This document shows, piece after piece, positions 1-64,000 of a stretch of DNA of 64,000 bases. The stretch covers positions 1 to 64,000 of the forward strand of contig JAKFUF010000062.1 in NCBI GenBank assembly GCA_021732845.1. Reading direction: 5' to 3'. Source of the stretch: Planctomycetaceae bacterium. Lineage in GTDB: Bacteria > Planctomycetota > Planctomycetia > Planctomycetales > Planctomycetaceae. The first letter of the stretch is position 1. Each line of letters begins with the position of its first letter. A model generated the notes under the pieces. The model made no database searches and was not told the origin of the DNA. It was given only the letters and a program-made list of their open reading frames with translations. The position numbers were made by a program, and so were the translations under genes.

Positions 1-1
1 G

Positions 2-100
2 GACGGCTACTGGCGACGGCAGATGGAAAACGCCACCGGGACCCAGCCCTACTCGCCCCGGGCCGCCCAGCCGAAGCAAACCAAGGAGGCCTCCGCCTGA
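2..100 (+). CDS. C-terminal end of an unidentified protein (partial)
   Basis: Reading from base 2 gives an open frame of 32 residues that begins DGYWRRQMEN, ends KQTKEASA and stops at TGA (98-100). The gene starts before the window. The tail is proline- and lysine-rich and shows no motif. I cannot name the family. The frame is preferred because it is open to the window edge and ends cleanly before the next intergenic gap (101-314). Confidence 0.5.
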   Translation, partial: DGYWRRQMENATGTQPYSPRAAQPKQTKEASA

Positions 101-314
101 AACATTCACGAATAGCGACGTACGCCCCTTCTCGGCGAGTGCCTTCCAGAAACGATGGCGTCAAGCAGTTCCGTCCAAGACCACCGTCAAAGGCCGCGCT
201 TGACCAGTGGCAATTGATGAGCTTTGTTTCAGGTGCGTTGTTGCGCCACCCGCGAGTAGCATCCAGAGATTCTTAGGAACCAGAGACGGACGGCGTTGGC
301 CCCGTCTCCCCATC

Positions 315-1967
315 ATGTCGCAAATTGCCGCCACGTTTGAGCAGACCGTGATCATTCCGCCGTTGCCGGCGGGGTTCGCGACGGCTGCTGGCGTGGCTCA
401 CACGCAGTACAAGCCACGGATGGAGATGGTGACAGGATGTCGCCGTGAGTTGGCGACGGAGACACGGGATCTGCTGCAGGGACGACTGCGGGCTGTGTCG
501 ATTATTTTGCTTGTGGCGACCAGCCTGTTTTACGTGCGCGGATTGTTTGTGCCGGATTCGCCGGTGCGCATGCCGGAACTGGCGGTGGTCCTCACCACGG
601 GCCTGGCAATAGTGGTGTTGTCGCGTGTGCGGACGTTCTCGCTGACGCAACTGAGAACCCTCGAACTCACGCTGTTCGGGATGATGTCGCTGTTCCTCGC
701 GGTCTACCAGTACATCGTGGTGCGGAATACGGCGCTGAGCGGCGATGCGGTGATGGCCATCGCTTCCGTGAAAAGCTGCGTTCTTTATGTCTTCACGGTG
801 ATCGTTCTGTATGGCACCTTCATCCCGAACACCTGGCGACGGGCGGCCTGTGTCGTCATCCCCATGACGCTGGTGCCACCGATCGTGACAGTGCTGCTGA
901 GGTCTCGGCATGCCTCTGTCCAGGAACTGGCCAATCGAGTGGCGACGTTCGAAGTTGTCAGTGACAACGTCATCATGCTGGTGGTCGGGGCGATCATTGC
1001 GGTCTACGGCACGCATATCATCAACACGCTGCGGGTCGAGGTGTATCAGGCCCGGCAGTTGGGACAGTATCAACTGAAGGAGCGGATTGGCGCGGGCGGC
1101 ATGGGGGAGGTCTACCTGGCCGAACATCAATTGCTGAAGCGTCCCTGCGCCATCAAGCTGATTCACCCGCACAGCCAGACAGACCCCGGCGCTCTGGCGC
1201 GGTTTGAACGCGAAGTCCGCGCCGCCGCGCGACTTTCGCATTGGAACACCGTGCATATCTTCGACTACGGTCGGACAGACGACGGAACGTTTTACTACGT
1301 CATGGAATATCTGCCTGGCCTCAATCTCGCCGACCTTGTGGCTCAGCATGGGCCGCTGCCCCCTGGCCGGGCCATTCATCTGCTGCGGCAGACTTGCGAC
1401 GCACTGCACGAGGCACACTTGGCGGGACTGATCCATCGCGACATCAAGCCGGCGAATATCATCGCCTCGCAGCGCGGCGGCCGGCATGACGTGGCCAAGC
1501 TGCTGGACTTCGGCCTGGTGGCTCAAATCGGTCCTGTCGGCACCGTTGACCATCAACCGCAAACAGGCAGGGCTGGTGGTGTCAGTGGGTCTCCGCTTTA
1601 TATGTCTCCCGAACAGGCGCTGGCCGAGACGGAGCCGGACGGACGCAGCGACATCTATTCGCTGGGAGCCACGGCATATTTTCTGCTGACGGGGAAGAAC
1701 GCGTTTGAGCGCGATTCGGTGTTGGACCTGCTGCGGGCTCACACGCAGGATCCCGTGCCACGGCCGTCGGAGATTTGTGGCGATATTCCGCCGGATTTGG
1801 AGCGGGTGATCCTGCGCTGCATGGAGAAGCAGCCCGACAACCGCTACGCGACGGTGGAAGCGTTGAATCAGGCCCTGGCCGCCTGTGCCGCAGCCTCCAC
1901 CTGGAGCGCAGAGACATCTGCCGAATGGTGGGAAACGCATGCGAGCGTCACGCCGGCGCTGGCGTGA
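315..1967 (+). CDS. Membrane-anchored Hanks-type serine/threonine protein kinase
   Basis: Protein kinase that phosphorylates Ser/Thr on protein targets from the cytoplasmic face of the inner membrane. From the ATG at 315 it is 550 residues. Residues about 55-235 hold several hydrophobic helices, and the kinase domain follows from about 253 to 540. Visible kinase motifs are the glycine loop GAGGMGEVY (from 259), the lysine K281 in CAIK, the catalytic loop HRDIKPANI with D376, DFG at 398-400 and SPEQ in place of APE. The order is reversed from the common kinase-TM-sensor layout, because here the membrane part is N-terminal and no periplasmic sensor is seen. An in-frame GTG at 207 would add 36 residues of poor texture, so 315 is preferred. 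No phosphatase neighbour is present. Targets are unknown. Confidence 0.9.
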   Translation: MSQIAATFEQTVIIPPLPAGFATAAGVAHTQYKPRMEMVTGCRRELATETRDLLQGRLRAVSIILLVATSLFYVRGLFVPDSPVRMPELAVVLTTGLAIVVLSRVRTFSLTQLRTLELTLFGMMSLFLAVYQYIVVRNTALSGDAVMAIASVKSCVLYVFTVIVLYGTFIPNTWRRAACVVIPMTLVPPIVTVLLRSRHASVQELANRVATFEVVSDNVIMLVVGAIIAVYGTHIINTLRVEVYQARQLGQYQLKERIGAGGMGEVYLAEHQLLKRPCAIKLIHPHSQTDPGALARFEREVRAAARLSHWNTVHIFDYGRTDDGTFYYVMEYLPGLNLADLVAQHGPLPPGRAIHLLRQTCDALHEAHLAGLIHRDIKPANIIASQRGGRHDVAKLLDFGLVAQIGPVGTVDHQPQTGRAGGVSGSPLYMSPEQALAETEPDGRSDIYSLGATAYFLLTGKNAFERDSVLDLLRAHTQDPVPRPSEICGDIPPDLERVILRCMEKQPDNRYATVEALNQALAACAAASTWSAETSAEWWETHASVTPALA

Positions 1968-1980
1968 GCGTGGCGGCCTG

Positions 1981-2154
1981 CTGCAATTCGCGCACGCCTG
2001 GCCAGTTTTCGAAAAATCAGCCGGAACGCATTAGCGTCCGGTTCCGGACCTTCGGGAGTTCCTCGTTTCCAGACAGACCAGAACCGGGGCCTAATGGCCT
2101 CCGGCTGATTTGGTCATCCCCATCTTGTAAAACTGGCCAGCGCTGCAATTCGCG
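1981..2154. repeat. REPIN-like inverted pair of palindromes (family A)
   Basis: Two hairpin-forming units face each other. At 2017-2043 AATCAGCCGGAACGC runs into GCGTCCGGTT, and at 2082-2110 AACCGGGGCC runs into GGCCTCCGGCTGATT. Outer arms TGGCCAGTTTT (near 2000) and AAAACTGGCCA (near 2130) are also complementary. The 12-mer CTGCAATTCGCG occurs at 1981-1992 and again at 2143-2154, directly flanking the structure. Related units occur at 25451, 49581-49673 and 61267. It fills most of the gap between the kinase and alaS and may also end transcription. Confidence 0.8.
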
Positions 2155-2295
2155 GACATGGCCTCTTCTGTTTTTGGGGTTTCGTGTACCATACCGAACC
2201 GCGGATTGGGCCGGAGTGTCCCCTCCGCGGTCCCTGAGCCACCGGGTGGCCCAGGCGCTTCTGGCATGACCGAGACCCCTGCGAAGTCGAGAGCA

Positions 2296-4914
2296 ATGAA
2301 GACTGATGAACTGCGGGAAGCGTACCTGAGCTTCTTCGAATCCAAAGGGTGTGTTCGCAAGCCGAGCGATGTGCTGGTTCCGCGCGACGACAAATCCGTG
2401 CTGTTCACGCCGGCCGGCATGAACCAGTTCAAGAACCAGTTCCTGAGAATCGGGCCGCTGGAGTTCACGCGGGCCACGACTTGCCAGAAGTGCCTTCGTA
2501 CCGGCGACATCGAAAACGTCGGCAATACGGCCTATCACCACACCTTCTTCGAGATGCTGGGGAACTTTTCCTTCGGCGACTACTTCAAGAAGGAAGCGAT
2601 CCACTGGGCGTGGGAATTCTTGACCACGAAGAAGTGGCTCGGACTGGCGGCGGACCGGCTGACGGTCACCGTCTATCAGGACGACGACGAAGCGTTCAAC
2701 ATCTGGAACAAAGAGATCGGCCTGCCCGCCAACCGGATCAGCCGTGAAGGCGAAGGCGAGAACTTCTGGCCCGCGTCGTCGCCCTCGCAGGGTCCCGACG
2801 GCGTCTGCGGCCCGTGCAGCGAAATCTACTATCACCCGCCGGGAAGCAAGGGGAACGTCGAGATCTGGAATCTCGTGTTCACGCAGTTCAACCGCGTCGG
2901 CCCGCCCCCAAACAATCTGCAGCCACTGCCCAAGAACAACATCGACACCGGCATGGGGCTGGAACGCACGGCGGCGGTCCTGCAGGGGTTCGAGAGCAAC
3001 TTCGAGAGCGACTGCCTGAAGCCGCTGTGCCTGGCGTCCGCGGAAGCGGTGGGCGTGCCATATGTGTTCGCGGCGGCGGAAGGTCGCGCGATTCGTCGCA
3101 TTGCCGACCATGTCCGCGCGGTGACGTTCTGCATTCATGAAAACGTCGTGCCGGAATCCGAGAAGCAGGGCTACATCGTCCGCCAACTCCTGCGGCGGGC
3201 GATTCTGGAAGGTTACCTGCTGGGTCAGCACGATCCGTTCCTGCATACGCTGGTGCCCAAGGTCGCCGAAGTGATGAAGCGCCCGTATCCCGAACTGGCG
3301 GAAACGCTGGATCGGGTCAGCATTGTCATCAAGGCCGAAGAGGAAGCGTTTCTGCGGACTGTCGACCGGGGCGTCAAGAAGCTGGAGAAGCTGGTCCAAG
3401 GGGCGGCGGTCACCGGACAGATCAGCGCCGATGCGGCGTTCGACCTGCATCAGACCGACGGTTTTCTGATTGAAATGACCGAGGCGATGGCGGCCCGCAG
3501 CAATGTGAAGGTGGACCGGGCGGGCTTCGACACGCTGGTTGAAGGTCACAAGGTAAAGAGCGGCGGCGGTGCGTTTGATGCGTCAGTGATGAAGGCTGGT
3601 CCGCTGGGCGCGTTGCGGACCACCTCAGAGCCCTCAGAGTTCCTGGGCTACGACACGACAACCGCTGACGCGAAAGTCGTTGGGATCATCGCGGAAGGGC
3701 AACTCGTCGGACATGTGCGAGAAGTTGGCCACAAGGATTCGATCACCGTTGTCCTGGATCGCAGCCCATTCTATGGCGAGTCTGGCGGCCAGGTCGGAGA
3801 CACGGGGACGCTCCGTGGCGCTGACTTTCTGTTTGAAGTCACGGACACCAAGCGCGGCGATGGCTTTATTCTTCACAACGGCCATCTCAAACAGGGTGAA
3901 CTGGCGGTTGGCAAAACAGTCCAGGCGGAAGTCGACGCGGAACGCCGCAATGGTATCCGTCGCGCGCACTCGGCGACGCATCTGTTGCACCACGCGCTGC
4001 AAAAGACGCTGGGCAGCCACGCGACCCAACGTGGGTCAAAGGTCGACAGCGATCTGCTGCGGTTCGACTTCACGCAGCCCACGCCGATCGCCAAGGAACA
4101 CCTCACGGCGATCGAAGACATCGTCAATGAACGGATCGCTGAAGGGGCACACGTAAAGTGGGAATACATGCCCCAGGAAGAGGCGAAGAGGGCCGGTGCC
4201 ATGGCGCTCTTCGGCGAGAAGTATCCCGACATCGTTCGCGTCGTCAGCATGGGCGACTTCAGCCGCGAACTGTGCGGCGGCACACATCTCACCAGCACGG
4301 GCCAGGTCGGCTTTTGCCGGATTGTCAGCGAAGAATCTGTCGCCGCTGGCACCCGCCGCATCGTGGCGGTCACGGGGCCGAAGGCGCTGGAATCGGTGCG
4401 TCATGACCAGACATTGCTGGCGGAAACAGCGGCGCTGGTCAGGGCACCCCGTGCCGAGGATATTCCGCAGCGCGTGGCGGCGCTGGTCGAGGAGGTCCGC
4501 ACGCTCAAGCAGAACCTCAACAAATTACAAAGCGAAGCCTCGGGGAGTGTGATCGATGACCTGCTGGCGAAAGCCACGGAACTGTCGGGCGTGAAGATCG
4601 TCACCGGCCTGGGCGACTGGACCGTCGAAAACATCCGCTCGCACATTGACGAACTCCGCAAACGCGGAGGCTCCATCGCCGTGCTGCTCGGCTCCAGTGT
4701 CGATGGCAAGGTCACCCTGATCAGCGGCCTGACGCGAGACCTGGTTGAGCGCGGGCTCCACGCCGGAGACTGGGTCAAGGCCGCGGCAAAAGTCGTCGGC
4801 GGCAGCGGCGGCGGCCGGCCCGACCTGGCCCAGGCGGGCGGAAAGGCTCCGGAAAAACTGCCGCAGGCGATCACCGATGGCATCGCGTTTTTGCGGTCGA
4901 AACTCGGCGGGTGA
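2296..4914 (+). CDS. alaS: Alanine--tRNA ligase
   Basis: Charges tRNA-Ala with alanine in the cytoplasm and edits mischarged Ser/Gly. The 872 residues match the usual AlaRS length (about 875). The N-terminus reads [17 protein letters not shown], followed by the class II motif 1/2 region with [14 protein letters not shown]. The editing domain has the zinc-binding [11 protein letters not shown] and the later [12 protein letters not shown]. The C-terminus has the glycine-rich [15 protein letters not shown] of the DHHA1 domain. The ATG at 2296 (MKTDEL) is chosen because the residues before it in the longer frame do not resemble the family. Upstream lies a repeat pair and no T-box-like leader was recognised. 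Downstream is an unrelated membrane protein. Confidence 0.98.
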
Positions 4915-5031
4915 GCGGAATTAATCCCTGGCCATGATGAGACATCGTGAGGATTTGGATGGGTGCATGTCCATAGGCAGGCTTTCGGCAACGTGCGTTC
5001 AGACTGCCATTACCTGGGCCACGGCGTCAAA

Positions 5032-6090
5032 ATGAGCGATTTTCAAAAGGGATTCTCCAGCCAGTTCCTTTTCCATCGCGTCGTCGAAAAGGGCCTCCTG
5101 GAAGCCACCGAGTGGCGCACATTCTCGGAGATACCGCTTTACCCGGTGGGCACCTGGCTCATCCGTCCGCGCACGGCTGCCTATGCCCACGATCCGCAGT
5201 CCGTGGAGCGCCTCGAAGAAAGGCACACGTCGGGTCTCCGAATTATTTGGATGTACATTTGCGTGCTGGGTGCTCTGTTCGTCATTGGAGCCCCAATCAT
5301 GGCGATGATTTACTTCTCGCAAAATCCCTGGATGAAAGAATCCTGGTGGGCGGTGTTCGCCGTCCTTGGATCGATTGCCTGGGCTGTTGTCGGCTGGACA
5401 ATTTTGGACCTGAGGCGGGCGGACCTTTATAAGGCCAACCTCCATCAGGCCAGTCTTCCTCAAGCCAGTCTGTCCGATGTCCCAGGAGGAACCATGCGTG
5501 AAGATGCCCGACGGCTTCAGGAGTTCCACCCGGAGCCCGCCCTGCGTTCTGCCCTGCATTACGCATTCGCACACAAGTTTCTCCCGCCATACATCCACTC
5601 GAACCCCCGCGCGTTTCTAATGGCTGTCACGGACCCGAAACTGGCCATCGACCCGACGAAGTACATTCAGGCGCGATGGCAGATGTTCGAACAGAACGCC
5701 GGAGTTGGCCAGTTGCCGACAAATCCGCTTCAACCTGGGTACATGATCCGCCGGGTGACCGATTTGGGCATGGATGTGAACTCGATACTCGACCGCCCCG
5801 TGGCGATTGTCCGGATGCCGATTCCAGAGGCGGCGGCCCAGGCGTACTTTGTCGCCGTCGTCCCAGTCATGGAGGGCCTCACGCCCGCTGAGTGGCCGGA
5901 AGATTTCCGGGTCCGAGTCTTCACACTCGAAGCCACCCTGGACGCTCCGCGGCTGCCTGGCACCCAGGCGATCTTATGCGAATGGGGAGCCGACGGCACA
6001 CATGCCAACAGAGGGAGACTGCTCCCGGCAACTGCCGACGATTTCCTGGAGGAGGTCCAACGCCAACTGCAGGCCGAACCCGCAGCATGA
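5032..6090 (+). CDS. Hypothetical membrane protein with two helices
   Basis: 352 residues from the ATG at 5032 (MSDFQKGFSSQFLFHR). Two hydrophobic segments lie at about residues 67-90 (MYICVLGALFVIGAPIMAMI) and 101-123 (WAVFAVLGSIAWAVVGWTIL by texture). They are separated by a short loop, so both ends may be cytoplasmic. A soluble C-terminal part of about 220 residues follows. The stretch DLYKANLHQASLPQASL has a pentapeptide-repeat look, but only for three turns. I do not recognise the family. The longer frame from 4963 is less likely because it lacks a Shine-Dalgarno sequence. No operon partner is evident. Confidence 0.75.
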   Translation: MSDFQKGFSSQFLFHRVVEKGLLEATEWRTFSEIPLYPVGTWLIRPRTAAYAHDPQSVERLEERHTSGLRIIWMYICVLGALFVIGAPIMAMIYFSQNPWMKESWWAVFAVLGSIAWAVVGWTILDLRRADLYKANLHQASLPQASLSDVPGGTMREDARRLQEFHPEPALRSALHYAFAHKFLPPYIHSNPRAFLMAVTDPKLAIDPTKYIQARWQMFEQNAGVGQLPTNPLQPGYMIRRVTDLGMDVNSILDRPVAIVRMPIPEAAAQAYFVAVVPVMEGLTPAEWPEDFRVRVFTLEATLDAPRLPGTQAILCEWGADGTHANRGRLLPATADDFLEEVQRQLQAEPAA

Positions 6091-6313
6091 AGCCCTCGGC
6101 GAAATTGGGTGTTCGCTGTCATGACGACGCTTTCAGCCCGGTTTTACCCCTCGTGGCTGGTTGACATGAGGTATTTTGCTGCCTGGCCACCGAGTTTCCC
6201 CCACCGGCGAACAGGTTCACTGCGACTGCGATTGTCCCTGTGCCACGTTCCCGATAAAAAGGTTTTCGACCGAGCAGAACTTTGTGGTTTTGAACCAGCG
6301 CAGGGAGGCCAGG

Positions 6314-7105
6314 ATGCCCGCTGAACGATTTGTGCGCCAGTCGCTGCTGTTCTTGGTTCTCGTTTTCAGTGCCGGCGCAACGCTGTCCGCCGAAGAAGAA
6401 CTCACCGAGTTGCCGCCGCCGAAGGAACGCGAGCGGATTGGTGAAGTGTTGGGCAAGCTGGTCTACCGCGACGAGATCGACGAGCGGAGCTTCGGCGAGG
6501 ACGGGAAGGAATTGCTGGAGGAAGAACTCGCTCGGCTATTCTGCGCGCCACCGATGCAGAAATATCTAGCAAAACACAAGCTGGAATTTGAACCCACCTC
6601 TGCGGAAATGAAGGCCGAAGCCGAGCATTCGCGTGAAGGGGGGAAAGTGCTCAAAAGACAGTATGTTGATCGCTTAAAAACTATCGAGACAAAGCTCGCC
6701 GCGGAAACAATTGCCGAGCGTCGTCTGAAGCTGATTGAGAACCGGGATTCCGAACAGGAGATGATCGATCTTCTCGAGCAGGCAGCGCCGGAAGAAATTT
6801 TGAGGTATTCGATCATTCAACTCAAAGTTCAACGGCATTTGCATGGCAGGTTTGGCGGCCGGGTGCAGTTCCAGCAATTTGGACCAGAGAGCGTGGACGC
6901 GCATCGAAAACTGGTGCAGGAGCTGGAAAAGAACGGTGACTTCAAGATCACCGACAAAGCATTACGGGCCGCGCTCTACAAGCAATGGGATGTCGCTGAC
7001 GGCTCTCATGATCTGACGGACGACAAGGATGAAATCCGCAAAATGCTGTACCCCGAATGGCTCCCGCAGGAGCCGGTCAAGACAGCAGTCAAGCCGGACA
7101 AATGA
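6314..7105 (+). CDS. Secreted protein resembling a foldase N-terminal domain (paralogue 1)
   Basis: 263 residues with a typical signal peptide (MPAERFVRQSLLFLVLVFSAGATLSAEE, cleavage after LSA likely). The mature part begins with charged residues, then IGEVLGKLVYRDEID. That segment looks like the start of SurA/PrsA-type N-terminal domains (g.V.G.pI.rdEi), followed by helices rich in Glu/Lys/Arg. No PPIase domain follows, so at most it is the chaperone-like part. The ATG at 6314 has a good AGGGAGG upstream. The next gene (7354) is a paralogue with the same layout, so the two arose by tandem duplication and were then separated by a repeat pair. Function is inferred only from texture. Confidence 0.75.
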   Translation: MPAERFVRQSLLFLVLVFSAGATLSAEEELTELPPPKERERIGEVLGKLVYRDEIDERSFGEDGKELLEEELARLFCAPPMQKYLAKHKLEFEPTSAEMKAEAEHSREGGKVLKRQYVDRLKTIETKLAAETIAERRLKLIENRDSEQEMIDLLEQAAPEEILRYSIIQLKVQRHLHGRFGGRVQFQQFGPESVDAHRKLVQELEKNGDFKITDKALRAALYKQWDVADGSHDLTDDKDEIRKMLYPEWLPQEPVKTAVKPDK

Positions 7106-7144
7106 GTTCTCGGAATCTCTCGCTGCCAATCAGCAGGGTGATGT

Positions 7145-7293
7145 CGCGGGAGGGCGAAGCTCCTGCTGAGCCACGGTGTACGGCACATCCTCGTTCCACG
7201 CATCATTCCTCCCATCATTTCCGCTCAAATTCGTGCCTCAAAAACCGAGTCATCTCATGCTCGCGGCTCGGCAGGAGCCTCGCCCTCCCGCCA
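7145..7293. repeat. Inverted pair of dispersed palindromes (family B)
   Basis: The left arm at 7145-7174 reads CGCGGGAGGGCGAAGCTCC then TGCTGAGCC. The right arm at 7261-7293 is its near-complement, GGCTCGGCAGGAGCC then TCGCCCTCCCG. A third copy stands alone at 25306-25336. The pair lies exactly between two paralogous genes (6314 and 7354), so it may have taken part in, or followed, their duplication. No coding function is seen. Confidence 0.75.
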
Positions 7294-7353
7294 CGTCGAT
7301 CGCCGAAGGAGAACGAATTGTTTGCTCCAGTTTTGCATGTTGGCCAGGGCAGG

Positions 7354-8166
7354 ATGCCCGCTGAACATTTTGTGCGTCCGTTGCTTCTGTTGGTCCTCGT
7401 ACTGAGTGCCGGCGCAGCGCCAGCGGCCGAAGAGAAACCCACTCAACGAACGCCACCGAGGCAGCGTGAACGGATTGGCGAGGTCCTGGGCCAGCCAGTC
7501 TACCGCGACGAAATCGATGCCAGTGGCTCAGGCGAAAACGGAGAGCAAGTGCTTGAGCAAGAACTCGTGCGCTTGTTTTGTGATCGTCTGGTCGAACGTT
7601 ATCTGGCAAAGCACAAAGCTGAGATCGAACCCACGCCGGCCGAGTTGCAGGCCGCGACGGCGGCTTATCGCAAGGTCATGGCCGAACGCAGAAAAAGCCA
7701 TCTCGACGAGTTGAAGGAGATCGAGGCGGGGCTCGTAGCGGAAGCAGTCGCTGCGAAGCCAAACGCACAACGCCGACAGGATCTGATTGAGCAGCGGGAT
7801 TTCGTCAAGGAAATGATCGAAGCGTCGAATGTGGAGGCGTCTCTCCAGGCCGAGCGGGGTTTCCTCATCTCGCTGAAATTTAACCGGCACCTGCACGCGA
7901 GGTTCGGTGGCCGCTTGCATTGCGGGAAATCTGGGCTGATCGCCTTTGACGCCGAACGGAAGTTGTTCTTGGAGCTGGAGAAGAGCGGAGACTTCCGCAT
8001 CACGGACAAGGGGCTGCGAGCCACGTTCTACGGATCTTGGAGTCAGTTCGCAGACGATGAACAGGTGAAGACCGACCAGGACGAGATCCGTGGATTGCTG
8101 TATCCCGCGTGGCTCCCGCGGGAGCCCATGAAAACCGCGGCAACGGCCAGGCCGCGAGCAGATTGA
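7354..8166 (+). CDS. Secreted protein resembling a foldase N-terminal domain (paralogue 2)
   Basis: 270 residues, paralogous to the gene at 6314. It has a signal peptide MPAEHFVRPLLLLVLVLSAG followed by AAPAAEE, then RERIGEVLGQPVYRDEID, then alternating charged helices (LAKHKAEIEPTPAELQAA) and the shared end KSGDFRITDKGLRATFY followed by LLYPAWLPREP. The conserved start RERIGEVLG and the conserved end YPxWLPxEP show that both copies are full length. The ATG at 7354 is chosen because the signal peptide starts there. The longer frame reaches back through the family B repeat. A role in the periplasm is inferred from export; the substrate is unknown. Confidence 0.75.
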   Translation: MPAEHFVRPLLLLVLVLSAGAAPAAEEKPTQRTPPRQRERIGEVLGQPVYRDEIDASGSGENGEQVLEQELVRLFCDRLVERYLAKHKAEIEPTPAELQAATAAYRKVMAERRKSHLDELKEIEAGLVAEAVAAKPNAQRRQDLIEQRDFVKEMIEASNVEASLQAERGFLISLKFNRHLHARFGGRLHCGKSGLIAFDAERKLFLELEKSGDFRITDKGLRATFYGSWSQFADDEQVKTDQDEIRGLLYPAWLPREPMKTAATARPRAD

Positions 8167-8321
8167 GCAGCTCCCCGGAAGATTTTCTTGAGCAACCCAG
8201 CAAAAGCTGGCCAGCCCGGCCCGCGCGCCGTTCAATCTGCGGCGGTCTTGTGTCATAGTGGAGCACAATTGCTCACTCGACCCGTGTCACAGACCCCCTC
8301 GCGACTGAAGGAGCGGCCTTC

Positions 8322-9380
8322 ATGCCTGACTTGCAGGATGGTGAATCGACAGAAATGCAGGGTTCCGGGAAGAGCCCGTATATTCTCAAGAACGTGGGCG
8401 GCGTTTACTCCTGCACCTGCCCGGCGTGGCGGAATCAATCCCTGGGGATCGAGCAGCGAACCTGCAAGCATCTGAAAAAGCTGCGGGGGGAGGCGGCCGA
8501 GGTGGCGCGCCTGAAGGAGATGGCCGAACGCACGGGGGCCGATCCGGCGGCGGCGGTGACCCGGGCCCAGGCGAAACCAGTCGGAGGAGAGGCGGCGGAG
8601 AAAGCCGCAGAGAAGGCGGCTCCCGTGTTGCTGGCCGAAAGCTGGGACCAGTGCCAGGATCTGAGTGGGTGGTGGCTCAGCGAAAAACTGGACGGCGTCC
8701 GTGCTTATTGGAACGGAAGGACTTTCCTCTCGCGCCTGGGCAACGTCTTCCACGCTCCCGATTGGTTCATGAAGGGGCTGCCAGACACCCCACTTGACGG
8801 TGAACTGTGGCTCGACCGCAAGGCGTTCCAGCGGACCGTCAGCATCGTCCGCCGCCAGGACAAAAGCGACCACTGGAAGCAGCTCAAATTCGTGGTCTTC
8901 GACGCCCCGGCCCTCGACGAAACCTTCGAGAAGCGGCAGGCGTTTCTCGACGACTGGGTCTCACGGCAGCAACTCGACTACCTGCAGGTTTTGAAGCACG
9001 AACTCTGCACCGGTCTGACACATCTCCAAACGGAGCTGGCACGGGTTGAAAACCTCGGTGGCGAGGGCCTGATGCTCCGTCAACCGGGGTCAAAGTACAT
9101 CGTGGGCCGTTCCAGCACGCTGCTGAAGTTAAAGACGTTCCACGACGCGGAGGCCCGCGTCATCGGCCATGAAGAAGGCCGCGGCCGGCACAAGGGACGG
9201 CTGGGTGCACTCGTGGTGGAACTGGCCGACGGCACCCGGTTCTCGGTGGGCACGGGGTTCTCGGACAAACAGCGCGAGTCGCCCCCGCCGATCGGCAGCG
9301 ACATCACCTTTCGCTACCAGGAACTGTCCGATGGAGGCGTCCCCCGTTTTCCCTCATTTGTGGGTCCGCGCGGAGAGTAG
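8322..9380 (+). CDS. ATP-dependent DNA ligase with N-terminal SWIM zinc finger
   Basis: 352 residues. Residues about 20-50 form a SWIM zinc finger (CxC at CTC, then CKH). A charged linker rich in Ala/Glu follows. The adenylation domain starts near residue 105: motif I is SEKLDGVRAYW, in which the Lys is the AMP-accepting residue. DGELW is motif III, EGLMLR motif IV and LLKLK motif V. The end (GALVVELADGTRF and onward) fits the OB-fold domain. It seals nicks using ATP. The small size fits an accessory repair ligase, not the replicative NAD-dependent enzyme. The SWIM finger probably adds DNA binding. GGAG upstream of ATG 8322 supports the start. No Ku or polymerase neighbour is seen. Confidence 0.92.
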   Translation: MPDLQDGESTEMQGSGKSPYILKNVGGVYSCTCPAWRNQSLGIEQRTCKHLKKLRGEAAEVARLKEMAERTGADPAAAVTRAQAKPVGGEAAEKAAEKAAPVLLAESWDQCQDLSGWWLSEKLDGVRAYWNGRTFLSRLGNVFHAPDWFMKGLPDTPLDGELWLDRKAFQRTVSIVRRQDKSDHWKQLKFVVFDAPALDETFEKRQAFLDDWVSRQQLDYLQVLKHELCTGLTHLQTELARVENLGGEGLMLRQPGSKYIVGRSSTLLKLKTFHDAEARVIGHEEGRGRHKGRLGALVVELADGTRFSVGTGFSDKQRESPPPIGSDITFRYQELSDGGVPRFPSFVGPRGE

Positions 9381-9502
9381 CGCCCAATCACGTGCCCAGA
9401 GACTTGGCGACGCTTTCAACGGCGGAAACGTGGAACGGGTCTTCCGTTTTGGTCAGTTTGCGGTATCCTCAAGGTCGGAAAATTCTCGGAGAACGAGCCC
9501 CG

Positions 9503-12500
9503 ATGCCAATCCAGTACCGCTGCCCAGAATGCCGTCGTCTGTTGAGCATTTCCAGCCGCAAGGCGGGAGAGATGCTTCCCTGCCCCGCATGTGGTCACTG
9601 GTCCCGCGTCCCAGTCGTGGCCAAAACTCCAGAGGCACCGGCAGCTCCGCCAAAGCCAGCCAAGCCGCCAGCCGCGCCAACTCCGAATGAAGTGCAGGAG
9701 ATCCTGAAGAAACTCGACGGCAGCATCCACCTCAAGGATCAGTCGATTCCGCCCGGTGGATTCCGCAAGCCGCCGCGCCGTACGCCCGAACGGGTGTTTT
9801 TCACATCCAATCCCGCACCCGAAACATTTGCTCAGCCTGACTCGGATGCACCGGGAAGCCCGCCGGCCGATGAACCCGCACCCAAACTGAAGGGGCTGGC
9901 CAGTTTTGCCGAACAGGTGGCCACCTCCCAGCCGGAGGCCGCTGAGCCATCGAAGGCCGCACCCCAGGCAAAGGGCAGTGATGCAACCCCTTCGACGGGG
10001 AAAAAATCGTCAGAGAAGTTGCCAGCAGGCAAGTCTCCCGGTGACGAAGCAGCACGCACACCAACTGAGCCACCGGTCTCGCTTCCCCACCGCGACAAGC
10101 GTGAGTCGGAAAAGTCAGGGAGTGAGAAGCGGAAAGAGGAACGCGGAACTCCGGAGAAGACCGTGAGTGCGAAGGAGACTGCCGAGAAAGATGCGGTCCA
10201 GCGGTCCAAATCCACGGCCGCGGTCACGCCGGGTCCCAAAGCTGAAGTGCCTGAGAAGCGTGGGACCAAGGCCGCGGAGTCTGCGCCGCCGGCTGTGGCT
10301 GCCAGGGACAGTGCCGAACCAGACAAATCCCTCGAAACGGAGAGTCCCAGGAAGTCGATGCAGCGTGCGGTTTTCATCAGCCTGAGCGATCTGGATCCGC
10401 AGGAAGTGCCTGAGGACGACTTCAGCCTGAATGCGTCGATCGCGTTGCCCGAGGACTGGGCGCCCAAGTATCTCGACGATGCTCCGCCAAGTGTTGGGGA
10501 AGATTCGTTTGCGGAGGCATCGGCGGCGGAAGGTTCGAATTCCGCACCGATGCCGCTGGCGGAAGTGGCCCCTGCAACTCCGAAGCCAGCCCCACCGCCA
10601 AAACCCGCCCCACCGCCGAAGGTCGCGGAGTCCCGGCCCTCGGGAAACTACCGAGATTTTCTGGAGGACAGCGTTGTCAGCCTGCACGACGATCGGGAGG
10701 TCAAGCAGTACCCCAGCCGGATGCTGTCACTCGACAACGACGACTTCAGCATTGATGGTCCGCCGGCGGTAACTGGCCCGGCATCGATTTTCGACGAGAC
10801 TGAGCGGGGTTCGTCCCACCGGGACATCACGCCGGGCGGCGATGAGGCCAGCCTGGACATCGTCGCCGCACTGCCTGACGAGGAGACACCGGAAGCGCGG
10901 GCGACCTATATCCCGGCCGATGTCAACCTTGTGGACGATCGGGAACAGAGCCTCGACGGTGTGGTGCGGCTCGCGGAAGAAGCGCCCGACGATGACGCCG
11001 AGGAATGGTTGGCCGCGCCGGTTGCCGGAATCCCTCCGGGGACGCTTCCGCCCGGTGGCCCCGCCTCGATTTTTGACACCCCCGTCGCCGGACCCGCCGA
11101 GGCGGCCAACCATCCTTCGGGGGCTGACGAATTGAGCATGGATGGGGTGACCGCCATCCCGGACGAGATCGAACCCGCCCGGCAATTCGCCACCGCGACC
11201 CCCGAGACGCCAACGTTTTTTGGCACACCGGCGATTGACTTGCCGGAGGCCGACGAAAGCTTCCTGCGGTCCGAAGTGGTTGACACTGCCGCCCCACCAT
11301 CGATTTTCGATGAACCAGTCGCCACGACGACGACACAAGGCGAAGACCAGCCTGAATACAGCATGGATGGAGTGGTCGCGCTGCCCGAGGCCGACGGCAC
11401 TTTCCTGCCGCCAGAAGCCGCTGGTGGAAGGACGCCCTCAATCTTCGACGAGACGTTCTCGACACCGGCGGACGCGGCCGCCAAACCGGCGGAGAGCGAG
11501 ACTCCCGAGTACAGCATGGACGGAGTTGTCGCATTGCCGGAAGCCGATGGCAGTTTTTTCCCACCGGAAGCTGCCGGAGCGGTGCGGCCCTCGATCTTCG
11601 ATGAGACTTTTTCGCCGTCGGCGGAAGCAGCCGCCAAAGCGGCGGAGAGCGAGACTCCCGAATTCAGCATGGACGGAGTTGTCGCGCTGCCCGAAGCCGA
11701 TGGCAGCTTCTTTCCGCCGGCAGCCGCCGGAGCGGTGCTTCCGTCGATTTTCGACGAGACTTTTTCGCCGTCAGCGGAAGCAGCCGCCAAAGCGGCGGAG
11801 GACGACACTCCTGAATTCAGCATGGACGGAGTTGTCGCGCTGCCCGAAGCCGATGGCAGCTTCTTTCCGCCGGCAGCCGCCGGAGCAGTGCTTCCGTCGA
11901 TTTTCGACGAGACCTTTTCGCCGTCAGCGGAAGCAGCCGCCAAAGCGGCGGAGGACGGGACTCCTGAATTCAGCATGGATGGAGTTGTCGCACTGCCGGA
12001 AGCCGATGGCAGCTTCTTTCCGCCGGCAGCCGCCGGAGCGGTGCGGCCCTCGATCTTCGATGAGACCTTTTCTCCGTCAGCGGAAGCAGCCGCCAGAGCT
12101 GAAAGTGAGATCCCTGAGTATAGTATCGACGGCGTCGTCGCGTTGCCGGAGGCGGATGGAAGTTTCTTTCCGCCAGAAGCCGCCGGTACTCCCAAGCCGT
12201 CGATCTTCGACGAAACCTTTTCGACACCAGCCGACCCAGCCGACCCAGCCGCGATCGCGGCTGATGGCGAGGCTCCCGAATACAGCCTCGACGGAGTTGT
12301 CGCGCTGCCCGAAGCGGATGGAAGTTTTTTGCCGCCACAAGCCGCCGGCGCGACAAGACCATTGGTGTTTGACGAACAGTTCTCTGTCCCCGAAGAACCA
12401 GCACCGGCCGGTGCCGTGGTCCCCTCCATTTTTGACGCAAACTACGGGGTGCCGTCGGCGGCGACGGACCCGTCGGCAACCGTCGACGACCGGGGCGATT

Positions 12501-15500
12501 CCCGTACATACAGCCTGGATGGAGTGGTGGCCCTGCCAGGGGCAGACGGCGATTTCCTGTCGCCGGTCGCACCGGCGGCAGCGGTTGCCCCCTCGATTTT
12601 CGATGAGAACTTTGGATCTTCGGCGGCGGCCAGCGATCCGGCAGGCACCATCGACGATCATGGCGAGTCGCCGGAGTACAGCCTCGATGGAGTGGTGGCC
12701 CTGCCGGAAGCCGACGGCAGTTTTCTGCCGCCAGAGACACCAGCCGCCGCACCATCGTCGGTGTTTGATGAATCATTCGCCGTGCCTGCTGGACCGGACT
12801 TTGCCACCGGGGGAGGGCCCCGGGATGAGCTGTTCCCGGACTCCGCGGCTGCTCCCGCGGGCGATGATCAGGAATACAGTCTGGACGGGATCGTTGTGTT
12901 CCCGGAAGAACCCGGCTTCAACGTCGCCGAAGTTGACGATCGGGAAGCCAGCCTGGATGGCATTGTGGTCTTCTCCGACGAAGAGCCGGGAAATGCCGCC
13001 GATCAGCCAGGTATTCCGGAATCGCTGACTTCGATCTTTGATGAGGCACCCGACAACCGCTTGAATCGCGGCCCCTTCCAAGACATGAGCATGGAGGGGG
13101 CTGAGTCTGAAGGCCCCCGCGCCACGCTGTTTGAATCGCGCGATGTGCTGAGTCATGGCAGCCTGGGCAAGGATGTCTGTCCGCTCCCAGCGAACCTTGC
13201 AGGCGCTCCTTCGCAGTCAGCAGCCATGCCGCGGGCGAGCATCGAGAGCCCAAAGACGCTGGACCTGCCCCCAACGCCGGTGGATCTGAAAGTCGAGGCC
13301 CAGGCAACGCCCGTCGGCACCGGCTCGCCGGGTAAGATCACGGACAGTTGCGAAGATCTGCCGCTGGATGCCATTGTGGACGAGGGGGCGCCCGCCAAGA
13401 TGCGGGGGCCGGGGGAGTCCGACTTCAGCATGGATGAGGCGGTTCTGCTGCCGGATGCGGCTTGTGTCGATCCCGAAAAAGCGAAGCCTGTCGACCAGAC
13501 AGACCTGGAGTGGTCCGTGTTTCAGAAGCCAATGGGCGGCATGACACCCAAGGCACCCGACACCACCGAAGTGCAGTCGCCGCTGACCGACCTGTTGAAC
13601 CGGATCGGCACGGGGACGGGCTCGATGGCGGATGTGAGCCTCGTGTCGCCCTCGTTGGACAACAGCGATCAATCGCTCGATGCCGGTCACATGGGCGGTT
13701 CCATGGGAGACCTGAGTCTCGGCAATCTGGTGGTCACGCCGGACGAGGCGGCGGGGGATATGGTCGAAACCCCTCCATTGGATGTGAGCCAGGATTCGAA
13801 TGTCGACACCGATGGCAGCCAGGATTCCGGTGTGGCGCTGGACGAACTTGACTATTCCACCGCCGCCGAACATTTGAAGGCTGTGGCTCTCGGTCAACCT
13901 CTCCCTCCGACCCAGGCGGGCAATCCTCGGCAGCCCGGGGCCGGCAAAGGGTTGAAGCCGGAGGACACGGCCCTGATCGCCCACAATTCCGGGATTGGGT
14001 CTGTTGAAGACCTCAGCCTGTTCATGGATGCGACCGTCGACAACTCTGTCGATGATCTCTCTGTCAGTGGTGACATGAGCCGGGGTTATCCACAGTTGGT
14101 GGACACAAATGCGGGCCGCGGGCCGGTGGGGGAAGACGCGAGTCTCGTTTCCATGGGTGGTGGCTCCATGGAGGGCGGGAATGAGAGCCTGATTTCCGTC
14201 TCGGACTTGAACCTGGTCGGGTTTGTCGCCACCCCGGACGACGTGGCCGCCGACTTGAAAATGGCACCGATGGATGTCAGCCAGAATTCGGAAATGGGAG
14301 AGGAGGATTCCAGCCAGGACACCGGTGTTTCGCTCAACGACCTGGAGGACGCGGCTCCCGTGCCCGGCCAAAAGGCTCCCACGACATCCGGAAAAACCGA
14401 CAAGTCGATTGCGGCAAAGTCACAGGTGGGAAAATCCGTGGCCGGCAAACCGGCTGCGGAACAATCGTTCGTTTTGGGCGAAGCGAGCATCTACACCTCG
14501 GTGGACGCCACCCGTGACCTGCCAGACGCATTTGCTGGTGAGCCGGCTGGTGGCAAGCCGCTGGCAGCGAATTCCCCATCGGCATCTCCAACCGCTCCCG
14601 ATCGGACGAGTTTCCCGCGAAACAGCGGAATTGGTTCGGTCGAAGATCTCAGTCTGTTCGTCTCTCAGGATGTGACGCGCGAACTGCCCGATGGCACGCT
14701 GCCGGTGGATGTGCCTCCCGATGTGACGCAGAACCGTCCCCACCGCAGCGGCATTGGATCGGTCGAAGACCTGAGTCTCTTCGCCGATGACGAAGTTGCC
14801 CAGAATCCGCCACAAGCCCCGGCAGAAGACAGGCAATCGGGAGTTCCCCCAGAGCCCGACATCAGCCTGTTTACCTCGGAGGACGCGACCCGCGGCTTGC
14901 CTGTCGAAGGATCGCTGGCGGCCATGCCGCAAAGGGCGGCGGGCAGTCCGCCGGAGGCAAAACGGAGTGGCAGCGTCGATTCACCAAAGCCAGTGGCCCG
15001 CGCGACGGAAACCCAGATCGTTCCGCCCTCCAACGAGCCACGGCGGTCTCAGGAACGTTCGTCGGAGCCGCCCCCCAGCCCAAAACAATCGGGAACTTCA
15101 TCGGCTTCACGGAGTTCGTCGGACTCCAAAGGTTCGTCTCCCCGATCCTCGTCCCAAATCTCTTCCGGGCAGGGTTCTTCGACGCAGAGTCCGTCGCCAC
15201 GGAGTTCGTCTCCCACGAATTCTGCCTCATCCCAGTCAGCATCAACCGGCCCGAAAAAGGCGGTTGGCAAGGAATCGAACGGGAGCACCACCCAGGCCTC
15301 CCCCTCGACGGAGAGGGCGCAGGTCGGCACCGGCTCGGTGGAGAACCTGAACCTGGAGCAGCAGGTGGTGATGCCGGACGAAGTGGCGGCCGACCTGCCG
15401 GGACTTGATGTGCAGGGCGACCAGTCTGGAAAAGAGACCTTCGATTTCGCCACGCTTCCACCAGACAAATTCGGCGGTCCGGGCTCTCTGTTTGATTTGT

Positions 15501-16153
15501 CGGAACAACGTAGTCCCAACGCCACAGACAGTTCGAGCGGGTTCCTGGTGGACAGCGTGCCCAGCCTTCCGAATCCGGTGCAGGACTTTGGCGAGGGAGC
15601 GCTGCGCGTCGGCGGGTCATCCCACCCCTCCGTGCTCGGAGCAGCCGTCCGCGGTGCCTCGGTCTGGGATACGGTGGCCCGCGTGGCTCCGGAAGCGGCG
15701 GACCACGACACACCGCCTCCGGAACTGAACATCCGGCCGCGGAAAATCGTCAGCGACGAAATGGACCTGACCCCCATGGTCGACATGACGTTTTTGCTGC
15801 TGATCTTCTTCATGATCACGGCGTCGTTCAGCCTGCAGAAGGCGATCAGCATTCCCACGCCAAAACCGGAAAAGCAGGGGGCCGCCCCGGCCGCCATCAC
15901 CCCGGCGGAGCTGGCGGCCAGTTCGATGTCCGTCCGCATCGCCGCTGACAACACGATCACGGTCAATGACATTCCGGTTCCGGACAAGAGCCAGTTGGCG
16001 GAGGCCCTGCGGAAAGCGATGGATTCCGAACACCAGGATGTCGTCATCTACTACAACGAGGCCGCGGAGTATGCGACCTATCTGTTCGTGGCCGATGCCG
16101 CCACGGGGTTGGGTTTGAACATCCAAAGCATGCCCGTTGACGAGGGGCAATGA
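9503..16153 (+). CDS. Giant zinc-ribbon/repeat/ExbD-TolR fusion protein
   Basis: 2216 residues. The N-terminus is a zinc ribbon (C7, C10, C27, C30 in CPEC and CPAC). Pro/Ala/Lys-rich sequence follows, then many degenerate units of the form YSMDGVVALPEADG ... PSIFDETFS (about 51-56 residues each, clearest at residues about 615-1080). After these comes a second zone with units such as SGIGSVEDLSLF, then a Ser-rich stretch. The last 130 residues are an ExbD/TolR domain: LTPMVDMTFLLLIFFMIT gives one membrane helix with the conserved Asp (D2094), then a small periplasmic domain. ExbD normally has about 140 residues and works with ExbB as a proton-driven motor, but no exbB is in the window. The ATG at 9503 is chosen because the ribbon starts there. 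The next gene begins 1 bp downstream. Confidence 0.85.
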   Translation: MPIQYRCPECRRLLSISSRKAGEMLPCPACGHWSRVPVVAKTPEAPAAPPKPAKPPAAPTPNEVQEILKKLDGSIHLKDQSIPPGGFRKPPRRTPERVFFTSNPAPETFAQPDSDAPGSPPADEPAPKLKGLASFAEQVATSQPEAAEPSKAAPQAKGSDATPSTGKKSSEKLPAGKSPGDEAARTPTEPPVSLPHRDKRESEKSGSEKRKEERGTPEKTVSAKETAEKDAVQRSKSTAAVTPGPKAEVPEKRGTKAAESAPPAVAARDSAEPDKSLETESPRKSMQRAVFISLSDLDPQEVPEDDFSLNASIALPEDWAPKYLDDAPPSVGEDSFAEASAAEGSNSAPMPLAEVAPATPKPAPPPKPAPPPKVAESRPSGNYRDFLEDSVVSLHDDREVKQYPSRMLSLDNDDFSIDGPPAVTGPASIFDETERGSSHRDITPGGDEASLDIVAALPDEETPEARATYIPADVNLVDDREQSLDGVVRLAEEAPDDDAEEWLAAPVAGIPPGTLPPGGPASIFDTPVAGPAEAANHPSGADELSMDGVTAIPDEIEPARQFATATPETPTFFGTPAIDLPEADESFLRSEVVDTAAPPSIFDEPVATTTTQGEDQPEYSMDGVVALPEADGTFLPPEAAGGRTPSIFDETFSTPADAAAKPAESETPEYSMDGVVALPEADGSFFPPEAAGAVRPSIFDETFSPSAEAAAKAAESETPEFSMDGVVALPEADGSFFPPAAAGAVLPSIFDETFSPSAEAAAKAAEDDTPEFSMDGVVALPEADGSFFPPAAAGAVLPSIFDETFSPSAEAAAKAAEDGTPEFSMDGVVALPEADGSFFPPAAAGAVRPSIFDETFSPSAEAAARAESEIPEYSIDGVVALPEADGSFFPPEAAGTPKPSIFDETFSTPADPADPAAIAADGEAPEYSLDGVVALPEADGSFLPPQAAGATRPLVFDEQFSVPEEPAPAGAVVPSIFDANYGVPSAATDPSATVDDRGDSRTYSLDGVVALPGADGDFLSPVAPAAAVAPSIFDENFGSSAAASDPAGTIDDHGESPEYSLDGVVALPEADGSFLPPETPAAAPSSVFDESFAVPAGPDFATGGGPRDELFPDSAAAPAGDDQEYSLDGIVVFPEEPGFNVAEVDDREASLDGIVVFSDEEPGNAADQPGIPESLTSIFDEAPDNRLNRGPFQDMSMEGAESEGPRATLFESRDVLSHGSLGKDVCPLPANLAGAPSQSAAMPRASIESPKTLDLPPTPVDLKVEAQATPVGTGSPGKITDSCEDLPLDAIVDEGAPAKMRGPGESDFSMDEAVLLPDAACVDPEKAKPVDQTDLEWSVFQKPMGGMTPKAPDTTEVQSPLTDLLNRIGTGTGSMADVSLVSPSLDNSDQSLDAGHMGGSMGDLSLGNLVVTPDEAAGDMVETPPLDVSQDSNVDTDGSQDSGVALDELDYSTAAEHLKAVALGQPLPPTQAGNPRQPGAGKGLKPEDTALIAHNSGIGSVEDLSLFMDATVDNSVDDLSVSGDMSRGYPQLVDTNAGRGPVGEDASLVSMGGGSMEGGNESLISVSDLNLVGFVATPDDVAADLKMAPMDVSQNSEMGEEDSSQDTGVSLNDLEDAAPVPGQKAPTTSGKTDKSIAAKSQVGKSVAGKPAAEQSFVLGEASIYTSVDATRDLPDAFAGEPAGGKPLAANSPSASPTAPDRTSFPRNSGIGSVEDLSLFVSQDVTRELPDGTLPVDVPPDVTQNRPHRSGIGSVEDLSLFADDEVAQNPPQAPAEDRQSGVPPEPDISLFTSEDATRGLPVEGSLAAMPQRAAGSPPEAKRSGSVDSPKPVARATETQIVPPSNEPRRSQERSSEPPPSPKQSGTSSASRSSSDSKGSSPRSSSQISSGQGSSTQSPSPRSSSPTNSASSQSASTGPKKAVGKESNGSTTQASPSTERAQVGTGSVENLNLEQQVVMPDEVAADLPGLDVQGDQSGKETFDFATLPPDKFGGPGSLFDLSEQRSPNATDSSSGFLVDSVPSLPNPVQDFGEGALRVGGSSHPSVLGAAVRGASVWDTVARVAPEAADHDTPPPELNIRPRKIVSDEMDLTPMVDMTFLLLIFFMITASFSLQKAISIPTPKPEKQGAAPAAITPAELAASSMSVRIAADNTITVNDIPVPDKSQLAEALRKAMDSEHQDVVIYYNEAAEYATYLFVADAATGLGLNIQSMPVDEGQ
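11501..12109 (+). repeat. 153-bp coding tandem repeat (4 near-identical units)
   Basis: Units start at 11501, 11654, 11807 and 11960, exactly 153 bp apart, and the last is 150 bp long. Each encodes TPE[FY]SMDGVVALPEADGS followed by FFPP[EA]AAGAV and PSIFDETFSP. The DNA is nearly identical between units, while flanking units of the same protein design have diverged. This points to recent local expansion within the ExbD fusion gene. Confidence 0.9.
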
Positions 16154-16154
16154 C

Positions 16155-17201
16155 GTGTTCGCCTCCCACATCTCGCTTCGCACGCTGGAACTCTTCAGCC
16201 GCTCGCTGGGGACCATGCTGGATTCCGGAGTGCCGGTCCTGAAGGCACTCACCACCCTGTCACGCCGCACGGGCAATGCCCGCTGCCGCCGCGTGCTGGA
16301 AGAGGTGGCGCAGCAGGTCAAGCAGGGCGATGAAATCTCGGTGGCCATGCGCGAGCAGGCCGGGTATTTTCCTGACCTGTACTGCGACATGGTCTCCGTT
16401 GCCGAACACACCGGCGGGCTCCCCGAAGTCCTCAGGGGGCTTGCCGACCATTACGACAACCTGTTGCGGACGCGGCGGATGTTCCTGGCGGCGATCGCCT
16501 GGCCGGTCATCCAACTGGTCGGCGCGATTTTTATCGTCGGCGGACTGATCTACCTGCTGGGCACCATCGGCCAGTCGACGCCGAATGCCGAACCCACCGA
16601 CATGCTCGGCTGGGGGCTGCTGGGACCGCGCGGCGCGATGATCTGGTTTGGATCGGCCTTCGGTCTGATCGGCGGGGCGTTCGCCCTGTACTGGCTGCTC
16701 AAAACCACCTTCCGCCAGCAGCGGCTGCTGGATTCCGTGTTGCTCAAAGTCCCCGTCATCGGCCGCTGCATGCGCTCGTTCGCCATCGCCCGCTTTGCCT
16801 GGGGGTTGCACCTGACGCAAAACGCCGGCATGGCGATTGTCCCCAGCCTAGAGGCCAGCCTGCGGGCCACCGGCAACGGGGCGTTTCAGGGGATGTCCCG
16901 TGTTGTCGTGGACCGGATCAAGGAGGGCGACGAACTCAGCGTGGCTCTTGAAGCGACCAGTCTCTTTCCGGAAGATTTCCTGCACACGGTCCAGGTCGCC
17001 GAAACCTCGGGAACCGTCCCCGAGGCCCTGCACCGCCTCAGCCCGCAATTCGAAGACCAGGCCCGCCGCTCCCTCGCCCTGCTGGCCACCGCCGCCACCG
17101 TCGTCGTGTGGCTCTTCGTCGCCGGCATGATCATCTTCGTGGTGTTCAGCATCATCTTCCAGTATCTGGCGATCCTGAATTCGGTGATGGATTTCAAATG
17201 A
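16155..17201 (+). CDS. GspF/PilC-like type II secretion system inner-membrane protein
   Basis: 348 residues with two T2SF domains. The first (about 5-125) contains LFSRSLGTMLDSGVPVLKAL and GDEISVAMREQAGYFPDLYCDMV. The second (about 205-330) contains FAWGLHLTQNAGMAIVPSLEA and GDELSVALEATSLFPEDFL, then AETSGTVPEAL. Hydrophobic segments lie between the two domains and at the C-terminus (VVVWLFVAGMIIFVVFSIIF). In pili and T2SS this protein sits at the base of the machine and meets the assembly ATPase. The GTG at 16155 is preferred over TTG 16137 because GAGGGG lies 8 bases ahead. The stop of the ExbD fusion is 1 bp upstream, so the two are surely co-transcribed. No ATPase, pilin or secretin is nearby. 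Confidence 0.9.
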   Translation: MFASHISLRTLELFSRSLGTMLDSGVPVLKALTTLSRRTGNARCRRVLEEVAQQVKQGDEISVAMREQAGYFPDLYCDMVSVAEHTGGLPEVLRGLADHYDNLLRTRRMFLAAIAWPVIQLVGAIFIVGGLIYLLGTIGQSTPNAEPTDMLGWGLLGPRGAMIWFGSAFGLIGGAFALYWLLKTTFRQQRLLDSVLLKVPVIGRCMRSFAIARFAWGLHLTQNAGMAIVPSLEASLRATGNGAFQGMSRVVVDRIKEGDELSVALEATSLFPEDFLHTVQVAETSGTVPEALHRLSPQFEDQARRSLALLATAATVVVWLFVAGMIIFVVFSIIFQYLAILNSVMDFK

Positions 17202-17244
17202 CAGATGCCAGCCTGCATGTCCGCTGCGAGATCCGATCCACACA

Positions 17245-17535
17245 ATGAAGGAACTTCATCGTCGCCTGGCACCGCAAGGTTGCTCTCACAGACCCCCAGC
17301 ACCGACGGCCGGGGCGCGTTCCAAGACCCAACCCACATCTCGTTTTCGAACTCGAACGCGTTCTGGGACTACACCCGGGCCGACCAGAACTGCTTCATCG
17401 ACTGCCCCGTCCGGTTCCAGGCCACCCGCCTGAAGAACTTCTTCCCCAGCGAATGGCACCGCGAACACCAGATCGTCTATGTGTAGGCCGATCTGCTGAA
17501 CGTCGCCGGCTACATTCCGGGTGGCGTGGCGATCC
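17245..17535 (+). pseudogene. Degraded C-terminal fragment of a SAM-dependent methyltransferase-like gene
   Basis: Frame 1 from 17245 reads MKELHRRLAPQG. The text then continues in another frame (LLSQTPSTDGRGAFQDPTH, ISFSNSNAFWDYTRADQN), so one frameshift is needed near 17280. A TAG at 17484-17486 interrupts IVYV*ADLLNVAGYIPGG, where a Gln codon would be expected. The order (short helix with LAPGG, then GRGAFQDPTHVSFWN, then NxxFWYYT, then FPS.WH.E) resembles the C-terminal half of class I methyltransferases found in sugar and glycan clusters. The family is assigned from memory of that pattern. The N-terminal SAM-binding half is absent. Confidence 0.55.
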
Positions 17536-17673
17536 GAGCCGACGCGCGAGAATCCACGAGGCTGAAAAGTCTCTCCTCGCAATAGGTTGTGTCGGGCGGC
17601 GTTGGGATTCACTCAAAATCGGTGTCACGATTGCCGAGGCTCGGTTAAGTGATACTGAGAAGGGGGAGTATCT

Positions 17674-18198
17674 GTGGACTCGAAAACCATTCAAGCAACG
17701 CGACTCTGGACGCTGGCACAACCAGTGGTATCAGCGTTCGTCATTTCCGTGGTCCGGGATTTCTCGGCGCGGGATGATGTGTTGCAGGAAGTCGCGGTTG
17801 CAGTCCTGGAGTCCTTTGATCGTTACGATCCACAGCTCCCGTTTGTGGCCTGGGCGATGGGGATCGCCCAGAATCAAATCCGCCTGTACCTTCGACGCCT
17901 CCATCGCGACCGGTTGGTGTTTGACGACGATGTCCTGCTCCAATTAGCAGTCGCGTTTGAAGAAATGTCTCCTGAGCGGTCGCCGTCCCTCGGATTTCTC
18001 CGTGGCTGCCTCGAGCAGCTTGAGGGGCGTGCCCGCGAACTCTGCGAACTCCGGTATGGTCGTGATCTGAAGCCAGCGGCGATTGCTGAATCCCTGGGAA
18101 TGTCTGGCAATACAGTCGCCAAGGCCCTGCAACGAATCCGTGATCAGTTACGAGCGTGCATCGAGCGCAAGGCAGCCGTCGCAGGGGGAATGTCATGA
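17674..18198 (+). CDS. ECF-type RNA polymerase sigma factor
   Basis: 174 residues. Region 2 is at residues 10-85 (ARDDVLQEVAVAVLESFDRY, then FVAWAMGIAQNQIRLYLRR) and region 4 at about 110-165 (GRARELCELRYGRDLKPAAI, then ESLGMSGNTVAKALQRIRDQL). Spacing and the DVLQEV/FVAWAMGIA texture fit the planctomycete-type ECF group (sigma-70 family, Rhodopirellula/Verrucomicrobium type). It starts at GTG 17674 behind a strong AGGGGGAG. It overlaps the next gene by 4 bases (ATGA), the normal arrangement for sigma and its anti-sigma partner. It probably directs its own operon, which carries two sulfatases. I could not define its promoter motif from one example. Confidence 0.93.
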   Translation: MDSKTIQATRLWTLAQPVVSAFVISVVRDFSARDDVLQEVAVAVLESFDRYDPQLPFVAWAMGIAQNQIRLYLRRLHRDRLVFDDDVLLQLAVAFEEMSPERSPSLGFLRGCLEQLEGRARELCELRYGRDLKPAAIAESLGMSGNTVAKALQRIRDQLRACIERKAAVAGGMS

Positions 18199-19184
18199 CG
18201 CACGATCCCAGCCAACTTGTGTCTCGATACTTGGATGATCTGTTGACCGCGGACGAGCATCGCGACTTGCAGGACTGGTTGCGCTCATCGCCGGATCACA
18301 CGCGGGAATTTGCCCGAATCGCGTTGCTGCACGACCACCTGCGCGGCGAGCAAATGGCGATTTCGCTGATGCCTCCCTCGCAGCCCAATCAACCCCACGC
18401 AGTTCCCGCTGTGCCGCGGCAGCCTTGGCGGTCATTTATCATCTCGGTTGGCGTGGTGGCGGCGTTCGTCACGTTGTTGCTGGCGTCATTGGAAATTGGC
18501 AAGACGCCAGCGGTGGCGGCGACGGAACTCAAGCGGCTGATCGCTGCTCAGGATACGGAACTCGACAGGACGTACCGCATTGCGGTGGAAGATGTACCCG
18601 CTCCGCAGCGAAAACGGCAGCCCGTTGTCGACGACAATCGTCCTCCGAAGCCACCCTTGGATGGCGCGATTTTGCACGTCCGAAAGGGCAACCAGTTTGT
18701 ACTGATTCGTCAAATGGCGGACGTCCGGCAGTTCGTGACGGGGAGCAATGGTCGGACGAGTTGGGCGGTGCGCCCGGATGGCCCGGTTCGGGTCAGCACC
18801 GACCTGACTCGATTTAACCGGGATCTGCCGGGTCATGAACATGACTTTCCGCTGATTGAGATCGAACGTGGCCTGGCCCACTTACAGGACGCCTACGACG
18901 TCCAGTTGCTGCCCATTGAGAACGCCGACGATCGGGCGGCAGAGGACTTGCCGACCCGGCTCCTTGTTGCCGTGAAGAAGCTTGGCCACCGTGGACCGCA
19001 GCGGGTCGAAATCACCTACGTCGTTCGTACTGGACAGATTCGTCAACTCCGTTTCATTGAGATGCCCTACGGTCCCGCGCATCTCACCGTGCGGCTGACG
19101 CAGGAAGAAGGCCACCCACTTGGCCCCGCGTTCTTTGATCATCAATCGCACCACGGGGTGGATCGCGTCGTGGAACGGGAGTAA
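18195..19184 (+). CDS. Membrane anti-sigma-like (FecR-type) protein
   Basis: 329 residues. An N-terminal cytoplasmic part (LVSRYLDDLLTADEHRDLQD, WLRSSPDHTREFARIALLHD) resembles the start of FecR-type proteins that accompany ECF sigma factors. One membrane helix lies at about 79-101 (SFIISVGVVAAFVTLLLASL). The periplasmic part of about 225 residues has beta-rich text (QFVLIRQMADVRQFVTGSNG) that I do not recognise as FecR proper. Translation is coupled to the sigma gene by the ATGA overlap. The expected role is to hold the sigma factor and release it on an outside signal. The signal is unknown, but the sulfatase operon suggests polysaccharide. Confidence 0.8.
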   Translation: MTHDPSQLVSRYLDDLLTADEHRDLQDWLRSSPDHTREFARIALLHDHLRGEQMAISLMPPSQPNQPHAVPAVPRQPWRSFIISVGVVAAFVTLLLASLEIGKTPAVAATELKRLIAAQDTELDRTYRIAVEDVPAPQRKRQPVVDDNRPPKPPLDGAILHVRKGNQFVLIRQMADVRQFVTGSNGRTSWAVRPDGPVRVSTDLTRFNRDLPGHEHDFPLIEIERGLAHLQDAYDVQLLPIENADDRAAEDLPTRLLVAVKKLGHRGPQRVEITYVVRTGQIRQLRFIEMPYGPAHLTVRLTQEEGHPLGPAFFDHQSHHGVDRVVERE

Positions 19185-19188
19185 ATCC

Positions 19189-19896
19189 ATGAAGAAGTTG
19201 CTCTGGTCGTTATTACCGTTGATGACGTTCGCCGCTTGGGGTTTTGGCCAGGATCGACTCACCCCTCCTGGCAAGATCAAGAAGCCGCAGATGAGCGACA
19301 CCATCAAGGCGAATATGTACGCCGACAACTGGTTCATCCTCTACATCAACGGCGAGCTGGTGGCGGTCGATTCGATCAAGTTCATTCCGCACAATGTCGT
19401 GTCGGTCGACATCCTGCCCAGCTATCCGATGACCATCGCCGTGATGGCCAAGGACAACGCCGATCCAATGACCGGGATGGAATACGCCAACACGAACATC
19501 GGCGATGCCGGCTTCATCTTGAAATTCGGCGATGGCACCGTCACGAATGCGAAGTGGAAGGCGAAGAGGTTTTCGTGGGGACCGATTGACCGCGACACAA
19601 CAAACCCGCGCGTCGAGAAACTTCCGATTCCCGAAAACTGGTTCGCGGTGGACTTTGATGACTCCCAGTGGGGTTTCGCCAAGGAATACACCGAGGAACA
19701 GGTTGGCCCAAAGCAACCTTACTTCGAACACGATTTCAAAGGTGCGAAGTTCATTTGGACAGACGACATCGAACTCGACAACACGGTGATTTTCCGACAT
19801 GTCGTGAAGTCGCCGCCGGATGGAAAAACGCGGCCTGACTTTTCAAACCTGAACAATGTGGTGCCGGCTTCGCCGCCCAAGAAACCGAGACGGTGA
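19189..19896 (+). CDS. Secreted jelly-roll-like protein of the sulfatase operon
   Basis: 235 residues with signal peptide MKKLLWSLLPLMTFAAWGFG. The body has YADNWFILYINGELVAVDSI and FVWTDDIELDNTVIFRH-like text near the end (KFIWTDDIELDNTVIFRHVV). This pattern of strands, with a D/N-W-F..Y.NG core, recalls galactose-binding or jelly-roll modules that sit in planctomycete sulfatase operons. No catalytic motif is visible. It starts 5 bases after the anti-sigma gene stop and is followed 45 bases later by a sulfatase. A carbohydrate-binding role is inference. Confidence 0.7.
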   Translation: MKKLLWSLLPLMTFAAWGFGQDRLTPPGKIKKPQMSDTIKANMYADNWFILYINGELVAVDSIKFIPHNVVSVDILPSYPMTIAVMAKDNADPMTGMEYANTNIGDAGFILKFGDGTVTNAKWKAKRFSWGPIDRDTTNPRVEKLPIPENWFAVDFDDSQWGFAKEYTEEQVGPKQPYFEHDFKGAKFIWTDDIELDNTVIFRHVVKSPPDGKTRPDFSNLNNVVPASPPKKPRR

Positions 19897-19940
19897 GTTT
19901 GTCGCATCGGCTGATAGCACACGCCAGGAGATTCCTGCTG

Positions 19941-21329
19941 ATGAGAGTCCTGTTTGCAACCTGCCTGCTGTTCCTGCCGACTGTTGGAATCGCCGCCGAA
20001 CGTCCCAACATCGTCTTCATGCTTTCGGATGATCAAGCCTGGAACGGTTTGTCGGTGGCGATGCATCCCAACGTGGCGGGCTCGAAGGGAGACATCTTCC
20101 ACACGCCGAATCTGGAGAAACTTGCGGCCCAGGGAATGCGGTTCTCGGCGGGATATGCGCCAGCTTCGGTTTGTTCGCCGACGCGCATCAGCTTGATGAC
20201 CGGAAAGAGTCCGGCCGCGTTGCATTGGACGAAGGCCGCTCCCCCAGAAGCCGGACACAAGCTCATTGAGCCACGGAACATCCGCAGCATCCCGGCGAAC
20301 GAAACAACAATTGGCGACATCCTGCGCCAGGCCGGTTACGCGACGGCTCATTACGGCAAGTGGCATATCAGCGGCGGCGGCCCTGAAAAGCACGGCTTTG
20401 ACGAATCCGATGGCGACACCGGGAATGAGAACGCCTATCAGTTCAAAGACCCCAACCCCGTGGACATCTTCGGCATGGCCGATCGCGCGGCCAGATTCAT
20501 GGAAAAGAGTTCCAAGGCCAGGCAGCCGTTCTTCATTCAACTCTCCTGGAACGCCTTGCACGCCTCGGAGAATGCCAACCAGGCCACGCTCGCCAAGTAC
20601 GAGCGGCAACTCAATGGCGAAAATCGCAAACGCATCACCACGGCGGCGATCACGGAAGACCTCGATACCGGTGTCGGCCGCCTGATGGACGCCATTGAGC
20701 GACTCGGCCTGGCCGGCACAACCTATGTGATCTATATGGCTGACAACGGTGGTGGCGGAGGGAAGAAGGTCCTGGCCGGTGGGAAGGGTGGCGTCTGGGA
20801 AGGGGGGATTCGTGTTCCCTTCATCGTGCGCGGCCCCGGTGTGAAGCCGAATTCCTGGTGTCATACACGAGTCGTCGGCTACGACCTCTTTCCCACCTTC
20901 TGCGAGTGGGCAAGCGTCGCGCCCGGCACGTTGCCCAAGGGAATCGAAGGCGGCAGCATCGTTTCCCTTCTCAAGAACGATGCGCGCGGAGAAGTCGACC
21001 GTCCGCATGAGGAACTCGTGTTTCATTTTCCGCATTATCAGGGCGACGCACCGCACTCGGCGATCTTGCTGGACGATCTCAAGCTCTTGCACTTCTATGA
21101 GGACAACCATGACGAGTTGTACGATCTCTCGAAGGACATCGGCGAACGAAATGACCTCGCGGCCCAGCGTCCTGCTGATGCCAGAAAACTTCGTGAGCGT
21201 CTCGACAAGTACCTGGCCGCCGTCGGCGCGCAGTTCCCGACGCCGAACCCGAACTTCGACCCCAATCAGCGAGTTGAACCGAAGAAGCGTGGCGGGAAGA
21301 ACAAGCCCGGGAAGCCCGCGACGAATTGA
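19941..21329 (+). CDS. Secreted formylglycine-dependent sulfatase
   Basis: 462 residues with signal peptide (MRVLFATCLLFLPTVGIAAE). The N-terminal metal site is RPNIVFMLSDDQAWNG. The activation signature is CSPTR at 78-82, where Cys must be converted to formylglycine. Further type I sulfatase blocks are GYATAHYGKWHISGGGPEKH and YMADNGGGGG. It cleaves sulfate esters, probably from a polysaccharide, outside the cytoplasm. The maturase is not in the window. The ATG at 19941 is chosen over GTG 19893 because the signal peptide begins there and GGAG precedes it. It is the fourth gene of the sigma-controlled operon. Confidence 0.95.
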   Translation: MRVLFATCLLFLPTVGIAAERPNIVFMLSDDQAWNGLSVAMHPNVAGSKGDIFHTPNLEKLAAQGMRFSAGYAPASVCSPTRISLMTGKSPAALHWTKAAPPEAGHKLIEPRNIRSIPANETTIGDILRQAGYATAHYGKWHISGGGPEKHGFDESDGDTGNENAYQFKDPNPVDIFGMADRAARFMEKSSKARQPFFIQLSWNALHASENANQATLAKYERQLNGENRKRITTAAITEDLDTGVGRLMDAIERLGLAGTTYVIYMADNGGGGGKKVLAGGKGGVWEGGIRVPFIVRGPGVKPNSWCHTRVVGYDLFPTFCEWASVAPGTLPKGIEGGSIVSLLKNDARGEVDRPHEELVFHFPHYQGDAPHSAILLDDLKLLHFYEDNHDELYDLSKDIGERNDLAAQRPADARKLRERLDKYLAAVGAQFPTPNPNFDPNQRVEPKKRGGKNKPGKPATN

Positions 21330-21374
21330 GAAGCGGCTTCGGGGCGATTTCCAGGATTTTTTCAGGAGACTGAC

Positions 21375-23363
21375 ATGCGTGTTTCCTTGAGTGCCGGACT
21401 CTTGATGCTGGCCATCGGGTTGACGAGTTCGATCGCGCAGGCTCATCCCGGCCATTCGCATCGCAGAACGTCACCGCCCGCTGCCAATCAGCAGTCAGTC
21501 GCCTCGGAACGCACCTGGACGGCGTCGACCGGCGCTTTTCGTGAACAGGGATCGTTCGTCATGGCGCGGGACGGCCTGGTGCAGATCCGCCGTGAAGACG
21601 ACTCGTTGGTTTCGCTCCCGATTGCCCTGCTGCGGAGCGACGATCAAGTCTGGATTGAGCGGCGCATGTCCGAAATTCGACATCTCGCCGAGACAAATGG
21701 ACTTCTGCGGGCGACATCAGAAATCAAACTGCGACTCGACTCTCCCGTGCGTGTCCCGCATTCGGCCGCAGGTTTTGGAGTCGTTCCACTCGTTGCCGAC
21801 GAGTTCCCGCTTCTGCAGGGCGGTCGCCAAAATGAAGTTCCGCCAGGCGAGATACTCTTCGCGCAATTGGGAAATCCAAAACCGGGGACGAGCGTGGCAC
21901 GCGGGCAGGTTCCTGAGATCGCCAAGGCCTTTGAGGCGTTCGTCAAGCTCAAGGCGATTCAAACCCGTTGGGACGACCGCTTTTTCTACGTCGAATCGAA
22001 CGGGATGCCGGACCACCAGATGATGGTCGGCATCACGGCCTGGCAGCAGCAGGTGCCGCTGCCGCAGAAATACGTCGGTGACAACGCCTGGCAGATCCCG
22101 TTGCATCCCGTCCCGGCTGAGACCCCCGCCACGACCAAGAATCGCTTTTTACGCGGGGCGATTGCGGTCGCCGTCAATGGCATTCCGATCTTCAACCCGC
22201 TCAACAATCGTGGAGACGATGCCTACCTGTTTGGGGAGCTGGATGAATTCGGCGGTCACTGCGGGCGGGCTGACGATTACCACTATCACATTGCGCCGGT
22301 GCATTTGGAAAAGACCAATGGCAAGGGAAAGCCGATCGCCTACGCGCTGGACGGCTACCCGATCTATGGTTACGAGGAGCCGGACGGATCACCCGTCAAG
22401 AACCTCGATGCCCTCAACGGCCACAAGGACGCCAACGGAAACTATCACTATCACGCGACGACGAAGTACCCGTACCTCAATGGCGGGTTCCACGGGGTTG
22501 TGACCGAACGTGGTGGCCAGGTCGATCCGCAACCACGGGCGGAACCGCTCCGCCCGGCGCTCCAGCCTTTGCGAGATGCCAAGATCACCGGCTTCCAGGA
22601 GACCAAGGCCGGCAGTTACACCTTGACCTATGACGTGCGAGGCTCAAACGGAACCGTCAGCTACACCCTCTCGAACGATGGATCAGCGAAGTTCGTGTTC
22701 GTCGACACCAATGGCAAAACGACTCAGGAAACGTACGCACCGCGGCGGCGCGGCCCTGGCGGTGATCGACGCCCCCCGCCGCGACCCGGTGAGAACCCGC
22801 CACCTCGTGACGGGCAACGCCCCCCGCGCGACGAAGACCGTCGGCCTCCTCGAAACCAGGAAGGCGCGCCGGCAATTCAGGCTGCAAGTCGACCGGACTC
22901 CAGGCTTTCGCCGTTGAAAGTGACCAGCTCCTCCGTGAATGAGAACGGATTCGTTTCGGTCGACTGCACCTGCGACGGGAAGCGGGAATCTCCAGCCGTT
23001 GCCTGGAAAGATGCCCCCGCGGGTACGAAATCGTTCGCCATCAGTCTCTGGCACACCGCTTCGGATCAAGAGAAATCGTACTGGGTTGTCTACAACATCC
23101 CCGCGACGACGACGAGTCTCGCCCAGAAGTCGCCCAAAGCAGGAACCCTTGGCGTCAATGATCGACGTCGTGCCGAATACGACCCGATGTGCTCGAAAGG
23201 TCCTGGCATCAAGACGTACCACATCACGGTTTATGCCCTCTCGTCCAAGTTGGAATTGCCTCAGGAAAAAGCATCGCGGGCCGGCCTGCTCACTGCCATC
23301 AAGGACATCACACTGGCCACCGGAACGCTCGACTTCAAATATGAACGGAAGGACGCGCGGTGA
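21375..23363 (+). CDS. Secreted SHD1-YHYH-PEBP three-part protein
   Basis: 662 residues with signal peptide and His-rich start (AHPGHSHRR). Residues about 40-95 resemble an SHD1/SLA1-type beta module (RTWTASTGAFREQGSFV). Residues about 185-375 form the YHYH domain, with HCGRADDYHYHIAPVH and DANGNYHYHATTKYPYLNGG, and a metal-binding look from the paired histidines. A proline/arginine-rich linker follows at about 455-510. The last 150 residues are a PEBP/YbhB-like domain (SWHTASDQEKSYWVVYNIPA by texture). It lies between two sulfatases, and its stop overlaps the second sulfatase start (GTGA). The activity of the combination is unknown; perhaps ligand or metal binding on the polysaccharide. Confidence 0.85.
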   Translation: MRVSLSAGLLMLAIGLTSSIAQAHPGHSHRRTSPPAANQQSVASERTWTASTGAFREQGSFVMARDGLVQIRREDDSLVSLPIALLRSDDQVWIERRMSEIRHLAETNGLLRATSEIKLRLDSPVRVPHSAAGFGVVPLVADEFPLLQGGRQNEVPPGEILFAQLGNPKPGTSVARGQVPEIAKAFEAFVKLKAIQTRWDDRFFYVESNGMPDHQMMVGITAWQQQVPLPQKYVGDNAWQIPLHPVPAETPATTKNRFLRGAIAVAVNGIPIFNPLNNRGDDAYLFGELDEFGGHCGRADDYHYHIAPVHLEKTNGKGKPIAYALDGYPIYGYEEPDGSPVKNLDALNGHKDANGNYHYHATTKYPYLNGGFHGVVTERGGQVDPQPRAEPLRPALQPLRDAKITGFQETKAGSYTLTYDVRGSNGTVSYTLSNDGSAKFVFVDTNGKTTQETYAPRRRGPGGDRRPPPRPGENPPPRDGQRPPRDEDRRPPRNQEGAPAIQAASRPDSRLSPLKVTSSSVNENGFVSVDCTCDGKRESPAVAWKDAPAGTKSFAISLWHTASDQEKSYWVVYNIPATTTSLAQKSPKAGTLGVNDRRRAEYDPMCSKGPGIKTYHITVYALSSKLELPQEKASRAGLLTAIKDITLATGTLDFKYERKDAR

Positions 23364-24826
23364 CGAACATGACTTCACGCCGGCCCATGACTGCCCCGCA
23401 ACTCGCCATTCAAGCGGCCATTCTGTGCCTGCCCTGCCTGCTGTGGTCCGTCGAATCATTCGCGGCTGACAGCCACCGGCCACCGAACATCATCCTCGTC
23501 CTGATGGACGACATGGGTTGGCGGGATGTCGGCTTCATGGGGAATCGCTTTGTCGAGACTCCTCACCTCGACCGCCTGGCGAAGAGCGGGCTGGTGTTCA
23601 CGCAGGCGTATGCGAGCGCCCCCAACTGTGCCCCGACGCGGGCGTGTCTGCTGTCGGGGCAATACACGCCTCGGCACGGCATTTATACCGTCGTCGATTC
23701 CCGGCAGCCGCCCGGTTCGCCCTGGCACAAGTGGCAGGCGGCGGAAAGCAAGTCGGAACTCGATACAAAGATCGTCACCATTGCCGAATCGCTCCGGGAC
23801 GGTGGATATGCGACGGCGTTCTTCGGCATGTGGAACCTGGGACGCGGTCGTACCGGGCCGGTGACGCCCGGCGGTCAAGGGTTCCAGAAAGTCGTCTTTC
23901 CAGAGAACCTTGGCTTCGGCAAAGACGAGTATTTCGATGACGGCAAGAACTACCTGAGCGATCGGTTGACCAATGAAGTCCTCAAATTCGTGGACGAGAA
24001 TCGCCAGCGGCCATTCTTTGTCTATTTCCCCGATCATGCCATCCATGCACCATTCAATCCCAAACCGGAGTTGCTGCAGAAGTACGCGCGGAAGGCGGCA
24101 GCGAACAATGACCGTCGCGACGATCCCGCGTGTGCGGCGACCATCGAGGCCGTCGATCAAAATGTCGGACGAATCATGGAACACCTCAAGAAGTTGAAGC
24201 TCGCCGACAACACGGTCGTGATCTTTACGTCAGACAATGGCGGCACCCAGCAATACACACCGCCGCTACGAGGTGGTAAAGGCGAACTCTATGAAGGTGG
24301 CATTCGCGTCCCGCTGGTCGTGACCGGACCGGGAGTCAAGAAAGCCGGCGGCCAATGCGATGCGCCAGTGTCGAGCGTTGATTTCTATCCGACGCTGCTC
24401 GAACTGGCAGGCATACAGCAACCGCAGGGACAAGTGCTCGACGGCGTCAGTCTCGTCCCGCTCTTTCACGGTGGACCAACGCTCGGCCGGCAACTCTTCT
24501 GGCACTTCCCGTGTTATGTCGGCCGGGCGACTCCTTCGAGCGCCATTCGGGAAGGGGACTTCAAGCTGATTGAGTTTTTTGAAGACGGGGGTCGAGTCGA
24601 GCTCTTCAACCTGAAAAATGACCCGAATGAGGAACAGAACCTTGCCGCCTTGATGCCCGACAAGTCAACCGCACTCTCAAAGACACTGCGATCCTGGCAA
24701 AAAGAAACAAACGCATTGCTGCCGGCTGGCCCCAATTCCAATTATGACCCCAAAGCCGAACGCCCACGCGGCGGTCAAGGTGGCGGTGCTCGGGACAAGT
24801 CGAAGCGCGGTCAGTCAAAGCCCTGA
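23360..24826 (+). CDS. Secreted formylglycine-dependent sulfatase (second)
   Basis: 488 residues from GTG 23360 (or 485 from ATG 23369). Signal region ILCLPCLLWSVESFAAD, metal site PNIILVLMDDMGWRDVGFMG, activation signature CAPTR (Cys90 in the longer version), then LLSGQYTPRHGIYT. Later blocks are YATAFFGMWNLG and FTSDNGGTQQYTPPLRGGKG with EGGIRVP. In the second block a Met stands where many sulfatases have Lys (GKWHLG becomes GMWNLG), so substrate contact differs. It overlaps the YHYH gene by 4 bases and closes the operon. The C-terminal tail is Gly/Lys/Arg-rich. Substrate is not predictable. Confidence 0.95.
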   Translation: MTNMTSRRPMTAPQLAIQAAILCLPCLLWSVESFAADSHRPPNIILVLMDDMGWRDVGFMGNRFVETPHLDRLAKSGLVFTQAYASAPNCAPTRACLLSGQYTPRHGIYTVVDSRQPPGSPWHKWQAAESKSELDTKIVTIAESLRDGGYATAFFGMWNLGRGRTGPVTPGGQGFQKVVFPENLGFGKDEYFDDGKNYLSDRLTNEVLKFVDENRQRPFFVYFPDHAIHAPFNPKPELLQKYARKAAANNDRRDDPACAATIEAVDQNVGRIMEHLKKLKLADNTVVIFTSDNGGTQQYTPPLRGGKGELYEGGIRVPLVVTGPGVKKAGGQCDAPVSSVDFYPTLLELAGIQQPQGQVLDGVSLVPLFHGGPTLGRQLFWHFPCYVGRATPSSAIREGDFKLIEFFEDGGRVELFNLKNDPNEEQNLAALMPDKSTALSKTLRSWQKETNALLPAGPNSNYDPKAERPRGGQGGGARDKSKRGQSKP

Positions 24827-24969
24827 AAACGTGATTGCCGGCGGCCTGGCACGTCGGTCGTGACCTCGCAAAAGCTCCCCATCGCCGACCGGGCAGCGGG
24901 TGACAACGAGCGCGCCGCAAATTCGCGGCGGGTGTGGCACCTGCGGCACGTGTGGCAGGCGTCGTGTTG

Positions 24970-25072
24970 TGTGCCACTGGCTCTGCCGGCTCTGCCACTG
25001 TGAATGCCAGAAGACCTTCCTCACGCGAATTTCGCAGGTCGCTCGTAAACACTGGCAATGCCAGTGGCACAC
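24970..25072. repeat. Inverted pair of TGTGCCACTGGC units (family C)
   Basis: The left unit near 24970 reads TGTGCCACTGGCTCTGCC. The right unit at 25050-25072 reads CACTGGCAATGCCAGTGGCA, itself a hairpin and the complement of the left unit. The pair sits downstream of the sulfatase operon and holds no gene. Between 24827 and 25530 I see only repeats of this kind and no supported coding sequence. Confidence 0.65.
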
Positions 25073-25305
25073 ATTCCCGATGCGACTTTCGCTCATTCCG
25101 CCCGTGCCACCCGCCGTCGAGCTGTTGGCAACGGATCAGGGACGTATGAAAGGAAGACAACCCGTGCAAGCACCACGCGCCGTTCACCGCTCTCTGTGGC
25201 GGCAGGACGCGAGCCCTTCGGTGATGGTCCAGGCGAAGCGGTGAAACCAATAACCGGACGGCTTGCGCCGTTCCGCTTCTACGACGGGGTGGCATCAGCG
25301 CCCAA

Positions 25306-25336
25306 CGTGGCTCAGCGGGAGCTTCGCCCTCCCGCG
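25306..25336. repeat. Family B palindromic repeat, single copy
   Basis: Reads GTGGCTCAGCGGGAGCTTCG then CCCTCCCGCG, the reverse complement of the family B unit at 7145 with few changes. It stands alone in the non-coding stretch after the sulfatase operon. Confidence 0.7.
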
Positions 25337-25450
25337 GCGTCGCCGTGCCGATCGGCTGCCGTGCGTTCTCGAGTTGCGGCGGGGGCAACTGTTGTTCGCG
25401 GCAGTGGAGGACCACAGCCCTCCCTCGCCTGGGGCGAAGGGCGAAGACCC

Positions 25451-25480
25451 AATCAGCCGGAGGCCGTTAGGCCCCGGTTC
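25451..25480. repeat. Family A palindromic repeat
   Basis: AATCAGCCGGAGGCCGTTAG followed by GCCCCGGTTC. Its reverse complement matches 2082-2110 with one difference. Short arms GCGAAG (25441) and CTTCGC (25484) extend the hairpin. Confidence 0.75.
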
Positions 25481-25530
25481 TGCCTTCGCGAACAAGCGGC
25501 GATCGCACACGCTCGGGAACCGGACGATAA

Positions 25531-25589
25531 GGATCGCAGCAACAATATCTGTGACAATTGACTCCCTATCCAGCAGCGAATGCCATCAG
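25531..25589. repeat. Remnant end of the 49.2-kb mobile element
   Basis: GGATCGCAGCAACAATAT at 25531 matches the terminal sequence of the element at 49230, and the text then continues as CTCCCTATCCAGCAGCGAA with GCCATCA, the same as 49260-49290. The match ends just where sequence of the glycosidase-like gene begins (about 25590). The junction therefore marks the loss of that gene's N-terminal part. Confidence 0.65.
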
Positions 25590-26768
25590 GGAGTACGAAT
25601 CCACTGGAAGCGGCCGAACCTGGGGCTCCGCGAATGGAAAGGCTCGAAAGACAACAACATTATCTGGAACGACGGCTACGAGACGCACAACTTCGCTCCT
25701 TTCAAAGACACCAATCCGGCTTGCAAACCGGACGAGCGTTTCAAGGCGGTGGGAGGCACCATCGCTTCCAAAGGGTTATTGACGTTCAAATCTCCCGACG
25801 GCATTCACTGGTCAAAACTCAGCGATGGACCGGTCGTCACTCAGGGGGCGTTCGATTCCCACAACACGGTCTTCTGGGACGACGCCCGTCAGCGATACAC
25901 GATGTACGTTCGGTATTTCAGCGAAGTCGACTTCAAAGGCCTGCGGTCGATCGGCGTCTCCTATTCGACGGACTTCAAATCGTGGTCGGAACCCGTCGGG
26001 CTGACCTATGCGGACCAGCATCCGCAGCAGATGTATACAAATCAGGTTGCCCCGTACTACCGGGCGCCGCACGTGCTGATGGGGTTCCCCACGCGGTTTG
26101 TCGCCCGGCCGCTGTCGAAGCATGCGAAACAACTGGAGCCGGTGAAAACGCGGGCCCTGTTTGCGAAATCGATTGAAAACAGCGGCGCCTACACCGGCGC
26201 CGAGATCACCGACGGCCTCTTTATGACGAGCCGCGACGGCCGGGCGTTTCATCGCTGGGGCGAAGCCTTCCTGCGTCCTGGTCCCGAAGCGGAAGGCCGC
26301 TGGATCTACGGCGACAACTATCAAAGCTACGGCTTGTTCGAGACCGCCTCCGCGACTCCGGGTTTGCCGAATGAGATTTCCCTGCACTTCAACGAACACA
26401 GTTGGCGCGACGAAACGCACCGCTTGCGGCGGTACACGCTCCGATTGGACGGCTTCGTCTCGCTGCATGCGCCGCTCGACGGCGGCGAGCTGATCACCAA
26501 ACTGCTGACGTTCGCGGGCCACCGGTTGACCGTGAACTACGCCACATCGGCGATGGGCTCGCTGCGAGTCGAGATTCAAGACGCCGACGGCAATCCGCTG
26601 CCGGGCTTTTCGCTCGCCGACGCGGACGAACTCTTCGGCGACAGTGTGCATCAAACGGTGTCCTGGAAAGACCAGACCGACGTGGGTTCGCTGCATGGCA
26701 AACCGATCCGCCTGCGGTTCCAACTCCGCGACGGCGATGTGTACGCGTTCCAGTTTACGGAACAGTAG
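25590..26768 (+). pseudogene. N-terminally truncated beta-propeller glycosidase-like gene
   Basis: About 392 residues of good coding text begin at GVRIHWKRPNLGLREWKGS and run to a stop at 26766-26768. Blocks such as SPDGIHWSKLSDGP, DSHNTVFWDDARQRYTMYVR and the C-terminal beta-sandwich (GFVSLHAPLDGGELITKLL) match the intact paralogue at 31957. That gene has about 140 further N-terminal residues including a signal peptide and LFLDDRVIE. Here those are missing, and repeat sequence stands directly in front. The frame stays open back to 25263, but that part is translated repeat. The proteins look like GH32/GH43-type five-bladed propellers, with no proven activity. Without an export signal this copy is probably dead. 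Confidence 0.7.
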
Positions 26769-27098
26769 TCATTCGCAACTCGCTGGCGGAATGAAGAGGG
26801 ACGGAATGGAAGGGGTCTGGACGGCTGGACCCCGTGACATGCGAGTGGACTCGATATGTCACCAGACGGTGTGCCGATGCGGCTTGGCCATGCGGTTTGC
26901 CGGGGCATCACTGAAGTGAAGCCCAAAGGTGACGAAATCGACGGTGCGAGAAGCTTGCGGGAGCATGATGTTAGAAAGCAAAACAGTATCGCGCAGAAAA
27001 CGCTATTTCAATGCAATTGGATCGTGATAGCCTGTTTTGTTGGCCGAGAGTCCGCTTGGAACTCCGGCCGACGCGCCTTGGTTTTGAAGGGAACGCCG
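26769..27098. other. Intergenic region without recognised gene
   Basis: 330 bases between the truncated propeller gene and the PSD1 gene. The frame of the latter is open back to 26856, but the text before 27099 lacks coding texture. A locally AT-richer segment (about 26960-27045) could hold a promoter for the downstream operon, but no clear boxes were found. Confidence 0.4.
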
Positions 27099-30000
27099 GT
27101 GATTGCAACTCGTTCGCTGAAATTCGTGATCAGCCTGCCCTGGGTGATACCGTGTGTCTATTTCGCCTGCCAGGTCAAGGCGGACGATCAGGTGCCCGCT
27201 CGGACATTGACCTGGTCTCTGCGAGACGAATTTCAGACGGGAGGCAGTCGGCAGAACCCGAATACTGACCGCGATGGGCAAATCGTCTGGCATTTTCTGC
27301 GCACGACGCGGTCGGAGGGGCCGGTCGAGTCGCGGAAGTGGCTGCGCGATGGTCGATACGTGCCGCTGGCTGATGCGGGAGACAAGCTGTTCGGCTCGCC
27401 GCTCGACGGCTGGGCCTACCGGGCGAAGGAACCGCTCGCGCCCGCCATTGGCAAGCTGTCAGCGAAATACGACATCGGGCTGAAGTTTGTGCCAGGGGAC
27501 ATCTTGATCGCTCCGGGACCGGATCATGCTGTCGTGGTGGGTTGGCGAAGTCCAGTCGGTGGCAAACTGGAGATTTAGGGAACATTCGAGCATGGACAGT
27601 CATGCTGTGGCGACAACTCGAAGATTCGCTGGTCTGTGGAGCGGGGACCTGCGCCCGAGCAGTCGACCGGCTTCGCGCCGATGGTCCTGGCTTCCGGAGA
27701 GTCGGACTTTGGAACTGCGACGCAGCGGGGGGTATTCCATGTTCGTGATCAGGTGGTGCAACCGGACGACTACGTCTATTTCATCGTCGATGCATTCGCA
27801 GACGGGACCGCGACTCCCCACCACGGCGACGGAACGCGTCTGGAAGTGACGCTGACCGTGCGCGATGCCGTCGTGCCCCCGCCACCGTCGTTCGAGAACG
27901 ACGTCCTGCCGTTACTTGCGGCAAAGTGTCACGATTGTCATGGCGCAGACGTGCAGGAAGCGAGGCTCGACCTGCGGACGCTTTCCGAGATCCTGAGGGG
28001 CGGGGAGAATGGACCGGCGATCATTCGCGGGGAACCGAACGGGAGCCTGCTGATCGACCTGGCTGACAAAGGACAAATGCCACCGGGGAAGGATGACAAA
28101 CTCAGCGCGAAAGAGCTAGCTCTGTTGCGCCGCTGGGTCAAGGCGGGAGCGCCGGCCGATGAGAACGTCGTAGCGCTGCCGCCGCATACTCAGGTCACGG
28201 AGGCCGATCGCAGTTATTGGGCCTTTCAACCGCCTCGCAAATCCGCGGAGCCGCCAATTCGGAACGAGGTCCGAGTGCGAACGGCAATCGACCGGTTCCT
28301 GCTGTCGAGGCTGGAAGAGAAAGGACTGGGCTTTTCACCCGATGCGGAAAAGGGAGTGCTCATTCGGCGGGCCTATCTTGATTTGATCGGACTGCCCCCG
28401 GAACCAGCGATTGTCGCGGCGTTCGTCAACGACGAACGAGCGAACGCGTACGAGTTGTTGATCGACGAGTTGCTGAAATCCCCGCACTATGGCGAGCGTT
28501 GGGGACGGCACTGGCTCGATGCGGCGGGATATGTCGATGGCAAGCTCGACAACGATCTGGGGACGATGTACCCGAACCATGGCATCTGGCGGTATCGCGA
28601 TTACGTCATACAGGCGTTCAACGACGATCTGCCGTTCGACCGGTTCCTCACCGAGCAGATTGCCGGGGATGAATTGGTCGACTGGCGCGGGGCCGAGACG
28701 TTCGACGCGCGAACGAAGTCGCTGCTCGCGGCTACGGGCTTCCTGCGAAACGTCGACGACCACACCGACTTTGATCAGTACGGCATCGAGAAGCGGTACG
28801 AAGTCGTCAACGAAACGCTCGACATGTTTTCGACGGCGGTCCTGGGGCTAACACTCGAGTGTTGCCGCTGTCACAACCACAAGTACGACCCACTGCCGCA
28901 GCGCGATTACTATCGGCTGATGGCCTGCTTCGAACCGGCCTTCAATCCGCATGCCTGGAAGAAGCCGAAGGACCGCCACCTCGCGGATGTCTCTCCCAAA
29001 GAGCGAGCCGCCATGGATCAGCGGAATACGGAAATCGACCAGCAGATCGCGGAACTGACCAAAGCCGAAACTACGCTGCGGCAGCAGGTTCGGCAGCGAA
29101 TTCTGGAGGCACGCCTGGCGTCGATTCCCGAAGCGATTCGCAACGATGTCCGGCAAGCCGTGGAGATGAAACCGGAGCAGCGAAGCGAAGTGCAGAAGTA
29201 CCTCGCGGAAAAGTTCGCGCCGACACTGGCGATTGCCGATGCGGACATCAATGCGGCGCTGACCGACGCCCAGAAGGCAACGCTCAAATCGAGCACCGAA
29301 CAACGAACCGCGTTGGCGACGGGAAAAAAGACTTACGGCGTCATTCAGGCGCTGTGGGATGTCGGCCCGCCGCCGGTGTCGCATGTGCATCGTCGGGGCA
29401 ATGTCAAAGCGCACGGAGTGCTCGTGCAGCCTGGGTTCCCCGAAATCCTGCAGCCGGTCGCGACCTCGGCGAGTGCAGTGGCGCAGAAGACTCAGGGCGA
29501 GACGAGCGGCCGCCGCCTGGCGCTGGCTCACTGGTTGACCCAGCCGGATCATCCGCTCACCGCCCGGGTGTTCGTCAATCGCGTCTGGCACCATCACTTC
29601 GGACGCGGCATTGTCGAGACACTCGGCAACTTCGGGCACTCGGGGAGCCTGCCGACGCATCCGGAACTGCTCGACTGGCTCACCGTCGACTTCATCGAGC
29701 ACGGCTGGAGCATCAAACGGTTGCATCGGCAGATCATGCTTTCGACCGCGTACCAGCAGTCATCACGCCGACCGGCTCGCGGCTCGGATGAGGCCGCCGT
29801 GTCCGGCGAGAAGATCGACCCGGACAATCACCTGCTGTGGCGGATGAACCTGCGTCGGCTGGAAGCGGAGATCGTCCGCGATGCGGTGTTGGCCGTGTCC
29901 AGCTCGCTGGATCCGACTGCGGGTGGCCCGCCGGTCGAGATCACGAATCCCGCGGATGGATTGTCCGAGGCCAAGCCCGAACCGACTCCGAGCAGTCCGA

Positions 30001-30413
30001 ATCGCCGAAGTGTGTACCTCTTCGCGCGGCGCGTTTATCCGCTCAAGTTCCTGGAGATTTTCGACGCGCCCATCATGCCAGTGAACTGTACACAGCGGTT
30101 AAATTCGGCGACGGTGCTGCAATCGCTGGCGGTCCTCAACAGCGAGTTCCTGTTCGCCCAGTCTGAATAACTGGCTGCACGGATCAGTGAGGCGGCCGGT
30201 CCGGAGAGCGAACAGCGAGTGAAGTTCGGGTTTCAGATCGTGTTCGCTCGCCAGCCGACGCAGAGCGAATTGGCGAAGGGGGTCGCGTTTCTGAATGAGC
30301 AGGAACGCGGATACATTTCGGCAGCGGACCCCGCCGAGAAAGCACGGCAGACGGCCCTGGCCGACTTCTGCCATATGCTCCTGTCGTCCAACGAATTCCT
30401 GTATGTGGAGTGA
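27099..30413 (+). pseudogene. PSD1-type protein (PSCyt1-DUF1549-DUF1553) with two in-frame stops
   Basis: One continuous frame of 1105 codons, interrupted only by TAG at 27576-27578 (GKLEI*GTFEHGQSC) and TAA at 30168-30170 (FAQSE*LAARISEA). Both sides of each stop read as family sequence. The order is an exported N-terminal part (GTG 27099, AAGGGA upstream), a beta-module with GDYVYFIVDAFADGTATPHH (residue near 225), the haem motif CHDCH from codon 277, DUF1549 (VRTAIDRFLLSRLEEKGLGF, YGERWGRHWLDAAGY), CCRCHNHKYDPLPQRDYY, a coiled middle and DUF1553 (RVFVNRVWHHHFGRGIVETL). It precedes a DUF1501 gene by 7 bases, the normal planctomycete pair. Internal restart at 27636 could give an 844-residue product without signal peptide. 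Confidence 0.85.
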
Positions 30414-30420
30414 ATGAACC

Positions 30421-31853
30421 ATGCATCCGACTCGACGGGAACTGCTGCAATCGATCGGCGGCGGCTTTGGCACGTTGGCGCTGGCGGGCTTGCTCGACCA
30501 GGCGGGCCTGCTGTCGCCTGCGTGCGCGGCGGAAGCCTTGCGCGGAGCGAACCCACTCGCTCCGCGACAGGGACATTTTCCGGGCAAGGCGAAAGCCGTC
30601 ATTCAGTTGTGCCAGAACGGCGGTCCGTCACAGATGGACCTGTTCGATCACAAGCCGGAGTTGTCCAAACGGAGTGGTCAGCCGCATCCCGAGCAGGTCG
30701 AAGTCTTCCAACTGGGCAACAAGAACGTCCTGCTGGGGACGCCATTCCAGTTCGCCAGGCACGGGCAATGCGGGATGGAACTTTCCGAGTTGATCCCGCA
30801 TCTGGCCGGTGTCGCAGATGATCTGTGCCTCATCCGTTCGATGTTCACGGAGAACAACAACCATCCGTTCGCGCTGAACATGCTGCAAACCGGGAAGACC
30901 TTCAACGGCCGCCCGGCGATGGGATCTTGGATCGGATACGCAATGGGCACGGAGAACCAGGATCTGCCGTGTTACATCGTGCTCCGTGATCCGGGTGGTT
31001 ACAACACTTCGGGAAAGATGGTTTGGTCCAGTGGCTGGTTGCCTGCCGTGTACCAGGGGACCGAGTTCAATTCGTCCGGCTCGCCGGTGCTGCATCTGAA
31101 TCCCGCGCGTCCGATCTCGGCGGAGTCGCAGGCTCGCTCGCGCCGATTTCTTCAGGAGCTCAATGCCACGCATCTCGAAGACCATCCGGGGGAGTCGGAA
31201 CTCGAAGCCTGCATCCAGAACTTCGAACTCGCGGCCCGCATGCAGTTGACCGCCACGCAGTTGCTCGATCTGAAGTCGGAGACCGAAGCGACCCGCAAGC
31301 TCTACGGTCTCGACAACCCGGCCACGGCGGGATATGGGACGCGCTGCCTGATGGCCAGACGGCTGGTCGAATCCGGCGTTCGGTTCGTCCAGGTCTTTCC
31401 GCCGCTCGACCCGTCTTTCCAGCCCTGGGACAACCATTCGAATTTGAAAAACGACCTTACCAAGATCTGCGGTCACGTCGATCAGCCGAGCTCAGCACTC
31501 ATCACCGACCTGAAGCAGCGGGGCCTGCTCGACGATGTGATGGTGATGTGGACCGGGGAATTTGGCCGCCTGCCGATCACCGAGGGGCCGACGGTCGCGA
31601 CCACAACCGCCATGCCTTCAGCACACTAATGGCCGGCGGTGGTTTCAAGGCGGGCCACATTCACGGGGCGACGGACGAGTTTGGCTACAAGTCGGTGGAA
31701 AACCGCGTCAGTGTTCCCGACCTGCATGCCACGATCCTTCACCAACTGGGCATCAACCACACGAAACTGACCTTCACGCACAGCGGCCGTCCCGAGCGAC
31801 TTACTGATCCTGAAGTAACGGGCGCCCGTGTCGTCAACGAGATACTTTCGTAA
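30421..31853 (+). pseudogene. DUF1501 protein gene with a one-base frameshift
   Basis: A Tat-like start (MHPTRRELLQSIGGGFGTLA) is followed by the DUF1501 blocks QLCQNGGPSQMDLFDHKP, MFTENNNHPFALNMLQTGK and [16 protein letters not shown]. After that the frame breaks: the real continuation [44 protein letters not shown] lies in another frame and ends at 31853. Restoring one G in the run at 31584-31587 rejoins them. The conserved C-terminal quarter is therefore not translated in frame. This is the usual partner of the PSD1 gene just upstream, which is broken too. Function of the family (exported, sulfatase-like fold) is uncertain. Confidence 0.85.
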
Positions 31854-31956
31854 CCGCGAGTAACTCCGATGCAGTTCTGCGTGTCGAGTGTCGGCAGAAG
31901 GTGATCGACGAACAGTATTCGAAACGCGGCATGCCTGGAAAAATGGAGACTGGTTC

Positions 31957-33459
31957 ATGAGCAACGCGCGATGTCTGCCATGGTGTGTCCTGGGAATTAT
32001 GGGACTCTGCCTTGCCTCGATTTCTCCTGCCAATGCTGCTCGTGCGTCGGACGAGAACGGACTTCGTGTTCCAATCGGTCAGCGGCAGTTGTTCCTCGAC
32101 GATCGGGTGATCGAATCGGTGGAGCATTTGAAACGGACGCTGCATCAACCGGAAAAACGCGGGGCCGTAATCCGCAGTCAGAACCCGTCGCAGACAATCC
32201 AGACGCGAACGGCACCGGTGTGGGATCCCGACCAGAAGCAGTTCAAGTTATGGGTGATGAGTACCGATCAGCCACTACGGGGCAGCCAGGACGGATTGCA
32301 TTGGATGCCCGGTACGGCACCGAACCTGCGGATCGACCATGCCGTTTATGATCCGCACGACCCCGATCCGGCAAGGCGATACAAAGCCGCCTTGCTGAAC
32401 GAGGGCTTCGCCGTTTCCCCGGACGGCGTGCAATGGACGAAGCTCGATCTGCCCGCCATTCCGAGCAGCGACGAAGGCAACTTCAGTTACGATCCTCAAG
32501 AAGGCCTGTTTATCCATTCGGTGAAACGCGGCGGTCCCCATGGACGGTCCGTGGCGATTGCCACAAGTCGGGACTTCAAGACATGGCACGACTATCGTGT
32601 CGTCTTCCATGCCGATGATCTCGATCAGGAAATCGGGCGACGGCGAATCGCGGAACGGCTGACAAATCCCAACCTGAAGCAAACAGAATACAATACCCCC
32701 GAACATTACAGCGTTCAGATCTACAACATGGGCGTGTTCCATTACGAGGGAATTTATATCGGTTTGCCATCGATCTATCACCACACGGGAAAAGTGCCGC
32801 CGGGCTGGCCTGGATTTGACAAGGTGCGACTGTCTCCAGCCATGCGCGACGCGGTGAGCAAGTACGGCGACTACACGGGCTTTTACAACATTCAAGTCGC
32901 CACCAGCCGTGATCTGGTCCATTGGCAGCGGGTGGCCGAGCGCCAGCCATTTCTGGAAGCTTCACCCCTCGAGGCTGGAGCCTACGACATCCAGACGATC
33001 ATCGGTCCGTCCGCTCCCGTCGTCCGCGACGATGAGTTGTGGTTCTATTACACCGGTATCAAACACTATGGGTTTGTGGCGTCCGGCAACGAAACTGGCT
33101 ACGACGACTACTATCCCGACAAAGGGGCCGTATGCCTGGCCGTGCTGCGACGAGACGGTTTTGTCTCACTCGATGCAGGTGATACTTCTGGAATTTTGTT
33201 GACGAAGCCCTTCAAACTCAATGGGACGCACCTGCATGTCAACGTGAATGCCGCCGCGGGTGAACTTGGTGTCACCGCACTCGATGGGGATGGCAAAGCG
33301 ATTGCCGTCTCCGAACCGGTTGTGGGGGACAAACGTCAAACGGCAGTCCAGTGGAAGTCGGGCGATTTGCAAGGCCATCAGGGGAAGCTGGTTCGATTTC
33401 GATTCACACTTCGTAACTCGCAGTTCTATTCGTTCTGGCTCCGTGAGGAATCGCGCTGA
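31957..33459 (+). CDS. Secreted beta-propeller glycosidase-like protein
   Basis: 500 residues from ATG 31957, with a signal peptide (CLPWCVLGIMGLCLASISPA). The conserved opening VPIGQRQLFLDDRVIESVEH is typical of planctomycete propeller proteins annotated as hypothetical or GH32-like. Propeller blades follow (PVWDPDQKQFKLWVMSTDQP, VATSRDLVHWQRVAERQPFL, VRDDELWFYYTGIKHYGF), and then a C-terminal beta-sandwich (LRRDGFVSLDAGDTSGILLT). It acts outside the cytoplasm, presumably on carbohydrate; catalytic residues are not obvious. It is the intact paralogue of the truncated gene at 25590 and one of few unbroken genes in this cluster. Confidence 0.8.
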   Translation: MSNARCLPWCVLGIMGLCLASISPANAARASDENGLRVPIGQRQLFLDDRVIESVEHLKRTLHQPEKRGAVIRSQNPSQTIQTRTAPVWDPDQKQFKLWVMSTDQPLRGSQDGLHWMPGTAPNLRIDHAVYDPHDPDPARRYKAALLNEGFAVSPDGVQWTKLDLPAIPSSDEGNFSYDPQEGLFIHSVKRGGPHGRSVAIATSRDFKTWHDYRVVFHADDLDQEIGRRRIAERLTNPNLKQTEYNTPEHYSVQIYNMGVFHYEGIYIGLPSIYHHTGKVPPGWPGFDKVRLSPAMRDAVSKYGDYTGFYNIQVATSRDLVHWQRVAERQPFLEASPLEAGAYDIQTIIGPSAPVVRDDELWFYYTGIKHYGFVASGNETGYDDYYPDKGAVCLAVLRRDGFVSLDAGDTSGILLTKPFKLNGTHLHVNVNAAAGELGVTALDGDGKAIAVSEPVVGDKRQTAVQWKSGDLQGHQGKLVRFRFTLRNSQFYSFWLREESR

Positions 33460-33491
33460 GTCATTCGCAAGTCGTGGCGGGGAATACTCTG

Positions 33492-35185
33492 ATGAAGCGA
33501 GCACTTGTTTTTGTGTTCTTGCTGTTCGTCGCGATGGCTTTCACTGGGACAGCCCAGGCCGAGACGTTCCATGTGGCGCTCCAAGGCAATGACTCGGCTT
33601 TGGGAACGGCGGCCGCTCCTTGGCGAACGCTGCAGCGCGCCATCGACGCGTTAAAGCCGGGAGACACGGCTCTTGTCGGGCCGGGAAACTATCGCGAACG
33701 GATCGAAGTGCGACTTGGTGGGACGGCTGAGGCGCCGATCACACTCGCGGCGGCGCCTGGCGCGCGCGTGGTGGTGTCGGGCGCCGATCTGTTTTCGGAC
33801 GGCTGGAGCAATATCGAAGGCCTCGACGGCGCTTACAGTCATGCCTGGGATTTGCGATTTCCAATCAACGGCCCCAACGACTTGACGCACCCTGGCGACA
33901 AGGAACACGAATTGACGGGCCGTGCCGAGCAGGTGCTGCACAACGGCCGCCTGCTGCGCCAGGTGCTGCGACGGGAACAACTCGCCCCCGATACGTTCTT
34001 CGCCGACCTGACCGCTCGGCAACTCATCGTCTGGTTGCGTGATGGCAGCGATCCCGCTCGATCCGATCTCGAAGTCAGCACGCGCACGCAGTGGCTGGCG
34101 CCCGAGACGGGCGTGTCCCACGTACGAGTTCGCGGGATCAACTTTCGCTACGCCGCCAATCACGCGCAACGCGGCGCCTTCTTCCTTGGAGCTGGCAAGT
34201 CGCGCGGCTGGCAAATCGAGGACTGCGTTTTCGAGCGAGCCAATGGGCCGGGCGCGTCCTTCTCGGGCACGTCATCCGCCGCTGCGTCTTCCAGGACAAC
34301 GGTCAGTTGGGCTTCGGAGCTTACGCCTGCCACGACACCCGGTTGGCGGACTGCGGCATCTATCGCAACAACACAAAGGGCTACTCGAATGCTTGGGAAG
34401 CGGGCGGTTTGAAGATCACGATGTCGCGCGGCTTCTCCCTGCAGCGCTGCCGCGCCGTCGATAATCGCGGCGCGGGGATTTGGTACGACATTGGCAACGA
34501 GCGGTCCGAAGTCGCGCACTGCTACGTGGCCGACAACGACGAGGCGGGCATCTTCTACGAAATCTCCTACGGCCTGCATGCACACGACAACCTGATCGTC
34601 AACAATGCCAACCACGTCGAGAAGCCCCGCGGCGCCTGGGGCTTTGGCGGCATCACGCTCTCGTCGTCTGAAGACTGCGTGATCGAGCACAACACGCTCG
34701 TCGGCAACCGGGACGGGCTCACGTTCCGCGAGCAGAATCGCACCACGCCGCGCATCGACGGCGGTGAGCAGCGAGTCCTGAATCGCAGACATGTTCTGCG
34801 CAACAACCTGGTCGCTAGTTCGCAGGGCTTCAACGTGGCGTTTTGGATGGACACGACTTTCTTCGGACCGCACCCAGGAGGTCACGACAAGTCCGATCCG
34901 ATCTTTGAAGACCCGAAGTCGCTGACGTTCCAACTCGAGCACAATCTCCTCTTCGCGCTGCCGGGACGAAGCAACTACCTCTTCGGCTGCTCGTGGAGGC
35001 CCAAGAGCCGCATGGCCCACACGCCGACGGAGTTCCTCGGAGTCTCCGGGATTGCGGACTCATCCTTCACGGGTGACCCCCGCTTCCGCGACCCGCTCGC
35101 ACGCGAGTACAGTCTGCTCCCGGACTCGCCGGTTGCCAGGATGAACGTCGGAGTCCGCGATGCCTCACAAATCCCACAGCGGTAG
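33492..35185 (+). pseudogene. Right-handed beta-helix protein gene with a frameshift
   Basis: Signal peptide MKRALVFVFLLFVAMAFTGT, then the DUF1565-like opening FHVALQGNDSALGTAAAPWR and TLQRAIDALKPGDT. Beta-helix rungs start in frame 0 and stop making sense after GPGASFSG near 34266. They continue in a different frame from HVIRRCVFQDNGQLGFGAYA through VNNANHVEKPRGAWGFGGIT to the stop at 35185. A missing G in the run at 34266-34268 explains the shift. Such proteins are often polysaccharide lyases or sugar epimerases. As it stands the product would end at 34412 with 40 unrelated residues. Confidence 0.8.
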
Positions 35186-35311
35186 GCGTCCGACGACGCC
35201 TCGCGAATCCGGCAGAATGCAAATAGCGACAAACGATCAAACGACCGCCGACCGAAACCTCTGGAAGAGACACAGAGTTCGCAACACGACTGAACGAACA
35301 GAGACTGACCT

Positions 35312-36943
35312 ATGCAACCGACATTCCACACAACATCTCGACGCATGGCGTTAGGTCTGTGTCTAGCCCTCCTGGTCCATTTCGGTCCGACCGAAGTGCT
35401 CGGCCAGCAGACGTTCGGCGCACTCAAAGCAAACCGAATTCTGTTTCTCGGCAATAGCCTCACGCTGCATGGACCTAAGCCGGAAATCCAATGGACCGGC
35501 AACTGGGGCATGGCCGCGAGCGCTCAAGACAAGGATTACGTTCACCTCCTGACTGCCGCGATCAACGCTCGCACTGGTGGAAAACTGATCGTCGAGCCGA
35601 CGCCCGTTGACGGCCACGACGGCGCCGAGAACATCTTGAACATCGCCAATATTCTGGAACGCGGATACCCGACGCTGCTGCGATGGCGCAAGGAGGGAGT
35701 TGATATCGCGCAGCGAATCGTCGAGGAAAGCCATCGCCGGAAACTGGAAGTCTTCTGGGAGCACCGCCTCAATGGCGCCGATCGTGAAGCCGATGTGACC
35801 ACACCGGCGCGGCATCCGCTCAAAGACAAACACCCCGAGTGGCTGATCGACGGCGGTTGGTGGAAGCCGGGTCTGTGGAACTTCGCCGTTCCGGAAGTCC
35901 GCCAGTACAAACTCACGGTTTTGCGGGAAGTTGCCGAGCGCTACGATCTCGACGGCCTGAGCCTCGACTTCGGCCGCCATCCGCCTTTCCTGCCGACCGG
36001 ACAACAGTGGGAGCAGCGCGATTCGCTGACCGATTTCGTACGTCAGGTGCGCGTGATGCTTCAGGAAGTCGCCAAGAAACGGGGCCGATCGTTTCTGCTG
36101 TCTGTCCGCGTCGCTGATTCTGTTCCCGGCTGCCACTTTGATGGCATCGATCTGGAGACCTGGGTGCGACAGGACCTCGTCGACATCATCATTATCGGCA
36201 CGCGCTCGATTGAAGTGGATCTGGCTGGTTTCCGGCGCCTCACCGCTGGCAGCCACGTCAAACTCTATCCCTGCATCGATCAGCATCACTCGCCCGACGG
36301 TTATCATGCGATGTCATCGCCGGACTTTTTGCGTGGCGTAGCCGCCAACTGGTGGCATCAGGGAGCGGATGGCATTGCCACGTTCAACTTCTGGAATGAG
36401 TTGCCCGCAGCAGCGAAGGTGATCGGTTCCAAGGGGCCATCGATCGGCGATCAATCGACCCATGCCCAGTTGTACCTGGAAATCGGCGATCCGAATGTGC
36501 TCTCTCCGCTCAACAAGTGGTTCGTGGTGTCGCGCCGCTACGGCGGCGGATTTTACGACCGCCAGGGGAACCGCTGGAACGACTACCTGAATTTGAATCA
36601 TCAGACACCGCTTCCGCTGACACTGACCGCGGACCCCGCTTGGGTCGAGGTGTACGTGGCCGATAACCTGGCCGCCTAAACCCGAACGGTGGATCGATTG
36701 GAGTTGCGTCTCGAGATCTCCGGTGAGCCGGCCCCTGAGCAGTTGGGGGTGAAGTTCAATGGAATCAGGTTACAGGCTCCGCAAATCAGCGACAGTTGGT
36801 GGGTCTTCAAGCTGACGCCTGGCAAGATGGCCGAGGGGCGTAACCTGCTGACCGTAGATGGCGGCAGACCTGACGAGCGCAAGAACCCGATCATTCTGGA
36901 GAAAGTCGAAGTCCACGCGACGTACCGGAATCGTCAGAAATGA
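35312..36943 (+). pseudogene. Chimeric SGNH-hydrolase/GH10-like gene with in-frame stop
   Basis: Signal peptide (ALGLCLALLVHFGPTEVLG). Residues about 40-125 then read as the front of an SGNH esterase (NRILFLGNSLTLHGP, WGMAASAQDKDYVHLL), but the later GND and DxxH blocks are missing. From about residue 130 the text changes to a GH10-like/DUF family sugar hydrolase (GVDIAQRIVEESHRRKLEVF, ERYDLDGLSLDFGRHPPFLP, WWHQGADGIATFNFWNELPA), itself lacking its front. The frame stops at TAA 36677-36679 and goes on in the same frame (TVDRLELRLEISGEPAPEQL) to 36943. It looks like two genes joined by an internal deletion. Confidence 0.7.
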
Positions 36944-37536
36944 AACTGACCCCGAAACAGCCTGCGGCCAGAATTCGATGTCGGCCAGCACATGTACATG
37001 ACGCCGATTCTCTTGCGACCTGAATGTCGACCGCGAACGGGATGACTTGCCGCACGGTTGCCGCGGCGGAGCGATTCAAGACATCCAATGCTGCGAAAGC
37101 GTACCTCGCCGAAGCGAGGACCAAAAAGCGATTACAGCCGAGTCGCTGAAGGCTCGAATCGAATTCCTGCAGAAGGTTCTTTTCCGAGAAAACCGTCGCA
37201 ATGGCTCGAACGTAACTCGAACTCGCCAAGGTTCGACGCGGAAAGGACTTGCGTCCATTCTGAAAACGGAGAGTCGTTGCGAAGAGGGTTGGTTCGGGCG
37301 TACTTTTTCACTTTCTCGAACCCGGTGACACCGCCGTTAGCTCTCCGAGCGAAAGCGGCATTGGCCAGAGGTCGCGAGTTATCCGCAAACCGCGGAACAA
37401 CTTGCGATGACTGCTTCCAGGGGTTCGCTCTCTGGTTCGTCCTGCGGGGATCGCCGAATTGGGGGGTTGGGTCCGTCTGTCCGGGATTTGGGCCGCGAAC
37501 TCTCACGCTCACGGATTAGGAACCCCCTGCTTGTTA
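36944..37536. other. Non-coding stretch, no gene recognised
   Basis: About 590 bases after the chimeric glycosidase. Short open frames on both strands (for example minus strand 37132-37512) have no recognisable texture. The region leads into remnants of an integrative element and probably contains other decayed parts of it. Confidence 0.4.
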
Positions 37537-37570
37537 GCAACCCCGTTGGGTTCGCAACCCCGTTGGGTTC
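37537..37570. repeat. 17-bp tandem duplication
   Basis: GCAACCCCGTTGGGTTC occurs twice in direct contact (37537-37553 and 37554-37570). Part of each unit is palindromic (AACCC/GGGTT). It lies at the edge of the recombinase remnant. Confidence 0.85.
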
Positions 37571-37587
37571 GCAAACCGAACCCAACT

Positions 37588-37762
37588 CACTTCAAGCCAT
37601 CGTCCGTCCCGAGTCGTTCGTCGCACAACGTCGCCCACAGGCGGCGTTGCTTGCGCCAGTCGAGCACGGTGGCGATCTGGCGGACATCGGATTCTTTGAT
37701 CGTGTCGCGGCCCTGGGTGGTTCGCGGCAAGAACAGAATCTCTTCCTGGGTTGGGACATGAT
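37588..37762 (-). pseudogene. C-terminal remnant of an unidentified gene of an integrative element
   Basis: On the minus strand, good coding text [40 protein letters not shown] and [16 protein letters not shown] ends at TGA (37588-37590). It joins directly to the recombinase remnant in a different frame. The family is not recognised; the position next to recombinase and DUF2924 pieces suggests a phage- or plasmid-type replication or helicase gene end. Confidence 0.45.
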
Positions 37763-37858
37763 GAACGCTTCCCCCGACTCCCGTTGGGCATCAAGCGAAT
37801 TGAATTCCTGCTCAAGTCCTTCTTCGGTGCTTTTGCGGGTGTAGATCGCACACCGCAC
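37760..37858 (-). pseudogene. Serine recombinase N-terminal remnant
   Basis: Starting from GTG at 37858 on the minus strand, [20 protein letters not shown] and [13 protein letters not shown] are the typical beginning of large serine recombinases, including the catalytic Ser (YTRKS). After about 33 residues the homology ends abruptly. The rest of the catalytic domain and the zinc-ribbon part are absent. Confidence 0.75.
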
Positions 37859-37945
37859 GGTCGAACTCGAAGCCGTTCGCCAGCACCTGCACCCGGATCA
37901 GGCGGCCCTTGTAGGAGCGGGTGATCAACGTGCCGGGGAGCGGCG
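37859..37945 (-). pseudogene. DUF2924 remnant
   Basis: The minus-strand text [20 protein letters not shown] with ANGFEFD matches the central strands of DUF2924 proteins, which normally sit just before a serine recombinase in integrative elements. The remainder (the RSLSAIARAITG part) is missing and the recombinase start follows at once. Confidence 0.55.
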
Positions 37946-38112
37946 TGCGGGACGCCCGGCTCTTTCATGCCAGGTATCTGGTCCGCTCCGTTTGCTGTAG
38001 AATTCCCACTCGAAATCTGAAGCGGTTGCCGACGCGAGAAGGGCGACGACATTGTTGATCGACAATCTGCGGATATGCCGGTGATTGAACAAGAACAAGA
38101 GGGACCAATTCG

Positions 38113-41100
38113 ATGAGAGCTTTTCGTGTGACCTTCGCGGCGATGATGCTGGTTGTTCTACTCGCTCCGCCCGCTGCAGCGCAGCTTGCCGATTGGAAGC
38201 ATTCCGGTTCGATCTTTATTCTCACGACACCCGACGGCGCGAACCTACCAGCGACTGCGGTAGTCGAACAATTCCCGCTGCTCGTGCGGTTGCACAAGGA
38301 CAGTTTTGACTTCAGCCAAGCGAGAGCCGACGGCGCGGATCTGCGATTCTCCACGAGTGACGGAACAAAGCTGGTATATCAAATTGACGAATGGAACGTG
38401 TCACGCGGCGAGGCGTCGGTGTGGGTCCGAGTCCCCAAGATCACGGGTAACTCGCGGCAGGAGATCAAGCTGCATTGGGGAAAGCCCGACGCGGTGAGTG
38501 AGTCGAACGGTGCAGCGGTCTTCAATGAATCGAACGGCTATTTGAGCGTCTGGCACATGAGCGACCCGGTGCGCGATGACACCGGCATGCTCACCAGCAC
38601 CGACACGGGCACGACAGCGACTCATGGAATAATCGGTGCGGCTCGACATTTCGCCGATCGCAAAGGTGTCTTCGCAGGCGAAAAGATCGAATCGCTGCCC
38701 ACGGGTTCGAACCCGCACAGCACCGAAGTTTGGTTTCGTTCCGAGAAACCAAACTCAACGCTGATCGGCTGGGGAAACGAGCAGGGCCAAGGCAAGGTCG
38801 TGATGCAGTATCGGAGCCCGCCGCACATTCAAATGGACTGTTACTTCTCCGAAGGCAGTATCGGTGGAGCGAGTCGAGTTCCTATCGGTGATTGGTCCTA
38901 CGTCGTTCAAACCTACCGCGAAGGCGAAGCGAAGCTCTATGTCAACGGCGTGCTGGATACCGTTAGCCACAAGAACGGTGGGCCGCTCAATATCAGGACT
39001 CCGGCTCGGCTGTTTCTGGGCGGCTGGTATCACAACTACGACTTCGTCGGCGATCTCGATGAAGTGCGAGTCTCGAAGGTGGTGCGTCCAGCGGAATGGG
39101 TGAAGCTGCAGTTCGACAATCAGAAGCCCAATCAATCGTTGGTCGGTTCGCTGGTGCAACCGGGGAATGAGTTCTCGGTCTCGCAGTCTCAGCTTGTGTT
39201 GGGCGAGAATCAGAGCATAGCCATTACGGCGAAGGCGGGCGGTGCTCAGAAGGTGCTATGGGCTGTGAAACATGCCGGCCGCGATATCGTGGTCGCCTCA
39301 GATCGATTTTCTTACGACTACAACGCGGGGCGAGTTCGCGGCAATGGCAAGGTGACCCTCACCTTCAAAGCGATCTATCCGAACGAAGTGAAGTCCCAAG
39401 ACATCACGATCACGATCAACGACGACATCCCCGAGCCGGCTTTCACGCTGGCGGCTCCTGCCAAGTGGGACGGTCGCCAGACCATCGAAGTTGTGCCGCA
39501 GATTACAAATCTCGCCGCGATGCAGGCCAAAGGCGCGGGGCAGGTGAATGTCGAGTGGACCGTCGATGACATCGCGGTCATTAAGCGAGTCGAAGCCGGC
39601 AAGCTCATCCTCAAGCGAGCTCAAGGCAGCGGTGTGATGCGTGTGACTGCCGCGATCGATAACGGCGGTGCGAAGGTCGTCGAGTCGATCAACATCACTG
39701 TGACCGAGCCAGCGCCATCAACGGATATCTGGGTTCCGCGACCACTCGTCGACAACGAGCAGCCGGAAGACAACCAATTCATTGCTCGTGACGGCACAGG
39801 TCGCGAAGGACAAATGCTTGGATCACTCGCCTATGTCGGAGCGCTCACTGAAGCCGCCGATTTAGTCTTCGTACGTGTCTTCGCGGACGATCAACCCTTC
39901 GCGACTGAGACCGCGAAAGTTGGTGCCGACAAGAAGTATGCGCTGTCCGTGAAGTTGAAGGCGGGACTCATCAAGTACCGCACCGAGTTCGGCTCGCAGG
40001 CGGGCGACAAAGAGACCGTGCTGCACACCGCGAAGAATATCGTCTGCGGCGACGCGTTCCTCATCATCGGCCAGTCGAATGCCGTGGCGAACGATTTCGG
40101 CAAAGAGAACCCGCTTGTGCCAAGCGAGTGGGTTCGTACCTTCGGAGCGACGGCGGGAGATCCCAATGGCTCGCGGTTGAGACTTTGGGCTAATGCGGAA
40201 GCGCGCAGTCCAGGTGGCAAGTCGGAGATCGGTTACTGGGGTATGGAACTCGGCCGACGGTTGGTTGAGAGCCAGAAGATCCCGATCTGCATCATCAACG
40301 GAGCAGTGGGCGGCACGCGCATCGACCAGCATCAACGCAACAACGCCGATCCGACCGACGTCAACACGATCTATGGTCGACAGCTCTGGCGAGCCCAACA
40401 AGCGAAGCTGACGCACGGCATTCGCGCCGTCCTCTGGCATCAGGGCGAGAACGATCAAGGCGCCGACGGCCCGACCGGTGGCTATGGCTGTGAGACCTAT
40501 CGCCAATACTTCGTGGACCTCGCGGCGAGTTGGAAAGAGGACTATCCCAACATCCAACACTACTACGCGTTCCAAATCTGGCCGAAGTCCTGCTCAATGG
40601 GAATTAATGGCTCGGACAATCGCCTACGCGAAGTGCAACGCACGCTGCCCAAGCTGTTCTCAAACCTGAGCGTGATGTCGACGCTGGGCATCAAGCCGCC
40701 TGGTGGCTGCCATTTCCCCGCCGCCGGTTACGCCGAGTTCGCTCGGTTCCTGCACCCGATGATGCAGTACCACCTCTATCACCGACATGTCGGACAATTC
40801 AATCCGCCGAATCTGAAGCGAGCCTTCTTCACGTCAGCACAGTGCGACGAACTGATTTTGGAATTCGACTACCACATCAACTGGTCGGACACGCTGGTCA
40901 GTCAGTTCCACCTCGACGGCGAAGCGAAGCAAGTGGTCTCAGGCTCAGCGAACGGCAGCCGCATCACGCTCAAGCTGAAAGGGACAACGAAGTCCAAGAC
41001 CGTGACTTATTTGGATAGCGCCAGTTGGAATCCCGACAACATCCTCTACGGAACCAACTGCCTCGCAGCGCTGACGTTCTGCGAAGTGCCGATCTCGACC

Positions 41101-41142
41101 AGCAATCCGCCTCATCCCCTCCCGCCAGCCAGCAAGGACTAA
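38113..41142 (+). CDS. Large secreted DUF2341/LamG/sialate-O-acetylesterase-like protein
   Basis: 1009 residues. Signal peptide (MRAFRVTFAAMMLVVLLAPP), then a DUF2341 module (about 25-120, FPLLVRLHKDSFDFSQARAD), then a LamG/concanavalin domain (about 150-335, NPHSTEVWFRSEKPNSTLIG, LDEVRVSKVVRPAEWVKLQF). Ig-like strands occupy about 340-540. The esterase domain begins near 640 with IIGQSNAVAND (Ser655 in GQSN), then INGAVGGTRIDQHQRN, VLWHQGENDQGADGP and PAAGYAEFARFLHP with the His. The expected reaction is removal of O-acetyl groups from a glycan at the cell surface. AGAGGGA precedes ATG 38113. Unlike its upstream neighbours, this gene is intact. Confidence 0.88.
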   Translation: MRAFRVTFAAMMLVVLLAPPAAAQLADWKHSGSIFILTTPDGANLPATAVVEQFPLLVRLHKDSFDFSQARADGADLRFSTSDGTKLVYQIDEWNVSRGEASVWVRVPKITGNSRQEIKLHWGKPDAVSESNGAAVFNESNGYLSVWHMSDPVRDDTGMLTSTDTGTTATHGIIGAARHFADRKGVFAGEKIESLPTGSNPHSTEVWFRSEKPNSTLIGWGNEQGQGKVVMQYRSPPHIQMDCYFSEGSIGGASRVPIGDWSYVVQTYREGEAKLYVNGVLDTVSHKNGGPLNIRTPARLFLGGWYHNYDFVGDLDEVRVSKVVRPAEWVKLQFDNQKPNQSLVGSLVQPGNEFSVSQSQLVLGENQSIAITAKAGGAQKVLWAVKHAGRDIVVASDRFSYDYNAGRVRGNGKVTLTFKAIYPNEVKSQDITITINDDIPEPAFTLAAPAKWDGRQTIEVVPQITNLAAMQAKGAGQVNVEWTVDDIAVIKRVEAGKLILKRAQGSGVMRVTAAIDNGGAKVVESINITVTEPAPSTDIWVPRPLVDNEQPEDNQFIARDGTGREGQMLGSLAYVGALTEAADLVFVRVFADDQPFATETAKVGADKKYALSVKLKAGLIKYRTEFGSQAGDKETVLHTAKNIVCGDAFLIIGQSNAVANDFGKENPLVPSEWVRTFGATAGDPNGSRLRLWANAEARSPGGKSEIGYWGMELGRRLVESQKIPICIINGAVGGTRIDQHQRNNADPTDVNTIYGRQLWRAQQAKLTHGIRAVLWHQGENDQGADGPTGGYGCETYRQYFVDLAASWKEDYPNIQHYYAFQIWPKSCSMGINGSDNRLREVQRTLPKLFSNLSVMSTLGIKPPGGCHFPAAGYAEFARFLHPMMQYHLYHRHVGQFNPPNLKRAFFTSAQCDELILEFDYHINWSDTLVSQFHLDGEAKQVVSGSANGSRITLKLKGTTKSKTVTYLDSASWNPDNILYGTNCLAALTFCEVPISTSNPPHPLPPASKD

Positions 41143-41143
41143 C

Positions 41144-41190
41144 TTGAAGCACACCATCGCATTCATCACCGCTTTGTTGCCATGGTCGGA
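41144..41190 (+). pseudogene. Signal-peptide scrap of a lost secreted gene
   Basis: Right after the esterase stop, TTGAAGCACACCATCG encodes MKHTIAFITALLPWS. This is close to a signal peptide start (MKHTIAF.TALLLAPLAALHA) that I recall as common in sulfatase and glycosidase genes of Planctomycetes and Verrucomicrobia. After about 15 codons the resemblance ends and the homocysteine methyltransferase gene follows. It looks like the 5' end of a gene whose body was replaced or deleted. Confidence 0.4.
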
Positions 41191-41243
41191 GGTTAACGGG
41201 TTCCAGCGTTTAGGACGATCCTTCGGTGAACAGGAATTGGAAA

Positions 41244-42107
41244 ATGCTGAACGGCGAACTTCTGTTGCTGGATGGCGCAACCGGCACGGAGTTGAACCGG
41301 CGCGGGGTGGACACCGGCTTGCCCATGTGGTCAGCGAACGCGCTCACCACTGATACCGGGTTGAATGTGCTGCGCCAGATTCATCTGGACTATTTGGATG
41401 CGGGCGCGGATATCCTTACCGCCAACACTTTTCGCACCCATCGCCGCGCGCTGGCCGGCCATGGGCACGCCGCACGCGAATTGACCAGGCGCGCGGTGGC
41501 GACCGCCCAAGAGGCTGTCGCTGAATATGGACAACCTGCGCAAGTGGCCGGCTCGGTGGCCCCACTGGAAGATTGTTACCGCCCCGACCTGGTGCCGCCC
41601 GATGACGAATGCCGCGTCGAGCACTCCGAGCGGATCCATCAACTCGTGGAAGCGGGCGTTGACCTGCTGTTGATCGAGACGATGAATTCAATTCGCGAAG
41701 CTGTCATTGCGACCAAATTGGCGACGATCACCGGCCGGCCCACTTGGGTCAGTTTTGCCTGCGACCGCGAAGGCCGAATCCTGTCTGGCGAGTCGGTGGC
41801 GGTTGCCGCCGGGATGTTGTTACCGCTGGGGGTGAAGGCCCTGGGCGTGAACTGCGGTCCGGCGAATACACTAGCTAAACCACTGGCCGAGTTGCGGGCC
41901 ATTTGCGGCCTCGATTTCCCGCTCATTGCCTATGGTAACATTGGCTACGCCGACGAGTCGCAAGGCTGGATCAACACGGACGCCGAAAGCCCGGAGAGTT
42001 ACTTGCAATATGCTCGAACTTGGTCGGCCCAAATTGTAGGCGGCTGTTGTGGCACCACGCCGGAGCATATTCGCAGGCTAAGTGTTGAAAGAAGCCGTTC
42101 GACCTAA
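41244..42107 (+). CDS. Homocysteine S-methyltransferase family protein
   Basis: 287 residues of a TIM-barrel methyltransferase. It begins ELLLLDGATGTELNRRGVDT, then ADILTANTFRTHRRAL. The zinc ligands are visible as GVNCG and the C-terminal pair in GGCCGTTPEHIRRL. It transfers a methyl group to homocysteine (from S-methylmethionine, SAM or a betaine-like donor) in the cytoplasm. It has no cobalamin domain, so it is not MetH. The ATG at 41244 follows AGGA at a proper distance; the GTG at 41226 is possible. It is out of place among exported proteins and just follows a truncated signal peptide sequence. Confidence 0.9.
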   Translation: MLNGELLLLDGATGTELNRRGVDTGLPMWSANALTTDTGLNVLRQIHLDYLDAGADILTANTFRTHRRALAGHGHAARELTRRAVATAQEAVAEYGQPAQVAGSVAPLEDCYRPDLVPPDDECRVEHSERIHQLVEAGVDLLLIETMNSIREAVIATKLATITGRPTWVSFACDREGRILSGESVAVAAGMLLPLGVKALGVNCGPANTLAKPLAELRAICGLDFPLIAYGNIGYADESQGWINTDAESPESYLQYARTWSAQIVGGCCGTTPEHIRRLSVERSRST

Positions 42108-42393
42108 AACAATGCCACGTCGCTGCTGAGTTCGGACTTTCGGCGACGGTACACGAGTCTCGCTACCGTCAAAACAAGTGGTGAGGAATCGTGACTGGAG
42201 CGCATTTCGCTCGCAGCTCCCCCGGAAGCGATCCTGAAAGAACTCATCCCGCCAGGTGATTTACGAAAGGGGGTGGGTGATGATAAGATGAATCTGAAAT
42301 GTCTCTGGAGCGGTTCCAGGCTCATGCGGACTGGGAGTCCTGGACACCCCCTTGTTTTTGATGCGATTATTCCCTTGATGGAAAGCCGGAGCA

Positions 42394-44757
42394 ATGAATC
42401 GCGAAATCAACGCGGACCCACGAGGTTTGCAAGCGAATACTGATATTCAGCCGCAAACCGCCTTGTTGACAAGAACATTGATTACGTCTGTGCCTGGTTC
42501 GGCGATAGCCTTGATCGCCGCCTTGTTGTGCTCCTCGAACCTGGTTTTTGCTCAGGACGATAAGACAACGACTCCCATTGTTTCGAACAAACAGGCCTTC
42601 GACGATACCGTATCTCCATTCTTGAGTAAGTACTGTGCCGATTGTCACGGCGAGAGCAGCAATGAGTCCGGTGTCGTCTTGTCCAGAATCAGTTCTGATC
42701 TGGCAGCCGGTCGTGACATCGAGCTTTGGAAAACGGTACTCCGGCAACTGCATTTGGAAGAGATGCCACCGACCGAGAGTGAACAACCCGAGCAACACGA
42801 AAGAGATGTTGTGATGCTCTGGATCAATGCCGAGTTGAGAAAAACGGGAAACGTGTCTGATCTCTATACGAAATTGGAAAGTCCGAGCTTCGGCAATTAT
42901 GTGAATCATGAAAAGCTCTTCAGCGGGAGAATCACCGCTGAGCCATTTTCACCGGCACGCTTGTGGAGAACGAGTCCTGAAGTTTTCACAAATGTGAAAT
43001 CCAGCTACGGACTCGGGGCCAGGGATTTTAGGCAGCCTTTTCCGTTGGAAGATAAAGTTGGTATCAAAGACTATGCCAACCTCCTGTTTGCGGATTCAGC
43101 GGTCGTCAGTGTGTTGATGAGCAACGCCGCTTGTGCCGCGGATGAACTCATCAAGCATTCTCCCATCGCTTCATCAGACACAAGTCCCAATGATGAGCTG
43201 CTTGCTTCCGCCATCAGCGAACATTTCAGGAAGGTTGTCTATCGAGAGCCCCTGAAAGAAGAGATCCGAAAATACTCGGAGCTTTTCAGAAAGACAGCCA
43301 AAGAGGGCGGAAATGCCGAGGCCATGCGATTGGTTTTGATGGCGGTGATGTTGCACCATGAATCCGTCTACAGAATTGAGATTGGTCTTGGCGCAGAAGA
43401 TTCTCACGGGCGTCGGATGTTGTCCGGTACGGAAATGGCGTTTGCCATCGCATATGCTCTAACAGATCGCCGACCCGATGCGGAACTCCTTCAAGCCGCC
43501 AAAGCGGGGAAGTTGAGCAGCAGCGCGGAGGCACAGGTACAGGTTGCACGCATCCTTCAGGATGACGCGATCGGCAAACCAAGGATCCTGCGTTTCTTTC
43601 AGGAGTTTTTTGGCTACTCGCAGGCCCATAAAGTCTTTAAGGACGAAGATCGCTCGGGTGGATTCGCTTACTACGGCGAAAACTATCCTGCCATGTACGA
43701 GAAAGACGCGGACTTTTTCGTCATGAACATCCTGGAGAAAGATCAGGATGTATTCAGGCAACTGCTGACGTCAGACGAGTACTACATCATCAACAGAGCG
43801 ACATTTCGGAACACGGTCTACGATTTTTACAAGCAGAACAAAAGGCAACTTGATGCCAAAGAATTTCCGGAAGCCAAGCAGAAAGAACTCCTGCAGAGAC
43901 TGAACCTGAAGGGCTGGCATGAACTGAATGTGAAATACAACCTGCACAACTTCAATAAAGGATTCGATGGCAGTGTCGCTGCGATCAAGCAGATCGTGAA
44001 GGAGCAGTATAGTTGGATGGAAACCAAAGACGAGACTGTACTTCGTCATCGCATGCAGGCTTTGTATGCAAAATACCCGATGGTTTACGACCTCAAGGAT
44101 GATGAGCAGGACTTCCTGTTGCCGCAACCTTACAAGCGACCGCACCGTGCCGGAATGTTGACGCATCCTGCCTGGCTGATCGCACATTCATTGAATGACA
44201 GCACGGACCCGATTCGGCGTGGCAAATGGGTGAGGGAGCGATTGCTGGGTGGCGTGATACCGGACATTCCCATCACAGTGGATGCCTCAATTCCGGAAGA
44301 CCATACGAAAACGCTCAGAGAGAGGCTGCAAAAAACGGAGAAGGCGGAATGCTGGCGTTGTCACGGGAAGATGAATCCACTGGGATATGCCTTCGAGATC
44401 TACGATGATTTCGGACGGTATCGAACGGATGAGATTCTGGGCAAAGGAATTACCAAGCCGGTCAATGCCAGAGGTGAACTGGCTGACACAGGTGAGCAGG
44501 GATTGGATGGCGAATTCAAGGATGCTCTCGAACTCATACATAAACTAGCTGAATCAGATAAAGTTCGTCGATGCATGATCCGGCATGTGTTTCGCTATTT
44601 CATGGGTCGCAATGAAACGCTCGCCGATTCAAAAACACTCGTTTCTGCCGATCGGACTTACCTGGAAAGTGGTGGCAGTTTTAAGGCACTTCTGATTTCC
44701 CTTCTTTCGTCTGACTCATTTCTTTACCGCAAAACACTTGAACCGACGGCAAGGTAG
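42394..44757 (+). CDS. Planctomycete cytochrome (PSCyt1-DUF1592-DUF1588-DUF1585)
   Basis: 787 residues. Export signal at about 25-53 (LITSVPGSAIALIAALLCSS), haem c motif CADCH at 81-85 with GESSNESGVVLS after it, a DUF1587-like segment shortened compared with usual members, and DUF1592 (VYRIEIGLGAEDSHGRRMLS, LRFFQEFFGYSQAHKVF). DUF1588 follows (RRGKWVRERLLGGVIPDIPI) with a second haem-like CWRCH at 653-657, and then DUF1585 (IRHVFRYFMGRNETLADSKT). It is expected outside the cytoplasm as a two-haem redox protein. Its partner DUF1552 starts 4 bases after the stop. GC content is clearly lower than in the surrounding genes. Confidence 0.92.
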   Translation: MNREINADPRGLQANTDIQPQTALLTRTLITSVPGSAIALIAALLCSSNLVFAQDDKTTTPIVSNKQAFDDTVSPFLSKYCADCHGESSNESGVVLSRISSDLAAGRDIELWKTVLRQLHLEEMPPTESEQPEQHERDVVMLWINAELRKTGNVSDLYTKLESPSFGNYVNHEKLFSGRITAEPFSPARLWRTSPEVFTNVKSSYGLGARDFRQPFPLEDKVGIKDYANLLFADSAVVSVLMSNAACAADELIKHSPIASSDTSPNDELLASAISEHFRKVVYREPLKEEIRKYSELFRKTAKEGGNAEAMRLVLMAVMLHHESVYRIEIGLGAEDSHGRRMLSGTEMAFAIAYALTDRRPDAELLQAAKAGKLSSSAEAQVQVARILQDDAIGKPRILRFFQEFFGYSQAHKVFKDEDRSGGFAYYGENYPAMYEKDADFFVMNILEKDQDVFRQLLTSDEYYIINRATFRNTVYDFYKQNKRQLDAKEFPEAKQKELLQRLNLKGWHELNVKYNLHNFNKGFDGSVAAIKQIVKEQYSWMETKDETVLRHRMQALYAKYPMVYDLKDDEQDFLLPQPYKRPHRAGMLTHPAWLIAHSLNDSTDPIRRGKWVRERLLGGVIPDIPITVDASIPEDHTKTLRERLQKTEKAECWRCHGKMNPLGYAFEIYDDFGRYRTDEILGKGITKPVNARGELADTGEQGLDGEFKDALELIHKLAESDKVRRCMIRHVFRYFMGRNETLADSKTLVSADRTYLESGGSFKALLISLLSSDSFLYRKTLEPTAR

Positions 44758-44761
44758 CACC

Positions 44762-46147
44762 ATGAACCAGACACGACGCAACACGCTGAAGACCCTATCA
44801 CTGGGGGCAGGATCCTTTCTCTTGTCGCCTTTTCTGCGCCAGGTAGAACTCCAGGCCGCAGGCAACTCGAACGCGATTCCCAATCGCTTTGTGTTTGTTG
44901 TCAAATCGAGCGGCATCATTCCCGATGGCATCACGCCCGACGCATTCAAAGGCAAAGATTCGAGCAGCAGTTTATTCAATCAAGATCTGACAAACGTCGC
45001 TTTGCCGTCATCGATGCGGGCCCTGGAGCCCTTTAAAGATCAGGTCTCGATCGTTCAGGGGCTTTCAGGGAAGATGTGCCGTGGTGGTCACTCCAGTTGG
45101 TTTGGCATGATGGGTGTCTACATGACTGGAGGTGAATTTGATGCAGGTGCGGTGATTCGAGCCACCGCCGACGCAGAGTTGGCCAAACTCAACCCGGCGC
45201 CCTTTAATCATCTAGGATTGGCGATCAGAGGGAAAGCGTTGAGCAGCGACTATGGTGGGACCATGTATCCGGGGATCAGCGCCGTCGGACCGGGACAAGA
45301 ACTTCCCTTTCAGGGGTCCCCCGACATTGCCTACGAGCAACTGTTTGGCTCTGCCGTGTCCGCCAGTGGCGGAGCTGAAAAGAGGTTCAAGCTTCAAGGG
45401 AATCTTCTTGATTTCATGGTGGAGGATATCAGGAAAGTTGCGAAGGCTGTTCCCTCGTCGGAGCATGGCAAGATGGAGGCCTACCTCAACGCGTTTGAGG
45501 AGCTTCAGGTACGTCACAGCAAGTTGTCGAGCATGAAGGAGCAGATCGCGGCAAACGCCCCTGGGTACTCTGACAAATTCACTTCAACTGTTGAGGAGGT
45601 TCGCCAGGAAGCACAGTTTGATCTGGCCACGGCGGCATTGATTGCAGGCCTCACCAACGTCGTCACCATTCGCCTGGATAACGTGGATATGACCTACAAA
45701 AAGCTGGGTATCGACCAGCACAACCATGGCATCGGTCACAACGAAGGCACCAAAACCCAGACGGAATACCGTGAGATCATCCAGCGACACCATTCGGAAC
45801 TTCTGGCGACGATGGCCCAAAAGCTGAGAGCGGTTCCTGAGGGCGACGGAGACATGCTGGACAACACCATGATCATTTTCCTCTCGGATTCCAGCGATAA
45901 TCACCATGGAACCGGAATGGAGTGGCCCTCTCTGATCATTGGCGGTGGCGGCGGTAAACTGAAACTGGCAGGTCGTTATCTGCGTTACCCGAAATATGGT
46001 GAGAAGGGCTGCCGGACCATCGGAGACTGGTGGACCACTCTCCTCAATGCCTATGGCAACCCCATCAAGTATTATGGGAATGAAGATCTTGTGCTAAAGC
46101 AGAATGGCTGCTCGCACGCGGGGCCACTTGACGAGCTTCTGGTCTAG
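44762..46147 (+). CDS. DUF1552 protein
   Basis: 461 residues with an exported, Tat-like start (MNQTRRNTLKTLSLGAGSFL). DUF1552 blocks include RFVFVVKSSGIIPDGITPD, VQGLSGKMCRGGHSSWFGMM and NTMIIFLSDSSDNHHGTGME. It is almost always encoded beside a DUF1592/1588/1585 cytochrome, as here (4 bases apart), and the two probably form a complex of unknown activity. The ATG at 44762 is used because the exported start begins there. It has the same lower GC as its partner. Downstream is non-coding sequence and a long repeat. Confidence 0.92.
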   Translation: MNQTRRNTLKTLSLGAGSFLLSPFLRQVELQAAGNSNAIPNRFVFVVKSSGIIPDGITPDAFKGKDSSSSLFNQDLTNVALPSSMRALEPFKDQVSIVQGLSGKMCRGGHSSWFGMMGVYMTGGEFDAGAVIRATADAELAKLNPAPFNHLGLAIRGKALSSDYGGTMYPGISAVGPGQELPFQGSPDIAYEQLFGSAVSASGGAEKRFKLQGNLLDFMVEDIRKVAKAVPSSEHGKMEAYLNAFEELQVRHSKLSSMKEQIAANAPGYSDKFTSTVEEVRQEAQFDLATAALIAGLTNVVTIRLDNVDMTYKKLGIDQHNHGIGHNEGTKTQTEYREIIQRHHSELLATMAQKLRAVPEGDGDMLDNTMIIFLSDSSDNHHGTGMEWPSLIIGGGGGKLKLAGRYLRYPKYGEKGCRTIGDWWTTLLNAYGNPIKYYGNEDLVLKQNGCSHAGPLDELLV

Positions 46148-46293
46148 TCGTCACGGGGCTTCCGCCAGTCTCTTTACACTCGTCTCTGTCTCGATGTTGG
46201 TGGAAAATCATCAGGAGTGTCCCTGTTTTTGCCGACCCTTGCCTCAGGAATCAAAAGTCCTCTTGTCATGTAGCGATAGGACCGGACAAAGAA

Positions 46294-46567
46294 TAAAGCA
46301 CGCTTCAAGATGCTAACCGAAGGCCGGTCTTAGGCAACGAGAAGGGGGAACCACGAATTTTCACGAATAAGACGAATGTCACGAATAACAACGCGCAGGA
46401 TTCCATCACCCGCGAAGCCATGCCGGTTGATCATTCGTGATATTCGTAAGATTCGTGAAAATTCGTGGTTAATTTATGACCGTACGATTCCCGCACCGTT
46501 TTGCCAGCCTTGTCGACTTCACCACCAACTTCATTCGCTGTCCTTGATGGCGTTCGCTGCTGGATAG
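46294..46567. repeat. 274-bp long inverted repeat, left copy
   Basis: Matches the reverse complement of 49264-49537 over its whole length with only about two differences (one each near 46315 and 46387). Within it lies a palindrome with arms CCACGAATTTTCACGAATAA (46351) and TTCGTGAAAATTCGTGG (ending 46468). It ends 17 bp before the start codon of the S9 peptidase gene and so supplies its leader. The rest of the gap (46148-46293) shows nothing recognisable. Confidence 0.92.
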
Positions 46568-46584
46568 TTGAACCGTGCCACATC

Positions 46585-48951
46585 ATGAAACAACTCCAGT
46601 CGATCCACACCAACATGCTGGTCTTCAGTGTCTGTTACGCGGTGCTGCTATTGGTGTGCGGGAATACCTTCGCTGATGAAGTGACCATGCTTCCTCGCAC
46701 TCGCAACGAGGTCACAACCAATCCTCGACAAGATCCCGACTCGGAAAAGATCCCGATGAATTCAGAAGACTCAAGCAGTCAGTTGACGGTGGAGCGGATC
46801 TTCTCCGCAAACGAGTTTCAGGAGGATCGAATCGGCACCATCGTCTGGAGCAAGTTGGGCGCGGGCTACTTCACGCTGAAGGGAGCTACGGCCGAGGCCA
46901 ATGTGCCAGCCTTGCTTCGCGTTGACGCGGCAAGCGGCAATGAGGAAATCGTGGTGCCGGCCAGTGCATTCATTCCAACTGGCGAGTCAAAGCCTCTTTC
47001 CGTGGACGGGTTCGCGTTTTCGGCGGATGAATCAAGACTCTTGCTCTACACCAACAGCCAGCGTGTCTGGCGACTCAATACGCGAGGAGATTACTGGGTC
47101 CTGGACATCGCCTCCGGGAAACTGACAAAGCTGGGCGGGGCCGCGTCGCCGTCCACGCTGATGTTCGCGAAGTTTTCGCCCGATGGCTCACGCGTAGCCT
47201 ATGTCCGTGAGAACAACCTCTACATTCAGGACTTGCGCGAGATGAGCATCACGGCGCTGACGACCGACGGGTCGGCCAGGCTCATCAACGGAACCGCGGA
47301 TTGGGTCAATGAAGAAGAGTTGATGATCCGCGACGGCTATCGCTGGAGCCCTGACGGGCAGTCAGTCGCCTTTTGGAGATTTGATACCACAGGCGTCGAA
47401 GAATTCCATCTCATTGACAACACGCAGGGAACCTATCCGCGCCTCACGTCCTTCCCGTATCCCAAGGTTGGCAGGACGAACTCGGCCAGCCGGATCGGCG
47501 TGATCCCCACCGCGGGCGGCGAGACCCGTTGGCTCGACCTGCCGGGTGATCCGCGCGAACACTATCTCCCGCAGATGGAGTGGGCTCCTGACGGCGGAGC
47601 GATTCTGATCCAGCAAATGAATCGCCTGCAGAACGTCAACCGCGTCATGCTGTGGGATGTGAAGTCCGGCGAAATCCGAACCATGCTGACGGAGACAGAT
47701 CCGGCATGGCTGGAGAATGAGAATCCCGTCCGCTGGATGGACAACGGAAAGAGAGTCGTCTGGCTGAGTGAACGCAACGGCTGGCGGCATGCTTATCAGG
47801 CAAGCACCGACGGCAAGGGGTTCTTTGCGATCACAGACGGCGATTTCGATGTGTTGTCAGTGGAAAAGATCGACGAAGTCCACGGGAGACTCTATTTTAC
47901 AGCATCACCAGACAACCCGACTCAACGCTACCTGTACCGAGTGTCGCTCGACGGTGCCAAGCCCGAACGCGTGTCACCGGCGAACCAGCCCGGCTGGCAT
48001 AGCTACGATATTTCGCCAGATGCGACTTGGGCGATCCACAGATACTCAACCTTCAGGACACCGCCAGTCGTTGAGCTGATTCGGCTGGAAGATCATCGGG
48101 TAGTGCGAGTGTTGGCAGACAACTCGAAACTGCGAGAGAAGCTCGCCCGGCTTGAATCTCCGAGCGTCGAACTCTTCCGGGTCGATATCGGGAACGGCTT
48201 GTTGCTCGATGGCTGGTGCCTCAAGCCGCCGATGGTCAATCCGGCGGGAAAGTATCCTTTGCTGTTCCACGTCTATGGCGAACCTCATGGTCAGACGGTA
48301 CGAGATGCCTGGCAGGGACCACTGGGGCTGTGGCACTGGATGCTTGCACAACAGGGCTATCTGGTCGCCAGTGTCGACAATCGGGGAACGAATTCACCGC
48401 GTGGACGCGAGTGGAGAAAGTGCGTCCACCGCAAGATCGGCATCATTGCGCCGGAGGAACAGGCGGCGGCCACACAAGCATTGCTGAAACGCTGGAGTTT
48501 CGCCGACGCGAAACGGGTTGGAATCTGGGGTTGGAGTGGAGGCGGCAGCATGAGCCTGAACGCCATTTTTCGATTCCCAGAGCTGTATCATACGGCGATT
48601 GCCGTCGCTCCCAATGCAGACCAACGTCTTTACGACACGATCTACCAGGAGCGCTACATGGGGTTGCCCGCTGACAACGCCGATGGCTATCGACTCGGCT
48701 CACCAATCACCTGCGCACAGCAGTTGAAAGGAAACCTGCTGCTCGTCCACGGCACCGGAGACGACAACGGCCATTATCAGGGGACCGAAATGCTGATGAA
48801 CGAGTTGATCGCCCACAACAAGCGTTTCACAGTGATGCCCTACCCGGCACGTTCTCATGCGATCAATGAAGGCAGCAACACCGTACTGCATTTCTACTCG
48901 CTGCTGACAGATTACCTGCACACTCACCTGCCTGTTCAGAAGCCAGACTGA
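46585..48951 (+). CDS. S9 family peptidase (dipeptidyl-peptidase IV type)
   Basis: 788 residues. Signal segment LVFSVCYAVLLLVCGNTFAD, an eight-bladed propeller (SKLGAGYFTLKGATAEANVP, YRWSPDGQSVAFWRFDTTGV), then the alpha/beta hydrolase domain with Ser651 in GWSGGGS, Asp726/727 in HGTGDDN and His758 in RSHAI. It cleaves dipeptides or prolyl peptides outside the cytoplasm. The start could be 46585 or 46615 (MLVFSV); the longer frame from 46501 runs into the repeat. The gene lies between the two arms of a 274-bp inverted repeat, so its orientation could flip by recombination. No partner genes on the same strand. Confidence 0.93.
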   Translation: MKQLQSIHTNMLVFSVCYAVLLLVCGNTFADEVTMLPRTRNEVTTNPRQDPDSEKIPMNSEDSSSQLTVERIFSANEFQEDRIGTIVWSKLGAGYFTLKGATAEANVPALLRVDAASGNEEIVVPASAFIPTGESKPLSVDGFAFSADESRLLLYTNSQRVWRLNTRGDYWVLDIASGKLTKLGGAASPSTLMFAKFSPDGSRVAYVRENNLYIQDLREMSITALTTDGSARLINGTADWVNEEELMIRDGYRWSPDGQSVAFWRFDTTGVEEFHLIDNTQGTYPRLTSFPYPKVGRTNSASRIGVIPTAGGETRWLDLPGDPREHYLPQMEWAPDGGAILIQQMNRLQNVNRVMLWDVKSGEIRTMLTETDPAWLENENPVRWMDNGKRVVWLSERNGWRHAYQASTDGKGFFAITDGDFDVLSVEKIDEVHGRLYFTASPDNPTQRYLYRVSLDGAKPERVSPANQPGWHSYDISPDATWAIHRYSTFRTPPVVELIRLEDHRVVRVLADNSKLREKLARLESPSVELFRVDIGNGLLLDGWCLKPPMVNPAGKYPLLFHVYGEPHGQTVRDAWQGPLGLWHWMLAQQGYLVASVDNRGTNSPRGREWRKCVHRKIGIIAPEEQAAATQALLKRWSFADAKRVGIWGWSGGGSMSLNAIFRFPELYHTAIAVAPNADQRLYDTIYQERYMGLPADNADGYRLGSPITCAQQLKGNLLLVHGTGDDNGHYQGTEMLMNELIAHNKRFTVMPYPARSHAINEGSNTVLHFYSLLTDYLHTHLPVQKPD

Positions 48952-49263
48952 CTGTTGTTATTGACTGATAAGCCCGGTTGAAAACGGTGGCGCGGTTCGG
49001 GATGAGTCACGCCTGCGCATGGCGGCGATGGTTTCCCAGATCGATGCGAAGATCGGTCAGTTCGTTGCCGCACTCGAAAAGACCGGGCAACGCGACAATA
49101 CGCTCATCCTCTTCACAAGCGACAACGGCGGGATCGAATCTCTCAAGAATGCCCATGCCGGCGACGTGCCGGATTCACCCCGCAACAGCGAGAACGATCC
49201 GCTACGCGGCCAGAAGGCAACGCTCTAAGGGTCGCGGCAAAAATAACTGTGACATTTGTCTCC

Positions 49264-49537
49264 CTATCCAGCAGCGAACGCCATCAAGGACAGCGAATGA
49301 AGTTGGTGGTGAAGTCGACAAGGCTGGCAAAACGGTGCGGGAATCGTACGGTCATAAATTAACCACGAATTTTCACGAATCTTACGAATATCACGAATGA
49401 TCAACCGGCATGGCTTCGCGGGTGATGGAATCCTGCGCGTTGTTGTTCGTGACATTCGTCTTATTCGTGAAAATTCGTGGTTCCCCCTTCTCGTTGCCTA
49501 AGACCGGCCTTCGGATAGCATCTTGAAGCGTGCTTTA
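49264..49537. repeat. 274-bp long inverted repeat, right copy
   Basis: Reverse complement of 46294-46567 at about 99 percent identity. It is enclosed in the 502-bp element, whereas the left copy lacks the element ends. Contains the same palindrome of ACGAAT-type arms. Confidence 0.92.
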
Positions 49538-49580
49538 GGACGGCGGCAAGAATAACTGTCGAATTTTGACGAGCCGCACA

Positions 49581-49673
49581 GCCAATGAGCCGGAGGGCCT
49601 TAGCCCCCGGTTGGAGGATGATCGGAAGACGCCAACGCCACGAACCGGGCGCTAACGCGCGCCGGCTGATGAA
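49581..49673. repeat. Inverted pair of family A palindromes
   Basis: AATGAGCCGGAGGGCC with TAGCCCCCGGTTGG at 49584 faces AACCGGGCGCTAACGCG with CGCCGGCTGAT at 49643. The design equals the pair at 1999-2141 (REPIN-like). It lies inside the 502-bp element. Confidence 0.75.
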
Positions 49674-49899
49674 TCTGCCCCCAATCGGCGTCCATCCCAA
49701 GCAACTTCACCATGTTATTGTTGCCGCGATCCTAAGAAGGAGGAACTCGCGTTTGCGCGTTTGCCAATTGGCCCGGAAAACTGAGACCGCATAAGTTCAC
49801 GACGGCCATGCATTGTGTCGACTGGTTGCCGACGATCGCCGAACTGACTGGCTACAAGACTGCGGACGATCTGTCATGATCAATCTCTAACAAAGCCGT

Positions 49900-52419
49900 C
49901 TAGCGGCGTGGTTCCATTCCCCACAGGTGGCGCACGAAGAAGTCTTGTCGGCGACGTGCGGCATAGGGAGACTCGCCGATTCCGTGGCCGCCACCGGGGA
50001 CGATCAGGAAATCGAAATCTTTGTCGGCTTTGATGAGCGCGTTGACGACTTGCATCGTCGAGGCGGGATCGACGTTGTGGTCCAGTTCGCCGACGGTCAG
50101 CAGCAGTCTGCCTTGCAGCTTGTGAGCGTTCGTGACGTTCGATTGCTCGGCGTAATGCGGGCCGAGCGGCCAGCCCATCCAGAGTTCGTTCCACCAGATC
50201 TTGTCCATGCGATTGTCGTGACAGCCGCAGTCAGCGACCGCGACCTTGTAGAAGTCCGCGTGGGCCAGCACGGCTCGCAGCGCGCTTTGGCCTCCGGCCG
50301 AGCCGCCGTAGATGGCGACTCGTGAGAGATCCATCTGTGGGTACCTCGTGGCGGCGGCCTGCATCCAGCGAATGCGATCGGGGAAGCCGGAATCGCCGAG
50401 GTTCTTGCAGCTCACGTCCTGAAACGCTTTCGATCGGTTGCTCGTTCCCATGCCGTCGATTTGGACGACGATGAAGCCCAATTCGGCCAGCGTTTGGCGG
50501 TCGTAAAATGGCGCAAACCGCTTCGGCACGAACGAGCCATGGGGGCCAGCGTAGATCTGTTCAATGACCGGATATTTGTTGTTGGCGCCGGGATCGAAGT
50601 TGGTCGGCCTGAAGATCACTCCGAAGATGTCGGTTTTGCCGTCGCGACCTTTCGCCACGAATCGCTCGGGTGGCTTCCAGCCGGTGGCGAGCAGCGCGGA
50701 CCAGTCGGCTCGTTCGAGTTCACAGACCAACGATCCGTCCTTGACGCGACGCAACTCCGTGACCGGCGGCAGATCGACTCGCGAGTAGGTGTCGATCAAC
50801 AATTCGCGATTGGGAGAGAACTCGATCGAGTGCGTCCCGTCGCCAGTCGTGAGCCTCACGAGGTTTGAGCCATCGAAGCCGATGCGGCACTCATGCACGA
50901 AGTACGGATCTTGGGCCGGGTCAATCCCGCTCGCTCGAAACCAAATCTCGCGACGCTCGGCATCCACTCGCTCCACGCCGCGAACGATCCACTCACCGCG
51001 CGTGATCTGGTTTTTCACCGCGCCTGTGCGGGCGTCGTAGAGATACAGGTGATTCCAGCCGTCACGCTCCGACATCCAAATGATCTCGCCGGTTTCATCG
51101 AGATCCCACCGGAATTGTTTGTGGGCGTAATCGATGAACGTCGGCTGATGCTCGTCGATAATTGTTCGCGCGCGGCCGGACTCGGCATCGACGCCGATGA
51201 CTCTCAGCACCTGATGGCCGCGCTGGTTGTAGACGAAGCGAAACTCGTGCGAATCGGGCTGCCAGCGGAGATCCTCGATGTTCCAGGGATTTGGAAACAG
51301 TTCGTCCGGGATTGGAATTTCCTTCATCGTCGCAACATCAAACATGTGTGGCTTTGAGATCGGGATGCGATCTCCCGGCTTCAGGTAATGGAACGAGTGC
51401 AGCTTCGGCTGAAGTTGCTCGCGCGGCGACGATTCAATGAACTGCACTTGCCGATCGTCACCTGCCTGGGTCCGCATCACGACAACGCGGCGACTGTCGG
51501 GAGACCAGGACGCCGCTCCCGAATACGCATCGTCGGGCGTTCCTTCCTGGCTGAGAGACACTTCTTCGCCGCTCTTGCGACCGCGCAGCACGACGTTGTG
51601 CTCCCTCACGAACGCCGTCCATTTCCCATCGGGAGAATCTGCGTTCGACCTGCCTCGCGACGGTTCCTGGCGTTGATTCGGCTTCGGCATGCGAACGCCG
51701 TCAACAATGGCGCGACCGGCGGCTTCGGTCGCTTCAAAAATTCCCAGCGTCTTCCCGTTCGCCGTCACCAGCCACACGTGACCGGCGAATGTGTGCTGCT
51801 CATGTTCCTCGTCCGGCTTGAGCGTCGCATACTCCTTGCGTCTTCCTTCAGTGTCGAGCCAGAAGACCTGAATCGCTTCCTTCGTCCGATTGATGAACCG
51901 CAGCGACGTCTCTTCGCCCGTCCGCTGTGACGGCCGCGGCTCATCGAGCATCGGCAGCGACTCGGCCACCGCCTCTCCGGGGCCGACTTCGCGCAACTCG
52001 TAGGACGAAAGCAGACACTCCCATCGCTTGCCGCCGGCCGAGAATCTCAAGTTCGTGGGCGGATCATCGAAAGCGATCTCATCGAACGGCAATCGCGCGG
52101 CGGCGACTTCAGACTTCAACGCCTTGCCAAGCGAGGTCGCCAGTCGCGAATGATCAAAGGCAATTCTTCGCTGCCCAGCAACAGCATCGACCAACACAAA
52201 CTCTCGCGCTCCCTGACCCAAATCATTGCGATACCAAAACCGCTGATGACCAGTGAGCCACCGCGGACGCACCGCCGACTTGAAAACCTTGTCCCGCGTC
52301 AGCGCTGACAACTGAGCCGCACGGTCGTAATCCGCCTGCGTTCCTTGAGCGTGTGCGTCCGGGAGCGATCGAGCCAGCCCCAAGAGCACAACAACCAGCA
52401 GGCGAAACCGATTCCACAT
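49900..52419 (-). CDS. S9 family peptidase with VHL-beta-like insert
   Basis: 839 residues. Signal peptide (FRLLVVVLLGLARSLPDAHA), the start of the propeller, and then at about 170-233 an inserted module (TSLRFINRTKEAIQVFWLDT, HTFAGHVWLVTANGKTLGIF) that resembles the beta domain of the von Hippel-Lindau protein. The propeller then resumes (SPDGKWTAFVREHNVVLRGR). The C-terminal hydrolase domain has Ser707 in YGGSAGG, Asp780 in GELDHNVD and His812 in GGGHGIGE. It is a dipeptidyl-peptidase IV-type enzyme outside the cytoplasm; the VHL-like module is probably for binding. GGAGGA precedes the ATG at 52419. It follows an ATP-grasp gene on the same strand. Confidence 0.93.
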   Translation of the reverse strand: MWNRFRLLVVVLLGLARSLPDAHAQGTQADYDRAAQLSALTRDKVFKSAVRPRWLTGHQRFWYRNDLGQGAREFVLVDAVAGQRRIAFDHSRLATSLGKALKSEVAAARLPFDEIAFDDPPTNLRFSAGGKRWECLLSSYELREVGPGEAVAESLPMLDEPRPSQRTGEETSLRFINRTKEAIQVFWLDTEGRRKEYATLKPDEEHEQHTFAGHVWLVTANGKTLGIFEATEAAGRAIVDGVRMPKPNQRQEPSRGRSNADSPDGKWTAFVREHNVVLRGRKSGEEVSLSQEGTPDDAYSGAASWSPDSRRVVVMRTQAGDDRQVQFIESSPREQLQPKLHSFHYLKPGDRIPISKPHMFDVATMKEIPIPDELFPNPWNIEDLRWQPDSHEFRFVYNQRGHQVLRVIGVDAESGRARTIIDEHQPTFIDYAHKQFRWDLDETGEIIWMSERDGWNHLYLYDARTGAVKNQITRGEWIVRGVERVDAERREIWFRASGIDPAQDPYFVHECRIGFDGSNLVRLTTGDGTHSIEFSPNRELLIDTYSRVDLPPVTELRRVKDGSLVCELERADWSALLATGWKPPERFVAKGRDGKTDIFGVIFRPTNFDPGANNKYPVIEQIYAGPHGSFVPKRFAPFYDRQTLAELGFIVVQIDGMGTSNRSKAFQDVSCKNLGDSGFPDRIRWMQAAATRYPQMDLSRVAIYGGSAGGQSALRAVLAHADFYKVAVADCGCHDNRMDKIWWNELWMGWPLGPHYAEQSNVTNAHKLQGRLLLTVGELDHNVDPASTMQVVNALIKADKDFDFLIVPGGGHGIGESPYAARRRQDFFVRHLWGMEPRR

Positions 52420-52422
52420 GAG

Positions 52423-52788
52423 TCATCCTCCGACGTGATCCGTGAAGCCGTCGCACCCGATCCGACTGACGTTGACACATCCCTTTGCAGGCCGCTCGGC
52501 CAGGAACTCGCGGGTGGCGGTGGCGAGGTTGCGGCCGACGGCGCGGTCGCCGTCGGTCATGCGGTTCTGATCGCTCAGATCGCTGCCAAACACAGGCGGA
52601 CGGTGTGAGGGTTGCCGTTCGTCGCGACCAAACGCGCGGACCGGCATTTTAAACGATCGGGAAGGCAATCGAAATGGGCCGAGCCAGCGCAAAGTCGTGT
52701 ACTCGTCTCTTCGCGTGCGGAACGAATTGAAGTCGCACACATCGAAGGAGCGGTCGTTCAAAATGACCCGGGTCACTTCACTCGCCAA
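52423..52788 (-). CDS. Unrecognised small ORF between two minus-strand genes
   Basis: An open frame of 121 residues from TTG 52788 that overlaps the end of the ATP-grasp gene by 11 bases and ends 3 bases before the S9 peptidase start. The text (VTRVILNDRSFDVCDFNSFR, DQNRMTDGDRAVGRNLATAT) is not low-complexity, but I know no family like it, and the start codon is weak. It may be a decayed gene, or chance in high-GC sequence. If it is not a gene, this 358-base gap is empty. Confidence 0.25.
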   Translation of the reverse strand: MASEVTRVILNDRSFDVCDFNSFRTRRDEYTTLRWLGPFRLPSRSFKMPVRAFGRDERQPSHRPPVFGSDLSDQNRMTDGDRAVGRNLATATREFLAERPAKGCVNVSRIGCDGFTDHVGG

Positions 52789-53800
52789 CTGTCTGCGGGC
52801 TGTTTGAGCGCCCGCTGACAGTCCGGCCGATCCCGCGTTCGATCAACTCGGCGAAGCGGGCGGCGCTTCTGGGTCGAGCACGAAAGAAGAGTTCGGGTTC
52901 AACTCCTTCGCACTCGGAAAGCAGGCAGCCAGTGGCAGTCTCGATGATGTCGATTCGCAAGTAGAGCAGCATCCCGCAAGCGCTGCTTCCGCGATGAGCG
53001 AATGCGCGCGGAACGGCGGAGGCGGCCCGATCACCCAAATCGCGCACGCCCCCTGGCGGATCGGCGAAGCGGAGTGAGCCTCCTCGCTCGGCATGCACCA
53101 TGATCTGGCCGCCAGCAGGGAGTTTGTGAATGCCGTGACTGTATTCTCCGCCGAAATACACGAGCGACCATTCGCCGTTCGTCTGAATCTCGGGCAGAAA
53201 GGGCTGCACCAATTGAGCTCCGCGCTGACAACGGTTCACGAACTCCTGCTGAAATGCCTGCGCTGCCTGGCGATCAGGCAAGAACTCCAACCCCGCGCCG
53301 GCGGCCGACACGGCAGGCTTGATAATGGTGCCGCCGTGTCGTCCGACAAAGGATTCAAGATCAAACGACTCGCCAACAGGAATGAACTGCGTGGGAACGA
53401 TCGGCACACCGACCGCCGCAAAGTCGCGCAAGTAGCGTTTATCCATCAGCCAGAGCATCACCTGTGGCTCGTTCTCAACGACCAGGTCCGTGGCGGCGAG
53501 TTGTTCGAGCCAATCCAGAAAACCCTGGAGCTGCTCGTCGCTGTCTTGGTAATCCCAGGGAGAGCGGATGATGAGGATGTCAAATCGATCCATCAGTTGC
53601 GACGGTTCCATCCCCCAGACCACGGCCGAGACTTGGTGCCCGCGCCGGCGGAGTTCTTCGACCAGTAACTGATCGTCGGGACAAAATGGCGGCTCGGTCG
53701 GCACGAAATCCGGTTCGGCGGCAGTGGGAAAATAGTCGGCCAGTTTTTCGGCACTGCTGGTGATAATACCGATGCGCTGGGATGGCTGGGTTGGGTGCAT
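52778..53800 (-). CDS. ATP-grasp (RimK/glutathione synthetase-like) protein
   Basis: 340 residues. The N-terminal part has DQLLVEELRRRGHQVSAVVW, the linker IIRSPWDYQDSDEQLQGFLD, then the ATP-grasp fold with TIIKPAVSAAGAGLEFL (Lys binding ATP) and QPFLPEIQTNGEWSLVYFGG. The late part LYLRIDIIETATGCLLSECE with GVEPELFFR gives the Mg-binding Glu residues. It would join a carboxylate to an amine or thiol using ATP in the cytoplasm; the substrate is unknown. The ATG at 53800 overlaps the stop of the upstream esterase by one base (TGATG), so translation is coupled. It is odd for a cytoplasmic ligase to be tied to an exported esterase. Confidence 0.85.
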   Translation of the reverse strand: MHPTQPSQRIGIITSSAEKLADYFPTAAEPDFVPTEPPFCPDDQLLVEELRRRGHQVSAVVWGMEPSQLMDRFDILIIRSPWDYQDSDEQLQGFLDWLEQLAATDLVVENEPQVMLWLMDKRYLRDFAAVGVPIVPTQFIPVGESFDLESFVGRHGGTIIKPAVSAAGAGLEFLPDRQAAQAFQQEFVNRCQRGAQLVQPFLPEIQTNGEWSLVYFGGEYSHGIHKLPAGGQIMVHAERGGSLRFADPPGGVRDLGDRAASAVPRAFAHRGSSACGMLLYLRIDIIETATGCLLSECEGVEPELFFRARPRSAARFAELIERGIGRTVSGRSNSPQTVGE

Positions 53801-55683
53801 CAAGGCCTTTCATTCCACGCCAGACGCAGGAACTTCGGAGCAGCGCCTTTCCAGAGCGGGACTTGGTTGGCGGGGGTGCCTGGGGCGACGAAGTGGGCGC
53901 AGAGGCCGAGTTGGTCGATTTCTGCCCAGCTCGTGGGCGGGCCATCGGCGGAGGTAAAGTCCTTCAGATCGAGTGTGAGAGTTTGTTCGGCTGCAGCGCC
54001 TTCGATTTCTCGTCCGCAGACGAAGGTCCGGCGCTGGCCGCGGTAGCTGCGCCATTCGTTTTGCTGGAGCACGATGGTCATGCGGTTCGTTTGAGGCATC
54101 TTGAGCGTGATTTGGAGCTTCGAGCCGTCCGGGCCGCTCCAGAGGGGATCGGTCACTTTGCGTGTCCAGAACTGCTGATGCGTGGCATGACCTGCATTGA
54201 GCACATACCAGTCACGCAGTCCGTGGGTGAAGTCTTCGATGAGTGTGGTCGGTTTCGCGGTGAGCGGGGGATTGGCGTGTTTCACTTCGGGAGCGCTGAG
54301 CGAGTGGAGGAGACTGCTGATGCAAACCTCGGTCACGGGTTTGGCGTTGCCGGGAATGGCGGCGAGTGATTCGGGCTTGGGCAGGCGGTACATGACATTT
54401 GCGAAGGCGAAGAGCGGCAGGTCGTGTGTGTGCAGTGGAAGGGTTGCGATGAAGTCGTCACCTTCGCGAACGGCATTCGCGCTGCGCCAGAAGCGGGCGC
54501 GGGGATCAGGATCGACGCTGTAGAAGATCTCGACCCGGGCGACGGGCAGCGTTTTGGCATCAGGTGTGACGTTCAGCACCATTTCTGGAGTGAAAGTGAG
54601 TGTGCTGGCGGGGGTTTCCGGCAACGCAGGACCGCCGTTGAGATGGCGATCGAACCACAACGGCATCGCCACCGCCACTTCGGGAGTGAGGTGGTGGTTC
54701 ATATGCGGCACCCAACTGTAGCGTGTGGGTTGGTCCGCGATCAGCGCATTCGTGCGATACACGTCGTCCATCCAGCCGTGGAAGTCGTTCGTGGCACTGC
54801 GATGCAGGACGGGGCAGCGGATGAGCGGTGCGTAGCTCTCGAAACTCAAGGTGCGGCGGAAGACTTCGACATCGCCTTTGATCTGCTCCTGCCGTGCCTT
54901 GCCGCCGATGAACTCATGCGTCTGCCAACGCCAGCCCTGACCTCCCACGCCTGGCACCGCCGCTTTCACGCGATCATCAGTGCCTGCGACATACATCGTG
55001 AGATTGCCGCCCATGGAGTAGCCATGTACACCTAGCTTCTGTGGATCGACCTCCGGCTGATGTTCGAGAAACGTGAGCCCGCGGCGGCAGCCGAGCGTAA
55101 GGAGATACCAGTTGCTGTTCTTGGGGTGCTCGTGGTAGTCAAAGAACTGCCCCGGTCCCGGCAGCATCGTGCTGTAGCCCTGCACATTGAGCTGAGAAGG
55201 ATCGACCGCGCCCCAGTCGGTGTTTGGATCGCCGGGCTCTGACTTCTCGCAGGTGTTGAATGGTGGTTTGCCCGTGCCGCTGCCACCCCAGTTCACAGAC
55301 AGCCCCGCGTAACCACGCCCGACCAGCAGTTTCACCTCATGCAAGAACGCCCGCTGACCTCCTCCATGGATGTGCATCACTGCCGGGAGTTTTTCTTTCG
55401 TACCCACGGGAAAACCGTAGATGGCCGCCATGCGTGCTGGCTTGCCCTTGAAGTGGCCGATCAAATACCGCACATGCCGAAATACGCCGCCATCCTCCTG
55501 CCACTCGCGGATGACCTCGGTTTCGAGCGCGTCTTTGCGTGGATCAAAATCGGCCCACAGCTCCTTCACGGAACTCGGGATCGCGTCGGCCGCGAGAGCG
55601 AGGTTTGAGCCAAGCCACGGCAGTGCGGCGAGGGCGCTGCCGGACTGGAGGAATCGGCGGCGGTCAAGTGGGCGTGAATTCAT
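53800..55683 (-). CDS. Tat-exported alpha/beta hydrolase (acetyl xylan esterase-like)
   Basis: 627 residues. A twin-arginine signal (LDRRRFLQSGSALAALPWLG), then an esterase domain at about 40-370 with oxyanion text MHIHGGGQRAFLHEVKLL, the nucleophile in GYSMGGN, and a likely acid and His near NDFHGWMDDVY and VPHMNHHLTPEV. A C-terminal beta-rich region (TLIEDFTHGLRDWYVLNAGH, WTRKVTDPLWSGPDGSKLQI) looks like a carbohydrate-binding module. It probably removes acyl groups from polysaccharide. It lies 39 bases after a sialate-O-acetylesterase gene on the same strand, and its stop overlaps the ATP-grasp start. The three may be one operon. Confidence 0.88.
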   Translation of the reverse strand: MNSRPLDRRRFLQSGSALAALPWLGSNLALAADAIPSSVKELWADFDPRKDALETEVIREWQEDGGVFRHVRYLIGHFKGKPARMAAIYGFPVGTKEKLPAVMHIHGGGQRAFLHEVKLLVGRGYAGLSVNWGGSGTGKPPFNTCEKSEPGDPNTDWGAVDPSQLNVQGYSTMLPGPGQFFDYHEHPKNSNWYLLTLGCRRGLTFLEHQPEVDPQKLGVHGYSMGGNLTMYVAGTDDRVKAAVPGVGGQGWRWQTHEFIGGKARQEQIKGDVEVFRRTLSFESYAPLIRCPVLHRSATNDFHGWMDDVYRTNALIADQPTRYSWVPHMNHHLTPEVAVAMPLWFDRHLNGGPALPETPASTLTFTPEMVLNVTPDAKTLPVARVEIFYSVDPDPRARFWRSANAVREGDDFIATLPLHTHDLPLFAFANVMYRLPKPESLAAIPGNAKPVTEVCISSLLHSLSAPEVKHANPPLTAKPTTLIEDFTHGLRDWYVLNAGHATHQQFWTRKVTDPLWSGPDGSKLQITLKMPQTNRMTIVLQQNEWRSYRGQRRTFVCGREIEGAAAEQTLTLDLKDFTSADGPPTSWAEIDQLGLCAHFVAPGTPANQVPLWKGAAPKFLRLAWNERP

Positions 55684-55722
55684 GGTGTGGGTTCATCGCG
55701 GGTTCGGGATTCAGGGCTGGCG

Positions 55723-56862
55723 CTACATCGACTTCGTCTCCTTCAGCAGTTCCACCATCGCCTGGCCCATCGCTTCACCCACGTCCATATAGACTTCGGA
55801 TTTGCCGCCGTAGTGGCCATTGCCGCTGCCGCCCTGAGCCATCGGGTTGGTGTAAATGGTGGCAACGTTGCCTTTGAACTCTGGGTATTTGCCACTGGTG
55901 CCGTCCACGGCGAGTTGGGCCTCTAGCACCTGGCCGCCCGGTCCGCCACTCCCTTTCACGGCTTCGCCCAGGGTGCCGAGCACAAACTTTCCATTGGGGG
56001 AGTTGAATTCCTTCCGCAGCGCCTTGATGAATTGGACTAGGTGTTTCTCGTAATGGGCCGCATGTCCGGCGTTACCGGCGTCCCGCTCGCCCTGCCAGAA
56101 GAAGAAGCCAGCGACCTCGCAGCCCTTGGCTCCTGGGTAGTGCTTTTCCAGATCGGCCAGGGCCTTCCTGGCGTCGCCGATATCGGAGTCCCACTGCTTG
56201 CCCGCATACCAATCAATCGGCTTTCCCTTCTTGTCCAGCCAGGGCGCGGGTTCCGTCTTGAGCCCCTTGGCCGGATCCATTTCCCAGAACTCGGGTTTGT
56301 CCTTGTAGCCGGCATAGACCAGCTTCTTTTCCACGCCTGCCTTGTCCTTGGTGACGAACTCGGATCGCTCGCTGCCCGGTGGCAGGAGGTCCCAACCCAG
56401 AGCCCGGTTGCCGATGCAGCACTTGAGAATCATCACCGGCGCATCGATCGCATTTCCCAGCGGATGGCCGAGCCCATATTCCGGACCGAGGTTGCTCCCC
56501 GCGACAGTCATCCATTCATTTCTCAGCGGGCCTCTGCCGGACATGTATTGCACAAAGCGGACGTCCTTCCGCTCCGTCCAGACACCCGCAGCATCCACAA
56601 GGTATTGGTACTTCTTCTTTTCTTTGACCGCGTGCTCCAAAGAGATCTCACCACCTTTCACCTTGCCCAAACCGACCATGTTGGACTGTCCAAGCAAGAT
56701 GAAAACCTGGACCGGCTGGGTCATGTCGGCCGGTTTGCCGTCTGGCTTGGGTATTGGCTGCTCCGCCGCCGAGACGGTGGCAATCGACGGCAGGGCGAGC
56801 GCCGTGAGCGCGATGAATGATAGAGCAAAAGCTCCGCGTGTTTGGCTATTCTTGCTGTTCAT
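55723..56862 (-). CDS. Sialate-O-acetylesterase family protein
   Basis: 379 residues. Signal peptide (GAFALSFIALTALALPSIAT) and the SASA (DUF303) domain. The catalytic Ser60 lies in ILLGQSNMVGLG, and further blocks are LGPEYGLGHPLGNAIDAPVM, GFFFWQGERDAGN and GHYGGKSEVYMDVGEAMG with the His. Expected to remove acetyl groups from a glycan outside the cytoplasm. It is a compact single-domain relative of the large protein at 38113. It heads the run of minus-strand genes down to the ATP-grasp gene. Confidence 0.9.
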   Translation of the reverse strand: MNSKNSQTRGAFALSFIALTALALPSIATVSAAEQPIPKPDGKPADMTQPVQVFILLGQSNMVGLGKVKGGEISLEHAVKEKKKYQYLVDAAGVWTERKDVRFVQYMSGRGPLRNEWMTVAGSNLGPEYGLGHPLGNAIDAPVMILKCCIGNRALGWDLLPPGSERSEFVTKDKAGVEKKLVYAGYKDKPEFWEMDPAKGLKTEPAPWLDKKGKPIDWYAGKQWDSDIGDARKALADLEKHYPGAKGCEVAGFFFWQGERDAGNAGHAAHYEKHLVQFIKALRKEFNSPNGKFVLGTLGEAVKGSGGPGGQVLEAQLAVDGTSGKYPEFKGNVATIYTNPMAQGGSGNGHYGGKSEVYMDVGEAMGQAMVELLKETKSM

Positions 56863-57034
56863 TGGCCTTGGTTCTGGATGAAGCGTTTCATGGGCTGAGT
56901 TTAATGGCGTTCAAGGCCTTCATCAGGTCTCAGAAGAGGCGTTCGGCATTGCAAGGCGTCACCGCCAGCCACTGCAATCTCACTGCCGTGGCTTGTCCAC
57001 CGATCCCACTTGTCCAGTGTTCACCACAGGGTGC

Positions 57035-59386
57035 CTATTTGAGTCGGATGAGTTCCGGGGAGACCGTCGAGGCTTCAATCGCGGTGATCGTTTCGCGGAC
57101 GCTCTTGGCCTTCTTTCGCATCAGATGCGGGGGGAAGTCTTTCTCTTCCTTCTCGAAGTAGTTTGCGATCTTGGTCAGTTCGGGAACAGCCCCCTTGGCG
57201 TGGGTGCCGTAGATGAGGAGGATCTTCATGAGTTCCGGCGTCCGTACCTCGCTGGCCCATGGATTCTGATCGCGGGTATAGTTCACGCACGCGCTGATGC
57301 CATCCTCGACGTGGTGCTGCGCCAGGAGACGCAGGCCTTCCACGCGAATCGTGTCGGCGAACATTTCGCCGCTCGGCGCGGGCTGGACGATCGCCTCGTG
57401 AATGGCAGGCAACAGAGGCTTGATCTCTTCGAACGAGAGACAGCGATAGACGGAACCAATGCTGCCGCGAGCACGCCCGTCCTCGTTCTTCAGCCCGGCC
57501 CGCACTGCCTTGTAGAGCGCGGGGCGGTCCACACCTTCCAGCGAGCGGCCAAGCACCCCGTCACGGTCAAACAGCGCGAAGGAGAGATAGCGCTGCTGCA
57601 TGCCGCGCGGGTCATTCTTCATATCCACTCGTGCCAGCATTTCGAGCAGTTGCGGCACCGCCTGCCTGGCCGGCGCGCCGATGGCAGCGAGTGCTTCAGT
57701 GGCTTTGATGCGGAGCCAGAGGTCTTCGTGCGACAACGTCTTCCGCAGGGCCTCCACGGCAGGCGCTCCACGTCCACGAAGGAAGATCAAACCCTGACAG
57801 GCACCAAGGCGAGCGTCGAGGCTGGGAGAATCCAGCATCGCGCTCAACGACGCAACGGGAGCGTTCTTGCGGCGTCCGAGAGCCATCGCCGCTCGTTCGC
57901 GCACGACGGGCGACCAACTGCGAAGGCGTTCGAGAAGTTGGTCGTCAGTCAGCGCATCATAGAAGCTGTTGCGGTCTTTGTTGTTCCAGCCACGCCCGTC
58001 GAGGATGAGTGATTGGGCGGCGGCGGCATCGAGCTGCGGCACGGCGCTTGCCTTTTTGCCGGTGAGATAAAGCTTCTTCAGCGGCATGGCGTAGGCCAGC
58101 AGATAGCCGCCGGTGCTGTCCCATCCAGCGTAGCTGTCTTCTTCAGGTTCCGGCGGCCCTTGATGGAGGTAGCTGTTATCCCAACGCCGCGCAAGGTCGA
58201 AATACCACGCCCCAAACTCACTCATCCAGGCTCCAGTCGCCTGTGGTCCAGACCGTGCGACGCCTGGCATGGCCCAAAGCATGTTGAAGAAATTGCCGGT
58301 GTGTCCCGTGTCTCGTTCCGATCCGTGAGAAGCAACGCTCATGCGCGAGAAGAACTCTGCCCCTTTCGATTCACCGAGCAGGTTGAACAACACAGCCGCC
58401 ATTCCGCACTTGCCGTTGTCCTCGTGGGTCTCAATCCAGGGATGATGGTCGCCATAGGGAATCGCTCCTTTGCTGATGTAAAAGCGCAACAGCTTGGCAC
58501 TGCGTTCGATCGCCAGATCCAAGGCCGGGTCTTTCACGCCCGCCTCTCGGGCCATGACCAGCGAGATCGTTAGAGGCAGACCCGGAGAGTTCATCATCCC
58601 GTAGCCGTGAAGTCGTCCGTCGGGCCGAGCGAAGCGGTGGCCCCACGAACCCACCGCACTTTGACCGTGGGCGGCTTCGAGCGCGAGTCGCGTTAAGCCC
58701 GGCATGACCGACTCATCGCCCGTTGCCATCTTGTATTCGGAAAGGAGCATTATGACGTAGCCGTAATACCATGTTGCCATCCCCTCATTTCTGTAGTTCG
58801 CGGCCCACTCGGTTTCCTTCTTGATCAGCGGGAGGTAGCTCGGGTCGCCGCTGGCTAACAGGGCGAGGGCATTGAGTGACCGGGGGATGGGGTCCTGCCG
58901 CTCGGCATAGGAGGGTTCCGCCATCCGCCTGGCGAGATCCCGGCACCCCTGTTCGAGAAGGCGTTTGGACTTCGGGCAATTGTAGGGAGCGGTGGCGCTG
59001 TAAGTTCCGAGCACTGGAAGCTGCACCACGACTTCCGCCTTGCTGCCTGCGCGCGACCGCGTCAGGGTGAGCGTGCCTTGGCCTGATTCCGCTTCGGCAA
59101 GGGTCAGGGCCTTGCCCATTTCCGTGCGCGGGTCATAGGAAAACGGCTTGCCGCCGACGCCTAAAATCACGTCACCGACCGCGAGAACCCCGTCGGCAGG
59201 AGACCCCTGCTCCACTTTGGTGACTGTGATCTGACGGGCATCGGATGTGACCATCTTGTCACAACGAATCCAGCCACGCAGGCCCGTGGCGCCGAGATTC
59301 CAGTCGGGCATCGCGCCTGCGGCGATGCACGATCCCTGCGCGGCGAATGCGAAGGTGAGTGCGAAGATGACGAGTCTGCTCTTCAT
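57035..59386 (-). CDS. Secreted PDZ/DUF6288/HEAT-repeat protein
   Basis: 783 residues from ATG 59386. Signal peptide (MKSRLVIFALTFAFAAQGSC), a PDZ-like module at about 30-125 (ITVTKVEQGSPADGVLAVGD, VILGVGGKPFSY), then a helical body of DUF6288 type (NEGMATWYYGYVIMLLSEYK, SWGHRFARPDGRLHGYGMMN). HEAT-like repeats follow at about 500-620 (VVRERAAMALGRRKNAPVAS, DLWLRIKATEALAAIGAPAR). The body resembles alpha/alpha-toroid folds, but no active site is clear. The longer frame from 59464 is rejected because the signal peptide starts at 59386. Function unknown; the exported location and PDZ suggest binding to a protein partner. Confidence 0.8.
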   Translation of the reverse strand: MKSRLVIFALTFAFAAQGSCIAAGAMPDWNLGATGLRGWIRCDKMVTSDARQITVTKVEQGSPADGVLAVGDVILGVGGKPFSYDPRTEMGKALTLAEAESGQGTLTLTRSRAGSKAEVVVQLPVLGTYSATAPYNCPKSKRLLEQGCRDLARRMAEPSYAERQDPIPRSLNALALLASGDPSYLPLIKKETEWAANYRNEGMATWYYGYVIMLLSEYKMATGDESVMPGLTRLALEAAHGQSAVGSWGHRFARPDGRLHGYGMMNSPGLPLTISLVMAREAGVKDPALDLAIERSAKLLRFYISKGAIPYGDHHPWIETHEDNGKCGMAAVLFNLLGESKGAEFFSRMSVASHGSERDTGHTGNFFNMLWAMPGVARSGPQATGAWMSEFGAWYFDLARRWDNSYLHQGPPEPEEDSYAGWDSTGGYLLAYAMPLKKLYLTGKKASAVPQLDAAAAQSLILDGRGWNNKDRNSFYDALTDDQLLERLRSWSPVVRERAAMALGRRKNAPVASLSAMLDSPSLDARLGACQGLIFLRGRGAPAVEALRKTLSHEDLWLRIKATEALAAIGAPARQAVPQLLEMLARVDMKNDPRGMQQRYLSFALFDRDGVLGRSLEGVDRPALYKAVRAGLKNEDGRARGSIGSVYRCLSFEEIKPLLPAIHEAIVQPAPSGEMFADTIRVEGLRLLAQHHVEDGISACVNYTRDQNPWASEVRTPELMKILLIYGTHAKGAVPELTKIANYFEKEEKDFPPHLMRKKAKSVRETITAIEASTVSPELIRLK

Positions 59387-59810
59387 GCTGATCGGTCCCT
59401 GGATTGAATGGTGAGCGTGGTCATGCGCGGATGAGTCTCTGCAACCAATCACCGTTCGAATCAATTCAAACTCTTTTTGTTTGGGAAGTTGTCGCGGTCA
59501 GTGTACCCAATCGCCACGGGTCCCGTGAGCCGACAGCCCCTCGACGATCGCCTGAGCGTTTCGCAGTAGGATTTCAGCGACCAAGCACAATCGTATTTTG
59601 TGATGACCGCTTTCCGAATGAATCCCCATCCCCGTCGGCCGTTCCGTACTCGAATTCGCAAAGATATGATAGGATTAAACCTTGTGCTCAGTGCCGCATG
59701 TCTGCGGTCGCGGCGGCTCTTTGCGGCAATCTCGTCGCCGTGGCACGACTGTTCTTTGAGCCCATGGCCCATTGAACCGCTTCCCCGCAACCGTTGGTGT
59801 GCCATGCTGG
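59387..59810. other. Divergent intergenic region
   Basis: About 420 bases between the start of the PDZ/DUF6288 gene (minus) and the 87-bp array that precedes the hydrolase gene (plus). It must hold the promoter of the minus-strand gene. A perfect 13-bp palindrome CACGGGTCCCGTG lies at 59515-59527 and could bind a regulator. An AT-rich segment is seen near 59658-59690. No coding sequence is supported. Confidence 0.4.
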
Positions 59811-60332
59811 TAAGTTTTGCTCGCTGCGGAACCCCTGGCGCGGATGGGCGGCTTGCGCCACCTGCCTCATCCGCTGTCGGGGTTCCTCGCTCACTGGTAA
59901 ATTTTGCTCGCTCCGGAACCCCTGGCGCGGATGGGTGGCTTGCGCCACCTTCCTCATCCGCTGTCGGGGTTCCTCGCTCACTGGTAAGTTTTGCTCGCTG
60001 CGGAACCCCTGGCGCGGATGGGTGGCTTGCGCCACCTTCCTCATCCGCTGTCGGGGTTCCTCGCTCACTGGTAAGTTTTGCTCGCTGCGGAACCCCTGGC
60101 GCGGATGGGTGGCTTGCGCCACCTGCCTCATCCGCTGTCGGGGTTCCTCGCTCACTGGTAAGTTTTGCTCGCTCCGGAACCCCTGGCGCGGATGGGTGGC
60201 TTGCGCCACCTTCCTCATCCGCTGTCGGGGTTCCTCGCTCACTGGTAAGTTTTGCTCGCTGCGAAACCCCTGGCGCGGATGGGTGGCTTGCGCCACCTTC
60301 CTCATCCGCTGTCGGGGTTCCTCGCTCACTGG
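59811..60332. repeat. 87-bp tandem array, six units
   Basis: Units begin at 59811, 59898, 59985, 60072, 60159 and 60246, exactly 87 bp apart, nearly identical throughout. Each unit is a long hairpin. The arms GGAACCCC ... CGGATG and CATCCG ... GGGGTTCC surround an inner stem GGTGGC-TTGC-GCCACC. As 87 is divisible by 3 and stops are absent in several frames, long open frames cross it on both strands (29-residue periods), but they have no protein texture. It ends 20 bp before the hydrolase start codon. A single diverged unit of the same length is at 63752. Confidence 0.95.
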
Positions 60333-60352
60333 TCCCGATCGGATTCAATTCC

Positions 60353-61192
60353 ATGAAATCTCGACTCTCGTGCCTCGCCGTGACCTTGCTCGCGGCTGTG
60401 ATTTCCTGCGGGGATGCAGGCGCAGAGGAGCCTGAGGCGGTTGTGCGCGGGCTGACCACCAAGGATGGGGTGCGGTTTGGCATCTGGCCGGCAGCGCCAA
60501 AAGAGCCGGCCCCCACACTGTTTATCCTGGCCAGCTCAATCGAAGAGACGCTAGGCAATGAGTATTTCCGTCAATGCGGGAACGAACTGGCCAAGCGCGG
60601 TTATCTGTGTGTTTCGGTGGACCTGCCGGGTCACGGCTTGGAAGTCCGTGAGGATGAGCCAGCGGGAATCGCCGCATGGCGCGCCCGCTGTGAAAAGGAT
60701 GAGGATTTTGTTGTTTCACTGACTTCGCGGTTGAGCAAAGTGGTCGATCATCTCATCGCCGAGAAAATGACCGATCCGGCGAAGATTGCCGCCTGTGGGA
60801 CATCCCGGGGCGGATATTCGGCCCTGCAGTTCGCGGCGGCTGAGCCACGGGTGAAGTGCGTCGCCGCCTTTGCCCCTGTCACGGAATTGGGCGTCCTGCG
60901 CGAGTTCAAAGGAGTGGAGACGAATGCCATGGTGCAAAAGCTGTCGGTCGAGCGGCGGGCCGCCGACCTCGCTGGGCGGGCTGTGTGGCTCGTCATCGGC
61001 GACCGGGATGAGCGGGTCGGCACGGATGATACGATCCGTCTGGCGCGGATGATCACCGCCGAAGCGCTCCGGCAGAAACGTCCAGCTTTGGTTGAACTGC
61101 ACGTCTTTGCGGAACCTGCCGGGCATACGACACCCGCCGGTTCCGCTGCCTTGGCGGCCGAGTGGATCGACAAGCAGATCAAGTTGCCGTAA
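60353..61192 (+). CDS. Secreted alpha/beta hydrolase (dienelactone hydrolase-like)
   Basis: 279 residues from ATG 60353. Signal peptide SRLSCLAVTLLAAVISCGDA with a cysteine at 19, then VVRGLTTKDGVRFGIWPAAP. The hydrolase fold has the nucleophile in CGTSRGGYSAL, the acid in VIGDRDERVG and the His in AGHTTPAGSAAL. Esterase or carboxypeptidase-like action on an unknown substrate outside the cytoplasm. The frame is open far upstream only because the 87-bp array has no stops; the signal peptide sets the start. The leader of its mRNA would carry the end of the array. Confidence 0.88.
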   Translation: MKSRLSCLAVTLLAAVISCGDAGAEEPEAVVRGLTTKDGVRFGIWPAAPKEPAPTLFILASSIEETLGNEYFRQCGNELAKRGYLCVSVDLPGHGLEVREDEPAGIAAWRARCEKDEDFVVSLTSRLSKVVDHLIAEKMTDPAKIAACGTSRGGYSALQFAAAEPRVKCVAAFAPVTELGVLREFKGVETNAMVQKLSVERRAADLAGRAVWLVIGDRDERVGTDDTIRLARMITAEALRQKRPALVELHVFAEPAGHTTPAGSAALAAEWIDKQIKLP

Positions 61193-61266
61193 GCCATTTG
61201 ACGGCGTCGGCCTTGGTTGTCGGGTTGCGGGCCGCTCAATTTGTGTGGGCGGAGGTCGTGCAAAGC

Positions 61267-61310
61267 CGGGAACCGGACGCTGACGCGTTCCGGCTGATTT
61301 TTCGACAACT
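61267..61310. terminator. Family A palindrome as likely bidirectional terminator
   Basis: AACCGGACGCTGACGCGTTC followed by CGGCTGATTTTT forms a GC-rich stem with a T-run in the plus direction. It lies between two genes that point at each other (hydrolase ending 61192, HEAT protein ending 61334). The sequence is the reverse complement of the unit at 2005-2043 with few changes, including the flanking TTTTCGACAACTGG. Confidence 0.6.
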
Positions 61311-61333
61311 GGTGAGCTGCACGTCCAGTTCGC

Positions 61334-62608
61334 CTACTTGGCACTTCCCGAGCGGCTGGCGTTCCACCACTGTTTCCACTGCCGCTCCTCAAAGCCGAAG
61401 TCCTGGCCTGTCAGCGTTCGCAAGGTGGATAGTGTCGAGTGATTCTGCTCGTCACGCTGCACCGTGACCAGCTTGCGGCGAACAGGGGAGACCGGTGTGG
61501 TCTGCTGGTCGATCTGCGCTCCCTGGGGCAGTTGGCCGGTCAGGATCATGACCGCCACATCGGGTGGCAGGTTCGACGCGACGTTCCCTCCTGACATCTG
61601 GCCGGAAGGGCCGATCGAAACACTGTTTGACGCGTCGGGAGCCCAAACCCGGTATTTGTGGCGGGTGACGAGGGCATCGATCAGTGCGGGAACATGCGAT
61701 TCGTCTCCCAACAGGGCCAGGGCGGCCGCGGCCCGGTTGACGATCGTGTTCAGGTCGTGCTTCAGGGCGCGAACCAGGTTGGCCGCAGCGTCGGCATGGT
61801 GTTCTTCATCCACGGCGCGGGCGGCAGCCAGCCGGACAAAGTCAATCTGGTCTTGCAGCATCTGGTAGACGAGCGGGGTGACCGTCTTATCGCCCCCGAT
61901 CTTTCCCAGAATCTGGACATACATCAGCCGCTGATTGTCCGAAGCATCCTGGCTGAAGGCCTTGTAGAGGGCAGGGACGGCATTGGCGTCGTTGATGGCA
62001 ACCAGGTTTCGCAGCCCTTCCGCGCGGCGATCCTCTTTGTCGCCGTCGATCCAGCCGTGCCACATGTTGACCTTTTTGTACCACCCCTTCTCGGCTTCGG
62101 ACTCTTTTTCACTGGCGACGAGATGTTCCAATTCTTGAGGCAGGAGCCACCGTCCTTTGTACTTGACGTAGCCCCGCGAACGCATGATCTCGTCGCGCGT
62201 GGTCCACTCGCCTTCGTGCTGCACATGCCCCAGCCCGCGATGCGCCAGCACATGCTCGGGGTCGAGGGTGATGACCCGGTTGAGGTGGCGTTCCCGCTCC
62301 CTGGGCAGCGTGACTTCGCGGCACCATTCCGCCAGCTTCCATTGTTCTTCCACGGTGTCGGGGGTGACGCGCCGCCGCGTTTCGTATTCTTCCACCATCA
62401 GCCGGCGATGCACGACCGCCTGGACCAAAGCCTGCGAAACGGTGATCTCGGCCCCGGTGAGGGTCCGGATGGAGACGCGGTCTTTGTTGGCGGCCTTGAG
62501 CAATTGGCCGCGGATTTCGCCGCCATTTTTCAGTTGCACAACATCAGCGCGGGCAACCACTTGTGTGGCAAGCAGCAACACGATGGCCAGACCGAATTGG
62601 CGATGCAT
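61334..62608 (-). CDS. Secreted HEAT-repeat protein
   Basis: 424 residues with signal peptide (MHRQFGLAIVLLLATQVVAR). The start of the mature protein, DVVQLKNGGEIRGQLLKAAN, is the short beta motif often seen in planctomycete exported proteins. A helical middle part with Trp-rich text follows (SRGYVKYKGRWLLPQELEHL), then HEAT/armadillo-type repeats at about 200-330 (RRAEGLRNLVAINDANAVPA, VRLAAARAVDEEHHADAAAN, VNRAAAALALLGDESHVPAL). No catalytic motif. Likely a scaffold for protein contacts outside the cytoplasm. It shares the HEAT theme with the gene at 57035 but is not a close paralogue. Confidence 0.82.
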   Translation of the reverse strand: MHRQFGLAIVLLLATQVVARADVVQLKNGGEIRGQLLKAANKDRVSIRTLTGAEITVSQALVQAVVHRRLMVEEYETRRRVTPDTVEEQWKLAEWCREVTLPRERERHLNRVITLDPEHVLAHRGLGHVQHEGEWTTRDEIMRSRGYVKYKGRWLLPQELEHLVASEKESEAEKGWYKKVNMWHGWIDGDKEDRRAEGLRNLVAINDANAVPALYKAFSQDASDNQRLMYVQILGKIGGDKTVTPLVYQMLQDQIDFVRLAAARAVDEEHHADAAANLVRALKHDLNTIVNRAAAALALLGDESHVPALIDALVTRHKYRVWAPDASNSVSIGPSGQMSGGNVASNLPPDVAVMILTGQLPQGAQIDQQTTPVSPVRRKLVTVQRDEQNHSTLSTLRTLTGQDFGFEERQWKQWWNASRSGSAK

Positions 62609-62847
62609 CTCGCCTCCCGTGGAACTCCACGTTGACAGCCACGGCGAACGCCGGAACTGGCGCGAATCCGCTTGATCCCTGTATCGTCGAACACAGCGGA
62701 GGCGCAGTTGAGAGATTCTACCCCCGTGCCGCTTGAGAATTCAAGAACTTGTTGAAGTTGACGGATTTTTCATGACAGCAACCTGTACACAGGATCGCCT
62801 GTGACAGGCCCCGTTGGTGAACATTGCGGACGGCACCAGTTGTTTCG

Positions 62848-63363
62848 TCAAAACATCACATCCGGGCTGTTGTCCGTCATGAGCTTCGCCGCGAGCGATT
62901 TCAATTCTGCATCGCCGCGGATGGCGGCAATGAGTTCGTTGCGGCTCATTCTGGATTCGACGAGGCGACCCAGCAGTTGCGCCCGCAATGACCAATAAGC
63001 CCGGCCTTCGCACCACCAGTTGACCTGATTCCAGAGCGCAACGGCCGTAATTGTGATCAGCAGATAGGCCCACCAGGTCGAAAACTGCGGCCGGTACAAG
63101 TGGATCAGAACGCAACTTCCGAGGGCCACGGCCGTCATCACCAGCGCAAACAGACAGCCGGTGGCGTTGTTGATGCGGTAGCTGGCGGACATCAGGAATC
63201 CGTAGAATTCGGGATCGTCTTCGCGCAGCGAGGAGACAACGGAATCGCCGTCCGCGCACTCCCGGACCTCGACATGACCATTCGTCTCGCTGACGTTCAG
63301 GTTGTCACCCTCCCGCAGGAGGGGGCTGACGGCGTTGACGATCTTTTGATATCGGGGTTCCAT
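62848..63363 (-). CDS. Hypothetical two-helix membrane protein
   Basis: 171 residues. A soluble N-terminal part (EPRYQKIVNAVSPLLREGDN) is followed by two membrane helices at about 66-90 (NATGCLFALVMTAVALGSCV) and 94-112 (FSTWWAYLLITITAVALW). A charged tail (SRNELIAAIRGDAELKSLAA) could form a helix hairpin. I do not know the family. No neighbours on the same strand within 240 bases. Confidence 0.6.
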   Translation of the reverse strand: MEPRYQKIVNAVSPLLREGDNLNVSETNGHVEVRECADGDSVVSSLREDDPEFYGFLMSASYRINNATGCLFALVMTAVALGSCVLIHLYRPQFSTWWAYLLITITAVALWNQVNWWCEGRAYWSLRAQLLGRLVESRMSRNELIAAIRGDAELKSLAAKLMTDNSPDVMF

Positions 63364-63751
63364 CGGACTGCCGCAATGCCGGTGCAGATAGGGAATGTCG
63401 TCGCTCTATCGTCTCAACCGATTCTGTTCTGTCAAACGTACCGATGGAACGCCGGAACGCCGCCGGGCATCCGCGTCGGATGAAGCGACTCAACGGGTTG
63501 CCGTTTGCTTACTTCGCAGCATGATTTCAACCTTAAAGGCCACCGCGCTGATCTTTGTCCATGAGATTTGATCTCAGCTTTGTCATTGGCACCCGATTGA
63601 CCCTGGCGCGGTCAGTGACTACATTTCTTGAGATTCAAGGGGTGTTGTCATCGTCGAGCCCCAATGTGGCCGCTCAGCCAATGGCGATCGCCCCTTCGAC
63701 TATCACGTCAGCAGCGAATCTTTCGGGCCAACAGGGAGGTGTGGTCACTGG
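63364..63751. other. Intergenic region with no recognised gene
   Basis: Short frames only on both strands. Base composition is closer to 50-55 percent GC than in the genes around it. Ends at the lone 87-bp unit. Confidence 0.4.
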
Positions 63752-63838
63752 TAATTCTTGCTTGCTGCAGAACTCCTGTCGCGGATGGGTGGGTTGCGCC
63801 GCCTTCCTCATTGACTGTCGGGGTTCCTCGCTCATTGC
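63752..63838. repeat. Diverged single 87-bp unit
   Basis: Same length and order as a unit of the array at 59811: TAATTCTTGCTTGCTGCAG, CGCGGATGGGTGGGTTGCG, CTGTCGGGGTTCCTCGCTCA. Several changes weaken the stem. TCACTGG precedes it as it precedes units of the array. Confidence 0.85.
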
Positions 63839-63975
63839 CAAGCAAAGCCCCTATTTCTGCGGGATTGCCTCTCCTTCCAACACCTGCATGCCGCCTGTCG
63901 GCGTCTCAATGTCACGGACCAACTGTCGACCATTCCGTTCGGTGGTTTAGACGCGTTCTTTGAAAGGAATCTTCA

Positions 63976-64000
63976 ATGAGAATTCGCCCCCGTATCAGCC
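63976..64000 (+). CDS. Possible start of a gene cut by the window end
   Basis: ATG at 63976 behind AAAGGA with good spacing begins MRIRPRIS and runs to the window edge. Only eight codons are visible, so no family can be assigned. Confidence 0.3.

Follow-up and report, generated by a model that had tools for sequence, protein, structure and literature searches.

A planctomycete ExbD2-type protein with a zinc ribbon and a giant, repeat-rich N-terminal arm

ExbD/TolR subunits are commonly regarded as small axles that expose next to nothing to the cytoplasm. Proteins of this family, which serve in the 5:2 motors ExbB-ExbD and TolQ-TolR, have about 140 amino acids and share a single helix with the pore aspartate and a small periplasmic alpha/beta domain; their N-terminus is very short and lies in the cytoplasm. 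Long cytoplasmic extensions occur elsewhere in proton-driven motors, for example as the tail of ZorA in Zorya, but to our knowledge not on an ExbD axle. GltJ of Myxococcus xanthus reportedly has cytoplasmic zinc-ribbon and GYF domains, and we know of no extra cytoplasmic domains on the ExbD subunits of Agl. In the ExbB-ExbD motor, the helices of two ExbD subunits sit inside an ExbB pentamer, and rotation is powered by protons that pass the ExbD aspartate (PMC9022066, PMC12905483). Motors of this class are believed to exert their force in the periplasm, and a long cytoplasmic tail is present on GldL of gliding Bacteroidetes (PMC9389320). The AglR-AglQ-AglS motor of Myxococcus xanthus consists of one ExbB-like and two ExbD-like subunits and is accompanied by the FHA-domain membrane protein GltG (FHA and TonB) (PMC3169522). 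The axle composition of this analogous AglRQ/S motor is unsettled (PMC9389320).

Here we analyse a gene for an ExbD-type protein in a 64,000-nucleotide stretch of DNA (the window) from a Planctomycetaceae bacterium. In contrast to the small proteins above, it has 2216 amino acids and an arm of ~2,000 residues in front of the ExbD domain. A search of the literature, restricted to titles and abstracts and of partial coverage, retrieved no description of the zinc-ribbon-ExbD2 family to which we assign it or of the corresponding gene cluster.

Architecture of the giant gene

The gene is a single unbroken open reading frame (Table 1). A preliminary description of this DNA had reported a protein made of a zinc ribbon, repeats and ExbD, and the continuous frame and its ortholog-supported start bear this out: an N-terminal zinc ribbon is followed by acidic, Pro/Ala/Ser-rich repeats of ~2,050 residues and a C-terminal ExbD/TolR domain. 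The stop-free frame extends over positions 9392-16153 and opens with GTG. The ATG at 9503 inside it is the right start, as its MPIQYRCPECRRLLSISSRKAG matches the beginning of orthologs, for instance MAIRFRCSHCNGLLSISSRKAG and MPIKYRCPECRKKIKISSRHEG. Homology at both ends, together with repeat differences that are concentrated in third codon positions, argues that the frame did not arise by chance. An antisense open reading frame (10906-12429, 507 aa) was ruled out as the true gene by the higher synonymous divergence of the sense frame and by the homologous ends. No match pointing to a phage origin was found.

Table 1. Features of the giant gene, its neighbours and related loci. Positions are those of the window unless a locus is named.
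Feature	Locus	Position	Strand	Basis or remark
Short ATP-dependent DNA ligase (DNA_ligase_A_M + OB_2)	window	8322-9380	+	
Giant zinc-ribbon-repeat-ExbD2 gene	window	9503-16153	+	continuous ORF; start backed by orthologs; ~229 kDa, pI ~4.1
N-terminal zinc ribbon CPEC...CPAC, residues 7-30	window	9521-9592	+	cysteine spacing, alignment with short orthologs; no own Pfam match
Pro/Ala/Lys/Glu-rich linker, near charge-neutral, residues 39-308	window	9617-10426	+	composition
Repeat zone 1, residues ~309-1199, S[LMI]DGVVALPE and PSIFDE units	window	10427-13099	+	motif counts versus shuffles
153-bp (51 aa) tandem array, 6.5 copies, within zone 1	window	11354-12352	+	Tandem Repeats Finder
Repeat zone 2, residues ~1386-1985, GIGSVEDLSLF and VVTPDEVAADL...DVSQ...SQDTGVSL units	window	13658-15457	+	local alignments versus shuffles
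ExbD/TolR domain, residues 2086-2205	window	15758-16117	+	PF02472, 66.2 bits; Foldseek
Pore aspartate D2094 with the single transmembrane helix (residues 2095-2113 in the model)	window	15782-15841	+	alignment; model
T2SSF-family gene	window	16137-17201	+	begins inside the giant's stop codon or directly behind it
Conserved cluster in a relative	L062 (G001)	6194-14140		
Conserved cluster in a relative	L066 (G167)	4098-15088		
ExbB and ExbD1, giant's genome	C99 (L079)			ExbB up to 52%, ExbD1 up to 44% identical
FHA/TPR/propeller protein, giant's genome	C89 (L107)			
Solute-binding-like (SBP-like) protein, giant's genome	C9 (L137)			
TM protein, giant's genome	C108 (L136)			

We base the zinc ribbon on its four cysteines and on the alignment with relatives, which share the whole MPIxFRCxxCxxLLSISxRxAG...CPxC stretch with the N-terminus of the giant; no Pfam model matched it. 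At the other end, PF02472 (ExbD) matched far above its cut-off of 25.4 bits. The pore aspartate is D2094, a residue pointed out earlier, and lies in DLTPMVD within DLTPMVDMTFLLLIFF. DLTPMVD shows no variation in the alignment from D28 on, and D2094 opens the single transmembrane helix according to the alignment and the model. Solved ExbD periplasmic domains were the best fold matches of the C-terminal alpha/beta domain (Foldseek: 8pek, 8vgc and 8p9r; E 4e-5 to 4e-4), with a model of only moderate confidence. Profile score, pore aspartate with helix and periplasmic fold thus all place the protein in the ExbD/TolR family (PF02472). Its scores were far below the NCBIfam equivalog cut-offs for TolR (29.7 versus 127.3) and ExbD (19.7 versus 216).

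In a phylogenetic tree, the ExbD1 proteins, including the copy encoded on contig C99 of the same genome, formed a supported clade (100/99) with the giant outside it; the deep branching on the ExbD2 side gives no finer placement of the giant. Judged from these sequence comparisons, the giant is an ExbD2-type subunit, the second ExbD of the planctomycete cluster described below. It unites a CxxC...CxxC ribbon and an ExbD2-type domain in one gene, as do the planctomycete zinc-ribbon-ExbD2 proteins.

Repeats, constraint and predicted disorder

The two zones of repeated short motifs noticed at the outset are real by comparison with shuffled sequences. Zone 1 contains 14 SxDG motifs (0.25 per shuffled linker) and 12 [PSA]S[IVL]FD motifs (0.03 per shuffled linker). 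In zone 2, GIGSVEDLSLF occurs three times and a unit of 45-60 residues is present in two to three copies; in local alignment this unit scored 112, compared with a shuffled maximum of 52. Residues ~1800-1935 of zone 2 form a Ser-rich stretch. Motifs of related sequence keep recurring over ~1,600 residues, and the spacers between them differ greatly.

The copies of the tandem array match each other at 82% (Tandem Repeats Finder). Third codon positions account for 98 of the 152 differences between them, and pN/pS was 0.20-0.24 in the frame of the giant, an estimate drawn from four copies of equal length that gene conversion could have pushed down. The predominance of third-position differences and the pN/pS of 0.20 suggest that the amino-acid sequence of the repeat unit is under constraint.

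The middle of the protein comprises 2,057 residues with a net charge of -213 and contains no hydrophobic segment of membrane-spanning length. Structure prediction, as proposed in the preliminary description, makes it look disordered: a single-sequence AlphaFold run on 400 residues of zone 1 yielded a mean pLDDT of 37.5 and almost no secondary structure. The charge-hydropathy plot was mixed across that zone. Given the topology of ExbD, the repeats would be cytoplasmic.

Short relatives and the motor cluster

The order of zinc ribbon, linker and ExbD domain is conserved in other planctomycetes, where the middle is far shorter. Relatives carry both ends in one gene (best identity 51%); the zinc ribbon and ExbD were not found as separate genes in relatives, an arrangement that had been named beforehand as speaking against the giant. 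In a search with the ExbD domain, 124 of 170 family genomes matched at E 1e-15 or better, and the open frames of the 123 besides the giant's own ranged from 157 to 552 residues. At class level, 239 of 397 genomes matched at E 1e-10 or better, with no other open frame above 552 aa among the matches listed, and a scan of contigs for a second giant turned up nothing beyond short orthologs and distant ExbDs.

The planctomycete zinc-ribbon-ExbD2 proteins have mostly 200-340 aa. Like the giant, they begin with a zinc ribbon, continue with an acidic, Pro-rich linker (the composition, with 12.3% Pro, is common to the linkers of both) and carry the ExbD signature DLTPMVD.TF.LLIFFM.TASFSLQK. Unlike the giant, they have linkers without repeats, of 39-176 residues (median 89) against 2,057, at 43 zinc-ribbon loci from ~40 distinct genomes, three of which appear twice. 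Searches of the other 396 class genomes detected neither repeat zone, and the repeats were not found in other proteins of the giant's genome or class either. The giant form is known from one genome, the sole representative of its genus in the comparison. As far as could be tested, the linker expansion is particular to the giant's lineage.

In some relatives the zinc ribbon is replaced by another domain. A Ser/Thr kinase forms the N-terminus of ExbD2 in genome G005 (L072:4093-5712) and, judged from the sequence start only, in G053 (L073:7609-9249), and residues 26-56 of the ORF in G036 (L031) match GYF_2 weakly (E 0.008). Other orthologs of the family with frames of 500-550 aa may also be kinase fusions. 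Because a kinase or a weakly GYF-like domain can take the place of the ribbon, the N-terminal end of ExbD2 appears to be a regulatory input module. Planctomycete ExbD2 proteins with exchangeable cytoplasmic heads may prove of wider use than the giant itself.

In relatives, ExbD2 is encoded in a cluster with the order cyclase-like/HEAT protein, 312-aa TM protein, ExbB, ExbD1, zinc-ribbon-ExbD2, FHA/TPR/beta-propeller protein and solute-binding-like protein. The FHA protein has an FHA domain, a transmembrane segment, TPR and a beta-propeller (PQQ_2). Whereas the cluster is intact around the short relatives, its members in the giant's genome are dispersed among at least five contigs, with the giant on C3. 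The giant itself lies between a DNA ligase gene and a T2SSF gene; no ExbB gene is present at this locus, and an ExbB-ExbD1 pair of the right subfamily sits on C99. In the stretches that were read, the scattered members are surrounded by unrelated neighbours, so the scatter is not an effect of contig ends.

The cluster of the relatives, and its scattered counterpart in the giant's genome, matches the AglRQS-GltG part list of one ExbB, two ExbD subunits and an FHA membrane protein. However, no TonB domain was found in the planctomycete FHA partner (Pfam: FHA, TPR and PQQ_2 propeller), and the GltG model scored 17.8 against a cut-off of 650. We therefore do not assign the planctomycete proteins to the AglRQS-Glt gliding machinery. 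A Zorya or other defence motor was likewise rejected, as the giant, ExbB and the FHA protein matched no PADLOC family at E 0.001.

Possible working of the arm

On balance we think it probable that the giant bears a flexible, multivalent docking and regulatory arm, located in the cytoplasm, on the ExbD2 subunit of a planctomycete ExbB-ExbD1-ExbD2 motor, and that this arm was stretched by tandem duplication. Family-wide, ExbD2 would have a cytoplasmic arm made of a short, acidic, Pro-rich, disordered linker that ends in a zinc ribbon or in a kinase or weakly GYF-like domain. Tandem duplication in the giant's lineage would then have extended the linker from ~90 to ~2,050 residues and supplied dozens of short hydrophobic/acidic motifs. 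The arm would carry the zinc ribbon, and its many weak sites could recruit or cluster a putative cytoplasmic partner at the motor, while protons would flow past D2094 and force would act in the periplasm, as in other ExbB/ExbD motors. As the motor would contain one type of ExbB but two types of ExbD, its axle could plausibly be a heterodimer that bears a single arm. More tentatively, the very long disordered arm on the axle might be a multivalent scaffold that concentrates signalling partners (zinc-ribbon, kinase or FHA-linked) at the motor and thereby gates it, in a regulated, Agl-like branch of planctomycete motors under cytoplasmic control by way of ExbD2.

ZorA and GldL resemble the giant in combining a proton motor with a long cytoplasmic extension. 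Their tails, however, are on the pentamer (MotA/ExbB-like) subunit, whereas the giant bears its apparently disordered extension on the ExbD axle. A planctomycete-wide ExbD2 subfamily with zinc-ribbon, kinase or GYF-like modules and an FHA partner suggests that such motors can be under control from within the cell. As the extreme case, the giant provides a natural test of whether arm length and motif number matter.

The main rival of the docking arm is a spacer grown by slippage: a permissive disordered linker would have expanded near-neutrally during replication and been tolerated, without gaining any function that the short linker lacks. Such growth agrees with a giant form in one lineage only, with a recent array of 82%-matching copies and with linkers of relatives that already range from 39 to 176 aa. 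It is harder to reconcile with repeats whose protein sequence was kept while synonymous sites diverged (pN/pS 0.20-0.24), with related motifs spread over ~1,600 residues between very different spacers, or with 6.6 kb free of frameshifts and stops. We regard near-neutral growth as a possible explanation, though not the likely one.

The preliminary description, confirmed in what it observed, was upheld only in part where it interpreted: the order of domains, the disorder and the signalling context stood, and the FHA motifs and the cargo did not. It had considered a docking array for kinases or FHA-type readers. In the form assessed here, Ser/Thr kinases would phosphorylate the repeats and the FHA protein of the ancestral cluster would read them. 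This is a doubtful reading. The gene for the FHA protein adjoins ExbD2 in relatives and persists in the giant's genome, and some relatives have a kinase fused to ExbD2; yet the FHA-type pT-x-x-[D/I/L] motif is not enriched in the linker (20 observed versus 18.1 expected). TPE/TPD is enriched there (11 versus 2.2 expected) and S..D mildly so, but the TPE excess is largely due to the tandem repeat. Moreover, the short arms of relatives do without these repeats despite the FHA partner.

We consider the other role suggested earlier, a tether to a cytoplasmic cargo, very unlikely; here the arm would connect the motor mechanically to a cargo or filament, and the zinc ribbon would serve as the hook. 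The calculated dimensions of the arm (contour length ~730 nm, coil Rg ~18 nm) speak for this role, and motor relatives with long cytoplasmic tails on the other subunit are known (ZorA; GldL, PMC9389320). However, no cargo is evident, nor any transmission of force into the cytoplasm, and a disordered coil is a poor transmitter of force; since force in this motor class is thought to be periplasmic (PMC9389320), an arm for regulation or docking is likelier than a tether. Finally, a fusion of separate genes by an assembly or gene-model artefact is highly improbable: the genome is a draft of 262 contigs and the exact repeat number could be mis-assembled, but relatives have both ends in one gene, one open frame shows coding bias throughout, the motif families are the same on both sides of the array, and the gene is far from either end of its 152-kb contig.

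A functional link between the giant and the T2SSF gene was also considered and rejected, as in the regions read the T2SSF relatives elsewhere had neither an ExbD nor a repeat gene as a neighbour. On the other side of the giant, the N-terminal CTC...CKH stretch of the DNA ligase resembles a SWIM zinc finger. Further upstream, at 6176-8166 on the + strand, two adjoining open reading frames of similar sequence (RERIGEVLG...VYRDEID) apparently represent a tandem gene duplication.
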